The notes: generated by a model not told the origin, from the sequence alone. A DNA stretch of 64,000 nucleotides from Zetaproteobacteria bacterium CG06_land_8_20_14_3_00_59_53 (GCA_002779605.1 PEWE01000012.1:62001-126000), one strand, 5' to 3'. Shown: positions 1-64,000, counted from the stretch's first letter. Program-made: numbers and translations.

Positions 1-12
1 GTTTAAGCATCC

Positions 13-1014
13 TCAATCGGAACGCCAAAGCGAACGCGGCATAAGCAGACGGTACAACAGATGCAATCCAGCAGCGGAAAAGATGATTCCCGGGGATTTC
101 AGCAACTCCTTAAACGCACTTCCCCGACTGAAAAATGGTTCGTAACCGCTATGTGCACACAGGTGCAGACCGACCAGACGCAGCTGGTAGGTTGTGAGCA
201 GACTGCGTGCCGTCGCCTGATCGGTCAGATGAAGATGACGCCGATTGACCCGGAAGATTTCGCGCATGGTTTTGTCCAGATCAGCCTGTGTTTTGGCTCC
301 CGCATGGACCCTGAAACGGGCCAGTGATCGATTCATGTATTCAACAGGGGCGGCCTGCAACATCCGGAACATCCAGTCCTTATCGAAGGCATAATGCAGA
401 CTTTCATCCAGCGGCCCGGCTGCATCCAGCACAGTCTTCGGCACGAAAGTGCCAGGCTGATGCCACATCCAGCTTCCGTCCATCGGCCTGAGCATATGTT
501 CCACATCAACATGGTGCATGCGCTGGACACCCAACTCAGCTTCATCAGAAAATTCTTCAACATCGCCCAGTAGAATCGCTGATGGGTTTTCAGCATGGGC
601 AATCGCTACTTCTCTCAGGGTATCCGGGAAATAATAATCGTCGCTGTTGATCCATGCCACGATATCGCCATCGGCCATGGCAAAGCCCTTGTTGATGGCA
701 TGTGTCTGCCCGCGATCCCTTTCGCTGACCCAGTACGACAACCACGGCTCGTACCGCCGAATCACATCAACGGTCTGATCCGAACTTCCGCCATCCATGA
801 TGATGAATTGCAGGTTCGGATACCCCTGCAGAAGCACCGAACGGATGGCCTCCTCGATATATTGGCCCTGATTATAAGACGGGGTCACCACGGTGATGCG
901 CGGCCATGGGCTGCCGTCCGGCATACTCCCGGGAAACAAGGCCTCAGCCCCCTCCCACGGCCATCCTCGCCCTTTCGAGACAGGCCCGGGCCATTGCAGT
1001 CCACCTACTTCCAT
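13..1014 (-). CDS. Family 2 glycosyltransferase
   Basis: Likely transfers an activated sugar onto a growing surface glycan at the cytoplasmic face of the inner membrane. The protein has 333 residues. The GT-A nucleotide-sugar fold begins near residue 39 with ITVVTPSYNQG, then FIIMDGGSSDQT and a DSD-like metal motif in WINSDDYYF, all typical of family 2. There is no membrane anchor, so it is probably soluble or peripheral. An internal ATG at 924 would start the protein just before the conserved fold, so the first 30 residues may not be translated. It is the last gene of the glycan operon that begins with wzm/wzt at about 7.2 kb. The sugar specificity cannot be read from sequence. Confidence 0.85.
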   Translation of the reverse strand: MEVGGLQWPGPVSKGRGWPWEGAEALFPGSMPDGSPWPRITVVTPSYNQGQYIEEAIRSVLLQGYPNLQFIIMDGGSSDQTVDVIRRYEPWLSYWVSERDRGQTHAINKGFAMADGDIVAWINSDDYYFPDTLREVAIAHAENPSAILLGDVEEFSDEAELGVQRMHHVDVEHMLRPMDGSWMWHQPGTFVPKTVLDAAGPLDESLHYAFDKDWMFRMLQAAPVEYMNRSLARFRVHAGAKTQADLDKTMREIFRVNRRHLHLTDQATARSLLTTYQLRLVGLHLCAHSGYEPFFSRGSAFKELLKSPGIIFSAAGLHLLYRLLMPRSLWRSD

Positions 1015-1064
1015 ACCCTACTCACCGATCGCATCAGAAAAACATCCCCCGGAACGCTGCTCGT

Positions 1065-1913
1065 TCAGCGGGGCTGCACATTCATCCTCCTGAGAAAAGG
1101 GTACGATTTTACTGAAAGCTTCTCGTACAACCGTGTCAGGCCTGTAACCCTGACATCCTTGGTTTTCTCATAGACCTGCGCATATTTCACCGAATCCGTT
1201 TGCTTCAACCCCATCTGGCCGAGGATGGCCGGAAAGCTGTAGCGGAAATGAAAAACGCTTGGCAGATGACATTTGATAACGGGAAAGAAACAGTTCGCCA
1301 TGTAATATACGCCCCCCTGCTTAAGATGGGACGAAGTCCTCTCCACCTCAACAAGAGGGTCCGGCAGATGTTCAAAAACATCCACTGCGATCATGGCATC
1401 GTATTCGCCATCGAAATCCGACCTGTATGTCAAGTTCGGGATGGATTTTGATAACTCCAGGGCAACGGTTGTAGGATGAGGCTCGATAACATCGACCTGC
1501 GTGTCCGGACACCGGCTGGCCACCATGCGGGCAAGACCGCCATAGCCACCTCCGAAATCGGCAAGGCGCCGCGGGGCGTGTTTGGCAATCGCATCGACAA
1601 AGGCCTCACGGTTCTGCATGGACTCTTCATGCTGTTCGATGAACAGTCCGATCAGGAGCCAGACCGGATGATTATAAAATGCCCCGATGCGCTCCCAATC
1701 AAGCTTGTGGTTGTTGCAACCCAGCGAGTCCCATACAAAATCCAGTATCGCCCAGCTCTGCTCCAGATTGGGCGGATTTCCGGTGATTTGGATGAGCGAC
1801 TTGATGATCTTGCGTTGCTCGGATGTCGCGCACTCAGGAATTTTAATCAATGCAAACTCTCCTTCGACAAGACCAAATAGACCCTGCACCCATACTGCTT
1901 CGTGAGTATCCAT
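1065..1913 (-). CDS. Class I SAM-dependent methyltransferase
   Basis: This 282-residue protein probably methylates a sugar of the exported glycan. Motif I of the Rossmann methyltransferase fold is clear (LADFGGGYGGLARM, about residue 118), followed by the acidic ribose-binding loop DVIEPHP and a motif IV-like segment AVDVFEHLPDP. The N-terminal 110 residues resemble the helical extension seen in putative sugar O-methyltransferases. It sits between two glycosyltransferase genes on the same strand. Methylation can cap a chain and signal export in Wzm/Wzt systems of the WbdD type, but that function here is inference from neighbours. The sugar target is unknown. Confidence 0.8.
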   Translation of the reverse strand: MDTHEAVWVQGLFGLVEGEFALIKIPECATSEQRKIIKSLIQITGNPPNLEQSWAILDFVWDSLGCNNHKLDWERIGAFYNHPVWLLIGLFIEQHEESMQNREAFVDAIAKHAPRRLADFGGGYGGLARMVASRCPDTQVDVIEPHPTTVALELSKSIPNLTYRSDFDGEYDAMIAVDVFEHLPDPLVEVERTSSHLKQGGVYYMANCFFPVIKCHLPSVFHFRYSFPAILGQMGLKQTDSVKYAQVYEKTKDVRVTGLTRLYEKLSVKSYPFLRRMNVQPR

Positions 1914-1967
1914 GAATCAATTTCCCGGCGCAACCGGCGCCCGCAGAAACGCATAAGGACCGGCGAA

Positions 1968-3224
1968 TCACCCGGATAACATGCTTTTATACAAGTCCAG
2001 ATAGCGTTCCGCCTGAAGCCGCAATCCGAATTCATTTTCGACGACCTGCCTGCACTGCATCGCCATGAACCGCCGCTCTCCAGGTTCGCGCAGCACCCGT
2101 TCGATACATTCACGCAGGGCAACAACATCACCTGCAGGGGCCAGCAACCCCGTAACACCCGGACGCACCATGTCGGGAATGCCCCCTGCATCGAACCCGA
2201 CTACCGGCGTACCGCATGCCATAGCCTCCAGCGCCGTCTGCCCGAATGCTTCCTGCAGAGAGGGAATCACGAATATATCTGCGGCACTATAGATTGCTGA
2301 CATGATCCGGTCGTTTTTCAGATGCCCGACATGCAGATGCCTGATGCCCCCATCCAACACCGGCGTTCCCCCACCGATTGTCAGCAGAAAAACCTTGTCT
2401 TTCCCGTTCAGGCTATTGAGCGCCTGCACCAACTCGTCAAATCCCTTGCGTCGGTTTGTCACAGAATCGGCTGCAAACAGAATCACCTGAACATTATCCG
2501 GTATACCGAGGGCTGATCTCATACCCTGTCCATCCCGGGGGCTGAAAGACTCTGTATCCAGACCAAGCGGAATCAAACTGACAGGGACATCCGCAAACAG
2601 CGAGCTTTCCTCAACCTGTCGTCGCATCCACTGACTGGTCGCCACGACATGCAGCATTCCCGGCGCTGCTGATGACAAGGCATCTCTTTTCCTTTTCCAA
2701 ACACCATGAGACAAATCATCAGCCTGTGAAGAACCGAGTTGCGGACAAGCTCCACAGGCTTCCCTGAAGCGCTCGCATTGCAGATTATAGTGACAACCGC
2801 CTGTGAAGGCGTGCATATCGTGCATCGTCCATACCACCGGCTTGCGTACCGCCGAAAAAAAGGTCGTATAATCGATGAAGCCTGATATCCAGTGAAGATT
2901 CACAACATCACAGGGCGGCATCTGCTGCACAACGTCATGACAGTAAACGGAGCGGTCATCACTGAACAGCTCAAGCCCCTCGGGACGCCCGCCACGATAA
3001 GCCGCAAAAGCGCGTTCAATCTCGTTGCCTCGCATTCTTCCTTTAATTCTGGACAGCAGGCTGCGCGAGGCCCGGAAACGGAAAACATTCCCATATTCAG
3101 CACGGCCCTCGGCAAGCGTATACACCAAGGAGGTGCAACCCAGCTGTAAAAGCCCGTCATGCAACCGCTCAACGGCCCGGGCTGCTCCGCCATCCAGCAG
3201 GGTATTAACATGCGTGACTTTCAA
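1968..3224 (-). CDS. Family 4 glycosyltransferase
   Basis: This 418-residue retaining GT-B glycosyltransferase probably adds a sugar during assembly of the exported glycan. The N-terminal acceptor domain starts MKVTHVNTLLDGGAARAVERL, as in WcaC/WcaL-like enzymes. The C-terminal nucleotide-sugar domain carries RRKGFDELVQAL and the E-x7-E motif region EAFGQTALEAMACGTPVV followed by GGIPD. A mid-protein segment rich in cysteine (CHYNLQCERFREACGACPQL) is often seen in this subgroup. It lies in the minus-strand run between the methyltransferase and the sulfotransferases. Donor and linkage cannot be assigned. Confidence 0.85.
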   Translation of the reverse strand: MKVTHVNTLLDGGAARAVERLHDGLLQLGCTSLVYTLAEGRAEYGNVFRFRASRSLLSRIKGRMRGNEIERAFAAYRGGRPEGLELFSDDRSVYCHDVVQQMPPCDVVNLHWISGFIDYTTFFSAVRKPVVWTMHDMHAFTGGCHYNLQCERFREACGACPQLGSSQADDLSHGVWKRKRDALSSAAPGMLHVVATSQWMRRQVEESSLFADVPVSLIPLGLDTESFSPRDGQGMRSALGIPDNVQVILFAADSVTNRRKGFDELVQALNSLNGKDKVFLLTIGGGTPVLDGGIRHLHVGHLKNDRIMSAIYSAADIFVIPSLQEAFGQTALEAMACGTPVVGFDAGGIPDMVRPGVTGLLAPAGDVVALRECIERVLREPGERRFMAMQCRQVVENEFGLRLQAERYLDLYKSMLSG

Positions 3225-3320
3225 GGATGTGAATCTCCATGCAGGCTATGGTTGGACAGGCATGTTTCAGTCATCGGACACCGCAAGAAGACTGCAGAAG
3301 ATGCAACCGGAACCTGCATC

Positions 3321-4244
3321 TCAGTCAAGCCAGGCAGACAGGTCCTTGCCTGTCATCCGTTGGGTGGCCTGGATATCGGAGCGATAAGCTTCTGCAAGGC
3401 GGGCACGCACCGCGTCGTCTATTTTCGGCCACTTCAACTTGAATAGCGAGATATTCAGATCGAACAGAATCTCGGCCAGATGGCCCCTCCGGGTGTGTCT
3501 GTAACGATGCTTCAGGCGCGACAGAAGGAAATGCAACCTGATGGATGCAGGACGGTATTCTGCCTTGTTATGCACCTTTATTTCAGGTTCAAAGCTATCA
3601 TCAACGCCAAGAAATGCATAAACCTCGCGCGTTGTCTCGAGAGGCTTCCTGTAAAGGTCATCCAGAAGAATCACTTTGATCTGACTGGCAGGAAAAACTC
3701 CGAAATATCTGGCCAGCTGCTCTGAATACAGGCCGGACTCAAAATACAAATAGTCATAGAAGGTATGCGGATTGCCAGAAAAAAACTCTGCATCGGTCCT
3801 TCTGTCAGGCTCTTTTTCCAGCGCAGCCTCGAAACTGGTCAGCCATTCGTGACCATGATTCACCATCCACCGGTAAAGCGAATAGGCACGCCCCACCGGA
3901 TTGCGAAGAATAACTATTACCTTGGCATCCGGAACCACTCTTTGAATCCACGCGGCAGATTCCGGGTAGGTCAAATAGGTGGTTGACGCCTCCCCCACAG
4001 CCTTGCAATCGCCAGCATCGCTGAACAAATCAAGATACCGGTCTTCCTGCCCTTCATGGTGGTGAACACCATTGATTTTGCAGAAGAAAGCAGGCTCTTT
4101 CATGCGTATATCTTCGGGCATGAAAATATCCGGATGCTGTTTAAGATACATCCATAAGGAAGTCGAACCGGACTTGGCTGCTCCTACGATGAAAAAATTC
4201 GGATAGGCAGGGGTACCACCCTTATCCACATCATTCACTTCCAA
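3321..4244 (-). CDS. Sulfotransferase (PAPS-dependent, carbohydrate type)
   Basis: This 307-residue enzyme probably moves sulfate from PAPS to a sugar hydroxyl. The 5'-phosphosulfate loop is FFIVGAAKSGSTSLW near residue 20, and the 3'-phosphate-binding segment VIVILRNPVGRAYSLY with Arg and Ser appears near residue 120, both characteristic of the heparan-sulfate/NodH sulfotransferase fold. It begins inside the end of the neighbouring sulfotransferase (14-base overlap), so the two are probably translationally coupled. Two adjacent sulfotransferases in a Wzm/Wzt operon suggest a sulfated polysaccharide. The acceptor is not known. Confidence 0.85.
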   Translation of the reverse strand: MEVNDVDKGGTPAYPNFFIVGAAKSGSTSLWMYLKQHPDIFMPEDIRMKEPAFFCKINGVHHHEGQEDRYLDLFSDAGDCKAVGEASTTYLTYPESAAWIQRVVPDAKVIVILRNPVGRAYSLYRWMVNHGHEWLTSFEAALEKEPDRRTDAEFFSGNPHTFYDYLYFESGLYSEQLARYFGVFPASQIKVILLDDLYRKPLETTREVYAFLGVDDSFEPEIKVHNKAEYRPASIRLHFLLSRLKHRYRHTRRGHLAEILFDLNISLFKLKWPKIDDAVRARLAEAYRSDIQATQRMTGKDLSAWLD

Positions 4245-5004
4245 CGGAATACCCCATTTTTTTCATCACATCGGCATCTTCTCGCCGCTTGAATGCATCC
4301 CACTCGGCCTCTCCAAAGCACGCCATCCACTCTCCGGACTGTCCTTTGCGAACGAAGGCTTCAACCTTGTTTTCAGATGCGAACTTCCTGCCTTTTTCCT
4401 TCTCGATTCGTTTCATGCTATCAAATGCCGAAGCCCCAACGGCTTTTTTAATCATTTCATCCGAAACCCTTAAGCCAATAAAATCGCTCATGCGCCGCAA
4501 TTCGGCCTCTGGCGCTGCCAGCAGATCCTCATACCGGATCAAAAGAAAGTCAGGTCCGGCAGCCAGCTTCGAATTCATCCAGGACGACACATGCACACTC
4601 CAGCGATCGAATTTTGATTCGAATCGATCGATGAATTCCGCAAGACTCCACTTCTCCTCCAGCGTAGGCAGGGAAAATTTATGATAAGAGATGTACATAT
4701 CCCGTGGATCACGGACAATATAGATTACACGCCGGAAATCCGGGTTGAAAACCTGATGGCTCTTGAAAACAATGGGCCCGGAGAATGGTTGCCGGTTCCC
4801 GTCCCAGCGTTCCCATTCCGGGCACAGGTCATGAACCGAGTGAAAATCCACAGGGGCCTCGCCCTGCTCGCGCAACAGGTTTCCGATCAGAAAACGCACC
4901 CAGGTATTGCCCGACTTCGGATAAGAGACAAGAAAAACATCATCTTTTTTCGGCTTGCGGCACCCCTTCAGCCTGGCCGCCACGGCACTCAAAAACCTTC
5001 GCAA
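4231..5004 (-). CDS. Second sulfotransferase (sulfotransferase 1-like)
   Basis: The PAPS-binding loop VFLVSYPKSGNTWVRF and the 3'-phosphate motif YIVRDPRDMYISYHKFS mark a family 1-type sulfotransferase. The reading frame is open back to an ATG at 5064, but that start would overlap wzt by 76 bases. A TTG at 5004, preceded by a GAAGGGTGG ribosome-binding-like stretch, gives a 257-residue protein that begins shortly before the fold. Another TTG at 4992 overlaps the wzt stop. The true start is therefore uncertain. Its sequence motifs differ from those of the adjacent sulfotransferase, so the two may sulfate different positions or substrates. Confidence 0.8.
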   Translation of the reverse strand: MRRFLSAVAARLKGCRKPKKDDVFLVSYPKSGNTWVRFLIGNLLREQGEAPVDFHSVHDLCPEWERWDGNRQPFSGPIVFKSHQVFNPDFRRVIYIVRDPRDMYISYHKFSLPTLEEKWSLAEFIDRFESKFDRWSVHVSSWMNSKLAAGPDFLLIRYEDLLAAPEAELRRMSDFIGLRVSDEMIKKAVGASAFDSMKRIEKEKGRKFASENKVEAFVRKGQSGEWMACFGEAEWDAFKRREDADVMKKMGYSVGSE

Positions 5005-6278
5005 TGAACACCACCCTTCTTTTTCATGCTCCAGACAAGCTTCGGTGCCACAACACCGGCCCACTTTTCTTTATAAAAGGATCCGCCGGCACCAGAGCCG
5101 ACAACTTGAGCACGCAGATATTCCCGACCTTCAATCAATACCCGAACCCCGGGAATGCCTGCATGAACCCTTATCATATAGCCGCCCTGATTCAACAGAT
5201 TCTCCGGTATTCTACACTTCGCCACATACCGGCCGGGAAGCAGTGTGGTCTCTCCCGTCTGATGGTGATCGGTTGTTGTAAACGCCACGACCCCGTCCTG
5301 AGTGACGAACTGGAGGTTCAATCGCATGCCCCTCAACGGCTCGAATACCTCATAGGCAATTTCCACATCCATCACTGCGGCTGCATCGAATATGGACTGG
5401 GCGTTCCCATGGGCATCCAGCAGGCGAATCCCTCTGAGGCAAATCTCTTTACCGCCGGGAGCCTGATCCCCTTCCCACTGCACCTCTCCCTCTTCAGTTT
5501 CAATGCCGGATGAGAAATATGCTTCGACAACCTCGCCAACGTCTCCGTCCAACTCCACCGAGCCTGATGACAGCAGGATACAACGACTGCACAGAGATCG
5601 AATCATGCCCATATTGTGACTAACAAAAAGAACGGTCCGCCCCTCCCTTCCGACGTCCTGCATCTTGCCCAGACATTTTTTCTGAAAGGCTGCATCACCA
5701 ACTGCCAGCACCTCGTCCACAACCAGAATTTCCGGTTCAAGATGTGCCGCCACAGCAAAAGCAAGGCGGACATACATGCCGCTGGAGTATCGCTTTACGG
5801 GTGTATCGAGAAATTTCTCCACCTCGGCAAATTCAACAATCGCATCAAACTTGTCCAGAATCTCCCGGCGCGACATCCCCAGAATAGCGCCGTTCAAGAA
5901 AATGTTTTCCCGGCCTGTCAGCTCCGGATGAAATCCGGTCCCGACTTCCAGCAAGCTCGACACCCTGCCACGCATCTCGATCCGCCCCTCTGTAGGATCG
6001 GTGATGCGGCTCAGGATTTTCAACAGGGTGCTCTTTCCCGCACCATTGCGGCCAATAATACCGACGACCTCACCCGGCTTGATCTGGAAATTCACTTCCT
6101 TGAGCGCCCAGAACGAATCCCCGTCAGCACCTTCGCCCTGCAGCCTCTTCAGCCGCCTGAATGGTGCGCTCAATGCGCCGGTCAGCATCTCCCGAAAGCT
6201 TTCATTACCGCTCTCTGCGCCGCCGAGCACATATTGCTTACCGAGACCGGACACCCGTATCGCAGAACAATCAGACAC
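4989..6278 (-). CDS. wzt: Polysaccharide ABC exporter ATPase (Wzt-like)
   Basis: This ATPase powers export of an undecaprenol-linked polysaccharide across the inner membrane with the adjacent Wzm permease. The 429-residue protein has a Walker A loop GRNGAGKST (about 76-84), a signature region YSSGMYVRLAF and Walker B ILVVDEVLAVGD, as in the TagH/RfbE/Wzt subfamily. About 180 residues follow the ATPase domain and form a beta-rich C-terminal domain like that of Wzt proteins, which recognises the chemically capped chain end. The gene lies 32 bases downstream of wzm. The presence of the C-terminal domain together with a methyltransferase in the operon favours a capped-chain export mechanism (inference). 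Confidence 0.9.
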   Translation of the reverse strand: MSDCSAIRVSGLGKQYVLGGAESGNESFREMLTGALSAPFRRLKRLQGEGADGDSFWALKEVNFQIKPGEVVGIIGRNGAGKSTLLKILSRITDPTEGRIEMRGRVSSLLEVGTGFHPELTGRENIFLNGAILGMSRREILDKFDAIVEFAEVEKFLDTPVKRYSSGMYVRLAFAVAAHLEPEILVVDEVLAVGDAAFQKKCLGKMQDVGREGRTVLFVSHNMGMIRSLCSRCILLSSGSVELDGDVGEVVEAYFSSGIETEEGEVQWEGDQAPGGKEICLRGIRLLDAHGNAQSIFDAAAVMDVEIAYEVFEPLRGMRLNLQFVTQDGVVAFTTTDHHQTGETTLLPGRYVAKCRIPENLLNQGGYMIRVHAGIPGVRVLIEGREYLRAQVVGSGAGGSFYKEKWAGVVAPKLVWSMKKKGGVHCEGF

Positions 6279-6310
6279 TTCTCACCCCTTGATTCACAAC
6301 TGCGCTCACT

Positions 6311-7183
6311 CTAGATGATATCTGCAAAGCGTCTCTCCACGCGCTCAAAATAAGCTACGGCCCAGACAAAAAGAATGATTCCCACCAACAGTGAAATACC
6401 GATTGAAGGCAGATCAAATGGCCGCCCCAGAAATGCTGATCTGAACGCTTCGATCACACCGGCCATAGGATTGAGATAAACCAGCCATTGCCATTTTTCA
6501 GGGACAAGACTTGCCGGATAAACAACCGGCGTAGCGTACATCCAAATCTGAATCAAAAACGGAACTACAAATCGAAAGTCCCGATAGGCGACCGTCAAGG
6601 CTGAAAGCAAGACTCCCACCCCAAGCGCAATAAATACAACGGCAAGCAACAGAGCAGGAGCCAACAGAAGATGGGCCGACCAGCCGACCCCATACCACAG
6701 CATCAGGGCAAACAGCACGACGGTAGAAATCATCAAATCGATCAATCCGCCCCCTATTGCGGCAAGGGGAATAATCACTCGCGGGAAATATACCTTGCTA
6801 ACCATATTGGCTGAGTTCACCAGAGAAATAGAAGATGCACTCACCGCATTGGCAAAGAAAGTCCAGGGAAGCAAGGCGGCAAACACAAAAATAGCATAGG
6901 GATAACCATCCGATGGTATCTTCGCCAGACCGCCGAAAATCACTGTAAAAATCAGCATCGTCAGAACAGGTTGTAAAACAGCCCAGACGACGCCCAAAAC
7001 CGTCTGTTTGTATCGCACCTTGATATCCCGCTGTACCAGAACAAGGAACAGCTCCCGGTATGCCCAGAGCTCCCTGAAATTAAGCGCCCGCCAACCTTTT
7101 GCAGGCTCGATCACTGTCAGGTGTTCATGGCCGAAATAGACCTCCTGCAGTGTGTCTGCTCCAGATGAATCTTTCGTCGCCAT
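6311..7183 (-). CDS. wzm: Polysaccharide ABC exporter permease (Wzm-like)
   Basis: This 290-residue ABC-2 type membrane protein has about six hydrophobic helices and the N-terminal amphipathic motif RELFLVLVQRDIKVRYKQT typical of Wzm/KpsM/TagG permeases. It forms the inner-membrane channel for the glycan handled by Wzt. It is the first gene of the minus-strand operon and starts with ATG at 7183 behind a GGTGGTGTA leader. A small inverted repeat lies in the leader about 20-45 bases upstream. Confidence 0.9.
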   Translation of the reverse strand: MATKDSSGADTLQEVYFGHEHLTVIEPAKGWRALNFRELWAYRELFLVLVQRDIKVRYKQTVLGVVWAVLQPVLTMLIFTVIFGGLAKIPSDGYPYAIFVFAALLPWTFFANAVSASSISLVNSANMVSKVYFPRVIIPLAAIGGGLIDLMISTVVLFALMLWYGVGWSAHLLLAPALLLAVVFIALGVGVLLSALTVAYRDFRFVVPFLIQIWMYATPVVYPASLVPEKWQWLVYLNPMAGVIEAFRSAFLGRPFDLPSIGISLLVGIILFVWAVAYFERVERRFADII

Positions 7184-7199
7184 TACACCACCCTAAAGA

Positions 7200-7226
7200 A
7201 GTTGCCTTTCCCCGTACAGGGCAACT
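7200..7226 (-). other. Inverted repeat in the wzm leader
   Basis: AGTTGCC at 7200-7206 and GGCAACT at 7220-7226 are perfect 7-base arms around a 13-base loop, 17 bases upstream of the wzm start. No T-run follows on the minus strand, so it is not a classical terminator. It could be an mRNA leader hairpin or a protein-binding site. No JUMPstart/ops element was seen. Confidence 0.35.
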
Positions 7227-7281
7227 GTAGTGCCTCAATAGAGAAAAGACATCTGCTTTGATTGAGTAGATTCCAGCCTGA

Positions 7282-7704
7282 CTACAGTCCGAGGCGGGGA
7301 AAATGGGCGGCATATCGGGCAATCCATTCTGTTGCAGCTTCTTCACTGGAAATGTCACGCCCGTCTATGTCACGCACCCGGCTACGGTAATCTTCGATCT
7401 GACAGATCTGCTGCACCATACGCATACGGAACACCTCTCCGATATCTTCAAACACGATACCGATCAGCCATTCCGTACCCTTCCCCGAACATCGTATCAC
7501 GCGCCCGGTGATACCGATGTGCTCAGCCAATCTCGGAACGCGAACCTCGACCTTCACACCAATAGCTATCGGCCAGTGAAATGAGAATGCGAGACCACCC
7601 GAACTGATGTCAGTGACGCAGACAGATTCCCGATTCCCTGCCAGCAAACGGACCTCAATCGGAATTGAGGACGGATGGCGAACGAATTGGCGCTTTTCAA
7701 GCAT
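7282..7704 (-). CDS. PilZ domain protein
   Basis: This 140-residue single-domain PilZ protein is a likely cyclic-di-GMP receptor. The conserved elements are present: RQFVRHPSS (an RxxxR-type motif near residues 4-8) and DISSGGLAFSF (the D/NxSxxG motif), then a beta-barrel segment. I chose ATG 7704, immediately before EKRQFVRH. The frame is open further upstream to 7752, but that stretch does not look coding. It is divergent from sixA and upstream of the glycan operon on the same strand, with a stop-to-start gap of about 100 bases. It might tune polysaccharide output, but nothing in the sequence proves this. Confidence 0.85.
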   Translation of the reverse strand: MLEKRQFVRHPSSIPIEVRLLAGNRESVCVTDISSGGLAFSFHWPIAIGVKVEVRVPRLAEHIGITGRVIRCSGKGTEWLIGIVFEDIGEVFRMRMVQQICQIEDYRSRVRDIDGRDISSEEAATEWIARYAAHFPRLGL

Positions 7705-7787
7705 AGTCAGCGATAACCGCAATAAACATGCCAGAACTGTGATGCAGATCACTGGTGAAGACTCAACCGAATGTCCATGCTTGGCCG

Positions 7788-8279
7788 ATGATGCGTCACC
7801 TGTTGCTCATCCGCCATGCCAAGTCCGATTGGGGCGATGCTTCGTTATCGGATTTCGACAGACCGTTGAATGTGCGCGGCGAATGCGATGCGCCGATGAT
7901 GGGCGACCGGCTCGCGGCAAACGGCCCGCGGATCGATCGCATGATCAGCAGCCCGGCACGACGCGCCAGAAGTACGGCGGAAGCCATCGCACGCAGCATT
8001 TCTTTTCCTGCTCATGAAATCGACTTGATGACCGAACTCTATCTGGCCAGCCCGGCCTTGATGCAGGACGTCATCAGGTCCTGCCCGGACAATATCGGAG
8101 CACTGGCGCTTGTCGGCCACAATCCCGGCATCAGCGCACTTGCCAGCCAGCTTTGTGAAAAGAATCTCGGAGAGATTCCGACCTGCGCCATCGTCCATCT
8201 GTGCTGCAAGGCTGCATCATGGAGCGAGGCCACCCGCTTTGAACTGGTGGATTTCGATCACCCTAAGAAACAGGACTGA
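7788..8279 (+). CDS. sixA: SixA-type phosphohistidine phosphatase
   Basis: This 163-residue histidine phosphatase has the catalytic RHG-like motif LLLIRHAKSDWG at its N-terminus and the second catalytic histidine in LVGHNPGIS. SixA enzymes remove phosphate from histidine of HPt domains (ArcB) or from NPr of the nitrogen PTS. Two adjacent ATG codons at 7788 and 7791 precede RHLLLIRHAKS. The frame is open to 7755, but the upstream residues are not family-like. The gene is divergent from the PilZ gene. The partner phosphoprotein cannot be inferred from this window. Confidence 0.88.
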   Translation: MMRHLLLIRHAKSDWGDASLSDFDRPLNVRGECDAPMMGDRLAANGPRIDRMISSPARRARSTAEAIARSISFPAHEIDLMTELYLASPALMQDVIRSCPDNIGALALVGHNPGISALASQLCEKNLGEIPTCAIVHLCCKAASWSEATRFELVDFDHPKKQD

Positions 8280-8404
8280 CAAGCCGGCTTTGCATTTAAT
8301 AGCAGAAAAAGGACACACTGGGAATCGGCCTACTTGCAAATCTCTGTCCCAAAGGTATCGTGCGCGTCAAATTATATTTTATATAGATAGAGGTAGAATA
8401 AACC

Positions 8405-8602
8405 ATGGCAACTCCAAAACTTACCAAGAAAACCCTGACCGACATGGCCCGCGACCTGGGCATCAAGAATGCAGCCAAGGCCAAGAAAGAAGACCTGATC
8501 CACGCCATTCAGACTGCCGAGGGTAACGACGCCTGTTTCGGTCGTATTCCGAACTGCGCCATCAAGCCTTGCCTGTTCCGCGGCGACTGCATCGGCGACT
8601 AA
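8405..8602 (+). CDS. Small SAP/Rho-N-like protein with four C-terminal cysteines
   Basis: This 65-residue protein has an ATG after an AGAGGT ribosome-binding-like stretch. Residues 5-40 form a helix-extended loop-helix of the SAP/Rho N-terminal type (TLTDMARDLGIKNAAKAKKE, then DLIHAIQTAEG), which usually binds nucleic acid. Residues 44-62 contain Cys44, Cys51, Cys56 and Cys62 (C-x6-C-x4-C-x5-C), suggesting metal binding or a redox site. Similar SAP-plus-CFG...C...C...DC small proteins occur in several proteobacteria as I recall, without a firm function. A possible promoter, TTGCAA at 8334 and TATCGT at 8356, lies upstream. A strong terminator follows, so it is probably monocistronic. Confidence 0.75.
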   Translation: MATPKLTKKTLTDMARDLGIKNAAKAKKEDLIHAIQTAEGNDACFGRIPNCAIKPCLFRGDCIGD

Positions 8603-8620
8603 GCGCAAGCCATACTGAAG

Positions 8621-8654
8621 TAAAAAGGCCTCCCTGTCCGGGAGGCCTTTTTTG
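8621..8654 (+). terminator. Rho-independent terminator
   Basis: Arms AAAAAGGCCTCCC and GGGAGGCCTTTTTT flank a short loop, ending in a T-run, 20 bases after the small SAP protein. The A-tract on the other side lets it also act on the minus strand, after serS, whose stop lies at 8661. Confidence 0.92.
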
Positions 8655-8660
8655 TGTATG

Positions 8661-9950
8661 TCAGACGATAGAAATCCGCGACATGCCGCCCACATAAGAC
8701 TGCAATGCTTCGGGAATAAGCACCGAACCGTCGGCCTGCCAGCCGTTCTCCAGCAGGGCAACAAGGCAACGTCCGATCGCCACTCCGGAACCATTCAAGG
8801 TGGCCACGTGTTGCGGTTTGCCATCAGCGCCCCGCATACGGATACCCGCCCGCCTGCCCTGAAACTGGCCGAAAGAGGAACAGGATGAGATTTCCCGATA
8901 GCAGTTCTGACTCGGCAGCCATACCTCCAGATCGTAGGTCTTCTCGGACGAGAAACCGATATCGGCCGAGCAAAGTGCCACGACACGATAAGGCAATTCA
9001 AGCGCCTGCAATACCGCTTCGGCATGCCCGGTCAGCTCTTCCAGATCGGCCATCGCACGCTCGGGGGTGCTGATATGTACAAGCTCTACCTTGTCGAACT
9101 GGTGCTGACGGATCATACCGCGTTCGTCGCGCCCGGCTGAACCGGCCTCGCGGCGGAAACACGGAGTGTAGGCACAATGCCGGATGGGCAAAGCATCGGC
9201 TTCGATGATTTTATCCTGATAAAGATTGGTCACCGGCACTTCGGCGGTGGGGATCAGGAACGCATCCTCATCTTCAAGCTTGTACAGGTCCTCGGCGAAC
9301 TTAGGCAACTGGCCGGTTCCGGTCATGGTCTTGCGATTGACGATGGCCGGCACCCACACCTCCTGATAGTCGTGCTGATCGACATGCAGATCGAGCATGA
9401 ACTGCATCAGGCCGCGCTCAAGACGCGCAGCGGCCCCCTTGAGCACGGTGAAACGGCTACCGGAAAGCGTGGCGCCGGCTTCAAAGTCCAGAATTCCCAG
9501 AGCAGTGCCGATATCCCAGTGCGGCGGCACACTGGCACTATCGGCACGCGGCGTTCCCCAGCGGCGAAGCTCGACATTATCATCCTCGCTTTCGCCATCG
9601 GGCACCGAAGGGTGAAGAGGATTCGGAATCTCCAGCAGCACGGCCGAAAAAACCTCCTCAGCCTCACGCGCTTCCGACTCAAGCACCTTGGTGCGCACCG
9701 CAACCTGCTGCATGGCAGTCAACTCGGCAGACGCATCTTCACCCTGCGACTTCTTCTGACCGATCAGCTTGGAGACCCGATTACGCTCGGCCTGCAAAGA
9801 CTCCAGCTCGGTTTTCAGTTCGCGCTGGCGCACATCCAGTAATCGAGCCCGGCCCCACGGGCTTTCCGCAGCGACAACATCCGCACCCCGACGGGCAAGT
9901 GCCGACTGCATCGCATCGAATTCACGCCTGAACTGCTGCCGGTCTATCAT
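8661..9950 (-). CDS. serS: Seryl-tRNA synthetase
   Basis: This class II aminoacyl-tRNA synthetase charges tRNA-Ser and tRNA-Sec with serine in the cytoplasm. The 429 residues match the usual length. The N-terminal coiled-coil arm (about residues 25-110) is followed by the catalytic core with motif 2 [20 protein letters not shown] and motif 3 [17 protein letters not shown]. The start ATG at 9950 overlaps the gyrA stop by four bases (ATGA), so gyrA and serS are translationally coupled. The shared terminator at 8621-8654 lies just beyond the stop. Confidence 0.97.
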
Positions 9951-12463
9951 GCCTCTTCCCCGTCCCCGACGTCGTCCATGCCCTCGGGGCCGTTCTCTTC
10001 GATATCGTCCATATCATCGGCCTCGGATTCCTCGGCCTGCCGTTCAGCCACACGCACTGCACCGATCACCGTTTCATCGGACGAGCAGTCGATCAGCTTC
10101 ACACCCTGTGTATTGCGCCCGATCACCGAGACTCCGTTCAGACGGATGCGTACCAGACGCCCGCTGTCGGTCATCATCATCACCTGATCCTCGTCGGTCA
10201 CCTGCAGGGCCGCGATCATCGAACCGTTGCGCCCGCCGGTCTTCAGCGTGAACACACCCTGACCACCGCGTTTCTGCATGGCATATTCCTCCACCGCAGT
10301 GCGCTTGCCATAGCCGTTCTCACTGACCGCAAGCAGGGTGGCACGTTCCACCACCAGCGCCATGGCGATCACCGTCGTATCCTCCGGCATACGCATACCT
10401 GTCACACCACGCGTGGCGCGACCCATCGGACGCACATCCGTTTCGGCGAAACGGATCGCCTTGCCGCCGCTGGATGCCAGCATGATCTCCTGGCTGCCAT
10501 TAGTGACGCGCACCGCGATCAGATCGTCATCCTCATCCAGACGGATGGCGATGATACCGTTGGCGCGGATATTGGCGTAATCGGTCAGCGAGGTTTTCTT
10601 CACCAGACCCTTCTTGGTCGCCATCACGATATAGTGCTCATCGTCGAATTCGCGGATCGCCAACGTGGCCGAGATCTTCTCGTCCTTCTCCACCGGCAGC
10701 AGGTTGACCAGCGCCTTGCCGCGCGCAGCACGGCCGGCCTGCGGCACCTCATACACCTTCTTGCGGAACACGCGCCCGCGATCCGAGAAGAAAAGCAGGT
10801 AATCGTGCGTGGACGCCGTCATCAACTGCGTGACGAAATCCTCGTCCTTGGTGCCCATCGCCGTCTTGCCCTTGCCACCGCGACGCTGCGCACGATACAG
10901 GGATACCGCATTGCGCTTGATATAGCCCTCGTTGGAGATGGTGACCACCATATCCTCTTCGGTGATCAGATCCTCCACCGAGAGTTCGGCGGTTTCGTCC
11001 ATGATCTCCGAGCGGCGCGCATCGGCATACTGGTCGCGCACAGCCTGCAACTCTCCGACAATCACCTGCATCAGCAGCTTCTCATCGGCCAGAATGGCCT
11101 TCAGGCGGGCGATGGTGGCCTGCACTTCATCGTATTCGGCCTTGATCTTGTCACGTTCCAGCCCGGTCAGACGCTGCAGACGCATATCCAGAATGGCCCT
11201 GGCCTGCAACTCCGACAAACCGAAGGTGCTCATCAGCCCGTCACGGGCCTCCTCGGCCGTCTGGCTGGCGCGGATCAGCTTGATCACCGCATCGATCTGA
11301 TCCAGTGCGATCAGCAGGCCTTCCAGGATATGGGCCCGTGCCTCCGCCTTATCGAGTTCGAACAGGCAGCGACGGGTGACCACCTGACGACGATGGTCGA
11401 TGAAATAATCCAGGAACTCGCGAACACCGCACAGTCGCGGCCTTCCATCCACCAGTGCCAGCATATTGCAGCTGAAGTTGCACTGCAGCTGGGTGTGCTT
11501 GTAGAGATTGTTGAGCACCACCTCGGGGATTTCATTCTTTTTCAGTTCGATGGCAATACGCAGTCCGTCACGATCCGACTCATCGCGCAGGTCGGAAATG
11601 CCCTCCAGCTTCTTGTCGCGCACCAGACCTGCGATATTTTCGATCAGTGTCGCCTTGTTCACCTGATACGGCAGCTCGGAGATGATCAGCGATTCGCGCT
11701 TGGTGCGCGGGTGGATCTCCACCATCGCCTTGGCACGCATGGTGACCGAGCCGCGACCGGTCAAAAACGCATCGCGCATGCCCTTACGGCCGTAGATAAA
11801 GCCGCCTGTCGGAAAGTCCGGCCCAGGCATGATACGCATCAACTCGTCATCATGAATATCCGGCGTCTCGATCATCGCGATCGTGGCATTGATGGATTCA
11901 CCCAGATTATGCGGCGGGATATTGGTTGCCATACCGACCGCGATGCCCTGTGAACCATTGACCAGCAGGTTCGGGAAGCGCGCCGGAAGCACCTTCGGCT
12001 CCTGCAGGGATTCATCGTAGTTAGGGGCAAAATCAACGGTGTTCTTGTCGATATCGGCCAGCAACTCGGCCGACAACCGGCTCATGCGGGCTTCGGTATA
12101 ACGCATGGCGGCAGGAGAGTCGCCATCCACCGAACCGAAGTTACCCTGACCGTCCACCAGCAGATGACGCATACTCCACGGTTGCGCCATACGCACCATG
12201 GCATCGTATACCGCGGTATCACCATGCGGATGGTATTTACCGATCACATCGCCGACCACACGCGCTGATTTCTTGAACGGTTTATCGTAGGTACTGCCCA
12301 GATCCTGCATGGCGAACAGGATGCGACGGTGCACGGGCTTCAGGCCGTCGCGCGCATCCGGCAGCGCGCGTCCGATGATCACGCTCATGGCGTAATCGAG
12401 ATACGAACGGCGCATCTCCTCCTCGATCTGAATCGGTACCGAGGTATCCAACTGTTGCTCCAT
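9947..12463 (-). CDS. gyrA: DNA gyrase subunit A
   Basis: This is the breakage-reunion subunit of DNA gyrase, which introduces negative supercoils together with GyrB. The 838-residue protein starts at ATG 12463, behind a GGGAGAA ribosome-binding site; the frame is open to 12505 but the extra residues are not family-like. The catalytic tyrosine is in [10 protein letters not shown]. The quinolone pocket reads [10 protein letters not shown], with Thr where E. coli has Ser83, as is natural in some species, and Asp87 retained. The GyrA box QRRGGKG in the C-terminal beta-pinwheel is intact, which is needed for supercoiling rather than simple decatenation. An acidic tail ([20 protein letters not shown]) ends the protein. 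Confidence 0.97.
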
Positions 12464-12524
12464 AGCTTCTCCCGTTCTGCCCGGCCTTGGCCGGCAAAAA
12501 AACATCCATTCAACCCGACTGGTG

Positions 12525-12601
<77 letters not shown>

Positions 12602-12765
12602 AATGAGGCAGGAATGGTAACCTCAAAACGCCGTCACTGCACCCCTGAAATGGATATCAAACAGAGGGTAGCGAGCGCCATTCGCAAGCATTGACGCCAT
12701 GCGCAGTCAAGCCGGAACTGATCCGGTCTGATGCCGCAGATTCGATCCGCCGACCCTGCAATGCA

Positions 12766-13608
12766 TCACATGTCTCCGGTTTTGGCCTGTTGTTTTTTCA
12801 TCATATGCCGCAGGCTCTGCAGGGCACCGACCTGCACCTGCCGGATACGCTCACGCGTCACGCCCATCAGCCGCCCGATAGCCTCCAGCGTCCATACCTC
12901 CTGAGTAGCATCAAGCCCGAAACGCAGGCTTACCACCTCCCGCTCCTTCGGCGACAATTGCGACAGCCATTGCTCAAGCAGGTCGGCGCGGATACTGGCA
13001 TCGAGATGATCCTCGGGCAGAACGGCATTTTCATCCTCGGTGACATCATACAGCGTGAAATCGCCTTCCTCATGCAGCAGGACATCGGCACTCTCGGTAA
13101 ACTGGCTGGCTCCCTGCAGATCGTGCACACGCTGTTCACTCTTGCCCATGCGTTCTGCAACCTCAAGATCGGTCGGCTCGCGCTCCAGCTCACCGCGCAA
13201 CTCGCCGGTTGCCCGCATCATGGCATTATATTCCTTGCCGATATGCACAGGCAGGCGGATGGTGCGTGCCTGATTCATGATCGCACGCTCCACCGACTGG
13301 CGGATCCACCATGTGGCATAGGTGGAAAAACGGCAGCCATGCGCGTCGTCGAATTTCTCCACGGCGCGCATCAGACCGATATTCCCTTCTTCGATCAGAT
13401 CATCCAGCGCCATGCCGCGATGCAGATAGCGTCGGGCGATCTTCACCACAAGACGCAGATTCGCCTGGATCATCTGCTGCCGGGCGGCCTCACTGCCCTT
13501 GGCAATGGCGCGCGCCAGATTGATTTCCTCTTCGGCCGTGAGCAGGTCGTAGCGCGAGATTTCACGCATGTACAATGTCATCGGATCTACGCTATGCCCT
13601 TTGTTCAC
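12766..13608 (-). CDS. rpoS: RNA polymerase sigma factor, RpoS-like
   Basis: This group 2 sigma-70 factor directs polymerase to general-stress or stationary-phase promoters. At 280 residues it is shorter than E. coli RpoS (330) and lacks most of region 1.1. Region 1.2 begins with [11 protein letters not shown]. Region 2 contains [17 protein letters not shown] and [17 protein letters not shown]. Region 4 ends with the helix-turn-helix [19 protein letters not shown]. The assignment as RpoS rather than another group 2 factor rests mainly on context: nlpD lies 100 bases upstream on the same strand, then yqaA and pcm, the classic rpoS neighbourhood. Its main promoter would be expected inside nlpD by analogy with enterobacteria. 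Confidence 0.88.
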
Positions 13609-13708
13609 CCAACCCTCCGCCCATCACAAGCAAACCGGATAGCAGGCTGTGAATATGACAAGCCGTGGTTCGACTTACAAGCTACGCAAACCCCTGTGAT
13701 GCAACCCG

Positions 13709-14455
13709 TCATCGCTTCGGCAGATAGACCAGAGGATCGACCGGGGTCGGGCCACGACGCACCTCGAAATGCAGATGCGGCCCTGTTGCCCGCCCTGTAT
13801 GACCGACACGCGCAATGGTGTCCCCCTGTTTCACAGGCTGCCCCTTCTTCACCAGATTGCGCTGATTGTGCGCATACGCTGTAAACATATCGTGACTATG
13901 ACGGACGATGATCAAATGCCCGTATCCGGAAAGCCGGTTATCGGCATACACCACTTCACCTGCCGCTGCGGCATAAACCGGCGCACCTTCTTTGCCGCCG
14001 ATGTCGATCCCGTCATGCGGCCGGCCATGCCGGCGACCGAACTTACTGGTGACCCTGCCCTTCACCGGCCACTGCAGACTTACCGCCCCCGATTTCATGA
14101 CCGGTTTCTTTGCGACTCGGCCTTCTGATGCTGCAGGAGCGACCTTCGCAGTCGATTTCGCACGCGCCTGAACACGCTCGGCCGGCACAGGAAGGTAGGA
14201 TGATTTGGGGGCTTTGCTGCGCAGATAGAGCTGCTGACCGACATAGATGGTATAGGGAGGGCTGATATGGTTGCGCCTGGCCAGGTCGCGATAATCAAGA
14301 TTATAACGCTTGGCAATATTCCCCAGCGTATCCCCCGCACGCACCTGATAGGCCTCGTGCGCTCCGGGTAATGGCGTATATGATACAACCGTCCTGAAAC
14401 AGCCGGAAAGCAGCAGCACCAGAACGATAGCGGCTATTCTCAGCGGAACATCCAT
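13709..14455 (-). CDS. nlpD: NlpD-like LysM/M23 lipoprotein
   Basis: This outer-membrane lipoprotein acts on or regulates peptidoglycan cleavage at division. The 248 residues comprise a signal peptide with lipobox LLSGC (Cys19), a LysM domain (YQVRAGDTLGNIAKRYNL, about 36-80), a basic linker and an M23/LytM domain (about 125-245). In E. coli NlpD the LytM domain is degenerate and only activates AmiC. Here the zinc and catalytic residues look complete: His147 and Asp151 in HDGID, His196 in YAH, and His227 and His229 in HLH. It may therefore be an active endopeptidase. Its start overlaps the end of yqaA by 16 bases, and rpoS follows. Confidence 0.9.
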   Translation of the reverse strand: MDVPLRIAAIVLVLLLSGCFRTVVSYTPLPGAHEAYQVRAGDTLGNIAKRYNLDYRDLARRNHISPPYTIYVGQQLYLRSKAPKSSYLPVPAERVQARAKSTAKVAPAASEGRVAKKPVMKSGAVSLQWPVKGRVTSKFGRRHGRPHDGIDIGGKEGAPVYAAAAGEVVYADNRLSGYGHLIIVRHSHDMFTAYAHNQRNLVKKGQPVKQGDTIARVGHTGRATGPHLHFEVRRGPTPVDPLVYLPKR

Positions 14456-15057
14456 AAGGCCGCAAAACCTGCCGCAACCAGCACGACCACGGCAAGGGTA
14501 AGTATTTCGAAATGCCGCTCAACAAGTGCACGCAACGGCGCCCCTCCCCATCGCAGCAAAGCCCCCTCCAGAAAAAAGCGTGCGCCGCGCGAAATCAGCG
14601 CTGCAACAGCAAAGCCGGCAAAGGGCAGACCGAATGCACCGGCTGCGATGGTGACCACCTTGAACGGGATCGGAGAAAAACCGGCCACCAGAATCACCCA
14701 CAGGCCATATTCGGCAAACAACTGCTGCACATGCTCGAACTGCGCCATCGCACCGTAGAACTCAAGCAGCGGCTGCGCCACACTGACAAACAGCAGCATG
14801 CCGATCATATAGCCGATGCAGGCACCAAGCAGGGAGCCGGCAGTGGTAATCGCAGCCAGCCGCAGACCCAACTCAGGTCGCCCAAGGGCCAGAGCGAGCA
14901 GAAGGATATCGGGGGGAATGGGGAATACACTCGCCTCGATCACAGCAATGGCAAACAGGGCGACCTGAGCCTGCGGATGGTCCGCCCACGCCAGGGTCCA
15001 GTCATAGCAACGACGCAACCAGCGCGGCTTGAGCATTTCCAGCCACTGCATATTCAC
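14440..15057 (-). CDS. yqaA: YqaA/DedA-family membrane protein
   Basis: This 205-residue inner-membrane protein has several hydrophobic segments and a VTT/SNARE-associated fold. The family motif region GSLLGACIGYMIG and the segment GFSPIPFKVVTIAAGAFGL resemble the F/G-P-x-P reentrant-loop region of DedA proteins, some of which move undecaprenyl phosphate or support membrane homeostasis. YqaA itself has no firmly assigned function. It overlaps pcm by four bases upstream and nlpD downstream, so the three are co-translated in a pcm-yqaA-nlpD-rpoS array. Confidence 0.85.
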   Translation of the reverse strand: MNMQWLEMLKPRWLRRCYDWTLAWADHPQAQVALFAIAVIEASVFPIPPDILLLALALGRPELGLRLAAITTAGSLLGACIGYMIGMLLFVSVAQPLLEFYGAMAQFEHVQQLFAEYGLWVILVAGFSPIPFKVVTIAAGAFGLPFAGFAVAALISRGARFFLEGALLRWGGAPLRALVERHFEILTLAVVVLVAAGFAALWMFR

Positions 15058-15710
15058 CCCACCTTGCCTGCAATCAGCGGCACGAAGGTACAGGCATCAA
15101 AGCGCTCCTCGATGACCTCACCACCCCGCTTGCGCAAACGGACCAGCACGTGCGATCCAGCGTTGCCTACCGGCATGACCAACACACCGCCATCGCGCAA
15201 CTGATTCAGCCATGCAGACGGCACCTCACCACCACCTGCTGCCGCCAGCACCGCATCGAATGGCGCATACTCATCCCAGCCCAGCGTTCCGTCGGCACAC
15301 TTCAGCATCACATTGGCATGCCTGGCCGCACGCAGATTGCAACGCGCCCGCTCCGACAGACTGGGGATGCGTTCAATGCTGTAAACCCGGCGGCACAGAC
15401 GGGAAAGCACAGCCGTTTGATAACCGCACCCGGTGCCGATCTCGAGTACGCGCTCGTGGCCCTCCAGATTCAACAACTGACTCATCTTTGCGACCATATA
15501 AGGCTGGGAGATTGTCTGCCCTTCACCGATGGGAAGAGCTGAATCCTGATAGGCATGACTGGCAAGCGCTGCATCGACGAACACATGCCGGGGAACATGC
15601 AGCATCGCGTCGATCACACGTGTGTCGGTGATGCCGCGAGCCAGCACCTGTTCCTCCACCATACGGCGGCGGGGGCGCTCGAAAGCAAGGGCCGGATCAT
15701 GCCGCTTCAC
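15054..15710 (-). CDS. pcm: Protein-L-isoaspartate O-methyltransferase
   Basis: This repair enzyme methylates isoaspartyl residues in damaged proteins using SAM. The 218 residues include the PCMT N-terminal motif [19 protein letters not shown], the catalytic-pocket segment [19 protein letters not shown] and motif [16 protein letters not shown]. The stop overlaps yqaA by four bases. Its placement upstream of nlpD-rpoS is conserved in gammaproteobacteria and supports co-expression with stationary-phase functions. Confidence 0.95.
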
Positions 15711-15743
15711 AATGGAAACAGCGATGATCCGGCCCCGTGGAAA

Positions 15744-15820
15744 TGGTCGGGGCGGCCGGATTTGAACCGACGACCACTAGTCCCCCAGACTAGTGCGCTA
15801 CCAGGCTGCGCTACGCCCCG
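15744..15820 (-). tRNA. tRNA-Pro (anticodon GGG)
   Basis: The 77-base cloverleaf on the minus strand begins CGGGGCG and pairs with CGCCCCG before ACCA. Its C1-G72 pair is typical of bacterial proline tRNAs. The anticodon loop CTGGGGG gives GGG. It lies 32 bases after the merR gene, so it probably shares the ihfA-merR transcript. Confidence 0.97.
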
Positions 15821-15852
15821 GAACTTCATAAATCGGTAAACATGTGGGTGAA

Positions 15853-16230
15853 TCAGGATTCCAGCAAACGATAGATGGAGTCCAGCTCCTGCCGAATTTT
15901 ACTGAGTGTATCCTGCGACGAATTCTGCTCTACGAGCTGGTCGATGTCACCCTGTTGCAAACGCTTCTTGGCACCCTTGATGGTGAAATTCAGATCGTAG
16001 AGGAGATGCTTGATCTGCAGGATGGAATAGATATCGCGCTGACGGTAAAAGCGACGGTTCCCGCTCTTCTTCACCGGCTTGATATGGTGGAACTCGGTTT
16101 CCCAGTAACGCAACACATGCGGCTCGATATCACACAACTCGCTGACCTCGCGAATAGCGAAAAACAGCTTGTCCGGCAAATCGGGGACTTCCACCCCGGC
16201 ATTGCGCAGTGCCTGCATCTGGCGAGTCAT
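15853..16230 (-). CDS. MerR-family transcriptional regulator
   Basis: This 125-residue protein carries an N-terminal MerR winged helix (FAIREVSELCDIEPHVLRYW followed by SGNRRFYRQRDI) and a short C-terminal dimerisation helix. It has no obvious effector-binding domain or metal-ligand cysteines. It overlaps ihfA by four bases. An ihfA-merR-tRNA-Pro arrangement is common in proteobacteria, usually after pheST, which are absent here. The target genes are unknown. Confidence 0.9.
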   Translation of the reverse strand: MTRQMQALRNAGVEVPDLPDKLFFAIREVSELCDIEPHVLRYWETEFHHIKPVKKSGNRRFYRQRDIYSILQIKHLLYDLNFTIKGAKKRLQQGDIDQLVEQNSSQDTLSKIRQELDSIYRLLES

Positions 16231-16523
16231 TCACTTCCTCCAACAACCTTCTGCTTGAGCAGATGACTGGCGCGGAAGGTTACCACGCGACGCGAGGAAA
16301 TTGTAATCTCATCACCCGTCTTGGGATTGCGACCACGACGCTCATGCTTGGCGCGCACGACAAAATGACCAAAACCCGAAAGCTTCACGTCCTCACCACG
16401 GGTCAACGTCTGGCGAATAATATCCAGAACGGACTCCACGATTTGCCCGGACTCTTTCTTCGACAATCCGACATGTTCATGCACGGACTGGGCTATTTCA
16501 GCTTTGGTCAAAAAATCCTCCAT
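16227..16523 (-). CDS. ihfA: Integration host factor alpha subunit
   Basis: IHF bends DNA at specific sites and assists transcription, replication and recombination. The 98-residue protein has the DNABII motif pattern: LTKAEIAQSVHEHVGLSKKE, VKLSGFGHFVVR and the DNA-intercalating arm GRNPKTGDEI. The combination with RRVVTF downstream favours the alpha subunit over HU. A good sigma-70-type promoter lies just upstream (16572-16600). The ATG at 16523 is followed by the co-translated merR. Confidence 0.93.
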   Translation of the reverse strand: MEDFLTKAEIAQSVHEHVGLSKKESGQIVESVLDIIRQTLTRGEDVKLSGFGHFVVRAKHERRGRNPKTGDEITISSRRVVTFRASHLLKQKVVGGSE

Positions 16524-16571
16524 GCCTTGAATTACATGACAGTGGCATGACTTCCCTAGAAATCACTTGTG

Positions 16572-16600
16572 ACAATATCCGGAACCCTTTGTTTAGTCAA
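16572..16600 (-). promoter_or_regulatory. Putative sigma-70 promoter of ihfA
   Basis: On the minus strand, TTGACT (16595-16600) and TATTGT (16572-16577) are separated by 17 bases and lie about 50 bases upstream of the ihfA start. It matches 5 of 6 bases at -35 and 4 of 6 at -10. Confidence 0.6.
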
Positions 16601-16625
16601 AGGTTTTTTGCAATCAAGAGGTGAC

Positions 16626-17321
16626 TCAGGAAGCGATAATACCGTCATGCAGCAGCAATTGCCGGTCACAGGCATCGGCAAGAATGCGGCTATGGGTGAC
16701 CATGATAGCCGAGGCATACTCTTCCCTGCACAACTGCCGCATGGCAAGAAACACATCTTCAGCCGTCCGCTCGTCAAGATTTCCGGTCGGCTCATCCGCC
16801 AAAAGCAGGCGGGGTTTTCCGACCAGACTGCGCGCGACAGCCACGCGTTGCGCCTCGCCACCGGACAATTTTCCCGGCCTGTGCGAAGTCCGATCGGACA
16901 GACCCATGCGGCCCAGCAGGTTTACAGCCCGTTCTGCCGCATTCTCGCGCGACTCGCCACGCACCAGCAAAGGCATCATCACATTCTCAAGTGCCGACAA
17001 TTCAGGGATCAGGTGATGTGCCTGATAGACAAAACCGATGGACCGGTTGCGCAATGCGGCCATATCAGCCGGCGAAAGACCGAACATCGATTCACCATCC
17101 AGTCGCACCTCACCTTCATCAGCAGACTCAAGCGTGCCAAGAATATGTAAAAGGGTGCTTTTTCCTGATCCGGACTGGCCGACGATCGCCACGAATTCGC
17201 GCTCAGCGACCTGCATATCCACACCATCAAGCACGCGAATATCACCGCCGGGCGAGGCAAAGGTTTTTTTCAGCCCGGACACCTGCAGCAGGGCTGCCGA
17301 TGCCCCGGATGGTTCACTCAT
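16626..17321 (-). CDS. lolD: Lipoprotein-releasing ABC transporter ATPase
   Basis: LolD is the cytoplasmic ATPase that drives extraction of outer-membrane lipoproteins to LolA. The 231-residue protein has Walker A GQSGSGKST, signature LSGGEAQRVAVARSLV, Walker B LLLADEPTGNLD and the MacB/LolD-type Q-loop segment FVYQAHHLIPELSALENV. Its start overlaps the stop of the cyclic-nucleotide-binding gene by four bases, which in turn overlaps lolC. All three are therefore co-translated. Confidence 0.9.
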   Translation of the reverse strand: MSEPSGASAALLQVSGLKKTFASPGGDIRVLDGVDMQVAEREFVAIVGQSGSGKSTLLHILGTLESADEGEVRLDGESMFGLSPADMAALRNRSIGFVYQAHHLIPELSALENVMMPLLVRGESRENAAERAVNLLGRMGLSDRTSHRPGKLSGGEAQRVAVARSLVGKPRLLLADEPTGNLDERTAEDVFLAMRQLCREEYASAIMVTHSRILADACDRQLLLHDGIIAS

Positions 17322-18568
17322 GACTTATCTGTACGGTGACGGACCAGCACGTCGATGGTCGCCTTGGCGCGCTCGCGCATGTAATTCTCCACCACCTTGC
17401 GGACATTGGGATATTCTTCAGTAATCGCATCGAAATCCGCCCTACATAGCTCCATCAGTTCCACAGCCCCGCCTGAAGCCTGCACCGTCGCCGTTCGCGG
17501 CCTTCCCGTCAGCAAGGCGACCTCGCCGAAGAACTCGCCTTCAGCCAGCGTGGCATTGAGCACCTCTGCGCCATCGGGAGCAGCTACCCTGAGGCCCACA
17601 CGCCCGGAACGGATCACGTAAAAGGTATCGCCTGCCTCACCGGCATTCATGATGATGTCGTCTTCATCAAAGGTACGCAGGGTGAATTTATCGGCCAGGG
17701 CCATACGTGCCTCTGTCGGCACACCTTCGAAAACAGGGGTAATGGCAAGCACGCGCGCCAGCACACGTTCGCGGTAGAACTCTTCCACCGTAGTACGCAT
17801 CTCGGGATGTCCCTCGACCCAGCGATCAAAGGTATCGCGATCCACCACCAGAATACTGCATTCGCTTTCCGCGATCGCCTCATCTTTGTGGGCGACACGC
17901 GACATAAAGGCCCGCTCACCGAAGAAATCACCTTCTTTTAGATGCGAGAAAACCTTCTTGCGTCCCCGCGCATCAATCGCCTGCAGAGAAACCTGCCCCA
18001 TACCGATCAGATACAGATGTTCACCGGGCTCTCCGGCCTTGTAAATTTCCTCACCCGCATCGACATGGCGCAATTGCAGGGAATTGATAAAGGAGTCGAG
18101 ATGCTCACCGGACATGCCGGATAAGAGCGGCGTATTACCCAGACCGGCGCGGATATTGTCTGCGGCGGGCACCGCATCCCTGGCAACAGATGCAAAGAAA
18201 TCATCGTTTTTGCCGCCACTTCGCTCTTCGGAAAGCTCGCGTAACTTATCCTGGATCTCGGTTTTGCCCGGATCGATCCGCAGGATGATTTTACTGATCG
18301 CAATGGCCTGCACCACGTAACCCTGTGCCGCATATGCCTTGGCAATCCTGCAGTAATCATTCACAGAACCAGCTGCATCACCGGTCTTCTCTCGCAACTC
18401 GGCAAGCTTCGCGTAAAGTCGAAGATCGTCCGGCGTTTCCTCGTGCAACTGGATATACAGAGTCAGGGCGCGCGCAAAGTCGCCCGCGAGCAGAGCATGG
18501 CTGGCCTCTTCACGCAGAGCCTTGCCGGTTTTTTTCTTGTCGCCACCGAAAAGGGAGAATTTACTCAT
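17318..18568 (-). CDS. Tandem cyclic-nucleotide-binding domain protein
   Basis: This 416-residue cytoplasmic protein starts at ATG 18568. The frame is open to 18604, but that would overlap lolC further. Residues 15-110 resemble TPR helices. Two cNMP-binding (Crp-type beta-roll) domains follow at about 146-260 and 275-390, each with a phosphate-binding-cassette-like segment (GDFFGERAFMSR and GEFFGEVALLTGRPRTATV). The second retains the canonical G-E-x-A-L-L-x-x-x-x-R-T-A pattern; the first is more divergent (ERAF). There is no DNA-binding domain and no enzymatic domain. It is embedded between lolC and lolD with short overlaps on both sides, an unusual place for such a protein. Confidence 0.85.
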   Translation of the reverse strand: MSKFSLFGGDKKKTGKALREEASHALLAGDFARALTLYIQLHEETPDDLRLYAKLAELREKTGDAAGSVNDYCRIAKAYAAQGYVVQAIAISKIILRIDPGKTEIQDKLRELSEERSGGKNDDFFASVARDAVPAADNIRAGLGNTPLLSGMSGEHLDSFINSLQLRHVDAGEEIYKAGEPGEHLYLIGMGQVSLQAIDARGRKKVFSHLKEGDFFGERAFMSRVAHKDEAIAESECSILVVDRDTFDRWVEGHPEMRTTVEEFYRERVLARVLAITPVFEGVPTEARMALADKFTLRTFDEDDIIMNAGEAGDTFYVIRSGRVGLRVAAPDGAEVLNATLAEGEFFGEVALLTGRPRTATVQASGGAVELMELCRADFDAITEEYPNVRKVVENYMRERAKATIDVLVRHRTDKS

Positions 18569-19799
18569 AGCGCAACGCATCCGCCGGCGGCACGCTGGCC
18601 GCACGCCAGGCCGGGTAGCAGGTCGCCAGAAGACCCATACACAGACTCACAAGAATCACTGTAAACACGGCAGAAGCATCAATGATGGATGGCACATGGT
18701 CAATATAATACACATCACCGGAAAGGATTGTAATACCGCTCACCTTTTGCGCCCACGCCAATAGCGGGTCGAGCTTCCATGCCAGCAGCAGACCGAACAG
18801 TGCTCCGGCCAATGTACCTGCAGTAGTCAGCATCGCACCCATCATCAGAAAGATGCGCATGACCGATGCATGTGTGGCACCGATGGTTTTCAGAATAGCG
18901 ATTTCCTTGCGACGCTCCATCACCACCATCACCAGCGAGGCCACCATATTGAATACTGCCACCAGCACGATCAGCGACAGAATCACCCCCATCACCAGCC
19001 TCTCCATACGCAAGGCCTGAAAAAAGGAGTGGTGCTGTTGCATCCAGTCACGCACCCATGCGCCGGGGGGCAAGGCCATCGCCAGCTCCCTGCCGACACG
19101 CGCTGCTTCGTTGCGGTCGGCCAGATGTACCTCGATACCTGTCACCCTGTCGCCAAGGCGATTCAGCAACTGCACAGCTCGCATCGGGGCAATCACCAAG
19201 CCGATATCGTATTCATAAAAGCCGGACTGAAAGATTCCCGCCACCTCGAAGGCCCGCATGCGTGGCGCCATTCCGGACGGGGTCACACCTGCGGCAGGGG
19301 AAACCAGATTCAACTGATCGCCGACATCCACACCGAGTTTGCGCGCCAGATCCTTGCCGAGCACCACCTTGAACGGACTGCCGTTCAACAAAGCCTGAAA
19401 ATCACCGGCCACCATATGCGAGGCGACATCCTTCTCACGTGTCGCATCCACGCCCTTGAGCATCACGCCGGTAGCCCGTGAGCCATGAGCCGCCATCACA
19501 GGCACGGAAAGATAAGGTGCTGCGCGCTGCACGGAGGGATTTTCCTCGACCGTATGCAACCATGGCTGCCAGTCAGCGAGTGTGTCATCCGGCCCCTGAA
19601 TCTCGACATGTGAGGAAAACCCAAGGATGCGATTCTTCAACTCCACATCAAAGCCGTACATGACCGACAACACGACAATCAATGCTGCAACGCCGATGGC
19701 CACACCGATTCCCGAGCTCCAGCTGATCAGGGAAACAAACCGCTCCTCGCGCCTGGAGCGAAGGTAGCGTGCGGCAAGCATCACCTCATAGCGTTTCAT
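18561..19799 (-). CDS. lolC: Lipoprotein-releasing ABC transporter permease (LolC/E family)
   Basis: This 412-residue inner-membrane permease extracts lipoproteins together with LolD. The N-terminal amphipathic and first membrane helix (ARYLRSRREERFVSLISWSS), a large periplasmic MacB-like domain (about 50-240) and three C-terminal helices are typical. Only one LolC/E-type gene is present in the window, so it may be a LolF-like single permease or have a LolE partner elsewhere. Its start overlaps the upstream transporter gene by four bases. Confidence 0.9.
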   Translation of the reverse strand: MKRYEVMLAARYLRSRREERFVSLISWSSGIGVAIGVAALIVVLSVMYGFDVELKNRILGFSSHVEIQGPDDTLADWQPWLHTVEENPSVQRAAPYLSVPVMAAHGSRATGVMLKGVDATREKDVASHMVAGDFQALLNGSPFKVVLGKDLARKLGVDVGDQLNLVSPAAGVTPSGMAPRMRAFEVAGIFQSGFYEYDIGLVIAPMRAVQLLNRLGDRVTGIEVHLADRNEAARVGRELAMALPPGAWVRDWMQQHHSFFQALRMERLVMGVILSLIVLVAVFNMVASLVMVVMERRKEIAILKTIGATHASVMRIFLMMGAMLTTAGTLAGALFGLLLAWKLDPLLAWAQKVSGITILSGDVYYIDHVPSIIDASAVFTVILVSLCMGLLATCYPAWRAASVPPADALRYE

Positions 19800-21145
19800 G
19801 GCGTCAGGTAGCGCAGATAGATATAGGCATGTGCGATGGCGACACTGACCAGCATCAGGCCGAAGGCATGCTTCAGGAAGGTCATGAAAGCGATCGGGTG
19901 CCCGGCTCGCTGCGCAAACCCGGCCACGATCAGATTGGCCGACGCCCCGATCAGTGAGCCGTTACCACCCAAACACGCGCCCAGCGCCAGCGCCCACCAC
20001 AACGGTACAATTGCCATATCTCCGCCGAAAGACGGTGCCATGTTCTCGATCAGAGGAATCATCGTGGCGACAAACGGGATGTTATCGATCAATGCCGAGG
20101 CAATCGCTGAAATCCACAGGATGGCCCCTGCAGTGGCATTGAAATCACCACCCGTCAGCACCAGCGTCTGCTTGGCAAGCCAGCCGATGGCACCGACATG
20201 CTCCACGCCGGTCACGACGATGAACAGGCCGACAAAGAAGAAGATCGTTGTCCACTCCACTTCCGCCATAATCCCTTCAAATGCCTTGTCCCGGGCGTGC
20301 AGATCACCATCAAAGGTCTGCAACAGCAGCAGCAATGCCGCGCCGAACAGGGCAATCGTCGCCGGCTCCAGATGCAGACTGTGCGCAGCGGTAAAACCGC
20401 CGATCACAAGCGTCAGTACGATCAGGCTTTTCTTGAGCAGAGATACATCCTTGATCGCCTCACGCTCGTTAAACGACATCACCAGTTCGCGCGCCTCGTC
20501 ACTGGCATGCATGGAGCGCCCGAACATCAGCCAGATCAGGGCCAGCGTTGTCAGAAAGATCACCGGAATAATCGGTGCCAGGTTCACCAGAAAGTCATAG
20601 AAACTGAGATGCGCCTGCGAGCCGATCATAATGTTCGGCGGATCGCCGATCAGTGTCGCCGTGCCGCCGATATTGGAAGCCAGGATCTGCGCAAACAGGA
20701 AGGGATAGGGCTTCACACCGAGCGCATCGGTGATCAGCAATGTCACCGGTGCGATCAGCAGCACAGTGGTCACGTTATCCAGAAAGGCCGAAAACACCGC
20801 TGTAACCACGGCCAGCATCACCAGAATACCCCATGGCTTGCCCTTCGCCGCTTTGGCAGCGCGGATCGCCACATACTGGAACATGCCGGTTTTCTGACTG
20901 ATGGCGACAATCACCATCATGCCGGTGAGCAGACCGATGGTATTGAAATCGATCCCGTCCACAGCGGCTTCCTGCGTCAGCACACCGGAAAGGATCATCA
21001 ACCCGGCACCCAGCAGGGAAAGCACGGCCCGGTTGAACTTCTCCATCATGATCACCGCATAGACAATCAGCAGGATACTGATCGCCACCCAAAGCGGATC
21101 CATACCAAAGATGATGTGCGAACTGTGCATGGTTTCAACCGGCAT
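19796..21145 (-). CDS. ArsB/NhaD/SLC13-family ion transporter
   Basis: This polytopic membrane protein of about 449 residues has roughly ten to twelve hydrophobic segments and two family signature loops: NVTTVLLIAPVTLLI and GGTATLIGDPPNIMIGSQ in the first half, and IDNIPFVATMIPL and CLGGNGSLIGASANLIVAG in the second. Such inverted repeats occur in NhaD antiporters, ArsB and SLC13 carriers. The substrate cannot be fixed from sequence. ATG 21145 and ATG 21130 are both possible starts, and the upstream CBS gene ends at 21135. It is co-translated with lolC through an ATGA overlap. Confidence 0.85.
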   Translation of the reverse strand: MPVETMHSSHIIFGMDPLWVAISILLIVYAVIMMEKFNRAVLSLLGAGLMILSGVLTQEAAVDGIDFNTIGLLTGMMVIVAISQKTGMFQYVAIRAAKAAKGKPWGILVMLAVVTAVFSAFLDNVTTVLLIAPVTLLITDALGVKPYPFLFAQILASNIGGTATLIGDPPNIMIGSQAHLSFYDFLVNLAPIIPVIFLTTLALIWLMFGRSMHASDEARELVMSFNEREAIKDVSLLKKSLIVLTLVIGGFTAAHSLHLEPATIALFGAALLLLLQTFDGDLHARDKAFEGIMAEVEWTTIFFFVGLFIVVTGVEHVGAIGWLAKQTLVLTGGDFNATAGAILWISAIASALIDNIPFVATMIPLIENMAPSFGGDMAIVPLWWALALGACLGGNGSLIGASANLIVAGFAQRAGHPIAFMTFLKHAFGLMLVSVAIAHAYIYLRYLTP

Positions 21146-21605
21146 CAGCAGCATCCGGTCGCAGCCTGCGCAGCTTTCCGAGCACATCGGAAGATGTGAT
21201 GACCCCGACCAGTCTGGCATCGGCATCTTCCACCAGCACGGCGTCATAGCTTGCGTGCGTCACAAGCGCTGCAGCCACCGACAACAGCGACTCTTCCTGC
21301 TTGATGGTAAACGGCTTGGCGATCATCAGTTGCGATACCGGCAGACCTTTCACCGCATCGTAATGCTGACGCAGCAGACCGAAATCCGGTGCGTACGGAA
21401 TATCGTCGAGATCGCCGCTGACAATATAGTCGGGAACCAGATGACCGATCACAGAGAGCGCCGAGAACAGGCCGACAACCCGACCATCCGCATCCACCAC
21501 GGGAAGAAAGCGATGCCCGTTGTCGCGCATCTTATCCAGCGCGTACTTCACATGGGCTTCGGCATGTATCGCCACGGGTTTCTGCATGACATCCCTTGCC
21601 AGCAT
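21135..21605 (-). CDS. Two-CBS-domain protein
   Basis: This 156-residue protein consists of a pair of CBS motifs (about 5-60 and 95-150), which usually bind adenine nucleotides and regulate a partner. The ATG at 21605 follows a strong GAGGAGG ribosome-binding site. The frame is open upstream, but those residues overlap lysS. It lies between lysS and the ion transporter, and its end overlaps or abuts the transporter start, so it may act as a regulatory subunit of that transporter (inference from position only). Confidence 0.85.
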   Translation of the reverse strand: MLARDVMQKPVAIHAEAHVKYALDKMRDNGHRFLPVVDADGRVVGLFSALSVIGHLVPDYIVSGDLDDIPYAPDFGLLRQHYDAVKGLPVSQLMIAKPFTIKQEESLLSVAAALVTHASYDAVLVEDADARLVGVITSSDVLGKLRRLRPDAADAG

Positions 21606-21630
21606 GGCTACCTCCTCGGCGTCGCTTGGA

Positions 21631-23166
21631 TTATAACTGCTCCGGACGCATGTGCGGGAACAGTAGCACATCGCGGATGGAATGCTGTGAGGTGAACATC
21701 ATCACCAGCCGGTCCACGCCGATACCGACACCTGCAGCCGGCGGCATACCGAACTCCAGTGCGCGCAGAAAATCCTCATCCACGCCTGTCGCTTCGGCAT
21801 CGCCGGCGGCCTTGGCCTGGGCCTGGGCCACCAGACGACCACGCTGGTCTTCGGGATCGTTCAACTCGGAGAAACCGTTGGCGATCTCCTTGCCGGCGAT
21901 CATCAACTCGAAACGGTCGGTGAAGAACGGTTCGTCGGCATTGCGACGCGCCAGCGGCGAAATATCCACCGGATAATGCGTCACGAAGGTCGGCTCCATC
22001 AATTCGGGCTCGACCAGTTCCTCGAACAATGCCGCCAGATAGTGCCCGGCTTTCCAGGTGATCAGCGGCTTGAAGTCCTCGATCTCCTGCAGCCCGACCG
22101 TGGCCAGCAGCGCCTTGTCCTGCGCGTGACCGCGCAGATCCGGACGCTTCTCGAACACGGCCTCATCCATGCGGATACGGCGGAACGGCTTGTCCAGCTC
22201 GATACGCACACCGTCCCACTCGACTTCCCGGACACCGAGGCTCTCGCCGATCTCGCGGATCATCGACTCGGTGGTATCCATCGCGTCGTTCACATCGGCA
22301 TAGGCCTGATAGAACTCGACCATGGTGAATTCGGGATTGTGCGTGGCATCCACGCCCTCGTTACGGAAATTACGGTTGATCTCGAACACGCGCTCGAAAC
22401 CGCCAACCAGCAGACGCTTGAGGAACAGCTCCGGTGCGATACGCAGGAACAGCTCCATATCCAGGGCATTGTGATGCGTGGAGAAAGGACGCGCCGCCGC
22501 ACCACCCGGCTGGGTATGCAGCATGGGGGTCTCCACCTCCATGAAGTCACGCGCCTCAAGACGGGAACGCAGCAACGACATGATCTTCGAACGGGTACGG
22601 AACACCTCACGGGTTTCCGGCGTGACCATCAGATCCACATAACGCTGGCGGTAACGGGTTTCCTTGTCGCTCAGACCATGCCATTTCTCTGGCATCGGAC
22701 GCAGGCACTTGCAGATCATCTCGACCCGCGCAGCACGCACCGACAACTCACCGGTCCGCGTACGGAACACCAGTCCTTCGGCGCCAACGATGTCGCCCAG
22801 ATCCCATTTCCTGCTCTGCGCATAGATATCCTCGCCCAGCACTTCGCGGTTGAGGAACAACTGGACACGACCGTGACCGTCCTGAATCTGCACAAAGCTG
22901 GACTTGCCCATGACGCGATGCGCCATCACACGCCCGGCAACCCGCACCGTCATGGCGGTGGCCTCAAGCCCGGCATCATCAAGATCGCCGCAGCGATTCA
23001 GGATGTCGTCGGTCGTTGCATCCACGCGCCAGGTGTTCGGAAATGCCTCACCCTGCTCGCGGATGCGGGCAAGCTTGTCTCGGCGTACAGCTTCCTGTTC
23101 GGGAAGCGGCGTGGCCTCACGCTGTTTGCTTGCCTCGCGTTGCTGGGGCTGATCGGTCACGGACAA
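21631..23166 (-). CDS. lysS: Lysyl-tRNA synthetase, class II
   Basis: This enzyme charges tRNA-Lys. The 511 residues carry an OB-fold anticodon domain (about 60-165) and a class II core with motif 2 FEINRNFRNEGVDATHNPEF and the C-terminal motif 3 GMPPAAGVGIGVDRLVMMF. The length is normal for the family. It is followed after 25 bases by the CBS gene and probably heads a lysS-CBS-transporter-lolC-CNB-lolD operon. Confidence 0.97.
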   Translation of the reverse strand: MSVTDQPQQREASKQREATPLPEQEAVRRDKLARIREQGEAFPNTWRVDATTDDILNRCGDLDDAGLEATAMTVRVAGRVMAHRVMGKSSFVQIQDGHGRVQLFLNREVLGEDIYAQSRKWDLGDIVGAEGLVFRTRTGELSVRAARVEMICKCLRPMPEKWHGLSDKETRYRQRYVDLMVTPETREVFRTRSKIMSLLRSRLEARDFMEVETPMLHTQPGGAAARPFSTHHNALDMELFLRIAPELFLKRLLVGGFERVFEINRNFRNEGVDATHNPEFTMVEFYQAYADVNDAMDTTESMIREIGESLGVREVEWDGVRIELDKPFRRIRMDEAVFEKRPDLRGHAQDKALLATVGLQEIEDFKPLITWKAGHYLAALFEELVEPELMEPTFVTHYPVDISPLARRNADEPFFTDRFELMIAGKEIANGFSELNDPEDQRGRLVAQAQAKAAGDAEATGVDEDFLRALEFGMPPAAGVGIGVDRLVMMFTSQHSIRDVLLFPHMRPEQL

Positions 23167-23174
23167 CTCAGTGC

Positions 23175-23603
23175 TTACAGGCGGCTGTGCAGGTCGAGAT
23201 CGCCGAAGAAGAAGGCGATTTCAATGGCTGCATTCTCAGCGGAATCGGAACCGTGCACAGCATTGGCATCAATGGTGTCGGCATGTTCGGCACGAATGGT
23301 GCCGGCTTCGGCTTCCTTCGGGTTGGTAGCGCCCATCAACTGACGATTCAGCAACACGGCATTCTTGCCTTCGAGAACCATGGCGAGCACCGGGCCGGAG
23401 CTCATGAAGGCGCACAGATCGTTGTAGAAAGGGCGTCCGGCATGCACGGCATAGAAGCGACCTGCTTCTGCTGCGGACAGGTGGGTCATGCGGGTGCCGA
23501 TGACTTCCAGACCGTTCTCCTCGAAGCGACGGATGATGTCACCGATGACGTTTTTGGCGACGGCATCCGGTTTTATGATGGAAAGTGTGCGTTCAATAGC
23601 CAT
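23175..23603 (-). CDS. ndk: Nucleoside diphosphate kinase
   Basis: This kinase transfers the gamma phosphate between NTPs and NDPs through a phosphohistidine. The 142-residue protein starts at ATG 23603 behind AGGAGA and begins [17 protein letters not shown]. The active-site His lies in NAVHGSDS, and the nucleotide-binding segments are intact. The frame is open to 23726 but the extra N-terminus is not family-like. A weak promoter-like pair, TTGCAG (23675-23680) and TAGACT (23653-23658), lies upstream. The stop is 8 bases before lysS. Confidence 0.97.
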
Positions 23604-23697
23604 GAATACTTCTCCTGAATCGAAATGCCGCGCAATGCGGCGAAGGCTCGGCAGTCTAGTGCCCACAGGGCAGACTGCAAGTTTCGCGAACTTGAGC

Positions 23698-23735
23698 GAA
23701 AACAAAACGGCCGGTGCTCTTGGCACCGGCCGTTT
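23698..23735 (-). terminator. Rho-independent terminator after the large secreted protein
   Basis: On the minus strand, ACGGCCGGTGC and GCACCGGCCGT form an 11-base-pair GC-rich stem with a short loop, followed by TTTTGTTTT. It lies 30 bases after the stop of the 23765-26005 gene. Confidence 0.9.
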
Positions 23736-23764
23736 GCTCAGGGATCAGAAGGGATCAGAAGCGA

Positions 23765-26005
23765 TCAGTCGTGCTTCTTGCCCTTCTTGCTGTCGGACTT
23801 CCTGTCGTCGTCCTTCTTGCCCGACTTGGACTTGTGGTCGTCGTCGCCCTTCTTGCTTTTCTCATGCTTGGCCGGGAAGGCATAGGCATCCGAGGCCGTA
23901 CCCACATTGCCCGAGGCATCGGTGGCCGTAGCGGTCAGCGTGAAGCTTGCACCGCTGATCTCCAGCGTGCCGCGCTCGAACTCCGACTTGTCCTTCCTGC
24001 TGTTCTCCAGCTTGACGATCTGATTGTTGGTGACGGTCACGCCGTTCAGCGTGGCTGTCAGCACAGGATTCGGATCGGCAATGTCGGAGACTGAGAACAC
24101 CACCTGGAACGTGGCATCGTCATCGTCGTGACCACTGCTGATTGGAACCAGCTGAGCCGTCACCGTAGGAGCCGAGGTATCCACCACCGTCACGTTCTGC
24201 GTACCGGAGGTTGCGTTGCCGTTGGCGTCCGTTGCGGCCCAGGTCACCACTGTTGTACCCAGCGGGAACGTGGCAGGTGCATCGGAAGCGATGGTCACAG
24301 GGAAGATATCGGTGGCAGTTGCCGAGCCGATAGCCACCGTGCTCAGCACCGCGCTGGCTTCAGCTATCGCATCAGCCGGAACAGCCAGCACAGGGGCTAT
24401 GGTGTCCACAACGTTCACACTGACATTGCTGCTGGATGTGTTGTTTGCACAATCCGTTGCCGACACCGTCACCGGCGTGCTGCCCAGCGCATAAGGACCG
24501 GCCGGGGACACATTCAGCGAAACCGCGCATACATCACTGGTCGTCACATACGAGGCGACATCCACATCAGCGCCATTCAGAGAAGTGGTTTCCGTTGCCG
24601 GAACCGGTGCAATGCTGATGCCTGGAGCAGTGGTGTCCTGCACGGTCACAGTGGTGGTCGCCGTATCGGTATCACCGTTGCCGTCATCCACGGGCAAGGT
24701 GATGCTGTAGGTGCCGTTGGCCAGCTCCGCCACCGGATTGACACCGGTCGCGGACCCGCCGTTCCATGCCCATGCCCATGCATAGCTCAGCACATCAGCG
24801 GCATCCGGATCGCTGGAAGCAGAACCATTCAGGGTCACCGATGTGGTTGCACCAGTGGACTCGACAGTCTGCGCAGCTCCGGCATCGGCCACCGGCGGTT
24901 GATTGGTCGGGCCGCAGGGTACGTTTGGAAGCTCCAGATCATGCACGGCGTAGGCGTTCAGCACAGTCCGATTCGGTTCGGAACCATTGTTGGCCCCGAA
25001 GGTCACCACGGCTGCCGGGGAGGTCGGGGTGAACTCGTAAACGAGGTTCACGGTGTTCGGAATCCAGCCGGACAGCGTGTACGGCGTACCGTTGATATCG
25101 ATATTCATATTATTGCCGGTGGCATTCACATCGTTGGAGAAGAACAACTGCAGACGATGGATATGTCCCGGTGTCATTCCTGTCAGGGTCAGCGTGGATG
25201 GAGAACCGTTCGGCTGATACACAAGGCCATCCAGCAGCAGGTTCATCTCGGGCGTGCCGAGCGGCAGCGGATCGGTGAAGAAGTCACCGCCACCATTGGC
25301 AAAATTAGTCAGATCTGCGGCATCGTTGCCGAAGCAGATGCCGTTCACATTCACCGGCTGCGCCCCACCACCGAGATTGTTGGCGACAACAAGCCCGCCG
25401 TCATTGAGGACGTCGGTGGTCTGCGTGATATTGGTCGGCACAGGCGGAGCCGGCGGCGCGGACGATGCCGGCGCCATCGTCAGGGGCTGGTCTGATACCA
25501 GCTCCAGATCGATACGGTAGTTGAAACCGACCCAGCCACCCCAGTCCTCAAGGGTCAGTTCGATGGTATTCACACCCGGCTTCAGTCCCTGTGAAAACTG
25601 CAGATCGGCATTCACCGAACCCTGACCGACAATATCCGCAACCGGCACACCATTGAATGACACATAACCGCGGTTATCGGCCTTCATCTGAATCAACATG
25701 GTCGGATTGCTCCATGCCGGCGGGGCGAAGAACTTAACCCGGTACAGGGTGGTAGAATTCAAGCCGACAAACGGACCTGGATCGAAATTCACCCAGCTGT
25801 TGGTGCCGGGGAGGAATCCCCAGGGGTGCCAGCCGGTCAGGTAAGACTGATGCCATGTAAGGCCGCCATCACGGGAATATTCGGAATAGGGATCGACATC
25901 TCCCTGTGTGCCGTCAGCGCCAAGAATGGTCAGATGCTGAACTGTGGCAGCCGCCGAAGCAGGTCCTGCACAGAGCAGCAGCAGAGCCACTGCAATGCCG
26001 AACAT
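23765..26005 (-). CDS. Large secreted multi-domain surface protein
   Basis: This 746-residue exported protein has an N-terminal hydrophobic signal ending in GPASA. The N-terminal half (about 20-360) contains two beta-sandwich-like regions without recognised enzyme motifs. A PKD/Ig-like domain starts at NQPPVADAGAAQTVE (about 370-455), followed by HYR-type repeats (TAPVLAVPA style, about 455-620). The last about 35 residues are almost only Lys, Asp, Ser, Gly and His, a highly charged tail. It probably has an adhesive or surface role. The encoded start lacks a charged n-region and a clear ribosome-binding site, and an AGGAG-preceded ATG at 26018 reads MKQ then stop in another frame, so the true start may be affected by a one-base change. 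Confidence 0.7.
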   Translation of the reverse strand: MFGIAVALLLLCAGPASAAATVQHLTILGADGTQGDVDPYSEYSRDGGLTWHQSYLTGWHPWGFLPGTNSWVNFDPGPFVGLNSTTLYRVKFFAPPAWSNPTMLIQMKADNRGYVSFNGVPVADIVGQGSVNADLQFSQGLKPGVNTIELTLEDWGGWVGFNYRIDLELVSDQPLTMAPASSAPPAPPVPTNITQTTDVLNDGGLVVANNLGGGAQPVNVNGICFGNDAADLTNFANGGGDFFTDPLPLGTPEMNLLLDGLVYQPNGSPSTLTLTGMTPGHIHRLQLFFSNDVNATGNNMNIDINGTPYTLSGWIPNTVNLVYEFTPTSPAAVVTFGANNGSEPNRTVLNAYAVHDLELPNVPCGPTNQPPVADAGAAQTVESTGATTSVTLNGSASSDPDAADVLSYAWAWAWNGGSATGVNPVAELANGTYSITLPVDDGNGDTDTATTTVTVQDTTAPGISIAPVPATETTSLNGADVDVASYVTTSDVCAVSLNVSPAGPYALGSTPVTVSATDCANNTSSSNVSVNVVDTIAPVLAVPADAIAEASAVLSTVAIGSATATDIFPVTIASDAPATFPLGTTVVTWAATDANGNATSGTQNVTVVDTSAPTVTAQLVPISSGHDDDDATFQVVFSVSDIADPNPVLTATLNGVTVTNNQIVKLENSRKDKSEFERGTLEISGASFTLTATATDASGNVGTASDAYAFPAKHEKSKKGDDDHKSKSGKKDDDRKSDSKKGKKHD

Positions 26006-26261
26006 TTTATTGCTTCATGATATGGTCTCCTGAACTTCGCTCGTCACCGGGCAGCAAAGTTGAATTATCCCGCGAACCATCAGGGACAGGGAAGCATTGC
26101 GGTATTATCCGAAAGGACGAGCCTATGGATAAATCCCCCTGCACATCATAACCTGAGGGAGGTTCGGAATGTGAAAGATGAAAAACATGCGGTGACGATA
26201 TTTATCGCCAAATAAGCAATCAGGAGTCTAATCTGCAAACGGGAGTACCGGAGGCTTATCC

Positions 26262-26912
26262 ATGTACGACCGTGCAGAATGTGCCATGAAGATACTGATC
26301 ACCGATGACCATGCCCTGCTCCGCGACAGCCTTTCCATGCTTTTAATGGACAGGTTCGGCAGCAAACTGGAATTGATGCACGCCGACAACGGCCGCGTCG
26401 CGCTTGAACAGATTGCCATCCATCCGGATCTGGATCTTATCCTGCTCGATATCGACCTGCCCGACATCCATGGCTTTCAGGTGCTCAAGCAAATCATCGC
26501 CACCCAGCCCGACAAGCGTGTCATCACCGTTTCGGGTAGCGACTCGGCATCCTTCATCCGCCAGTGCATCAGCCTGGGTGCTGCCGGATTCATCCCCAAA
26601 ACATCCAGCGGCAGGACCATGCTGTCCGCCATCGAAATGGTTCTGGGCGGCGGAAGCTATGTGCCTCGGGATGTATTCGAAGGAAGCTCCGCAGCGAAAG
26701 CCGCCAACGAGGAAAATTCAGCCTCACTGACCGCACGGCAGGTCGAGGTACTGAAGCTGATCCGCAAGGGGTTATCCAATGAGGCTATCGCGGATGCACT
26801 GGGAATCAGCATGGCCACGGTAAAAAGTCATGTGCGCAGTATTCTCGACTGTCTCGGTGTAAAAAATCGCACCGAGGCTGTGAACGAGGCCCTGCTGCTC
26901 AACCTGCTTTAG
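26262..26912 (+). CDS. NarL/LuxR-type response regulator
   Basis: This 216-residue response regulator has a receiver domain with acidic pair Asp15/Asp16 (ITDDHALLRD), phospho-acceptor Asp63 (LLDIDLPD) and the conserved Lys in FIPKT. A LuxR helix-turn-helix follows at about 150-210 (LTARQVEVLKLIRKGLSNEA, then ISMATVKSHVRSIL). The ATG at 26262 follows CCGGAGG with good spacing; a second ATG at 26286 (MKILITDD) is the family-like alternative. It converges with the hybrid kinase gene with a four-base overlap of their ends, suggesting they may act together. Targets are unknown. Confidence 0.9.
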   Translation: MYDRAECAMKILITDDHALLRDSLSMLLMDRFGSKLELMHADNGRVALEQIAIHPDLDLILLDIDLPDIHGFQVLKQIIATQPDKRVITVSGSDSASFIRQCISLGAAGFIPKTSSGRTMLSAIEMVLGGGSYVPRDVFEGSSAAKAANEENSASLTARQVEVLKLIRKGLSNEAIADALGISMATVKSHVRSILDCLGVKNRTEAVNEALLLNLL

Positions 26913-28915
26913 CCACGGATTCGATCACCCGCAGCAAGCAGATGCCGCTCAAGGAACAGCCCCAGCTTGTTCGCCGCCACCGGCTTGTGCAGCAAAGGAA
27001 ACCCGGCAGATGTAGCCTCCTGCATTCGCGATGGCTCGGTATCGCCGGTTAGTAACAGCGCCGGGATAGCATGCCCCGCCAGCGCATGCAGGGCGCGAAT
27101 AGCTTCCACACCGGTAGCATTATCACGCAGGCGAAAATCGGCGATCACCGCATCAGGCATGTGTTTTCCATCCTCCAGCGCTGCAATGGCTTCCTGTTGA
27201 TCGCCGAAACACATCACCTCGCAATGCCATTGCTCCAGCATCAGACCAAGGCTGTCGAGCATCTGCGGGTCGTCGTCAATCACAAAGACCCGCATACCCT
27301 GGAAATCCCGACCGCCGGAAGCGACCACCGGCCGCGCCGGCAGGGGAACATCGCCGGAGATCAACGGTATTCCGAAGCAGAACACCGACCCGCGCCCGGG
27401 CCGGGACCTCAATTCAATCTGACCGCCCAGCAACCGGCTCATGCGGCTGGCGATGGCCAGACCGAGCCCGACCCCATTTCTACGGTCACGCTCAGGGTTC
27501 CCCAACTGAACGAACTCGTGAAAAACTTCATCCTGCCTGTCCTTGTCGATGCCCGGACCGGTATCCCACACCTCAAGTCGCAGCTTCTCCCCTCTTCGCC
27601 TCGCCGCCAGAAGGATACCCCCATGCCGGGTATACCGGATGGCATTGCTGATCAGATTGATCAGGATTTCCTTGACGAATACAGGGTCGGACTCAACCCG
27701 CAGGATTCCCGCTGGCATATGCAGCCGCCACCCAAGACCCGCATCTTCGCACTGTGCTGCATATTGCTCATGCAGGTCATGCAACATGGCGGATAGATCG
27801 AACACTTCGGGCTCGGCTTTCAATTCCGCAGCATCGAGCTGGGAAATATTCAGCAATCGATCCAGCATATTGCCGACATCGTCGCTTGCTGCCTGCAGCT
27901 TACCGATGATGCGCTGCTCCGGCACCGCCTGAGTCCGCTCGGCCAGCACATCGAGATACAGGCGCATGGCCTGCAGAGGCTGGCGCAGATCATGACTGGC
28001 CGCAGCCAGAAACCGTGATTTGGCAGCATTGGCGGCATCCGCCTGCATCCTCGCCTTTTCCAGCTCCTCTGCGATCCGCTTGCGCTCGCTGATATCCTCC
28101 TGAACCGCCACATAGAAACGGATCTCGCCATGTGAATCGCGCACCGGGGCGATAGCTGCGGACTGGCAATATAACTCGCCGTTCTTTCTCCGGTTCATAA
28201 ATTCACCGCGCCAGGTTTTTCCTGCCGTCACTGATGTCCACATATCCCGATAGGCCTCGACCGGGGTCTGGCCGGAGCCCTGAAATCGGGGGTTCTTTCC
28301 AAGCACCTCTTTCGAGGTGTAGCCGGAAATGCGTTCATAAGCCGGATTAACATGCAGCATGCACCCTTCGCTATCCGTAACAATGATGCTCGCGGGGCTG
28401 TTCTCCACGGCCAGAACCAGGGTTTGCAGTTTCTCCTCGGTCTGGGCCAGCGCGGTCACATCTCTGAAGGTTCCTTCCACGCCTGCAATCTTTCCTTCAC
28501 TGTCGTGATAAACATGCGAATTCACGGATATCCAGAGCACATTGCCGTTTTTATGACGCATGCGGATGCGGTAATCGAAAATCTTCCCGAAGTGATCGAG
28601 TTGCTTGCGCAGTTCTGCTCGTTCCGTTTCATCCGCATAAAAATCGGTGACCAGCCGCCCCCGGATCTCTTTCGGCGAATAACCGCTCAAAGCCTGTACG
28701 GACGGCGAGACCATCAGAATCCGCCCGCTGTAATCGGCGCGATACAGCACTTCCTGCATATGGTCGAAAATGGATTGCAGTTCGGCCGTGCGCTGCCTGA
28801 CCATGCGACTGAGAGACACGATGAATGCAGCGCCGATAAGCAGCATCACCAGCAGCATTCCGGCGATGATCTCCCAGCGCAGCAAAGGAAGGATCATTCC
28901 ATGCTGCCCTGTCAC
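26909..28915 (-). CDS. Hybrid sensor histidine kinase (PAS-PAS-HK-REC)
   Basis: This 668-residue kinase has one N-terminal membrane helix (about 14-38), two PAS domains (about 45-155 and 165-275), a HisKA dimerisation domain with His308 in AAASHDLRQPLQ, an ATPase domain with the N-box ISNAIRYT and G-boxes DTGPGID and GVGLGLAI, and a C-terminal receiver with DDD at 547-549 and acceptor Asp593 (VIADFRL). The receiver could relay phosphate to another protein or autoregulate. The closest partner is the convergent NarL-type regulator, whose 3' end overlaps by four bases. The signal is unknown, probably read through the PAS domains. Confidence 0.9.
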   Translation of the reverse strand: MTGQHGMILPLLRWEIIAGMLLVMLLIGAAFIVSLSRMVRQRTAELQSIFDHMQEVLYRADYSGRILMVSPSVQALSGYSPKEIRGRLVTDFYADETERAELRKQLDHFGKIFDYRIRMRHKNGNVLWISVNSHVYHDSEGKIAGVEGTFRDVTALAQTEEKLQTLVLAVENSPASIIVTDSEGCMLHVNPAYERISGYTSKEVLGKNPRFQGSGQTPVEAYRDMWTSVTAGKTWRGEFMNRRKNGELYCQSAAIAPVRDSHGEIRFYVAVQEDISERKRIAEELEKARMQADAANAAKSRFLAAASHDLRQPLQAMRLYLDVLAERTQAVPEQRIIGKLQAASDDVGNMLDRLLNISQLDAAELKAEPEVFDLSAMLHDLHEQYAAQCEDAGLGWRLHMPAGILRVESDPVFVKEILINLISNAIRYTRHGGILLAARRRGEKLRLEVWDTGPGIDKDRQDEVFHEFVQLGNPERDRRNGVGLGLAIASRMSRLLGGQIELRSRPGRGSVFCFGIPLISGDVPLPARPVVASGGRDFQGMRVFVIDDDPQMLDSLGLMLEQWHCEVMCFGDQQEAIAALEDGKHMPDAVIADFRLRDNATGVEAIRALHALAGHAIPALLLTGDTEPSRMQEATSAGFPLLHKPVAANKLGLFLERHLLAAGDRIRG

Positions 28916-28916
28916 C

Positions 28917-29474
28917 TCACGCCACCCGTCCGTTGTAAATCACGCCTTGTGCTGACTGATAGTCATTCAAAACCCTTGCCGCAGCATCTCGACATACCCC
29001 GGTTTGCACATGGATGCCACGCTTCTCCAGCTCGGCCACCCAATCCGGATGCCTTGGCCCTTCATCAAAGCCGATGCGCTGTGCATCTGCGGCAGTCGCC
29101 CCGCATACGACACGCCGGATACCCGACCACGGGATCGCCCCGAAACACATCGCACACGGCTCGCAACTGGTCACCAGTTCGCAGTCTGGCATACCCTTCG
29201 CCCCCAGATCGAAGCAGCCCAACTTCTGCTGCGCCGCGGCGATGGCCAGCATCTCGGCATGTGCGGTGGAATTGTTCAGCGGCACCACGCGGTTCACCCC
29301 GGCGGCAATCAGGGTGCCATTGCCCGCATCGAACACCGCCGCACCGAACGGTCCCCCCGTACCCTGCCCGACATTCAGACGGGACAGATCAATGACCAGT
29401 TTCATGCGCGACCCGACTGTCGCAAAGCCGGCTGTTTCGGTTGCAAGCCGATCAAGCAGCCACTGCGGCAACAT
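28917..29474 (-). CDS. Nucleoside/guanine deaminase (CMP/dCMP deaminase fold)
   Basis: This zinc deaminase of about 185 residues has the metal-binding motif HAEMLAI and the second motif PCAMCFGAIPWSG, as in guanine deaminase (GuaD) and related nucleoside deaminases. I chose ATG 29474 because it does not overlap mnmA; ATG 29495 is possible. The N-terminal MLPQWLLDRL and the GGPFGAAV segment match GuaD-like proteins. It follows mnmA with a five-base gap and ends next to the hybrid kinase. It could act in purine salvage; the exact base is not certain. Confidence 0.85.
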   Translation of the reverse strand: MLPQWLLDRLATETAGFATVGSRMKLVIDLSRLNVGQGTGGPFGAAVFDAGNGTLIAAGVNRVVPLNNSTAHAEMLAIAAAQQKLGCFDLGAKGMPDCELVTSCEPCAMCFGAIPWSGIRRVVCGATAADAQRIGFDEGPRHPDWVAELEKRGIHVQTGVCRDAAARVLNDYQSAQGVIYNGRVA

Positions 29475-29478
29475 CGCG

Positions 29479-30618
29479 TCAGTTGCCGGTAGCATCGACC
29501 GCCATTTCCCGATGCGCTGCCTGCACGATGCCGCCACCGAGCAATTCCTCGCCGGCATACACGGCGGCCACCTGACCGGGAGCCGTGGGCTTTTGCGGTA
29601 TCTCAAAAACTAACTCATAGCCTTCGACCCGTTTTCTCAATGAGCAGGCGGCGGGCTTCATCTGGTAGCGCACCTTGGCGAGCAGCTGCTCACCGTCCGC
29701 AGGCGTGCGGATCCATGCCTCATCCGCAACCTCCACACGCCGGATCATAGCTTCCGCCGGATGAGCCACGACCACGCGCGCCGTCACACCATCAAGCGCC
29801 ACTACATGCCACGGCCCGCCGGAAAGGTTCAGGCCCTTGCGCTGGCCGAGCGTGTAATGCGCGATGCCGTCATGCCCGCCGAGCCGGTTGCCCTCGGTAT
29901 CCACGATATCGCCCGGCACGAATCCGGCACTCGCCCCTTCGCGCTTGAGGAAGGCGATGCGGTCGCCGGCCGGGATGAAACAGATGTCCTGACTTTCATG
30001 CTTTTCGGCGGTGAGCAACTTGTAGTGTCGAGCCAGTTCGCGCGTGTCGTCCTTCTGCAGATCGCCGACCGGAAACAGGATACGGGAAGCCTGTGTGCGA
30101 TTGATGGTGGCAAGAAAATAGCTCTGGTCCTTGCGCTCGTCCGCACCGCGGAAGATACGCACACCGCTTGCATCGTCATGCCGCCGCACATAATGCCCGG
30201 TGGCCACATAGGCCGCCTGCAGCCCGTCGGCGGCATCGAGAAGTGCACCGAACTTCACAAAGCGGTTGCAGCGCTCGCAGGGGTTCGGCGTGCGCCCGGA
30301 TTCGTATTCGGCGATGAACGGATCGATGACGTTGTCGCGGAAGTTGTCGCGCATATCCATGGAATAGAACGGAATACCGATCTGGTCGGCTACCCGTCTG
30401 GCATCGTAGGCATCGTCCAGCGAACAGCAGGAGCCGTGCCCGGCCACTTCTTCTCTCGAATAATCCCAGACATGCAGGAACACACCGATCACATCCGCAC
30501 CGGCCTCCTTGAGCAACGCCGCCATCACCGAGGAATCCACCCCGCCGCTCATCGCCGCCACCACGCGCACGCCGCGCAGATGGGATAAGGATTGAATCAG
30601 GGAAGAGGTATCGACCAT
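29479..30618 (-). CDS. mnmA: tRNA-specific 2-thiouridylase
   Basis: MnmA adds sulfur to U34 of tRNA-Lys, -Glu and -Gln using a sulfur relay. The 379 residues start with the PP-loop VVAAMSGGVDSSVMAALL. The nucleophile Cys is in NPCERCNRFVKFG, and the persulfide Cys is in SQDICFIP. The active-site cysteines are thus in place. It lies between a ubiH-like gene (60 bases upstream) and the deaminase gene. Confidence 0.96.
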   Translation of the reverse strand: MVDTSSLIQSLSHLRGVRVVAAMSGGVDSSVMAALLKEAGADVIGVFLHVWDYSREEVAGHGSCCSLDDAYDARRVADQIGIPFYSMDMRDNFRDNVIDPFIAEYESGRTPNPCERCNRFVKFGALLDAADGLQAAYVATGHYVRRHDDASGVRIFRGADERKDQSYFLATINRTQASRILFPVGDLQKDDTRELARHYKLLTAEKHESQDICFIPAGDRIAFLKREGASAGFVPGDIVDTEGNRLGGHDGIAHYTLGQRKGLNLSGGPWHVVALDGVTARVVVAHPAEAMIRRVEVADEAWIRTPADGEQLLAKVRYQMKPAACSLRKRVEGYELVFEIPQKPTAPGQVAAVYAGEELLGGGIVQAAHREMAVDATGN

Positions 30619-30678
30619 CGCCGCAGCCTACCCCGCCGCACTTCCCTGTAGCAAAGCTTTACGAATCAGGGGAATCGA

Positions 30679-31881
30679 TCAGGAGATCTGTTTGGGCAAG
30701 GGCAGCGACAGTCCCGTGGCACGGCGCATCAACAGCTGCTTGATAGTTCCGGCATTACCGACCGCTCGCATACCGGCATCCCTCAGCCAGGGCACACCGG
30801 GCATCTCAGAGGTGAACAGGTGATGGAAACCTTCCATCGCACTCATCACCGCCAGCACATCGGGGATGCGGTTGCCGCGCATGCGGCTCAACACATCCAT
30901 GCTACCGTGATCCTCGCGGAAACGTCTGGCATCGGAGATCTCCTGCGCCAGCGCCATGGCATCGCGCAGCCCGAGATTCACACCCAGACCCGCCAGCGGG
31001 TGTACCTGATGCGCGGCGTCGCCGATCAAGGCAAGGCGCGGGCGCACCATATGCTTGGCCAACTGACTACGCAGCGGAAAGGCGGCGCGCTCGCCGACCT
31101 CCTGAAGCGTGCCCAGCAGCGGCCCGAAGGCCAGCTGCAATTCGTTCAGGAAGGCAGCATCGTCCAGCGCCATCAGGCGATCCGCTTCAGGGTCGTCGGC
31201 ACTCCACACGATGGAACACAGATTGTCGGTCATCGGCAGCATGGCCAGCGGGCCTGTCGGCAGAAAACGCTGATAGGCAACCCCTTTGTGGCTGAACTGC
31301 GGACGCACCGTGGCCACGATACCACGCTGCATGAAGCGATGACTCCACACCTGGATGCCGGCCTGCAGACGCAACCATGAATTGCCGCCGTCCGCACCCA
31401 CCACCAGCGGGGTATGCAGCAAGCGCCCGTCGGCAAGTGTCAGCTCGACATGTGAAGCCTTCCACACCACCGAATCAACACTGGCCGGGCAGCAATACTC
31501 GATGGAATCCGAATCGTGCACCACCTGCGTCATCGCATCGGAGAGCACGCTGTTCTCGACCAGAAAACCGAGCTCCTGCATGTCCGCCTCTGCGGCCTCG
31601 AACCGCACGCTTCCGAAGCGCTGATCGTCAAAAATACGCATACCCTCGATCGCCTGCGCCCTGCTGCCGATATACTCCCACACCCCGATGCCGCGCAGCA
31701 TCTCGACCGTACCGGCGACGATCGCCGACACCCGGCAGTCGCGCCCCAGCGACAGGCGGGGTGTGGCCTCCATGCGCTCGATCACCACCACCGACAGGCC
31801 CGTATCCTTCAACGCGCAGGCCAGCCCCAGACCGACCATGCCGCCGCCGATAATCACCACATCCGCTTGCTGTGCCTTCAA
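30679..31881 (-). CDS. UbiH/UbiF-family FAD monooxygenase (second copy)
   Basis: This 400-residue flavoprotein hydroxylase probably adds a hydroxyl to the ubiquinone ring. It has the FAD motif VVIIGGGMVGLGLACALKD, the DG motif VVGADGGNSWLR and the GD motif ALIGDAAHQVHPLAGLGVNLG. I choose the TTG start at 31881: it overlaps the upstream stop as TTGA, follows GAGGGG with six-base spacing, and places the FAD motif at the usual distance. An ATG at 31938 would add 19 atypical residues. The ring position (C5, C6 or C1) cannot be told from sequence, because UbiH, UbiF and UbiI are close homologues. Confidence 0.88.
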   Translation of the reverse strand: MKAQQADVVIIGGGMVGLGLACALKDTGLSVVVIERMEATPRLSLGRDCRVSAIVAGTVEMLRGIGVWEYIGSRAQAIEGMRIFDDQRFGSVRFEAAEADMQELGFLVENSVLSDAMTQVVHDSDSIEYCCPASVDSVVWKASHVELTLADGRLLHTPLVVGADGGNSWLRLQAGIQVWSHRFMQRGIVATVRPQFSHKGVAYQRFLPTGPLAMLPMTDNLCSIVWSADDPEADRLMALDDAAFLNELQLAFGPLLGTLQEVGERAAFPLRSQLAKHMVRPRLALIGDAAHQVHPLAGLGVNLGLRDAMALAQEISDARRFREDHGSMDVLSRMRGNRIPDVLAVMSAMEGFHHLFTSEMPGVPWLRDAGMRAVGNAGTIKQLLMRRATGLSLPLPKQIS

Positions 31882-33116
31882 ACCGAACCCCTCGTGAAAA
31901 CCTGTTGTGCCAGACCCGCCGCATGCCTGAGCAACCATCTGCGCAGGGCCGGCAGCCTGTCCATTCCGGCCATGCCCAGGCCACGCGCCAGCTTCACCGG
32001 TAGCAACTCGTTGCAGAACAACGCATTCAAACCCTCGGTGAACACCGTCACCGAGGCCGTATCGACACAGCGCTTCTGGGCGTATTCCTCGAGCACCACG
32101 GGCGCCCCGACATCGCGCCCGCCATCCACTGCGCGTTGCATGGCACGGCTCAAATCAGTGACATCGCGCAAACCAAGATTCAGCCCCTGCCCCGCAACCG
32201 GGTGCATGGTGTGTGCGGCATTGCCGATCAGCGCCACGCGCTGTGCGGTGAATCGCTCGGTGACGCGGTATTCGAAGGGGAACAAGGCGCGCGGACCCAC
32301 CGAAACGAATCCGCCGAGATGCGCCTGCATCTCCTGCCCCGCCTCGATCTCCAACCAGCGCAGGAATGCCGCATCGTCCAGCTGGCCGATACGCGCGGCA
32401 TCGCGCGGGGATAGTGTCCAGACGATCGAATAACGTCCGGCATCCAGCGGCAGGAAGGCCAGCGGACCGTCCGGCCGGAAACATTCGTGCGCCACATCGT
32501 GATGCGGGATCTTCGGGGTTACGGAAGCAACCAGACCGAAGCGGTTATGATCCCAGCCGCGACTGCCGATGCCACAGAGCTTGCGCACCCGGCTCATCGT
32601 GCCGTCCGCACCGACCAGCAAACGGGCCTGCAGGCCCGAATCCCCGTCCTGCTGCCGGATCGACAACTGCACGCCGTCGGTATCCACAGCAAGCGACTGC
32701 AACTGTGCCGGAGCATAGATCTGCACATCCTGCGGCATGGCCTTGTACAGCGCGCTCAGCACATGTGCGTTCTGCACCACATAACCCAGCGCCTCGACAT
32801 CCGCTTCGCCGCGATGCATGCCGACCTCGCCGCGATTGCCCGGCTCACACACATGAACCTTGCGGATCGGCGCTGCTCCCGCCCTTGCGATAGCCTCCCA
32901 GACGCCAAGCTGCTCCAGATGACAACGTGAACCATACGACAGAGCAATGACCCGCTCGGGCTTTGTCTCAGCAAATGAGGCAACCCACTGAGCTTCAATC
33001 AAAGCCACGGAGAGTCCCATACGCGAGGCGGTGATAGCCAGCGCCGCGCCCGCCAGGCCGCCACCGACAATCGCCACATCATGGATATTCTGTTGTCCGA
33101 CCTGTCCCGTCGCCAA
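31878..33116 (-). CDS. ubiH: UbiH-family FAD monooxygenase (first copy)
   Basis: This 412-residue paralogue of the downstream flavoprotein has FAD motif VAIVGGGLAGAALAITASR, LVGADGTMSRVR, and VALIGNAAHTMHPVAGQGLNLG. It probably acts on another position of the ubiquinone ring. Its stop codon overlaps the TTG start of the second copy (TTGA), so the pair are co-translated. Together with ubiD at 56.5-58 kb, this supports aerobic ubiquinone synthesis. The name ubiH is by family rather than proven ring position. Confidence 0.85.
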   Translation of the reverse strand: MATGQVGQQNIHDVAIVGGGLAGAALAITASRMGLSVALIEAQWVASFAETKPERVIALSYGSRCHLEQLGVWEAIARAGAAPIRKVHVCEPGNRGEVGMHRGEADVEALGYVVQNAHVLSALYKAMPQDVQIYAPAQLQSLAVDTDGVQLSIRQQDGDSGLQARLLVGADGTMSRVRKLCGIGSRGWDHNRFGLVASVTPKIPHHDVAHECFRPDGPLAFLPLDAGRYSIVWTLSPRDAARIGQLDDAAFLRWLEIEAGQEMQAHLGGFVSVGPRALFPFEYRVTERFTAQRVALIGNAAHTMHPVAGQGLNLGLRDVTDLSRAMQRAVDGGRDVGAPVVLEEYAQKRCVDTASVTVFTEGLNALFCNELLPVKLARGLGMAGMDRLPALRRWLLRHAAGLAQQVFTRGSV

Positions 33117-33231
33117 TGCCCGCTCCCTTACCCTGACCTTTCACAACGCCCTCATATGACGCATCCGAGGTATAATCCATACTCCATCGAGGGGCAAGTC
33201 TGCACAGCTGCCGTCAGCGTCTGAGCGAAGC

Positions 33232-33260
33232 TTGACACCTATAGCCGCGATGACAATGCT
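33232..33260 (+). promoter_or_regulatory. Putative promoter of tRNA-Leu
   Basis: A perfect -35 TTGACA (33232-33237) and a weaker -10 AATGCT (33255-33260) are 17 bases apart, followed by a GC-rich discriminator TCGCGCC, typical of stable-RNA promoters. The tRNA begins 32 bases downstream. Confidence 0.55.
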
Positions 33261-33291
33261 TCGCGCCTGTTTTACCGCAGCTCTCTCTTAT

Positions 33292-33378
33292 GCCGGGATG
33301 GTGAAATTGGTAGACACGCCAGACTCAAAATCTGGTTTCCGCGAGGAAGTGCCGGTTCGACCCCGGCTCCCGGTACCA
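33292..33378 (+). tRNA. tRNA-Leu (anticodon CAA)
   Basis: The 87-base class II tRNA starts GCCGGGA and has anticodon loop CTCAAAA (CAA, reads UUG), a long variable arm (TTTCCGCGAGGAAG) and an encoded ACCA end. The terminal acceptor pair is G1-U72 instead of the usual G-C. Confidence 0.97.
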
Positions 33379-33419
33379 TAGATACTTCACTGCGTTCACT
33401 GCCGGCGGATAGAAACCCC

Positions 33420-35621
33420 TCAGCTCTTCAACCGCCCTGCGTTGGCGTAGTGGCTGCGAATCTTACCCAGAGTCTCGTTGACCAGTAACAGATTCCACGG
33501 CTTGACCAACACCTCGATATTGCCCTGCACCATGAATTCCTTGCTTGCCAGAGTATCGCGCAGATCATAGCCGGTCATCAGCACGATCGGTAAATCAGAC
33601 CGCACCTCGCTGATATACTGGGCGACCACGGTTCCGCTGCAGCGCGGCATGACGATATCCAGAAAAGCCGCATGCAATTGCTTCTGGTGCGCGAAAAACT
33701 GCTGGCGGGCTTCCTCTCCATCCGCCGCACAGACCACCCTGAAACCGCTTCCCTCCAGCATCTCCCTGAGCGCCTCGCGGGCATCGCTGTTGTCGTCGGC
33801 AACCAGAATCAGTTCCCCGTCACCCTTTTCAATCTGCACATCAAAACGGGAATCGCCCTCAACCGGCTGTGCTACAGCAACCGCTAACAGGGGGAGCCAG
33901 CAACGGAACAGCGTACCCTCGCCCTGTATACTTTCCACCTCGATGCATCCGCCATGGAACTCCACACAACCCTGCACCATCGGCAAACCCAGTCCGGTAC
34001 CCCGGCCGGTTTCCTTGGTCGTGAAGTAGGGGTCGAAAATTCTGCCGCGCGTCGCCTCGTCCATGCCGATACCGTTGTCCTCCACATCGATACGCACACA
34101 GGCTTCCGGAACCTTGTCCACGACACCGCGCATGTGGCACTCGCCGCGACACCCCGGTCGCTTGCCGCAAACCCCGGCGCACAAGGTGATACGACCTCCC
34201 GATCTGGGCTCACCGGTAAATTTCGCCTCCACTGCGTGCCGCGCATTGGTCAGAAGATTGAGTATGGCCTGCTGGATCCGCCCGGGATCACCGCTCACCG
34301 GCATCGTGATGTTCTCGATGTCAAATACCAGCTCGATATTCTCCGGTATGGCGGGACGTGCGAACTTGATGATCTCTTTCAGGAAAGGCCGAAGATCGAA
34401 ATCCTTCTTTTCCATCACCCCGGAGCGCGCGAAGGTCAGCAACTGGCGGATGACATCGGCCGCCTGATAACCCTGCTTCTCCACTCTCTTCAAGCGTTTC
34501 AGGGCTTCCGGATTGTCCTGCATATCACGCTGCACCAGATACAGATTGCCCAGCATGCCGGCCAGCATATTATTAAAATCGTGCGCGATACCGCCGGCCA
34601 GTGTGCCCACAGCCTCCATCTTCTGCGCCTGCAGAAGCTGGGCCTCCATCTCATTCATTTCGGAAATATCCCGATGCACAGCTGAAAAGCGCATCACACC
34701 GTGCACATCACGCACCGGAGAGATGCTGCTCAGCGATGTATAGCTCAACCCGTCCTTGCGTTTGCGGCGATGACGTCCATGCCACGCAATACCAAGCTCG
34801 ACGGAAGTCATCGCCTCTTCCGTCGCCGGATCGGTATCGTCCCACCACAGCCAGGAGGACTTCCCGACCAGTTCGCTTTCGTCGGCTACACCCACGGCGT
34901 GACAATAGGAGGGATTGACCGCCTCGATGATGCCTTGCGCATCAAACACACAAACCGACTCATCCCCCTGCTCGACAGCCCGCTGCAAAAGATCGGAGCG
35001 GGTGCGTAATCCCTCCTGCTCGGTAACATCCTCAATCAGCCCAACCCAGTTAACCACCTCGCCTTTTACATTTCGTACGGGCGAGAGATGGAGGTTATTC
35101 CAGAAGGGGGTGCCATCCTTGCGATAATTTCTCACCAGAGCACGAACAGCATCGCCATGCTGAATGGCGTTTTTTGTCTTTTGAAGTGCGGGCTGCCCGG
35201 TATCGTCACCTTGCATAAAGCGAGGATGTCTACCGATCACTTCTTCCGGGGCATAACCTGTTATATGTGAAAAAGCCTGATTCACAGCGGTGATCCGCAA
35301 TTCCCCATCCTGAGGAGCTGTCACCACAACGCCGACAGATAAATTACTGACCACCGAATTGAACAGGCTGTTCTGGTCACGCGCCGACTTCAGCGGACGC
35401 ACCACCCAGGCATAGATCAACATCGAGGAAAGCCAGCCGAGCAACAGCGCGTCCACCACACCGGTCCAGATAGAGTTCTGACTGAATCCACCGAACTCCA
35501 TCACCGCCATGATCAGGAACTCGATACCGACGATGGCCGCAACGAGTTGCAGTCCAATCCGCACCGCACCGCGATTGCGCATCAGAAAGTCATGGAAATC
35601 CATAGGATAACCATCAGTCAA
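33420..35621 (-). CDS. Hybrid sensor histidine kinase (2TM-PAS-PAS-HK-REC)
   Basis: This 733-residue kinase has two N-terminal membrane helices (about 20-42 and 52-75), two PAS domains (about 83-200 and 215-320), a HisKA helix with His347 in GGIAHDFNN, an ATPase domain with DNGIGMD and GTGLGLPMVQG, and a C-terminal receiver with Asp609/Asp610 and acceptor Asp655 (FLDIVMPR). A cluster of five cysteines (481, 485, 491, 495, 508) sits in the ATPase domain between the N-box and G1 box, which is not standard. It is the first of three signalling genes on this strand; the nearest regulator gene lies 79 bases upstream of its start. The signal is unknown. Confidence 0.9.
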   Translation of the reverse strand: MTDGYPMDFHDFLMRNRGAVRIGLQLVAAIVGIEFLIMAVMEFGGFSQNSIWTGVVDALLLGWLSSMLIYAWVVRPLKSARDQNSLFNSVVSNLSVGVVVTAPQDGELRITAVNQAFSHITGYAPEEVIGRHPRFMQGDDTGQPALQKTKNAIQHGDAVRALVRNYRKDGTPFWNNLHLSPVRNVKGEVVNWVGLIEDVTEQEGLRTRSDLLQRAVEQGDESVCVFDAQGIIEAVNPSYCHAVGVADESELVGKSSWLWWDDTDPATEEAMTSVELGIAWHGRHRRKRKDGLSYTSLSSISPVRDVHGVMRFSAVHRDISEMNEMEAQLLQAQKMEAVGTLAGGIAHDFNNMLAGMLGNLYLVQRDMQDNPEALKRLKRVEKQGYQAADVIRQLLTFARSGVMEKKDFDLRPFLKEIIKFARPAIPENIELVFDIENITMPVSGDPGRIQQAILNLLTNARHAVEAKFTGEPRSGGRITLCAGVCGKRPGCRGECHMRGVVDKVPEACVRIDVEDNGIGMDEATRGRIFDPYFTTKETGRGTGLGLPMVQGCVEFHGGCIEVESIQGEGTLFRCWLPLLAVAVAQPVEGDSRFDVQIEKGDGELILVADDNSDAREALREMLEGSGFRVVCAADGEEARQQFFAHQKQLHAAFLDIVMPRCSGTVVAQYISEVRSDLPIVLMTGYDLRDTLASKEFMVQGNIEVLVKPWNLLLVNETLGKIRSHYANAGRLKS

Positions 35622-35700
35622 AATACATAATTTAGATATTAGGAAAAGTCGGCTGATCGGTCAGCATTTTCCCGACAGGCGTCGGAAAGAGATGTGCGCC

Positions 35701-36339
35701 TCAGGGGGTGATGATATCCTTGCGGATGGCGATGCGGGCTAACTCGGCCACATTTTCGCAGCCCAGCTTGACCATGATGCGGGTACGATGCGTACCCACG
35801 GTTTTCGGACTCAGATGCAGAAGGTCGGCGATATGCTGCACACCTTTTCCCTCGGCGAGCATGCGGAACACCTCGAACTCGCGCCCGCTCAAGGATTGCA
35901 GACCGGAACCGGTTTTGAGGATCGCCATGCGATGCGCGATCCTGTCTTCAAGATAAACCTCTCCAGCCGCCACCCCGCGCACAGCATCCACCAGCGATGC
36001 CGAATGCATCCCCTTGCTCATAAAACCGCGCGCACCAGCCTCGATAGTCTTGACGGCGATCACTTCATCATCATACATGGTGAGCATCACGACACAGGCT
36101 TGGCTATCCCGCCGGAGAATGCGCCGCAAGGCAGACAATCCACCCTCGCCGGGCATCGCCACATCCAGCAACACCACATCCGGATGATGCTCAAAATAGT
36201 GGGTATACGCCTCCTCACCGGTTGATGACTCGACAACCACGCGGATATCATCGCACCGCTCAAGCAGGCCACGGATGCCATCGCGCACCAGCGCGTGGTC
36301 GTCCACAATCTGCACCCGTATGATATTGCTATCGCTCAT
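35701..36339 (-). CDS. NarL/UvrY-type response regulator
   Basis: This 212-residue regulator has receiver residues Asp13/Asp14 (IVDDHALVRDGI), acceptor Asp59 (VVLLDVAMPGEGG), and a C-terminal LuxR helix-turn-helix (LSGREFEVFRMLAEGKGVQ, then LSPKTVGTHRTRIMVKL). The overall shape resembles UvrY/GacA. It lies 76 bases downstream of the interrupted kinase, its most likely partner, and upstream of the hybrid kinase. Targets are not known. Confidence 0.9.
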   Translation of the reverse strand: MSDSNIIRVQIVDDHALVRDGIRGLLERCDDIRVVVESSTGEEAYTHYFEHHPDVVLLDVAMPGEGGLSALRRILRRDSQACVVMLTMYDDEVIAVKTIEAGARGFMSKGMHSASLVDAVRGVAAGEVYLEDRIAHRMAILKTGSGLQSLSGREFEVFRMLAEGKGVQHIADLLHLSPKTVGTHRTRIMVKLGCENVAELARIAIRKDIITP

Positions 36340-36415
36340 TCAAACCCCGTGTTTCCGCCCGCAAAGCTCCGCATGTTATGCGCTGTAGCATCAATAGAAA
36401 TAAGCACATCACCTG

Positions 36416-37975
36416 TCAGCGATAGGAATTTTTCTCACCGCTCGCCGCCCGCACCACAAGCGGAATATCCAGCCGGACCCATGTGCCCGAACCTGCCTTT
36501 GATACAAGCTGCATCGAACCGCCCATCAGCTCGACGCGCTCGCGCATGCCAGTCAGGCCGAAGCCGTCGTAGTTCTCTTGCGGATCAAAGCCTTCTCCAT
36601 CATCTTCAATCAGGCAATGGATCCGCCCTTCGCGCAGGCTCAGATGCACTCGAACATGCGCGGCATCCGCATGCTGCATGATGTTCCATACTGCCTCATG
36701 GATGACGCGATAAAGCCGCACTGCCGTTTCATCATCCAGCTTGTCCACATCCGCATCAATCTCGCTTTCCAGCTCAAGCCCGGCGCTCGAACGGATTTCA
36801 TCCAGCAGGCTGAGCAGCGCCCCCTTCAACCCTATTGCATCGATATGCGGCGGTCGGAGTAAACGCAGCTGTCCGCGCAGAGCCTCGATCACCTGCTGGA
36901 GATGCTTTTGCTCGGTACGGATCGACTTGGAGGCCTCGCAGCCATCCTGTTCACATATCTCGGCCAGCACATTCAGCCGCATCTGCAGACTGGCAAGCAC
37001 CTGTCCGACCTCATCGTGCAGCACCCTGGCCAGCGAGCGACGCTCATCCTCATTCACCCTGATCAAGCGCTTCGACAGGCCTTTGACTTCGACAAGCAGG
37101 CGCTGTCGTTCATTATCCGCCAACAGGGAATTGCGCCGGCTGATCGCTATGGCGATCAGCATCAGGGTTGTCATCAGGCCGAGCACACCCCACAACACCC
37201 ATGCCTGCTCTGCATCCCGCTGCAGATAAGCGTCGGACCATGCCGGCGGCAGATGCTCACTGAACTGCCAGATAATATCGCGCTGCGCGGCCACCAGCGG
37301 CAGCCAGCTGACTGGCCGGACATCCCGCTGCAGGTTGAGTCCTGACGAATATCGCGCTGAATCATCGTCCTTGAGCACCTCGACAGCCTCGTTGCGGAGA
37401 ACATACACATACCCGGGATCGACGCGTCTCTGCGAATCATGCGACGGCAGTCGCGACAGGCTGTTCAGCCAGAACAGACTGCGGGCATTCAGGAACAACA
37501 CCATCAAACCGACCGGCCTTCCGCCATCCTCACCGCCGACCTGCATCGAGATACGCAGCAGGGGGAGAAGGAGAGACGAGCCATCGTGCACCTGCTCAGG
37601 CACGCTCAAAGCCTCAACAAACACCTGCCCGGCAGGCATGACGCTGGCGGCCAGATAGCATACAGAATTCGCCCGCGACACCAGTTCCTCCTGCGACACG
37701 AACCGCGCCCTGCCGTCGGCCATCGTCAGCCGTACGCGCTCCATGCCCGAGGCATCCAGCAGCCGGAAATCGACAATATGCGAAAGAATGGGGGCAAACG
37801 CTGTACTGAGACTATCTCTCGAATCCATCTGCGTACCTGATATGACAAGCGCCTTGATGGCCTGCGACTGCGAGAGTGCACGCAGCAGCGCTGTGACATG
37901 ATTCAGTTCGTTGGCGACATGATATTCGATGGCCTCGAGGTGATGCGCCACCTCGACCTGCATGTCGCTGACCAC
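36416..37975 (-). CDS. HisKA_3-type sensor histidine kinase, N-terminally interrupted
   Basis: The 519-residue open frame starts with GTG at 37975. Residues 1-255 form an extracytoplasmic-looking sensor region, 258-280 a membrane helix (VLWGVLGLMTTLMLIAIAIS), then a dimerisation helix with His320 (RVLHDEVGQVLASL) and an ATPase domain (IEDDGEGFDPQENYDGFGLT). A sensor region outside the membrane needs a preceding membrane helix. That helix is encoded in the same frame immediately upstream (37979-38140) but is separated by a TGA at 37979-37981. As sequenced, the kinase may lack its first helix, be restarted at GTG, or be a recent pseudogene. It pairs by position with the 35701-36339 regulator. 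Confidence 0.8.
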   Translation of the reverse strand: MVSDMQVEVAHHLEAIEYHVANELNHVTALLRALSQSQAIKALVISGTQMDSRDSLSTAFAPILSHIVDFRLLDASGMERVRLTMADGRARFVSQEELVSRANSVCYLAASVMPAGQVFVEALSVPEQVHDGSSLLLPLLRISMQVGGEDGGRPVGLMVLFLNARSLFWLNSLSRLPSHDSQRRVDPGYVYVLRNEAVEVLKDDDSARYSSGLNLQRDVRPVSWLPLVAAQRDIIWQFSEHLPPAWSDAYLQRDAEQAWVLWGVLGLMTTLMLIAIAISRRNSLLADNERQRLLVEVKGLSKRLIRVNEDERRSLARVLHDEVGQVLASLQMRLNVLAEICEQDGCEASKSIRTEQKHLQQVIEALRGQLRLLRPPHIDAIGLKGALLSLLDEIRSSAGLELESEIDADVDKLDDETAVRLYRVIHEAVWNIMQHADAAHVRVHLSLREGRIHCLIEDDGEGFDPQENYDGFGLTGMRERVELMGGSMQLVSKAGSGTWVRLDIPLVVRAASGEKNSYR

Positions 37976-37978
37976 GAT

Positions 37979-38140
37979 TCATTCCTGCGTGTGATACCAG
38001 TGATACATGATCAGGCCCCAACCGGCGACCAGCAGCACTCCCAGCGCGACAAGCATCAGCCGCATCAGCGTGATTCTTTCGTGGAGGTTCCGCCTGTTCC
38101 GCATGCTCGACAGTGTAGGAAAGTATTGCGGTTTTTGCAT
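37979..38140 (-). pseudogene. Detached N-terminal membrane segment of the kinase gene
   Basis: ATG 38140 opens a 53-codon frame ending in TGA at 37979-37981. It contains basic residues then a clear membrane helix (LMLVALGVLLVAGWGLIMY). It is in the same frame as the kinase that restarts six bases later at GTG 37975. A single change of the TGA (for example from CGA or TGG) would join them into a standard two-helix sensor kinase of about 573 residues. This is either a nonsense mutation, a sequence error or a two-part gene. Confidence 0.7.
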
Positions 38141-38234
38141 ACAGTCTCTTCACATGCCCCTTCATCTTCGCCAATCAGACATGCCGTGCTAGAGTTCAGC
38201 AAAACCAAACATCTCCGGACTACAGGAATTAACC

Positions 38235-41944
<3,710 letters not shown>

Positions 41945-41945
<1 letters not shown>

Positions 41946-43444
41946 TGTCCGCTGAACGGCTCGACATTGCAGCCTTGATGCAACAGTCCGGCGTCGGCTT
42001 CGGCACCAGCGGGGCGCGCGGACTGGCAACCGACATGACCGACCGCGTCTGCTATGCCTATACCGCAGCCTTTCTCGACTGGCTGAAAGAGGCCGGGCTG
42101 CTGTCGGGCGACAAGCGGGTCGCCATCGCCGGCGATTTCCGGCCGAGCTCACCGCGCATCATGGCGGCGGTCGGCATGGCGGTACGCAATGCAGGCCTTG
42201 AACCGGTCAACTGTGGCTTCATCCCCACACCTGCTGTCGCGCTGTATGGTCTTACGCATGGCATCCCGGCCATCATGGTGACCGGCAGCCATATCCCTGA
42301 CGACCGCAACGGCATCAAGTTCTACAAGCCTGCAGGCGAGATCCTCAAGGACGATGAACAGGCCATGACCGCGCGCAGCATCCAGGTGCCGGCAGGACTG
42401 TTCGATGCCGCAGGCATGCTACGGGAAGATTCTCCCCTGCCCGCTGCCGACCCTTCGGCACAGGCCGGCTACATCCGCCGCTACGTCGGGTTCCTTCCGG
42501 CACACTGCCTCAGAGGCAGGCGCATCGGGGTGTATCAGCATTCAAGTGTGGCGCGCGATATCCTAGCCGATGTATGCATCACACTCGGCGCGGAAGTGAG
42601 CTGCCTCGGTCGCTCGGAGCAATTCATCCCTGTGGACACCGAAGCCATCCGTCCCAAGGACGTTGAATTGGCTGCGGCATGGAGCAGGGAATTCGGTTTC
42701 GATTGCATCGTATCCGCCGATGGTGATGGCGACCGGCCACTGGTTTCCGACGAACATGGCAACTGGCTCAGAGGTGATGTCGCGGGCATCCTGACCGCCC
42801 GCTATCTGGGTGCCGGACACATCGCCACACCGGTGAGCTGCAACAGTGCGGTGGAGAAATGCGGCTGGTTTGCAGAGGTGAAACGCACCCGCATCGGCTC
42901 GCCTTTCGTCATCGAAACCATGCAGCAGATGCAGGCTGGCGGCGCTCATGGCATCGTCGGCTACGAAGCCAACGGCGGCTTTCTGACCGGCGGCGATATC
43001 ACACTGCACGGCAACACCCTCGCCGCACTCCCCACGCGAGACGCCCTGATCGTCCCGCTGGCGATTCTTCTTCTCGCGAGCGAATCGGAGACCACCATTT
43101 CCGGCCTGCTGGCATCGCTGCCGCAACGCTTCACGGCCAGTGATCGCATCAAGAACTTCCCCACAGAACTGTCGCGGCAGAAGCTTGCCCCGCTGCATGC
43201 AGGTGATGCCTCCGCCAACGCAGCTGCTGCCGAAGCACTGCTTGGCGGATTGTTCGGCAAGGTGGTTTCCGTGGATGCCACCGACGGCATCCGTGTGAGC
43301 TTTGCCTCGGATGAAGTGGTGCATCTTCGCCCGTCCGGCAATGCGCCTGAATTGCGCTGCTACACGGAAGCAGCCAGTGAGGCGCGCGCCGTGGCAATGA
43401 ACAAAGCCGGGATCGAGCTTCTGGCAAGCTGGAAGGTCAGTTGA
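41945..43444 (+). CDS. Phosphohexomutase (phosphomannomutase/phosphoglucomutase family)
   Basis: This 499-residue alpha-D-phosphohexomutase has a GFGTSGARG start motif, the active-site serine loop VTGSHIPDDRNGIKFY (TASHNP in most family members), the metal loop SADGDGDRP, the sugar-binding loop GYEANGGFL and the phosphate-binding PSGNAPELRCY. It may feed GDP-mannose or UDP-glucose synthesis for the surface glycan. The TGSHIP change in the serine loop is a mild divergence, so the substrate is uncertain. It is coupled to metH by a one-base overlap. Confidence 0.88.
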
Positions 43445-43448
43445 ACGC

Positions 43449-44132
43449 ATGATCCCGTTCCTCGAAATCGACAGGGCTGACGATCACGGAGGCATCATGC
43501 GCCTGTATCAACGCGGCAGCGAATGGTCCATCCGCGTGGATAAGCAGGGTGAACTGATGAACAGCCGCGCACACAATTCCGAAGAGGTACTGGCGGTGCT
43601 GGCCTGCAAACTGATTGCAGGCAGGAAAGCCCCGCATCTGCTGATCGGTGGCCTGGGCATGGGTTTCACGCTGCGCGCCGCTCTCGATAACGCATCTCAG
43701 GATGCCAGCATCACGGTGTCCGAACTGGTGCCTGCCGTGGTACGCTGGAATCGCGAACACCTGGGTGAACTGGCCGGTTTCCCGCTGAACGATCCGCGCG
43801 TCAAAGTGCTGGAACAGGATGTCGGCAAGGTCATGCTGGAGCATGAAGAAGGCTTCGACGCCATCATGCTGGATGTGGACAACGGTCCTGATGCCTTCAC
43901 CCGCGAGGACAACGACTCGCTGTACGGCTATCCCGGACTGACCAATGCCTACGATGCGCTCAAGCCCGGTGGCATCCTCACCGTCTGGTCGGCTGCCCCG
44001 GACCGCTCATTCGCGCAACGCCTGATGAAGGTCGGCTTCGAGGTCGAAGAGAAGCGTGTGCATGCGGTTGCCAATCAAAGCGGCGGCAAGCACACCATCT
44101 GGGTAGGCACCCGCCCCTGCTTTAATTCCTGA
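43449..44132 (+). CDS. Spermidine synthase-like methyltransferase-fold protein
   Basis: This 227-residue protein has the SpeE-type Rossmann core: LLIGGLGMGFTLRAAL (motif I), TVSELVPAVVRWN and IMLDVDNGPDAFT. True spermidine synthases contain a longer N-terminal beta domain and a D-x-x-D catalytic pair; here the N-terminal part is short and the aminopropyl-transfer residues are not obvious. It is therefore a family member of unknown reaction. It follows the mutase gene by four bases. Confidence 0.75.
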   Translation: MIPFLEIDRADDHGGIMRLYQRGSEWSIRVDKQGELMNSRAHNSEEVLAVLACKLIAGRKAPHLLIGGLGMGFTLRAALDNASQDASITVSELVPAVVRWNREHLGELAGFPLNDPRVKVLEQDVGKVMLEHEEGFDAIMLDVDNGPDAFTREDNDSLYGYPGLTNAYDALKPGGILTVWSAAPDRSFAQRLMKVGFEVEEKRVHAVANQSGGKHTIWVGTRPCFNS

Positions 44133-44159
44133 ACCGGCCAGCGCCTAAACCCGCAACAT

Positions 44160-46193
44160 CTATACAATCAATCCCACAATCAGCAGCGCCACGATGTTCA
44201 CGATCTTGATCATCGGATTCACTGCAGGCCCTGCCGTATCCTTGTAGGGATCGCCCACCGTATCACCGGTGACCGAGGCCTTGTGCGCCTCGCTGCCCTT
44301 GCCGCCGTTGTGCCCATCCTCGATATACTTCTTGGCATTGTCCCAGGCACCGCCGCCGACGGTCATCGAGATCGCCACGAAGATACCGGTGATGATACTG
44401 CCCACCAACAGCCCCCCCAACGCCTTCGGACCGAACATGAAGCCCACGGCGATGGGCACCAGCACCGGAATCAGCGATGGCAGAATCATCTCTTTCAGTG
44501 CGCAGCGGGTGAGGATATCCACGGCCTGAGAATAGTCCGGCCTGGCGGTCTTCTGCATGATGCCGGGAATCTCCCTGAACTGCCGGCGCACCTCGATGAC
44601 GATGCTCTGCGCCGCCTTGCCGACCGCCTCCATGGCCAGCGCGCTGAACAGATAGGGCAGCAGGCCGCCGATGAACAGACCGATGATCACCTCATGATCG
44701 GAAAGGTCGAAGCGCACCTCGCCGATATAATTGGAAAGCTCATGGGCATAGTCCTGAAACAGCACGAGTGCTGCCAGACCGGCAGAGCCGATGGCATAAC
44801 CCTTGGTGACCGCCTTTGTGGTATTGCCCACGGCATCCAGCGGATCGGTCACTGCTCGCACCTCGGCTGGCAACTCGGCCATCTCGGCGATACCGCCTGC
44901 GTTGTCGGTGATAGGCCCATAGGCATCGAGTGCCACGATCATGCCGGCCATGGACAGCATGGAGGTGGCGGCGATGGCGATGCCATACAGACCGGCCAGT
45001 TCGAAGGCCGACCATATGCTGAAGCACACCACCAATACCGGAAGCGCGGTGGATTTCATGGACAACCCCAATCCGGCGATCACATTGGTCGCATGTCCGG
45101 CTTCCGAGGCCATGGCGATCTTCTGCACCGGTGAGAAAAGCCGACTGGTGTAGTATTCAGTGATCACCACCAGCGCCGCTGTCAGCGCAAGACCCACCAG
45201 CGTTGCCGCATATAAGGCCATTACCGAATACTTGCCGTTACCGCCCATCATCCAGGCGGTGATGGGCAGGAAAAGAGCCGCCGAGATCAGCCCTGAAACA
45301 ATCAGGCCGCGATACAGCGCCTTCATCACCTTGCCGTCCGGCCCGATCTTCACGAAGCGGATACCGACGATGGTACCCACGATGGATGCACCGCCCAGCA
45401 GCAGCGGATAGACCATCGAGTTGGCGTATCCCGAGAAGGTGAGGGCTGCCAGCAGCATGGTGGCGATCATGGTCACGGCGTATGTCTCGAACAGATCCGC
45501 AGCCATGCCCGCACAGTCACCGACATTATCGCCGACATTATCCGCGATCACCGCCGGATTGCGCGGATCGTCCTCGGGAATGCCCGCCTCCACCTTGCCG
45601 ACCAGATCGGCACCCACATCCGCACCCTTGGTGAATATACCGCCACCCACGCGGGCGAACACTGAGATAAGCGAAGCGCCGAAGGCAAGGCCGATCAGCG
45701 GCTGCAACAAATGCGAGGGCTCACCCGAGCCGAACATCAGTAATGCCGCGAAAAACAGCACCACGCCGAGCAGGCCCAGCCCCACGACCATCAGGCCGGT
45801 GACCGCCCCCCCGCGGAAAGCCACCTGCATGGCCGCATCGCGCCCGTTGACGGCTGCTGCCGCCGTGCGCACATTGGCCTTCACCGAGATATTCATACCG
45901 ATGAATCCGGCCGCTGCGGAAAGTGCCGCGCCGAGGGCGAAGCCCGCAGCCGTGCCCAACCCGATGAACATCAGAAGCAACAGGGTGAAGACGATGCCGA
46001 CATAGAGGATCGTGCGGTACTGCCGCCTCAGATAAGCGCGCGCGCCGACCTCGATGACCCCGGCGATCTCCTGCATGCGTTCGTTGCCTGCATCATGATC
46101 CATCACCCAGCCGATCGACTGACGTGCATAGAAAACAGCCCCGGCACCGCAGGCGACGCTGATTACCATGGCCAGAACAGATATATTTTCCAT
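44160..46193 (-). CDS. hppA: Proton-translocating membrane pyrophosphatase, K+-independent type
   Basis: This 677-residue integral membrane enzyme couples pyrophosphate hydrolysis to proton pumping. The catalytic region reads [20 protein letters not shown] and is followed by [12 protein letters not shown]. The subtype marker reads [10 protein letters not shown] with Lys460 and Thr463, which characterise K+-independent H+-pumping enzymes (K+-dependent ones have Ala at these positions). It may save energy from biosynthetic pyrophosphate. It converges on the spermidine-synthase-like gene and is divergent from the EamA transporter. Confidence 0.95.
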
Positions 46194-46579
46194 GATGAAT
46201 AGACTCCTTGATGGTCGCGGGTGCTTATAGGTTACACCCGCAGGGAAATCCGTTTAACCCCCCAATTTAGCTCAGGCTTTGCCCCTCCAGATAAAGCCGG
46301 AATGCCACAGCCCCGCACTCCCGCGATTGACAACACCGTGCTTCGACCCATGCTTCGTCGCCATGTACACACCGATCTCCCGCATCAAGGTTTGCCCGAC
46401 CGGCTGGCTAGTCGCCCTCCGAATGCACGCCCGTGCGCCGGAGTTCTCTGTCTGAAGTAACACGACAGAAGGTTCAATCACCAGCGGCCATGGGTTCCAA
46501 GCGATCCATGGCCGTTTTTTTTGCCCCCCGTTCAAAGCGTTCAAAGCAGATTCACAACACATCACACAAGGAGAAAACC
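46194..46579 (+). other. 386-base region without a supported protein gene
   Basis: Between divergent hppA and the EamA gene. Several frames are open in this stretch but none shows recognised motifs, ribosome-binding sites or codon bias. The only structured element is a terminator-like hairpin on the plus strand at 46485-46522, 58 bases before the EamA start. A short untranslated RNA or a leader attenuator is possible; it otherwise holds the two divergent promoters. Confidence 0.5.
46485..46522 (+). terminator. Terminator-like hairpin upstream of the EamA gene
   Basis: CGGCCATGG (46485-46493) and CCATGGCCG (46506-46514) are perfect nine-base arms around a 12-base loop, followed by eight T. 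No annotated plus-strand gene precedes it, so it may end a small RNA or attenuate the downstream transporter. Confidence 0.7.
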
Positions 46580-47473
46580 GTGTCTGTCCCATTATCGTTT
46601 GCCGGACTGATTCTCATCTGGAGTACCACCCCGCTGGCCATCCTGTGGAGCAGCGAGGGTGTGGGCTACCTGTTCGGCATCACCAGCCGCATGGCTGTCG
46701 GCTGTGTGGTCGGACTGCTGCTGGTCGCCCTGCTGGGCATCGGCATGCGCTGGAACAATCGTGCGCTGGCGGCCTATCTGGCCGGCGGCTTGGGCGTCTA
46801 TGGGGCCATGCTGTGCACCTACTGGGCCGCACAGTTCATTCCGAGCGGCTGGATCTCGCTGATCTTCGGCCTCTCACCGGTGATGACCGCGCTGATGGCC
46901 ATGCTGTGGCTGCAAGGAGATAGCATGAACGGCAGGAAGTTCGCCGGCATGGGACTCGGCCTGCTGGGGCTGGCTGCGATTTTCGGTAGCAGCCTGAGCA
47001 TGGATATGCATGCCGCCCTCGGCGTGCTCGCCATGCTGCTGGCAGTGGGCATCTATTCGGCCAGCACCGTGTGGGTGAAACGTATCCGTGCATCCCTGCC
47101 GCCGCTGGTGATGAGCAGCGGCACATTGCTGGTGGCGACACCCTTGTTCATGCTGAGCATGGCGTTGCTCGCACCGGCACTGCCTCAGCACATCGAGCCG
47201 CGTACGCTCGGGGCCATCGGCTATCTGGCGGTGTTCGGTTCGGTGCTGGGCTTTTCGCTGTTCTATTATGTGCTGCACCATGTCGATGCCACACGGGTGG
47301 CGCTGATCACGCTGGTCACGCCGGTGCTCGCGCTGGCTGCGGGACACTGGCTGAACAGCGAGCCGCTGGGCATGGATGTGCTGCTGGGATCGGCTCTGAT
47401 CCTTTCGGGGCTGGCCCTGTTCGAACTGGATATGGGGAGTATGCGCAGGTTCAGAGCCGCCTCGCGTCCATGA
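46580..47473 (+). CDS. EamA/DMT-family membrane transporter
   Basis: This 297-residue inner-membrane protein has about ten hydrophobic helices arranged as two EamA repeats, each ending in a P-x-x-x-x-L-like helix (LIFGLSPVMTALMAMLWL; ALITLVTPVLALAAGHWL). The start is GTG 46580, six bases after AAGGAG. The frame is open to 46433 through the terminator hairpin, which is not plausible as coding. The exported metabolite is unknown. A strong bidirectional terminator follows. Confidence 0.88.
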   Translation: MSVPLSFAGLILIWSTTPLAILWSSEGVGYLFGITSRMAVGCVVGLLLVALLGIGMRWNNRALAAYLAGGLGVYGAMLCTYWAAQFIPSGWISLIFGLSPVMTALMAMLWLQGDSMNGRKFAGMGLGLLGLAAIFGSSLSMDMHAALGVLAMLLAVGIYSASTVWVKRIRASLPPLVMSSGTLLVATPLFMLSMALLAPALPQHIEPRTLGAIGYLAVFGSVLGFSLFYYVLHHVDATRVALITLVTPVLALAAGHWLNSEPLGMDVLLGSALILSGLALFELDMGSMRRFRAASRP

Positions 47474-47489
47474 ACCGCAGGCATCAACA

Positions 47490-47522
47490 AAAAACCCCGG
47501 GGATCACCCCGGGGTTTTTATT
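47490..47522 (+). terminator. Bidirectional Rho-independent terminator
   Basis: ACCCCGGGG and CCCCGGGGT arms around ATCA, with A-tract on the left and T-tract on the right. It ends the EamA gene on plus and the AsmA-like gene (stop 47539) on minus. Confidence 0.92.
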
Positions 47523-47538
47523 TGTCAGCAGAGAGCGA

Positions 47539-48339
47539 TTACTTGCCCATCAGGCCTTTTAGCGCACCGCCTATCTGATCCCCGCTGCCTCCTGCCGCGC
47601 CGCCGAGCTTGTCCAGCGCGCCTTTCTGCAGGTTCTGCTTCAACTCATCCACGGATTTACCCAGATACTGCTGCACTCCGGCCCCCATCACAGCTCCCTT
47701 CACATTCTTCAGCATGGCATCGGAAAGCAGTTGTGCCACCTCAAGCGCCGTCGCGCCGCCGCTCTTCTTACCGATATCGGTCAGCTCGATACGCGGCAGT
47801 CTCACGCTCTGCTGTTTGTCGCCGAGGGCCGCGATGCGCATGCCTGCTTGACCGCCCTCAACCACCAGCCTGCGGATGACCATTTTCATCTCTTCGCCGC
47901 CGGCCGGCTTTTCGGCCTTGGCCTCGGAGGACGAGGCCGGCATGGAGGCCTGCAGATTGCGCTTCAGCGCATCCACATTGGAAGCACCCGATTTGTCGAT
48001 CTCATAGAACACCTGCGGTGCGCTGATCACCAGTTCGTCGATCACGATCGGATTTCCGGTCAGCGATTTGGTGTCGATCTTCGTGCGGATCGCCCCCAGT
48101 TGAAAGATATTCGCATCCGTGAATCCCTTCGGGTTGCCCACATTCAGGCCGCTGATGGAGCCCGCCCCGTCCTGCAGGTTGATCTTCACATCGGCCACAC
48201 TGACCTGGGTCTGCGTCGCCTTGCTGCCGTAGGTCTCAATGGCCGTCTTGATGATGCCGTCCAGATTCGAGCCGACATACAGCACCGCGCCGACAACAAT
48301 CAGCAGCAATACCGCCACACCGATCAATACTTTCTTCAT
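47539..48339 (-). CDS. AsmA-like single-helix anchored periplasmic protein
   Basis: This protein of about 266 residues has an N-terminal membrane anchor (VLIGVAVLLLIVVGAVLYV) and a long beta-rich periplasmic region with AsmA-type pattern (SVADVKINLQDGAGSISGLN, GNPKGFTDANIF, and PIVIDELVISAPQVFYEI). AsmA-like proteins are implicated in moving lipids between membranes or assembling the outer membrane. The ATG at 48339 has a good AAGGAGG ribosome-binding site. The C-terminal portion is helical and low in complexity (GGAAGGSGDQIGGALK). Confidence 0.75.
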   Translation of the reverse strand: MKKVLIGVAVLLLIVVGAVLYVGSNLDGIIKTAIETYGSKATQTQVSVADVKINLQDGAGSISGLNVGNPKGFTDANIFQLGAIRTKIDTKSLTGNPIVIDELVISAPQVFYEIDKSGASNVDALKRNLQASMPASSSEAKAEKPAGGEEMKMVIRRLVVEGGQAGMRIAALGDKQQSVRLPRIELTDIGKKSGGATALEVAQLLSDAMLKNVKGAVMGAGVQQYLGKSVDELKQNLQKGALDKLGGAAGGSGDQIGGALKGLMGK

Positions 48340-48425
48340 AACCTTCCTCCTTGGAAATATCAGGATCCAGGACCACTGTAGCAAGCCGGATTCAACTTCG
48401 CACCCCCGGCCCCGATAAGTGGATT

Positions 48426-49004
48426 ATGAACGCCCAGCAATTATATACCGCGCCGACACAGGAGGCCCTGTTCCAGGATCTGGTTCTGGAAGCCGAGCAC
48501 GATGCGCATATCGAGCTGCCCCACGAGCTCGAAGCCCATCTGGTCTATCTGATGATCCGCTATCTGCACGGCAGCATGCGCTTGAACGGTGCCATCGCCC
48601 TGCAATTCATGGAGGCCGCCGGAAAACGCGGCACAGCCCGAATCGAGGCTCTCAATGACACCGGCGATGTCTGTCTGCTGCTGGCAGGGCTGTTTCCCGA
48701 ACAGGCACGTCACCGCATGGTGAGCGCCGGTTACTTCGCACGCATCGGCTGCGATTGCTACCGCTTTCTGGCAGGCGCCACCATGGCCACCCGTGCGGAG
48801 ATGTATCAGCACCTGTGCGACGGCTTCGGCGACATGCTCGGCGTGTTGCGCACCATGCATCACTACGACTGCCACGAATGGGACAACAGCATGATGGATG
48901 CCTACGACCTGTGGCAGCAGACCGCCTGCCCGACGGCCTTCGCCGAACTGTGCGCCGCACATGGCAGCACTCCGATGCGTCAGGAGCAACAGTACATTCT
49001 GTAA
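48426..49004 (+). CDS. Hypothetical protein, Cys/His-containing
   Basis: I do not recognise this 192-residue protein. It is soluble and mainly helical by composition, with no signal peptide. It contains the conserved-looking segments LVYLMIRYLHGSMRLNGAIA and GDVCLLLAGLFPEQARHRMV, and a Cys/His-rich stretch near the C-terminus (MHHYDCHEWDNSMMDAYDL). The starting ATG at 48426 follows no strong ribosome-binding site. It is divergent from the AsmA-like gene and next to the small lipoprotein gene. No function is proposed. Confidence 0.65.
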   Translation: MNAQQLYTAPTQEALFQDLVLEAEHDAHIELPHELEAHLVYLMIRYLHGSMRLNGAIALQFMEAAGKRGTARIEALNDTGDVCLLLAGLFPEQARHRMVSAGYFARIGCDCYRFLAGATMATRAEMYQHLCDGFGDMLGVLRTMHHYDCHEWDNSMMDAYDLWQQTACPTAFAELCAAHGSTPMRQEQQYIL

Positions 49005-49065
49005 ATCCCCGACCACATTGCGTGCACGCTTGTTCCGGTCCGTAGCAAGCGCCAGCATGTCCGGC

Positions 49066-49251
49066 ATGTCATATCGTCCACCCATGAACCTTGCCCTCTG
49101 CGCCCTGCTGCTCGTCGCCTGCGGCGAATCCGTGCAGCCGCAGAAAACCGATGCTGTGCGGGCCAAGCCCTATGAGAAAAACGCCATGGATACGGTCGGC
49201 GTGGCGGGCGGGGACGAACAGGTTTCCCCGTTCGGCAAGCCTGCCCATTAG
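49066..49251 (+). CDS. Small lipoprotein
   Basis: A frame of about 61 residues with hydrophobic LALCALLLVACGE, a lipobox-like LVAC, and a short polar remainder ending at TAG 49249-49251. ATG codons at 49057, 49066 and 49084 are all possible; 49066 gives an Arg-containing n-region. Its end overlaps that of the nucleotidyltransferase gene by four bases, convergently. The function is unknown. Confidence 0.55.
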   Translation: MSYRPPMNLALCALLLVACGESVQPQKTDAVRAKPYEKNAMDTVGVAGGDEQVSPFGKPAH

Positions 49252-50396
49252 GTTCTGAACAGGGCCCCGAGCTCTCCCAGCAGCAACACTGCGGCACGCC
49301 ATATCTGGCGCAGACGCTTGCCGAAGAAGCCGCCCTGAGCTGAAGGGTCGGCATCCACCTGAAGACGGATCTCACGACCGGGCCAGATGGTCTGCTTCCA
49401 GAAGATCATCCTGTGCCAGAGATCCGGCTGCATGCGGGCGAACACCCGCTCGGCCAGAAACGGCACCTGTTCGTGCTGCATGAAGCGCCTGAACATGACC
49501 CGCTCACGCCAGTCCATGCGCTGGCGCAGCGCATCGAGCACCCGCTCAGGTACGGGGGCGGAGAGATGCTGCCAGGCATAACTCAACGCATAAAAGCAGG
49601 GACGTTGCAGCGCGTATCTTGCAATCCCGGCCTGCACCTCATCCCAGCCCTGCTCCGCATCGATCCGGCGTGCCAGCAACGCGATATCCAGCAGCCAGAT
49701 CAGTCGCTCGAAGGAATGCTTCATCGCATGGAAACACAGATAGGGTAAGCACACACCCGCATCCGGCAGGATGGCCGGCTCACCGAGCAGCGTCCCCGGC
49801 TGCGAACATCTGAAAAAGTCATCGCCGCGTAACGGGGTGAGCAGGGCCCAGGAGGGAATGCGCTCGATACCCAGCGGCTCGGTATGTACATCCAGCAATA
49901 CCTCGCCGCGCGCGAACAGCATCGGATGGCCCGGCAGACAGAAGAAGCCGGCCTGTTTCAGCAACTCCCAGCACCGCTGCATATCCTGTACGGCGATCAA
50001 CAGGTCGATATCGGTCTGCGGCCTGAGTGTCGGTGGGCTGTAAAGTACATCGGCCACGGTCTGGCCGCGCAGCATCACCACACCGATGCCGGCTGCGGCA
50101 AACAGCTGCAGCAGTTCTTTTGCCGCAGCGCGCAACATCAGGGTATGCGTCATCTGCCAGCGCAGCGGCTGCTCGATACTTGCTGCCCTGATATCCGCAT
50201 CCACATCGCCGCCCTGCTGCCTTAGCGCATGCCACAGGCTGGCCCCGACCCCGTCCCGCCATGCAACATCCCACAGGCCGGCATCCGTCTGCAGGGCCGC
50301 CAGCAGTCCGTCGGTAATCTCCCCGCCGGCCAGCAGATGGATGTATTGAGAACGTGGCGGATAGCCGTTAGCGTTTGTGCCTGTGTGATTCCGCAT
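49248..50396 (-). CDS. Nucleotidyltransferase-like protein (PF14907-type)
   Basis: This 382-residue protein resembles the uncharacterised nucleotidyltransferase family found near HprK-related kinases and PqqD-like proteins, and in some lasso-peptide clusters. A catalytic DxD motif lies in PQTDIDLLIA after a GVVMLRGQTVADVLY segment, as in the pol-beta superfamily; a third acidic strand is in LLDVHTE. It starts 50 bases from the divergent Tat-signal protein gene, which lets both share a regulatory region. It could modify the peptide product or a carrier with a nucleotide (inference). Confidence 0.75.
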   Translation of the reverse strand: MRNHTGTNANGYPPRSQYIHLLAGGEITDGLLAALQTDAGLWDVAWRDGVGASLWHALRQQGGDVDADIRAASIEQPLRWQMTHTLMLRAAAKELLQLFAAAGIGVVMLRGQTVADVLYSPPTLRPQTDIDLLIAVQDMQRCWELLKQAGFFCLPGHPMLFARGEVLLDVHTEPLGIERIPSWALLTPLRGDDFFRCSQPGTLLGEPAILPDAGVCLPYLCFHAMKHSFERLIWLLDIALLARRIDAEQGWDEVQAGIARYALQRPCFYALSYAWQHLSAPVPERVLDALRQRMDWRERVMFRRFMQHEQVPFLAERVFARMQPDLWHRMIFWKQTIWPGREIRLQVDADPSAQGGFFGKRLRQIWRAAVLLLGELGALFRT

Positions 50397-50446
50397 TGCG
50401 GTTGATTATGAAGTGAACAGATGGATGAATCCATCGAGGATTGAAC

Positions 50447-50815
50447 ATGGCCAAGCAGAACGACAACCAGAACCATCAGAAAACATCCGCAAGCGACGAA
50501 CAGGCCCTGCTGGCCCGCCGCCGCCTGCTCAAGATAGGCGCCTATGTGCCGCCAGCCATCGTCGGCATGGCCGTCATCGGCAGCGCATCCAAAGCGTTTG
50601 CTGGCAACAGCAATGCCGGCGGCAATGGTAACGGCCACGCCTACGGCCATAGCATCGGCTCCTGCATGCCATCGGCCTGCCAGCCATGCCTCGACTATGA
50701 CGATGAGGAAGGCAAGGATAAGAATTCGCATAACGCCTACACTCACCAGTCCCACAAGATGCAATGCGATGTCGAGAAGGCCAAGAAGGATTACAACGAC
50801 AAGCACAAGAAGTAA
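50447..50815 (+). CDS. Tat-signal small protein, candidate precursor of the radical SAM cluster
   Basis: ATG 50447 is preceded by GAGGA with six-base spacing; TTG 50441 is possible. The 122 residues hold a Tat-type signal: Arg24-Lys29 (RRRLLK), then a hydrophobic stretch including YVPP at 33-36 and a likely cleavage site after AFA (Ala52). The predicted mature part begins GNSNAGGNGNGHAYGH, has Cys73, Cys78, Cys81 and Cys107, and ends very rich in Lys, Asp and His. Next comes a radical SAM enzyme, a PqqD-like protein and an HprK-like kinase. Y-x-x-P leader motifs are bound by PqqD-like domains in lasso systems, so this protein is the best candidate substrate. It has no recognised homology to me. 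Confidence 0.7.
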   Translation: MAKQNDNQNHQKTSASDEQALLARRRLLKIGAYVPPAIVGMAVIGSASKAFAGNSNAGGNGNGHAYGHSIGSCMPSACQPCLDYDDEEGKDKNSHNAYTHQSHKMQCDVEKAKKDYNDKHKK

Positions 50816-50876
50816 TGGTGACAATGAAGGCGTATCCTGAAGCAGGCACGCCGTTCATTGCCTGCATCGTCAAACA

Positions 50877-52160
50877 TTGTCCTCCCCAACATCACCCTTA
50901 AGCCGATTCGCAAACGAGCCGGGCATCCTGCATCTGCCGGATGGCGGACTTGTGCTCTGCGAGCAACAGGGCGATGACATCCGGCTGCGCGACCTGCACA
51001 GCGGCGACAACATCTTGTTCAGCGGGGTTTTTGCGCAGCGTCTGGCAGAACATTTGAACGACCCGGCGGACATTCCCTTCCCGTCCCTCGGGCCCGTGGC
51101 CGAACGTCACCCGTGGCTTGCACAGCTACACAGGGCCGTGACCCCTTCAGCATCCAACATCCTGCTGGGCAGCGGGTTGGGCATGCTGTTCATCGAACTG
51201 ACCGATCAGTGCAACGAGAGCTGTATCCATTGCTATGCCGAATCCTCGCCGCAGCGCTCGGCCCGCCTGAGCCGCGAGGAGATCCTGCGCGTGCTGCAAC
51301 AGGCACACGGACTGGGCAATCCGGCCGTGCAATTCACCGGTGGTGATCCGTTGATCCATCCGGATCTGCTGTTCGCCGTGCAGTCGGCTCGAGAACTCGG
51401 CTACAGTTCCGTGGAGATCTACACCAACGGCTTGGCATTGAACCAACCCCTGCTCGACCGGTTGCTGCCGTATAGCCCGGATTTCTCGTTTTCCGTCTAT
51501 GCACACGATGCGGCGGTGCATGATGCCATCACGCAGACACCGGGCTCGCTCAGCCGCACGATCAAGGCCATGCGCCGCGTGCAACAGGCAGGGCTGGCGT
51601 TGCGCGTCGGTATCATCCTGATGCAGGAGAATCGCGGCATGGAGGATGCCACCTTTGCATTCCTGCAGGACGAGCTCGGACTGCATGCCTCGCAGATGGG
51701 GCTTGATATGGTGCGCTCCACCGGTCGCGGCGAATTCATGCCCGACTACCAGCCGGACACCTCCCGGCTGCAACAATACCGCCACAGGGCCGGTTCAGAC
51801 TCAGTGGATAGCGGCTCTGAACGGGGTGCCCAGACAGACATGCCACCATCTGCGCGAAGCCTGCCAACCCGGCGCGGCAAGCTGTGCATCGCAGCAAACG
51901 GCGATGTATTCCCCTGCATCTTTTCCCGGCGCGCACGACTGGGCAATATCCGCGAGCAGTCGCTGGACGATGTACTCGCATCGCTCGACCGGCGCCCGCT
52001 GCCCGGAGCCTTGGAGCAGCGCTGGCAGCAGTGCCGCGAATCCTTGAGTTGCAGCGATTGTCAGGCCATCGCCTACCTGCTCGGCAACGACCGCGAAACA
52101 GGTCAGATTGTCATCCCCATCATGCAGGGAGAAAGCCATGCCGCTACCCGAACATCCTGA
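50877..52160 (+). CDS. Radical SAM/SPASM enzyme
   Basis: This 427-residue protein opens one 4Fe-4S cluster with Cys112-x3-Cys116-x2-Cys119 (CNESCIHC) and has the SAM-binding GGDP at 155-158. The C-terminal SPASM region supplies further cysteines (337, 347, 386, 392, 395) for auxiliary clusters. SPASM enzymes typically make C-C or C-S links or other changes in peptides. The frame opens at TTG 50877 without a clear ribosome-binding site, so the exact start is uncertain. The N-terminal about 100 residues are not part of the standard fold. It overlaps the pqqD-like gene by 23 bases, which supports one function. Confidence 0.85.
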   Translation: MSSPTSPLSRFANEPGILHLPDGGLVLCEQQGDDIRLRDLHSGDNILFSGVFAQRLAEHLNDPADIPFPSLGPVAERHPWLAQLHRAVTPSASNILLGSGLGMLFIELTDQCNESCIHCYAESSPQRSARLSREEILRVLQQAHGLGNPAVQFTGGDPLIHPDLLFAVQSARELGYSSVEIYTNGLALNQPLLDRLLPYSPDFSFSVYAHDAAVHDAITQTPGSLSRTIKAMRRVQQAGLALRVGIILMQENRGMEDATFAFLQDELGLHASQMGLDMVRSTGRGEFMPDYQPDTSRLQQYRHRAGSDSVDSGSERGAQTDMPPSARSLPTRRGKLCIAANGDVFPCIFSRRARLGNIREQSLDDVLASLDRRPLPGALEQRWQQCRESLSCSDCQAIAYLLGNDRETGQIVIPIMQGESHAATRTS

Positions 52161-52425
52161 AAAGATCGCCAACCTGAGCAGCGAAGAACTGGAAGGACTG
52201 GATGAAGTCATCTATGTCCGTCCGGATACCGGTGCCAGCTTCTCGCTGAACCTGACCGCAGCGGCGGTACTCGATCTGTGCGACGGGAAGCGCAGCCGGA
52301 CCGATATCGCCGGTATCATTGCCGGAGGTACCGGCGGGGGAACAGACATGACCCGCGTTTGTGATGATGTGGATACCATTCTGAAACAGTTCGTCGATTG
52401 CGGCCTGATCCGCGCCGCTGACTGA
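52138..52425 (+). CDS. PqqD-like peptide chaperone (RRE)
   Basis: This 95-residue PqqD-family protein is expected to be a winged-helix RiPP recognition element that binds a leader peptide and hands it to the radical SAM enzyme. It contains LDEVIYVRPDTGASFSLN, then AAAVLDLCDGKRSRTDI, typical of PqqD-like proteins in HPr-related cassettes. The start ATG 52138 lies within the end of the radical SAM gene and follows a GGGAGA ribosome-binding stretch. It is followed after 25 bases by the HprK-like gene. Confidence 0.82.
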   Translation: MPLPEHPEKIANLSSEELEGLDEVIYVRPDTGASFSLNLTAAAVLDLCDGKRSRTDIAGIIAGGTGGGTDMTRVCDDVDTILKQFVDCGLIRAAD

Positions 52426-52450
52426 ACAGCTGCCCGCAAGCAAGCCATCC

Positions 52451-53305
52451 ATGCCCGTCACGGACCTGCTGATCGCCGGCCTGAGCATCCGCATCAGTTG
52501 CTCCGCTCAGGCATGCAGCGAGGGTATCGCCGCACTCACCGCGCTGTTCGAGCGAGCTGCATTCAATGGCGAAGCGGATCTGCGCTACAGCATCGTGCAG
52601 GATAATAATAGTGCGCACCTGTTCTGCAACGGCCAGCATATCTGGGGCAGTGAAGAAGCCGGCGAGGTGGTGGCCGCCTTCGAGTGGGCCCTATACAGTC
52701 GGACGATTGATGCCCTGTTCCCGCTTTATCTCTCCATGCACGCAGCCACGGTCGGGCATCAGGGAACAACCATCACCATCGCCGGACATTCCGGTGCCGG
52801 AAAATCCAGCCTGTGTACCGCGGCCCTGCTGGCTGGAGCCGATTATTTCACAGACGAATACAGCCTGCTCGACAAACAGGGCCGCATCACGCCCTATCCA
52901 CGGGCGTTGCAATGGGGCGGTGAATCCCACCCCGCCTTTCCGCTGCCATGCATGCGCGATTCCGGCCTGTTCGGGGAGGGGCGTTATGACTTCACCGGAC
53001 GCGACGGCCAGCACATCGTCTCCCTGCTCTGGCACCCTGTGCGCCTGGCGCGCGAACCCGCGGCTTTGAAACTGCTGCTGCTGCCACGCTTCGATGCGGG
53101 GGCTTCCGGAGTGGATATGCAGCCGGTGGCGCGCAGTCAGGCACTGATGGAGCTGGCAGAGGAGATGCATCACAAGCTGCCGGTGCTCGAACGATTGCGC
53201 GAGCTGCACCGTCGCATACCGCCCGACACGACTATCTACCGCATCGTGTTTTCCGATGTGCATCGGGCATGGGAACGGGTCGAAAAACTACTCCCGGACT
53301 GCTGA
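52451..53305 (+). CDS. HPr kinase-related ATPase (HprK-related kinase A type)
   Basis: This 284-residue protein carries the HprK-type P-loop GHSGAGKSS (112-120) followed by LCTAALLAGADYFTDEYSLL, where Asp/Glu form the second metal-binding motif. True HPr kinases have an N-terminal DRTGG domain and the catalytic HxxHG; here the N-terminal part is different and there is no HPr gene nearby. Related kinases tailor RiPP precursors in some lasso clusters by phosphorylating a serine, and others form part of the HPr-rel-A cassette with PqqD. The substrate here could be the 50447-50815 protein (inference). Confidence 0.78.
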   Translation: MPVTDLLIAGLSIRISCSAQACSEGIAALTALFERAAFNGEADLRYSIVQDNNSAHLFCNGQHIWGSEEAGEVVAAFEWALYSRTIDALFPLYLSMHAATVGHQGTTITIAGHSGAGKSSLCTAALLAGADYFTDEYSLLDKQGRITPYPRALQWGGESHPAFPLPCMRDSGLFGEGRYDFTGRDGQHIVSLLWHPVRLAREPAALKLLLLPRFDAGASGVDMQPVARSQALMELAEEMHHKLPVLERLRELHRRIPPDTTIYRIVFSDVHRAWERVEKLLPDC

Positions 53306-53309
53306 TATC

Positions 53310-54452
53310 CTACACCCGGCGCGGCAATTGCAGGCTGGCCCCGATACCGAGCAGCGCTATCAGCGCACACACAAAAAAGGCCGCGGAAAAATCAGCGGCA
53401 CCGCCGGCCTGCGTGGCGATCCAGCCGCAGCCCATGATGCCCACGGCATTGCCCATGCCGAAACCGGTGGCTGAATACCATCCCTGAGCGCTGTCGCGAC
53501 GATGTCTCGGTGCCAACCGCTGCACCCAGGTCACGGCATTGATATGGAAGGCCGCGAAGCTCGCCGCATGCAATAGCTGAAGTAGCAGCAACCAGACAAG
53601 CGCAGTCGAAAGCCCCATGCCCAGCCAGCGCAAAGCAGCCAGCAACAGGCAGGCGGACAGCAGCATGGCAGGCGCTGCCGCGGCCATCGGGCGCGAGTAG
53701 CGCCACATCAGCACGATCTCGGCCAGCACACCCAGCACCCAGAACGCACCGATCTGCCAGCCGTTATAGCCGGCCTGCAACAGATACAGGCTGAAGAAAC
53801 CGTAGTAGGCGCCGTGCGAGGTCTGCATGATGAAGCTGGCCAGCAGCAACCAGAGCAGATCGCGCGGCATGCCGTCCTTATGTCCAGCGGATACCCCCGC
53901 CTCCATCTGGCGCTCCGGAAAACCCCTGGCCGAGAAGGCGGTCAGCAGCATCAGTCCCGCCATCCAGTAGGGGAAATCCACTGCCTGACTTTCAGCCAGC
54001 CATAGCCCACCCAGCAAGGAAGCCGCGACAAACCCGATGGAGCCCCAGACGCGGAGGCGTCCGTAGTCGATCAGCGAGGCCTCCGATGCTGCGACCGACA
54101 GACCATCGGTGATCGGCAGAACTGCAGCCCACAGACAACCGAACGCCAGCACCAGCACAGCCAGCACCCAGCCGGGCGAAGCCAGCGGGAAGCATAGAAC
54201 CAGCAAACCGGCAGCCAGTGAGGCATACAAAATAAAGCGCGCCGGGCGCGGATGGGAATCAAGCGCGTAACCCACCATCGGCGGAGCCAGCACACGGGCC
54301 AGCGACAACAGTCCGCCGAATATGCCGATGGTCGCCACATCCATACCGCGTCCGGCGAGATACACCGGAAAAAATGGCAGCAGAACGCCAAGTGCCGCAA
54401 AGTAGGCGGCGTAGAACAGACGGATATGCTGCAGGGAATGATGCGAAACCAT
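53310..54452 (-). CDS. MFS transporter (HcaT/phenylpropionate-like family)
   Basis: This 380-residue membrane protein has about twelve helices and the N-terminal pattern FYAAYFAALGVLLPFFPVYLA of the HcaT-like MFS_1_like subgroup, with the loop-2 region GYALDSHPRPARF. Substrate unknown. It converges on the HprK-like gene with a 4-base gap, so it could export the product of the cluster, but opposite orientation makes it more likely to be separate. Confidence 0.85.
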   Translation of the reverse strand: MVSHHSLQHIRLFYAAYFAALGVLLPFFPVYLAGRGMDVATIGIFGGLLSLARVLAPPMVGYALDSHPRPARFILYASLAAGLLVLCFPLASPGWVLAVLVLAFGCLWAAVLPITDGLSVAASEASLIDYGRLRVWGSIGFVAASLLGGLWLAESQAVDFPYWMAGLMLLTAFSARGFPERQMEAGVSAGHKDGMPRDLLWLLLASFIMQTSHGAYYGFFSLYLLQAGYNGWQIGAFWVLGVLAEIVLMWRYSRPMAAAAPAMLLSACLLLAALRWLGMGLSTALVWLLLLQLLHAASFAAFHINAVTWVQRLAPRHRRDSAQGWYSATGFGMGNAVGIMGCGWIATQAGGAADFSAAFFVCALIALLGIGASLQLPRRV

Positions 54453-54514
54453 GCCGCCATGCTATCGGGAAAAACATCCTTGCGCCGCATTGCGGATTCT
54501 CCCACAGTTGCGCC

Positions 54515-55570
54515 ATGTTTGCATTCAACGACCGTCTTTCCGCCCGCCTTCTGAGATTTTTTGCCATGCCCCTGCTGCTCTCGCTCGGCAGCTGCGACAT
54601 GAACCCGACCGGACTGGAAATGTCCGCCGGATGGGAGAAGCGCTCTGTCGCCGTCTGGCGCAACACCCGGCCGGATATGCTGGCGCTCTCGCCGAACGGC
54701 AAATGGCTGTACATCAGCTGTGAAACTACCGCCGCAACCAATGCCCCGAGTCTGGTGGCCATCAATATGGAAACCGGGCGGCAGCATTTTCTGTTGTTCG
54801 GACTGATGCGCGCCGATGCTCTGAAATTCGCCCCCGACGGCAGCCTGTGGATCGGCGAGGAGTTCCCCGAAGGTCTGATCTGGCGCATCTCCGATGTGGA
54901 CAAACTGCCCGCCGAGCAGAGCGTGGACAGACTTAACCTGCTAGCCAGCAATGATTCCCTGCAGCCATACAGACCGGCCGGTCGTTTTGCTCATGAAGGC
55001 CTGAGCTTTTCGCTTGACGGGAAGTTCGCCTACCTCGCGGACGAACAGGAAGAGGGCGGCATCTACCGCCTGCGTCTTACCGACCGCAGCCTGAGCGTGC
55101 TGGATCGCGACATGCGCTGGCAGGCCGTGACTGAACCGCTGGAAGCGCGCGCTGCAGCAACACGGGCGCAGGCGGCAACCTTCAACCGGCTGGAGGATAT
55201 GGAAACCCTGCCGGACGGACGAATCCTGCTGGCCGAGACCGATACCGGAAAAATTCTGGCGCTCACCGAACATGGTGACACCGCCAGCATCGAAACACTG
55301 CTGCATGACGAACGCATCGTGCATCCCGACAATCTGGCCTGGGATGCAAAACGTCGGCTACTATGGATCACAGATGATGATAAACCCTCCGCCCTGTGGG
55401 CATGGGACGGCAGGCAGGCAAGCCGCATCGCCCTGCACAAGAAAGCCGAGATCACCGGCGTACTACCGGTGGGCGACGATATCTACATCAATCTTCAGGG
55501 GGTGAAGGGCGGACCGGAACTGACGGTACGCATCTTCGAAAAACCCGCGCAGGACCCCGCAAACCCCTGA
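54515..55570 (+). CDS. PhoX/DUF839-like beta-propeller lipoprotein
   Basis: This 351-residue protein has an N-terminal signal with lipobox-like LLLSLGSC and then beta-propeller repeats. The segment FAHEGLSFSLDGKFAYLADE, then GGIYRL, resembles PhoX-type phosphatases and related propellers. I do not see the full Ca/Fe ligand set of PhoX, so enzymatic activity is unproven. The start at ATG 54515 gives a charged n-region. It is divergent from the MFS gene and followed by the HDOD gene. Confidence 0.7.
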   Translation: MFAFNDRLSARLLRFFAMPLLLSLGSCDMNPTGLEMSAGWEKRSVAVWRNTRPDMLALSPNGKWLYISCETTAATNAPSLVAINMETGRQHFLLFGLMRADALKFAPDGSLWIGEEFPEGLIWRISDVDKLPAEQSVDRLNLLASNDSLQPYRPAGRFAHEGLSFSLDGKFAYLADEQEEGGIYRLRLTDRSLSVLDRDMRWQAVTEPLEARAAATRAQAATFNRLEDMETLPDGRILLAETDTGKILALTEHGDTASIETLLHDERIVHPDNLAWDAKRRLLWITDDDKPSALWAWDGRQASRIALHKKAEITGVLPVGDDIYINLQGVKGGPELTVRIFEKPAQDPANP

Positions 55571-55638
55571 GGCTGGCACCATTCCTGCTCTGATCTCTCA
55601 TGTCCGCAGAAATCTTGCCGACAAGAATGGAGATGAAT

Positions 55639-56457
55639 ATGCAACAGACCGACCGGGAATCCAACCTGACCCTGATCCGCATGGTCAACGACCTGCCGTC
55701 ACTGCCCGACCGCTATGCGCGTATCAGAGCGGTGATCGAGGATCCGAGGGCCGGAGCTGTTGAACTGGCACGCATTGTCAGCACCGATCAGTCCACCGCA
55801 GCGATGATCCTCAAGTTCGCCAATTCCCCGTTACACAACCCGATGGACAGAAGTATCGCCTCATTGCCCGTCGCCATCGCCCGCCTCGGCACACGCGAGA
55901 CCGCCCACATCGCCATGACCATGTCGCTGCTCTACGGCTTCGCCATCCCGACCGGCATGGGAACGATCCGCAACTTCTGGGCACATGCCTTCGGGGTTGC
56001 AGTGCTCTGCAAGCATATGGCGGCTTTGCTCGATCTGGATCAGGACGCCATGTTCACGGTGGGCCTGCTGCACGACATCGGCCGGACCATCCTCGGCATC
56101 CGCGTCGATATGGATTATTTCGAGAGCCCGCTCGGGCAGTTGAGCGGACAAAAGCTGGCCGCAGCTGAACGACAGACCTTCGGCCTGGATCATGCCGAAG
56201 CGGGAGAGGAGATCCTCAAGCTCTGGCACTTCCCTGCGTTCATCTGCCAGACAGTCGCCGAGCATCACAGCGACACAGCAGCCAGCACCTATGTACATAT
56301 CCTGCAGCTGGCCGATGCGGAAGCGCACAGCCGTATCAAACATGGCACCGGTATTGAACGTGTCGAAGAGCTGCTACTGCAGGAACCGGACAGGCCCTGC
56401 AAAATACTGGAAGAAGCAGGCCTGCTTGAACCCGCTCAGGAAGTCGCCGAAGGCTGA
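55639..56457 (+). CDS. HDOD-domain signalling protein
   Basis: This protein of about 272 residues carries an HDOD domain (MVNDLPSLPDRYARIRAVIE through LLHDIGRTILGI and AEHHSD). HDOD proteins are non-catalytic HD-GYP relatives acting in signalling. The His-Asp pair LHDIG is present. ATG 55639 follows GGAG with proper spacing; ATG codons at 55600, 55627 and 55633 are also in frame. It converges on ubiD. The role and partner are unknown. Confidence 0.85.
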   Translation: MQQTDRESNLTLIRMVNDLPSLPDRYARIRAVIEDPRAGAVELARIVSTDQSTAAMILKFANSPLHNPMDRSIASLPVAIARLGTRETAHIAMTMSLLYGFAIPTGMGTIRNFWAHAFGVAVLCKHMAALLDLDQDAMFTVGLLHDIGRTILGIRVDMDYFESPLGQLSGQKLAAAERQTFGLDHAEAGEEILKLWHFPAFICQTVAEHHSDTAASTYVHILQLADAEAHSRIKHGTGIERVEELLLQEPDRPCKILEEAGLLEPAQEVAEG

Positions 56458-56470
56458 GACAGCCGCGATA

Positions 56471-57979
56471 TCAACCGGCGGTGCCTGCCCCGCCCTGCAG
56501 CAATCGCCCGTCGGCATCGAACAGGCCGAGTTCACGCAACAGGGCATCGGCCCGCGCCTGCACCTCTGCATCCATGACGATCGGCCGCCCCCATTCGCGG
56601 GTGGTCTCGCCTTCCCACTTATGGGTGGCATCGATACCCACCTTGGAACCCAGCCCTGACACGGGCGAGGCGAAGTCCAGATAATCGATCGGCGTATTCT
56701 CGGCAAAGGTGAAATCGCGTGCCGCATCCGAACGCGTGGAGATCGCCCATATGACCTCCGGCCAGGAGCGGCAGTCGATATCGTCATCCACCACGATGAT
56801 AAACTTGGTGTACATGAACTGGCGCAGATACGACCAGATGCCGAACATCACCCGCTTGGCATGGCCCGCATAGCCCTTCTTCATCGACACCACAGCCACG
56901 CGGTAGGAACAGCCCTCCATCGGCAGATAGAAATCCACGATCTCCGGGAACTGCTTGCGCAGGATCGGTACGAACACCTCATTGAACGCCAGACCCAGGA
57001 CGGCCGGCTCATCCGGCGGCTTGCCGGTATAGGTGGAATGATAAATGGCATCCTTGCGCATACTCATGCGCTCGACAGTAAACACAGGAAAAGTATCCAC
57101 CTCGTTGTAATAGCCGGTGTGATCGCCGTATGGACCTTCTTCGGCGTATTCATCCAGTGATACATGTCCTTCGAGCACGATCTCGGCACTGGCCGGCACA
57201 TGCAGCGGCACGCTCATGCCCTCGCACAGTACGGTCTTGCTGCCGCGCAGCAGGCCTGCGAACTGATATTCGGACAGGGTGTCGGGGACAGGTGTGACCG
57301 CCGCGAGAATGGTGGCAGGGTCCGCACCGATCACCACGATGCACGGAAAAGAGCCTGCTCCGGCAGCCTTGGCCTCGCGATGATCCTGCGCCCCGCCGCG
57401 ATGCTTCAGCCAGCGCATGATCAGCTTGTTTTTCCCGATCAACTGCTGGCGATAGATGCCGAGATTCTCGCGCGCCTTGTTCGGGCCTCTGGTGACCACC
57501 AGACCCCAGGTGATCAGCGGGGCGGCATCCTCCGGCCAGCAGGTCTGGATAGGCAGCTTCGTCAGATCCACGTCGTCACCGGTAAACGTCACTTCCTGCC
57601 AGGCGGCCTTCTTCACCAGCTTCGGGCTCATATCCAGCACCTTGCGGTACATCGGCAGCTTATCCCATGCGTCGCGCAGTCCCTTGGGCGGCTCCGGCTC
57701 CTTCAGGGCAGCCAGCAGTTCCCCGATCTCGCGCAGACCTGCAACCGAATCAAGCCCCATGCCGAGGGCGATGCGCTCCGGCGTGCCGAACAAATTGGCC
57801 AGCAGCGGCAAATCGCTGCCCTTCACATGCTCGAACAACAACGCCGGTCCGCCGGCTTCAAGCACCCGGCGCGAAATCGCTGTAATCTCAAGCTCCGGTG
57901 ACACCTCATGGGAAATACGCTTCAACCAGCCGCGCTGCTCAAGCTCGTCGAGAAATCCGCGCATATCGGAAAAACTCAA
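56471..57979 (-). CDS. ubiD: 4-hydroxy-3-polyprenylbenzoate decarboxylase UbiD
   Basis: UbiD removes the carboxyl group of the ubiquinone ring precursor with a prenylated FMN cofactor made by UbiX. The roughly 502-residue protein shows the family segments AITPISR-like [48 protein letters not shown] and [20 protein letters not shown] prefer the TTG start at 57979: it overlaps the STAS stop as TTGA, follows AGGGGA, and gives an N-terminus ([13 protein letters not shown]) that matches the family. ATG 57964 is the alternative. ubiX was not found in the window. Confidence 0.95.
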
Positions 57980-58308
57980 GCGGCGTTCCCCTGCTCGATC
58001 TCGAACACGGCATCCAGCTTGGCCAGTTCGAAGATATCGCGCACATTGTCGCTTAAGCCCGAAAGCACGAAACGCCTGCCTTCCGCCGCCCGGCTCCATT
58101 GCAGCCCTTCGACCAGCGTGGCCAGCCCCGCCGAATCGATAAAACCGACGCCGCTCAGATCGATATGGATATTGCTGTTCTTCTTGCTCAACATCGGTTT
58201 GAGCTGGCGACGCAGGCCGACAGCGGTCTGGATATTCACCACCCCGTCGAGCTTCACGCGCACCGCGCCTTCGCCCTGTTCGATCTGACTGACTTCAAGC
58301 TTCATCAT
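57976..58308 (-). CDS. STAS-domain anti-sigma factor antagonist
   Basis: This protein of about 110 residues is a single STAS domain like SpoIIAA/RsbV. The phosphorylatable serine lies in [11 protein letters not shown] after [11 protein letters not shown] 58308 and 58305 follow GGAG. It overlaps the upstream kinase-like gene by about 14 bases and hands over to ubiD by a TTGA overlap. The pair probably form a partner-switch; the sigma factor or other output they control is not in the window. Confidence 0.88.
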
Positions 58309-58738
58309 GCTGTTCTCCATGCAAATACTTGGTGAGCCTCCAGCGATTGCCGTCAGCAAGCGCCTCGTGCTCGATCTTATCCATCACCGCGCGCATCAGG
58401 TGCATGCCGAGCCCGCCGGGTTTCAGTTCGCCAGCGGCGTCCGGAACCGGCCAGGCGAGCATCTCGTCCGCCATCAGGGGTTCGGCATAATCGCGCAGTT
58501 CAAAACTCAGCTCATCGTCACGCCAGCAGGCGGACATATCCACCTTGCCCTCATGCCCGTGGTAGGAGTGCTGGGCGATATTGGCGAACATCTCGTCCAC
58601 GGCCAGCACCATGCGGTTGGTCAACTTGTCGGAAAGACCTACGCGGTGCCCCACCACCTCCACCATGGAGGAAAGCACATGCACGCAGTCGCAGGAACTA
58701 TTCAGATTGCAGCTCAACTGATTGGCGGAATCGCTCAT
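58295..58738 (-). CDS. Anti-sigma factor-type serine kinase (RsbW/SpoIIAB family)
   Basis: This 147-residue HATPase protein has the N-box VLAVDEMFANIAQHSYHG, the G1 region ELRDYAEPL and a G2 loop KPGGLGMHLM, as in SpoIIAB/RsbW. It should phosphorylate and bind the STAS protein encoded immediately downstream. G1 (DYAEP) is close to the D-x-G-x-P type but with Ala, as in many partner-switch kinases. It begins a small operon with the STAS gene and ubiD. Confidence 0.88.
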   Translation of the reverse strand: MSDSANQLSCNLNSSCDCVHVLSSMVEVVGHRVGLSDKLTNRMVLAVDEMFANIAQHSYHGHEGKVDMSACWRDDELSFELRDYAEPLMADEMLAWPVPDAAGELKPGGLGMHLMRAVMDKIEHEALADGNRWRLTKYLHGEQHDEA

Positions 58739-58804
58739 CGCGCTATTCCACGCGCGCCCTGCACGGATTGCAACCTGTGTTAACAGGGCGCTCCATAAGA
58801 GCGC

Positions 58805-60352
58805 TTATAAACCTTCAAGTTGCCGGATCATCGGCTGTAAATGCGCCTCATATCTGCGCCATACGTCGGAACTTCCCTGATACATCTTTTTCCTGACCTG
58901 TAGATGGGACGCTGTGGAAACGGAGCGCTTGGATAAATGGAAGTCCAGACATCGGTCCTCCCACTCCAGCTCACAATAACCTATCAGCTTCCGTGTCTGT
59001 GCTTCCTGGTCTTCGGTCAATGCCTCATAGTTGATGTGGTGGATGCGACCGGGAAACACCTCCTCCCAGAAAGCCATCAGATCGACATACAATTTGTAGT
59101 ATTCGCTCAGATCGTTGAGGTTATAAGCATAGCCGTGACCATTGCCGTCAAAGAAATGTCTGAAGATAGACCAGCAGGTGGCGCGTGCATCCCGCTTAAT
59201 ATGGATGATGCGCGCCTCTGGCATGGCGCACAGTATGAATCCGATCCATCTGAAATTGATGGTCGTCTTGTCGGTGACATGACTTTCACTGACCTTCAGG
59301 GATTTCAGCCAGGACATGTAATGAACACGAAGCTCATTCAACTGAGCCGGTGTGATAGCGGACGCATACCACCCGATCTTTTCCAGCCCTCTCTCCAGGG
59401 TGGGCACCTCACCGGCACCATACACCCTGGAATGACAGGAAAGGATCTGTTCGACCAGCGTGGTCCCCGAACGGGGCATGCCGACGACGAAAACGGGGTT
59501 GAATTCAGTGTCAACAGCAGGGATCGATAATTGTGGGACCGGTGTGGCAAAGGAAGCTTTGATGCTTTTGAACAACTCGCGATCCTCTTCAATACCGTAG
59601 CCGGAAAGTTGTTTGTGGAGGCGGCTCCCCTTCTGCAGATAGGCAAAATACTGGTCAAGATCACCCAGATCATCTTCCGCCTTCGCCAGACCGAACAGCA
59701 GGTGCATGCGCTGGGTGTCTGTCTGCTCCTCAGAATCCAATAGTCCACGCATTTGCTTATACAATGGCTCATCCGGATTGAATGTGATGAGGTTGCTCAA
59801 CTGGCGACAGGCCTCGGCGTAATTCGGGTTGAGTTCAATAGCGCGCCTGAAGCTTGCAATCGCATCCTGTTTGCAACCGATATCCAGCAGGGCACCACCC
59901 AGATTGTTGTAGGCCTTGGCGTAGTCGGGATTCAGTTCGATGGCGGTTTTCAGACTTGCGATCCCCTCGTCAATGCGCCCAAGCTCGATCAGGGCACAGC
60001 CCAGATTGTTATGGCCTTCGGCGAAATCGGGGGCTATACGCACCGCCTGGGAATAGCTTTCAACAGCCTCATCCTGCTCACCGAGATTGGCCTGTGCATT
60101 ACCGAGGTTCAGAAACGCCTTGGGATAATCGGGCTGAAGCCGAATAGCCTGCTCGGCGCTGGTCACAGCATCGTGATACTCCCCTGCAGCGTTGTATGCC
60201 ACGGAAAGAATATTGTGGACCTGGGCAGCCTTGGGGAATTTCCTCGCGAGCCGGAGCGCCTCGTCGATCAGATCGTCCAGTTGACCCTGAGCGTACAGCT
60301 GCATGAGCATCTGTATCTGTTCCTGTGATGGTTCGCGGGCCTTGAAAAACAT
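58805..60352 (-). CDS. TPR-repeat sulfotransferase
   Basis: This 515-residue protein has N-terminal TPR repeats (about 45-190, four or more repeats like AFLNLGNAQANLGEQDEAV) and a C-terminal sulfotransferase with the PAPS loop VFVVGMPRSGTTLVEQI (about 287-303) and the 3'-phosphate segment RIIHIKRDARATCWSIF. TPR-sulfotransferases are a known fusion family of bacterial surface modification. It is the third sulfotransferase in the window, away from the glycan operon. The acceptor is unknown. Confidence 0.88.
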   Translation of the reverse strand: MFFKAREPSQEQIQMLMQLYAQGQLDDLIDEALRLARKFPKAAQVHNILSVAYNAAGEYHDAVTSAEQAIRLQPDYPKAFLNLGNAQANLGEQDEAVESYSQAVRIAPDFAEGHNNLGCALIELGRIDEGIASLKTAIELNPDYAKAYNNLGGALLDIGCKQDAIASFRRAIELNPNYAEACRQLSNLITFNPDEPLYKQMRGLLDSEEQTDTQRMHLLFGLAKAEDDLGDLDQYFAYLQKGSRLHKQLSGYGIEEDRELFKSIKASFATPVPQLSIPAVDTEFNPVFVVGMPRSGTTLVEQILSCHSRVYGAGEVPTLERGLEKIGWYASAITPAQLNELRVHYMSWLKSLKVSESHVTDKTTINFRWIGFILCAMPEARIIHIKRDARATCWSIFRHFFDGNGHGYAYNLNDLSEYYKLYVDLMAFWEEVFPGRIHHINYEALTEDQEAQTRKLIGYCELEWEDRCLDFHLSKRSVSTASHLQVRKKMYQGSSDVWRRYEAHLQPMIRQLEGL

Positions 60353-60422
60353 AACGCTGCAATCTTAGCACGACCAGTATGGGTGACACCACCCGCGCCC
60401 TCCGGTTACGTCAGATGGAACC

Positions 60423-61214
60423 CTAACGGGCAGGAGACTGTTGCAAGATGTTTTCCAGAGCACGGGCCCTCTGCTGCCACATCTGCCGCCGGACAGGCTC
60501 GCTTTCCAGCTTCGCGGCCAGCTTCACCGCCTGCAACATCAGCCGGGGCTGACCCGCGCGGCGCAGCAGACCCAAAGAAGTGTTCAGATGCGCCCATGCC
60601 GCAGCATTGCCGCCTTGCGAATCGGCAGCATATTCAAGCTCGGCCATGCCGAGATGGGCCCGTGCGGCATACAGCAGGCCATTGCGATCCTTGCCTGCCA
60701 TGCCCAGTACCCGCGCATAAGACTGCCGTGCTGCATTCTCCCTGCCGCGAAGTACCGCAAGACGCGCCGCTGCCAGATGGATATCGATCGGGAACGCAAC
60801 CGGAACATCAAGCTGGGCCTCGGATGCTTGCGCATCACCATCCTCCAGCATGGCCAGCGCCAATGCCGCACGACGGGCATTCACCGCATCGCCTGCGGAA
60901 TCGGCCTGCCGGATCGCCTGCCGATAGGATTGCCGCGCGGCAGCCGCATCGCCGCCAGCTGTCTGAGCCCGACCCAGATTGTAATGACCCAGCGCCATCA
61001 GCTTCTCATCGCCCGCCAGTGTTGCGGCCTGCAAAGAGCGCTCGAACATCACGCGCGCAAATCCCCACTTCTCGCGCTCCATGGCATCCACCCCGGAGCG
61101 GGCCAGCGATTCGGCATTCGCCTGCCATGGGTTGTTAACCTGAACCTCGGGAGCCGGCATGCGCGATGCGCAGGCCGAGAGCGCCAACAACACAAGCAGA
61201 ACGGCAAGCCTCAT
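60423..61214 (-). CDS. TPR lipoprotein of the Mla-like operon
   Basis: This 263-residue protein starts with a signal and lipobox ALSAC (MRLAVLLVLLALSACAS) and contains tetratricopeptide-type repeats of about 35 residues (MALGHYNLGRAQTAGGDAAA and similar). It is the last gene of the mlaE-mlaF-mlaD-like run, overlapping mlaD by four bases. It may take the place of an accessory periplasmic or outer-membrane subunit; no MlaC or MlaB gene is seen here. Confidence 0.78.
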   Translation of the reverse strand: MRLAVLLVLLALSACASRMPAPEVQVNNPWQANAESLARSGVDAMEREKWGFARVMFERSLQAATLAGDEKLMALGHYNLGRAQTAGGDAAAARQSYRQAIRQADSAGDAVNARRAALALAMLEDGDAQASEAQLDVPVAFPIDIHLAAARLAVLRGRENAARQSYARVLGMAGKDRNGLLYAARAHLGMAELEYAADSQGGNAAAWAHLNTSLGLLRRAGQPRLMLQAVKLAAKLESEPVRRQMWQQRARALENILQQSPAR

Positions 61215-62239
61215 TGACCGCCTCCTCCTGGTGGAGCCACCAGTTCGGTGCCGGTGCCCTCACCATCCTCCCGTGGCCCTTTTCCGCTTTCGCCCTTGCC
61301 GCCGGCAAGCCATGTCTGGCGTAACGCTGTGGCCAGACGGCGCAACTCCAGAATCGCATCATGCGATTCCTGAGCCAGCCCGGGTAGTTCAGGGCTTAGT
61401 TGCTGCATATCCACGGCAATACTATTCAGAGCACCGCTCAACTCTTCCAGTCTCGACACCAGCTCCTTGCTTCGTGAGATGGTTTCCGGAGCCTGACGGC
61501 TGAGCTCGCCGGTCAGCGGCTCAAGATTTTTCAACACCAGGGCCGTCTGCTCAAGGGATGATGCCAGAAATTCGCCGGCCTTGTTGTCGGCCAACTGGCG
61601 GAACAACTTTTCGAGTTGCGCAGCGGCCTCCGAAACACGCGTGATGGCCTGCTGGATAGCACCCTGATCGGCGCCCTCCGTTACAGTCCGGATATTCGCC
61701 GTTGCCAGACGCACATCGCCGGACGGGTCGTTCAGCCAGCGCGCCAGCTGCACCAGCTCCCCGAGCAGGGTGTCGGCATTGGCCACCGCCGGCTTCATAT
61801 CCATCAACAACTGCTCCAGCGTCGCCTGCTCGCGGTAGGGCAGCAGCACGCCGTCATTGAGCACGGCCGTCTGCACATCACCTGCGGTGACTTCAACGAT
61901 GTCCTGCCCGAGCAGTGCCGGCTTGACCAGTCGCACCGCGCTGCCCTGATGCAGCATGCCGCGATAACGGTCCAGCAGACGCAGCGCAATGCGCACCTCG
62001 CCGCTTGCCTGCAACTCGATGTCATCCACCCGACCGATGGTAAAACCCTGAAACTTGACCTCCTGACCGACAAAGAAAGAGGTGGCGGAGGGTGGCGCGA
62101 CAAACAGCGTGAACTTGCGGGCGAACAATTCGGTGCGCAGCGTGGCGACCAGTAACAGTGCCACGATCGTGCCCAGCCCGATCATCACAAACCAGCCGAC
62201 CTGGCGGCGCATGCCCGCGACAAAATGTTCGGTTGTCAT
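61211..62239 (-). CDS. MlaD/MCE-domain lipid transport protein
   Basis: This protein of about 342 residues starts at ATG 62239 behind GAGGAG. It has one membrane helix (VGWFVMIGLGTIVALLLVA), an MCE domain (about 40-120: FFVGQEVKFQGFTIGRVDDI), and a long helical C-terminal portion with a Gly/Pro-rich tail. The frame is open far upstream but those residues overlap the ATPase gene. MCE proteins form a ring that carries lipids between membranes. It overlaps the ATPase-like gene by four bases and the TPR lipoprotein by four. Confidence 0.85.
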   Translation of the reverse strand: MTTEHFVAGMRRQVGWFVMIGLGTIVALLLVATLRTELFARKFTLFVAPPSATSFFVGQEVKFQGFTIGRVDDIELQASGEVRIALRLLDRYRGMLHQGSAVRLVKPALLGQDIVEVTAGDVQTAVLNDGVLLPYREQATLEQLLMDMKPAVANADTLLGELVQLARWLNDPSGDVRLATANIRTVTEGADQGAIQQAITRVSEAAAQLEKLFRQLADNKAGEFLASSLEQTALVLKNLEPLTGELSRQAPETISRSKELVSRLEELSGALNSIAVDMQQLSPELPGLAQESHDAILELRRLATALRQTWLAGGKGESGKGPREDGEGTGTELVAPPGGGGQ

Positions 62240-62865
62240 AAGCTCTCCTCGGCTCCCGCAAACTCCAGACTCTGGCAGAAATCCAGACCCGAACCATCCT
62301 GCACGGATGCGGACAGATACAACACTCCGGCCCCCATCGCCTCTACGCCCTCGCAAAACAGCCTGCGGAACATCTCCTGACGATGCGGCTGCATGCCCGC
62401 ATGGGCATCCTGCACCACGATGAAGTCCGGCTGCAGCAGCAGCGTTCTGCACAGCGAAATCAGCCCGTACATATAGCCGGAGCGCTCGCCGACCTGCTCA
62501 TCGAGTTTGTCGGCAATATCGAGTCGCTGTGCCAGCCCCGGCAGCGCAGCTGCAACACGCGCGATCTCCGCATCCCCGCCGGCATACAAAAACGGCAGCA
62601 TGATATTCTCACGCAGACTGAGATTGGCCAGCGCGCTGCGCTGATGCATCATGCATGTCACACGCCGGGCAAACGCTTCGCTGCCTCCGGCCAGATCGCC
62701 CTCACCGGTTTCCAGCCACACACAGCCAGTCGCACCGGCCATCCGCCTGAGCCAATCCAGCTGATAGCGGCGCGGCATCACCAGCCGCCGCTTTTCGCCG
62801 TGCAGCACAGCGCCCGCAGGTATCTCGATATCCAGCAACCGCATAGCATTCCAGCAAAGCCGCAT
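62236..62865 (-). CDS. Degenerate MlaF-like ABC ATPase
   Basis: The 209-residue protein occupies the position of MlaF and retains the Q-loop region MMHQRSALANLSLREN. It lacks the Walker A GxxGxGK[ST] (that place reads HGEKRRLVMPRRYQLD), the LSGGQ signature reads VGERSGYMYGLI, the Walker B glutamate is replaced (FIVVQDAHAG) and the switch histidine is missing (YLSASVQD). It should therefore not bind or split ATP in the normal way, unless another subunit supplies that. The start ATG at 62865 overlaps the mlaE stop. The frame has no internal stop, so it seems to be maintained as a protein, not a dead gene. Confidence 0.75.
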   Translation of the reverse strand: MRLCWNAMRLLDIEIPAGAVLHGEKRRLVMPRRYQLDWLRRMAGATGCVWLETGEGDLAGGSEAFARRVTCMMHQRSALANLSLRENIMLPFLYAGGDAEIARVAAALPGLAQRLDIADKLDEQVGERSGYMYGLISLCRTLLLQPDFIVVQDAHAGMQPHRQEMFRRLFCEGVEAMGAGVLYLSASVQDGSGLDFCQSLEFAGAEESL

Positions 62866-63698
62866 CACATCAGCCTCCGCAGCACGGCGATCAGCACATC
62901 GGCGAACACCATCAGCATCAATCCCCACAGCACGCCACGCGTGGTGCATACCGGAATCTGGTTCGGATTGTGTCCGACGCGCGCCCCCTGAAACAACAGC
63001 ATGGCACAGCTGAGCAACGGATAGATCAGGCCTTTGCCGGCAAGCAGCAGCATACCGTCAAGGCTTGCGCCGCGACGCACCTCAAGCAGGAACTGGGTGA
63101 AATTCATCTCGCTGGTCCAGGCCAGCATCAGGCCGCCCATCCACACGGATGCACCGGCAAACAGCATGGTGAGGATCAGACCGCACAGCCCGAAGGCAAG
63201 CAGACGAGGCAGAAAAAGATATTCAACGGTGGAAATACCCAGGCTATGCAACAGCATATCCTCGCCGCGCACATGCATGTGACCGATCTCCGTGGCCACC
63301 GCCACACCGGAACGGGCGAGCAGAAAGACCCCGATGATCAGCGGCGCCATCTCCTGAATCAGCAGAGCATTGAGCAGAGTGCCGATCAGGCTCGAATCAT
63401 TCAGCTGCCGGGCGAAGGGAACCACGCTGTACACGGCCGTCGCACCGATCAACAGGATCATCGTCGCCACCCAGGGCAGGCTCTGCACACCGGTGAAATA
63501 GATCTGCCGGATCAATACATGCATCACCGCAGGACGGGATAACCAGTGCAGACGCACGAAGCTCTTCAGCATCGCCGCGACAAACACATAAAAACTGGCG
63601 ATGCCTGCAAGCAGGCGCAAGGTGGCGTTTCCGATCGACTCCGCCCTGCGGTTCCACTTGCCAACCTGCATGGCGCTGTATACCTGACTTGAATCCAT
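62865..63698 (-). CDS. MlaE-like lipid transport permease
   Basis: This protein of about 277 residues starts at ATG 63698 and carries the MlaE signatures IRQIYFTGVQSLPWVATMIL and QEMAPLIIGVFLLARSGVAV, then EIGHMHVRGE. Five or six membrane helices are present. The frame is open to 63935, but that upstream part is not family-like. It heads the Mla-type operon with the degenerate ATPase, the MCE protein and the TPR lipoprotein. Confidence 0.88.
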   Translation of the reverse strand: MDSSQVYSAMQVGKWNRRAESIGNATLRLLAGIASFYVFVAAMLKSFVRLHWLSRPAVMHVLIRQIYFTGVQSLPWVATMILLIGATAVYSVVPFARQLNDSSLIGTLLNALLIQEMAPLIIGVFLLARSGVAVATEIGHMHVRGEDMLLHSLGISTVEYLFLPRLLAFGLCGLILTMLFAGASVWMGGLMLAWTSEMNFTQFLLEVRRGASLDGMLLLAGKGLIYPLLSCAMLLFQGARVGHNPNQIPVCTTRGVLWGLMLMVFADVLIAVLRRLM

Positions 63699-63915
63699 GT
63701 CCGCAGTGTAGCCGAAACCGGTCGATTGTTTGTCGTCCAAATCACAATTATTTTTCCGGGATTCGTTGTCCCCGTCCCGTCTGATCAGCACAACGACTGC
63801 TGCGTGCATCATATCTGTGAATACATGCCACGCTTGTTGCACCTTCACACCCCCTTGGGTAGCGTCGCGCAGCCGGCAAAATGCCGTTTTTACAGTCTTC
63901 TCAAGAGGTTTTCTC
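63699..63915 (+). other. Intergenic region between mlaE and ppiD
   Basis: Divergent intergenic stretch of 217 bases. It must hold the promoters of both operons. A weak heat-shock-like pair (CTTGTTG at 63833 and CCCCCTT at 63850) was noticed but the spacing is too short to trust. AAGAGG at 63903-63908 is the likely ribosome-binding site of ppiD. Confidence 0.4.
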
Positions 63916-64000
63916 ATGCTCGAAAATATGCGCAATCAGGCCCAGTCATGGATCGCCAAACTCATTCTCGGCGGTGTCGCACTGTCCTTCGTCCTGTGGG
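63916..64000 (+). CDS. ppiD: PpiD-like peptidyl-prolyl isomerase, N-terminal fragment cut by the window edge
   Basis: The ATG at 63916 follows AAGAGG. The 28 visible residues read MLENMRNQAQSWIAKLILGG and continue as a membrane helix (VALSFVLW). This matches the start of PpiD/SurA-N-domain chaperones that anchor in the inner membrane and help outer-membrane protein folding. The rest lies outside the window, so the assignment depends on this short N-terminus. Confidence 0.75.
   Translation, partial: MLENMRNQAQSWIAKLILGGVALSFVLW

Follow-up and report, generated by a model that had tools for sequence, protein, structure and literature searches.

Introduction

Among the described systems closest to the locus reported here are the linear polyphosphorylated peptides (LPP; Nat Commun 2026, PMC13381572), stated to occur in Bacillota only, whose clusters hold a discrete RRE, an HprK-like kinase and an NTP transferase together with an archaeal-type signal peptidase and an MsbA-like exporter, and whose precursors carry the leader YxxPxVLxHQxIxFETxxS; neither a radical SAM enzyme nor a Tat signal appears in their description (PMC13381572). 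The paeninodin and pseudomycoidin lasso clusters also have a PqqD-type RRE, a [Y/W]xxPx[L] leader, and tailoring genes for an HprK-like kinase, whose target is a C-terminal Ser, and for a nucleotidyltransferase (NTase); in pseudomycoidin the kinase PsmK phosphorylates and the NTase homologue PsmN is needed for the hexose on the phospho-Ser, and an essential His-Lys-Asp-Asp motif characterizes the lasso kinases (PMC9266682). Discrete lasso RREs bind their leaders at the motif YxxPx[L/V/I/F/A] (PMC13381572; PMC7168211), and in LppB, the RRE of LPP, D70 forms a bond with the Tyr of the leader and N33 holds the kinked backbone at its Pro, the N33A substitution almost abolishing leader binding (PMC13381572).

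The SynChlorMet cassette (NCBIfam TIGR04248-TIGR04251) brings together PqqD-related, HprK-like and radical SAM/SPASM proteins, and the radical SAM thioether RiPPs (SkfB, CteB, StsB, AlbA) join a radical SAM/SPASM enzyme to a Cys-containing precursor. The MNIO-modified bufferins of Gram-negative bacteria, which also involve DUF2063, have a Cys-rich precursor with a Sec signal in the place of the leader; export-signal leaders are described as rare among bacterial RiPPs, and the natural use of Sec has been shown for bufferins only (PMC12452194). Our literature search returned no description of a Tat-signal RiPP leader, and no relevant paper on SynChlorMet, on the combination of HprK, PqqD and radical SAM, or on radical SAM enzymes of Zetaproteobacteria.

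Here we describe a set of five genes from a marine zetaproteobacterium of the Mariprofundales type, kin to iron oxidisers, which we read, with a probability of roughly 0.7, as a RiPP-type maturation cassette whose 122-aa precursor has a Tat signal as its leader.

Organization of the locus and comparison with known systems

The window, that is, the whole stretch of 64,000 nucleotides that was analysed, comes from a genome whose closest relative in our set (G001) belongs to the same genus. The cassette spans positions 49248-53305, with the NTase gene on the minus strand, divergent from the genes for the precursor, the radical SAM enzyme (rSAM), PqqD and the kinase on the plus strand:

49248..50396, minus strand: PF14907-type NTase, 382 aa (PF14907 106 bits, cut-off 31)
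50447..50815, plus strand: precursor, 122 aa, with predicted Tat-type signal and Cys core (no family match)
50516..50560, plus strand: composite leader RRRLLKIGAYVPPAI, residues 24-38 (joins a twin-arginine to YxxPxI at a constant distance)
50660..50689, plus strand: core motif S-CMPSACQPC, residues 72-81 (all 22 aligned precursors keep C78, P80 and C81)
50877..52160, plus strand: radical SAM/SPASM enzyme (PF04055 71 bits, SPASM 36 bits)
52138..52425, plus strand: discrete PqqD-like RRE, 95 aa (PF05402 37 bits)
52451..53305, plus strand: HprK-related kinase, 284 aa (TIGR04352 62 bits, cut-off 200)

An earlier note on this DNA had claimed such a layout, with the NTase divergent and an overlap of 23 bases between the rSAM and PqqD genes, and the reading frames are found at these positions with family matches that agree; the rSAM start codon, TTG at 50877, is uncertain. 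Its claim that a transglutaminase-like protease and a lasso cyclase are lacking was also confirmed, as PF13471 (lasso B2-type) is not found in the whole genome and no cyclase lies among the genes adjacent to the cassette. The scan for promoters found none, and that for terminators gave results near chance. The MFS gene that adjoins the cassette (53310-54452) was ruled out as its exporter, because it occurs in 38 of the 61 genomes compared, with or without the cassette, and is thus a backbone neighbour.

The cassette is a hybrid-like form of the LPP/paeninodin clusters and the radical SAM thioether RiPPs, and departs from each in a testable defining feature. With LPP it shares the discrete RRE, the HprK-like kinase, the NTP transferase, the YxxPx[V/L/I] leader and, apparently, the RRE contact residues N33/D70; however, its leader is YxxPx[ILV] without the HQ..FET part, neither of the LPP signal peptidase and exporter types is found among the genes of 48.4-55.6 kb, and the radical SAM enzyme and the Tat signal are its own. 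It differs from the paeninodin and pseudomycoidin clusters in having a radical SAM enzyme, in having neither B2 protease (genome) nor lasso cyclase (adjacent genes), and in that the C-terminal Ser is not conserved in its precursors. Against the SynChlorMet families its proteins score far below the curated cut-offs (rSAM 67/400, PqqD 17/100, kinase 17/125), and unlike the thioether RiPPs, whose curated cut-offs it likewise does not reach, it has a Tat-signal precursor, a kinase, an NTase and a separate RRE protein. As for the bufferins, radical SAM and PqqD stand here in the place of MNIO and DUF2063, neither of which is among the adjacent genes. Thus, the view of the earlier note that the combination could not be placed must be qualified by partial precedents (kinase, NTase, RRE and YxxP leader in LPP/paeninodin; rSAM, PqqD and HprK-like protein in SynChlorMet), although the full set does belong to none of the nearest known kinds.

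Cousin clusters occur in Acidobacteria and Lysobacterales (L128:2046-6261, L102:6164-9026, L115:5891-9050, L121:6025-9032; also L098, L100, L103, L106, L117 and L127), with a short Ser-ending precursor (YxKPxFRHExVFETMALACGK...C..NRK.S), an HprK-like kinase, PqqD and radical SAM, an NTase in some, and an S24/S26-like peptidase in L128 and L121, the two checked. Their leader is similar to the LPP motif, restricted to Bacillota according to the LPP paper, where no link with radical SAM enzymes is made (PMC13381572).

Co-occurrence and distribution

The earlier note had staked its hypothesis on the co-occurrence of these genes in relatives, and the hypothesis came through the comparison: in 61 genomes (the source of the window plus 60 relatives), which are kin, so that presence and absence do not count as independent events, the rSAM is found in 21, and the precursor, by profile search, in the same 21/21 vs 0/40 of the others. 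The kinase profile exceeds 300 bits in exactly these 21 genomes, 12 genomes outside them giving weaker HprK-like matches only (up to about 92 bits). The NTase profile is found in 20 of the 21, the remaining one (G037) having a partial gene next to the precursor, where the contig ends, with precursor and rSAM on separate contigs, and it is specific to cassette genomes, barring a decayed remnant in G031, a genome without the rSAM. Gene set, order and strand are kept in about 20 related genomes, and a general feature of RiPP cassettes is present, namely that a small precursor, an RRE and a modifying enzyme are conserved jointly, side by side and in the same 21/61 genomes.

A single-sequence rSAM query of the genome contigs gave no matches, and the rSAM alignment did; with the latter, 84,980 species genomes yielded about 35 zetaproteobacterial loci as well as distant ones in Myxococcales/Kofleriaceae (L080, L083), Deltaproteobacteria (L082, L084, L089) and Planctomycetes (L085, L086), which have PqqD in most cases, the kinase, sometimes the NTase, and precursors of their own. 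Among 399 Pseudomonadota genomes the rSAM is limited to the window's order, save one weak non-cassette match. The match in G061 was ruled out as a member of the cassette (28% identity, with only a second rSAM gene on a short contig). The cassette is, therefore, real and conserved, not a product of chance, and because of the all-or-nothing pattern, the decayed remnant and the recurrence of the set in other phyla, a functional unit is its simplest reading.

The broken NTase of G031 (L144:9835-10365) stands without the other cassette genes, beside an esterase and msrA/msrB-like genes, and in G018, of the same genus, an ATP-grasp gene occupies the corresponding site (L145:6468-7634). In many relatives an ATP-grasp gene lies next to the kinase and convergent with it (for example L065:10223-11419, minus strand; homologues in L052, L053, L058, L059, L062, L064, L071, L075, L079 and L088), and it lies elsewhere in G018, G025 and G037; found in 11 of the 21 genomes that have the cassette and in 0/40 others, and missing from the window's genus, it may serve a further modification in the lineages that carry it.

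The leader and its predicted recognition

In 22 aligned precursors R24, R25, L27, L28, Y33, P35, P36, G40, S72, C78, P80, C81 and C107 are invariant, and the spacing within the composite leader RRx[LF][LM]x4[YW]xxPx[ILVM] is identical in 39 distinct leaders, 30 of them zetaproteobacterial and 9 distant. These loci contain 9,316 further six-frame ORFs, and the motif turns up in a single one of them, the L083 precursor, missed by the profile; another distant ORF, of L085, departs slightly in its leader (RRKVLRLAGWTVPAIL), and the precursor of L060 is truncated by the end of its contig. The features of a Tat substrate are all present, that is, the twin-arginine followed by [LF]L, a hydrophobic stretch, an AxA-like cleavage site, and TatC in the genome. 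A basic residue shortly before the cleavage site is a feature of Tat as against Sec signals, and one precedes the likely site in 34 of 44 precursors. The signal of the precursor is, then, a predicted Tat export signal.

Turning to its putative partner, the only strictly invariant residues in 26 PqqD proteins are N38, G50 and D77. The family profile matches the lasso RREs TbiB1 (3e-9) and TfuB1 (1e-6), and 9x8z_B (2e-4), that is, LppB in complex with its leader; these RREs are reached by the family profile only, since phmmer with the window's PqqD alone against solved structures gave nothing relevant. The Asn and the Asp of the profile stand 37 positions apart, as do N33 and D70 of LppB, and the match between profile and LppB spans equal lengths, from which we infer that N38 and D77 appear to correspond to N33 and D70. 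The recognition of the leader by PqqD, although a prediction from sequence, is thus well supported, the Tat signal probably doubles as a RiPP leader, and one short stretch of the precursor seems to be both export ticket and docking site for the modifying enzymes.

The cysteine core

The core of the window's precursor has four Cys (S-CMPSACQPC and one later Cys), those of other lineages six, or 13-15, and those of the distant phyla C-x-P repeats such as CNPNNCNPNSCNPNPCNP; as the number varies from 2 to 15 across the precursors, a single cross-link pattern cannot fit them all. No phospho-acceptor Ser conserved through all precursors was found. Some loci have two tandem precursor genes with near-identical leaders (L029:7232-8010, L035:10659-11625, L039:5439-6285, L129:7286-7940), and upstream of a planctomycete rSAM gene there are three tandem small precursor ORFs, all with C-x-P cores (L085:4341-4991).

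Tat normally carries folded or cofactor-loaded proteins, and precursors of up to 189 aa, cores with up to 15 Cys, mature parts that would remain in the periplasm, and a cassette without an exporter or immunity gene are what would be expected if these genes matured not a peptide product but a small Tat-exported redox or metal-binding protein, cofactor-bearing or cross-linked, on which rSAM and PqqD would act as in the maturation of quinohemoprotein amine dehydrogenase or mycofactocin. We consider this unlikely, because the distant cores, only 31-44 aa past the leader motif and made of C-x-P repeats, are too small for an ordinary folded protein, and because in lasso and LPP clusters the kinase and NTase genes serve to tailor peptides; it does overlap mechanistically with the reading as a RiPP.

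The putative modifying enzymes

The CxxxCxxC motif of the rSAM (C112/C116/C119) and C347, C392 and C395 of its SPASM region are invariant. Its structure model (pLDDT 85.6) has SkfB, SuiB and CteB as best RiPP-maturase fold matches, and SkfB ranks first in the comparison of sequence profiles; this closeness makes cross-linking of the core Cys the leading guess for its activity, although scores far under every curated NCBIfam maturase cut-off do not allow the chemistry to be assigned by family. The N-terminal ~100 aa, which in the model form strands and then helices, are unsupported as a second PqqD-like RRE (hhalign probability 0.6%), and a viperin/defence reading was ruled out, since the PADLOC hits reflect the shared radical SAM fold alone.

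The resemblance of the rSAM to SkfB and CteB, the several precursors of some genomes and the patchy distribution might also suggest a bacteriocin-like sactipeptide or ranthipeptide secreted against competitors. This seems distinctly improbable, however, as the cassette lacks an ABC exporter, a protease of its own and an immunity gene, and Tat would bring the product to the periplasm only. A Cys-rich periplasmic product, and the lack of exporter and immunity genes, incline us weakly towards metal or redox work as its role, rather than that of a bacteriocin.

In the kinase, of PEPCK/HprK fold (model pLDDT 96.4), H97, S114, G117 and K118 are invariant and D135 and E136 nearly so, position 136 being Glu, not Asp, in most members; the resulting His-Lys-Asp-(Glu) is close to the His-Lys-Asp-Asp of the lasso kinases. 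In the NTase alignment G111, R125, D129, D131 and D169 are invariant. To judge from these residues the catalytic motifs of the two enzymes are intact. The best family of the kinase is TIGR04352 (HPr-rel-A kinase) and HPr is present in the genome, so that kinase, PqqD and NTase might be conceived of as a module of the HPr-rel-A kind, regulatory or linked to polysaccharides, with HPr or something else as its target, next to an unrelated pair of rSAM and peptide; but the match, of 62 bits, is well below the cut-off of 200, all the parts co-occur as a set and recur jointly in other phyla, and the precursor has an RRE motif to which PqqD has matching contact residues, all of which makes this highly unlikely.

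Proposed maturation and export

The suggestion of the earlier note, an exported, Cys-containing peptide modified by a radical SAM enzyme and possibly phosphorylated, stands, as a prediction, as what best accounts for the leader, the Cys core, the relatives of the rSAM and the kinase residues. We infer the rSAM chemistry, the binding of the precursor, the phosphorylation site, the order of export and the function, and the steps of such a maturation could have been: (i) PqqD, as a discrete RRE, would bind the YxxPxI segment inside the Tat signal and pass the precursor on to the rSAM, and while bound it may cover the signal until maturation is done, in the manner of Tat proofreading chaperones; (ii) the rSAM would modify the Cys core, most likely by thioether cross-links from the C-x-P cysteines; (iii) the kinase would phosphorylate a Ser/Thr of the bound or modified precursor, and the NTase would add a nucleotide or sugar to that phosphate, an order suggested by that reported for PsmK and PsmN in pseudomycoidin; (iv) and finally, the release of PqqD would expose the signal, the Tat system would export the product to the periplasm, and signal peptidase I would take off signal and leader in one cut. 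That the cassette has neither protease nor ABC exporter would be explained by Tat and signal peptidase I doing the export and the trimming. A shielding of the signal peptide has been proposed for the bufferins, there with Sec and with other proteins (PMC12452194).

A further step, which we take tentatively and at slightly less than even odds, is to regard the cassette as a separate RiPP class of at least three phyla, in which a fixed segment of 15 residues would be at once Tat signal and RRE-binding leader, and PqqD would tie the work of the rSAM and of the phospho-tailoring enzymes on a Cys-rich core to a proofread export by Tat, no protease or transporter being dedicated to the task. If true, the overlap of leader and Tat signal would offer a direct and testable answer to how exit before finished modification is stopped, and the cassette would add a family of phospho-tailored radical SAM peptides in the poorly cultured marine Zetaproteobacteria, in Myxococcota and in Planctomycetota.
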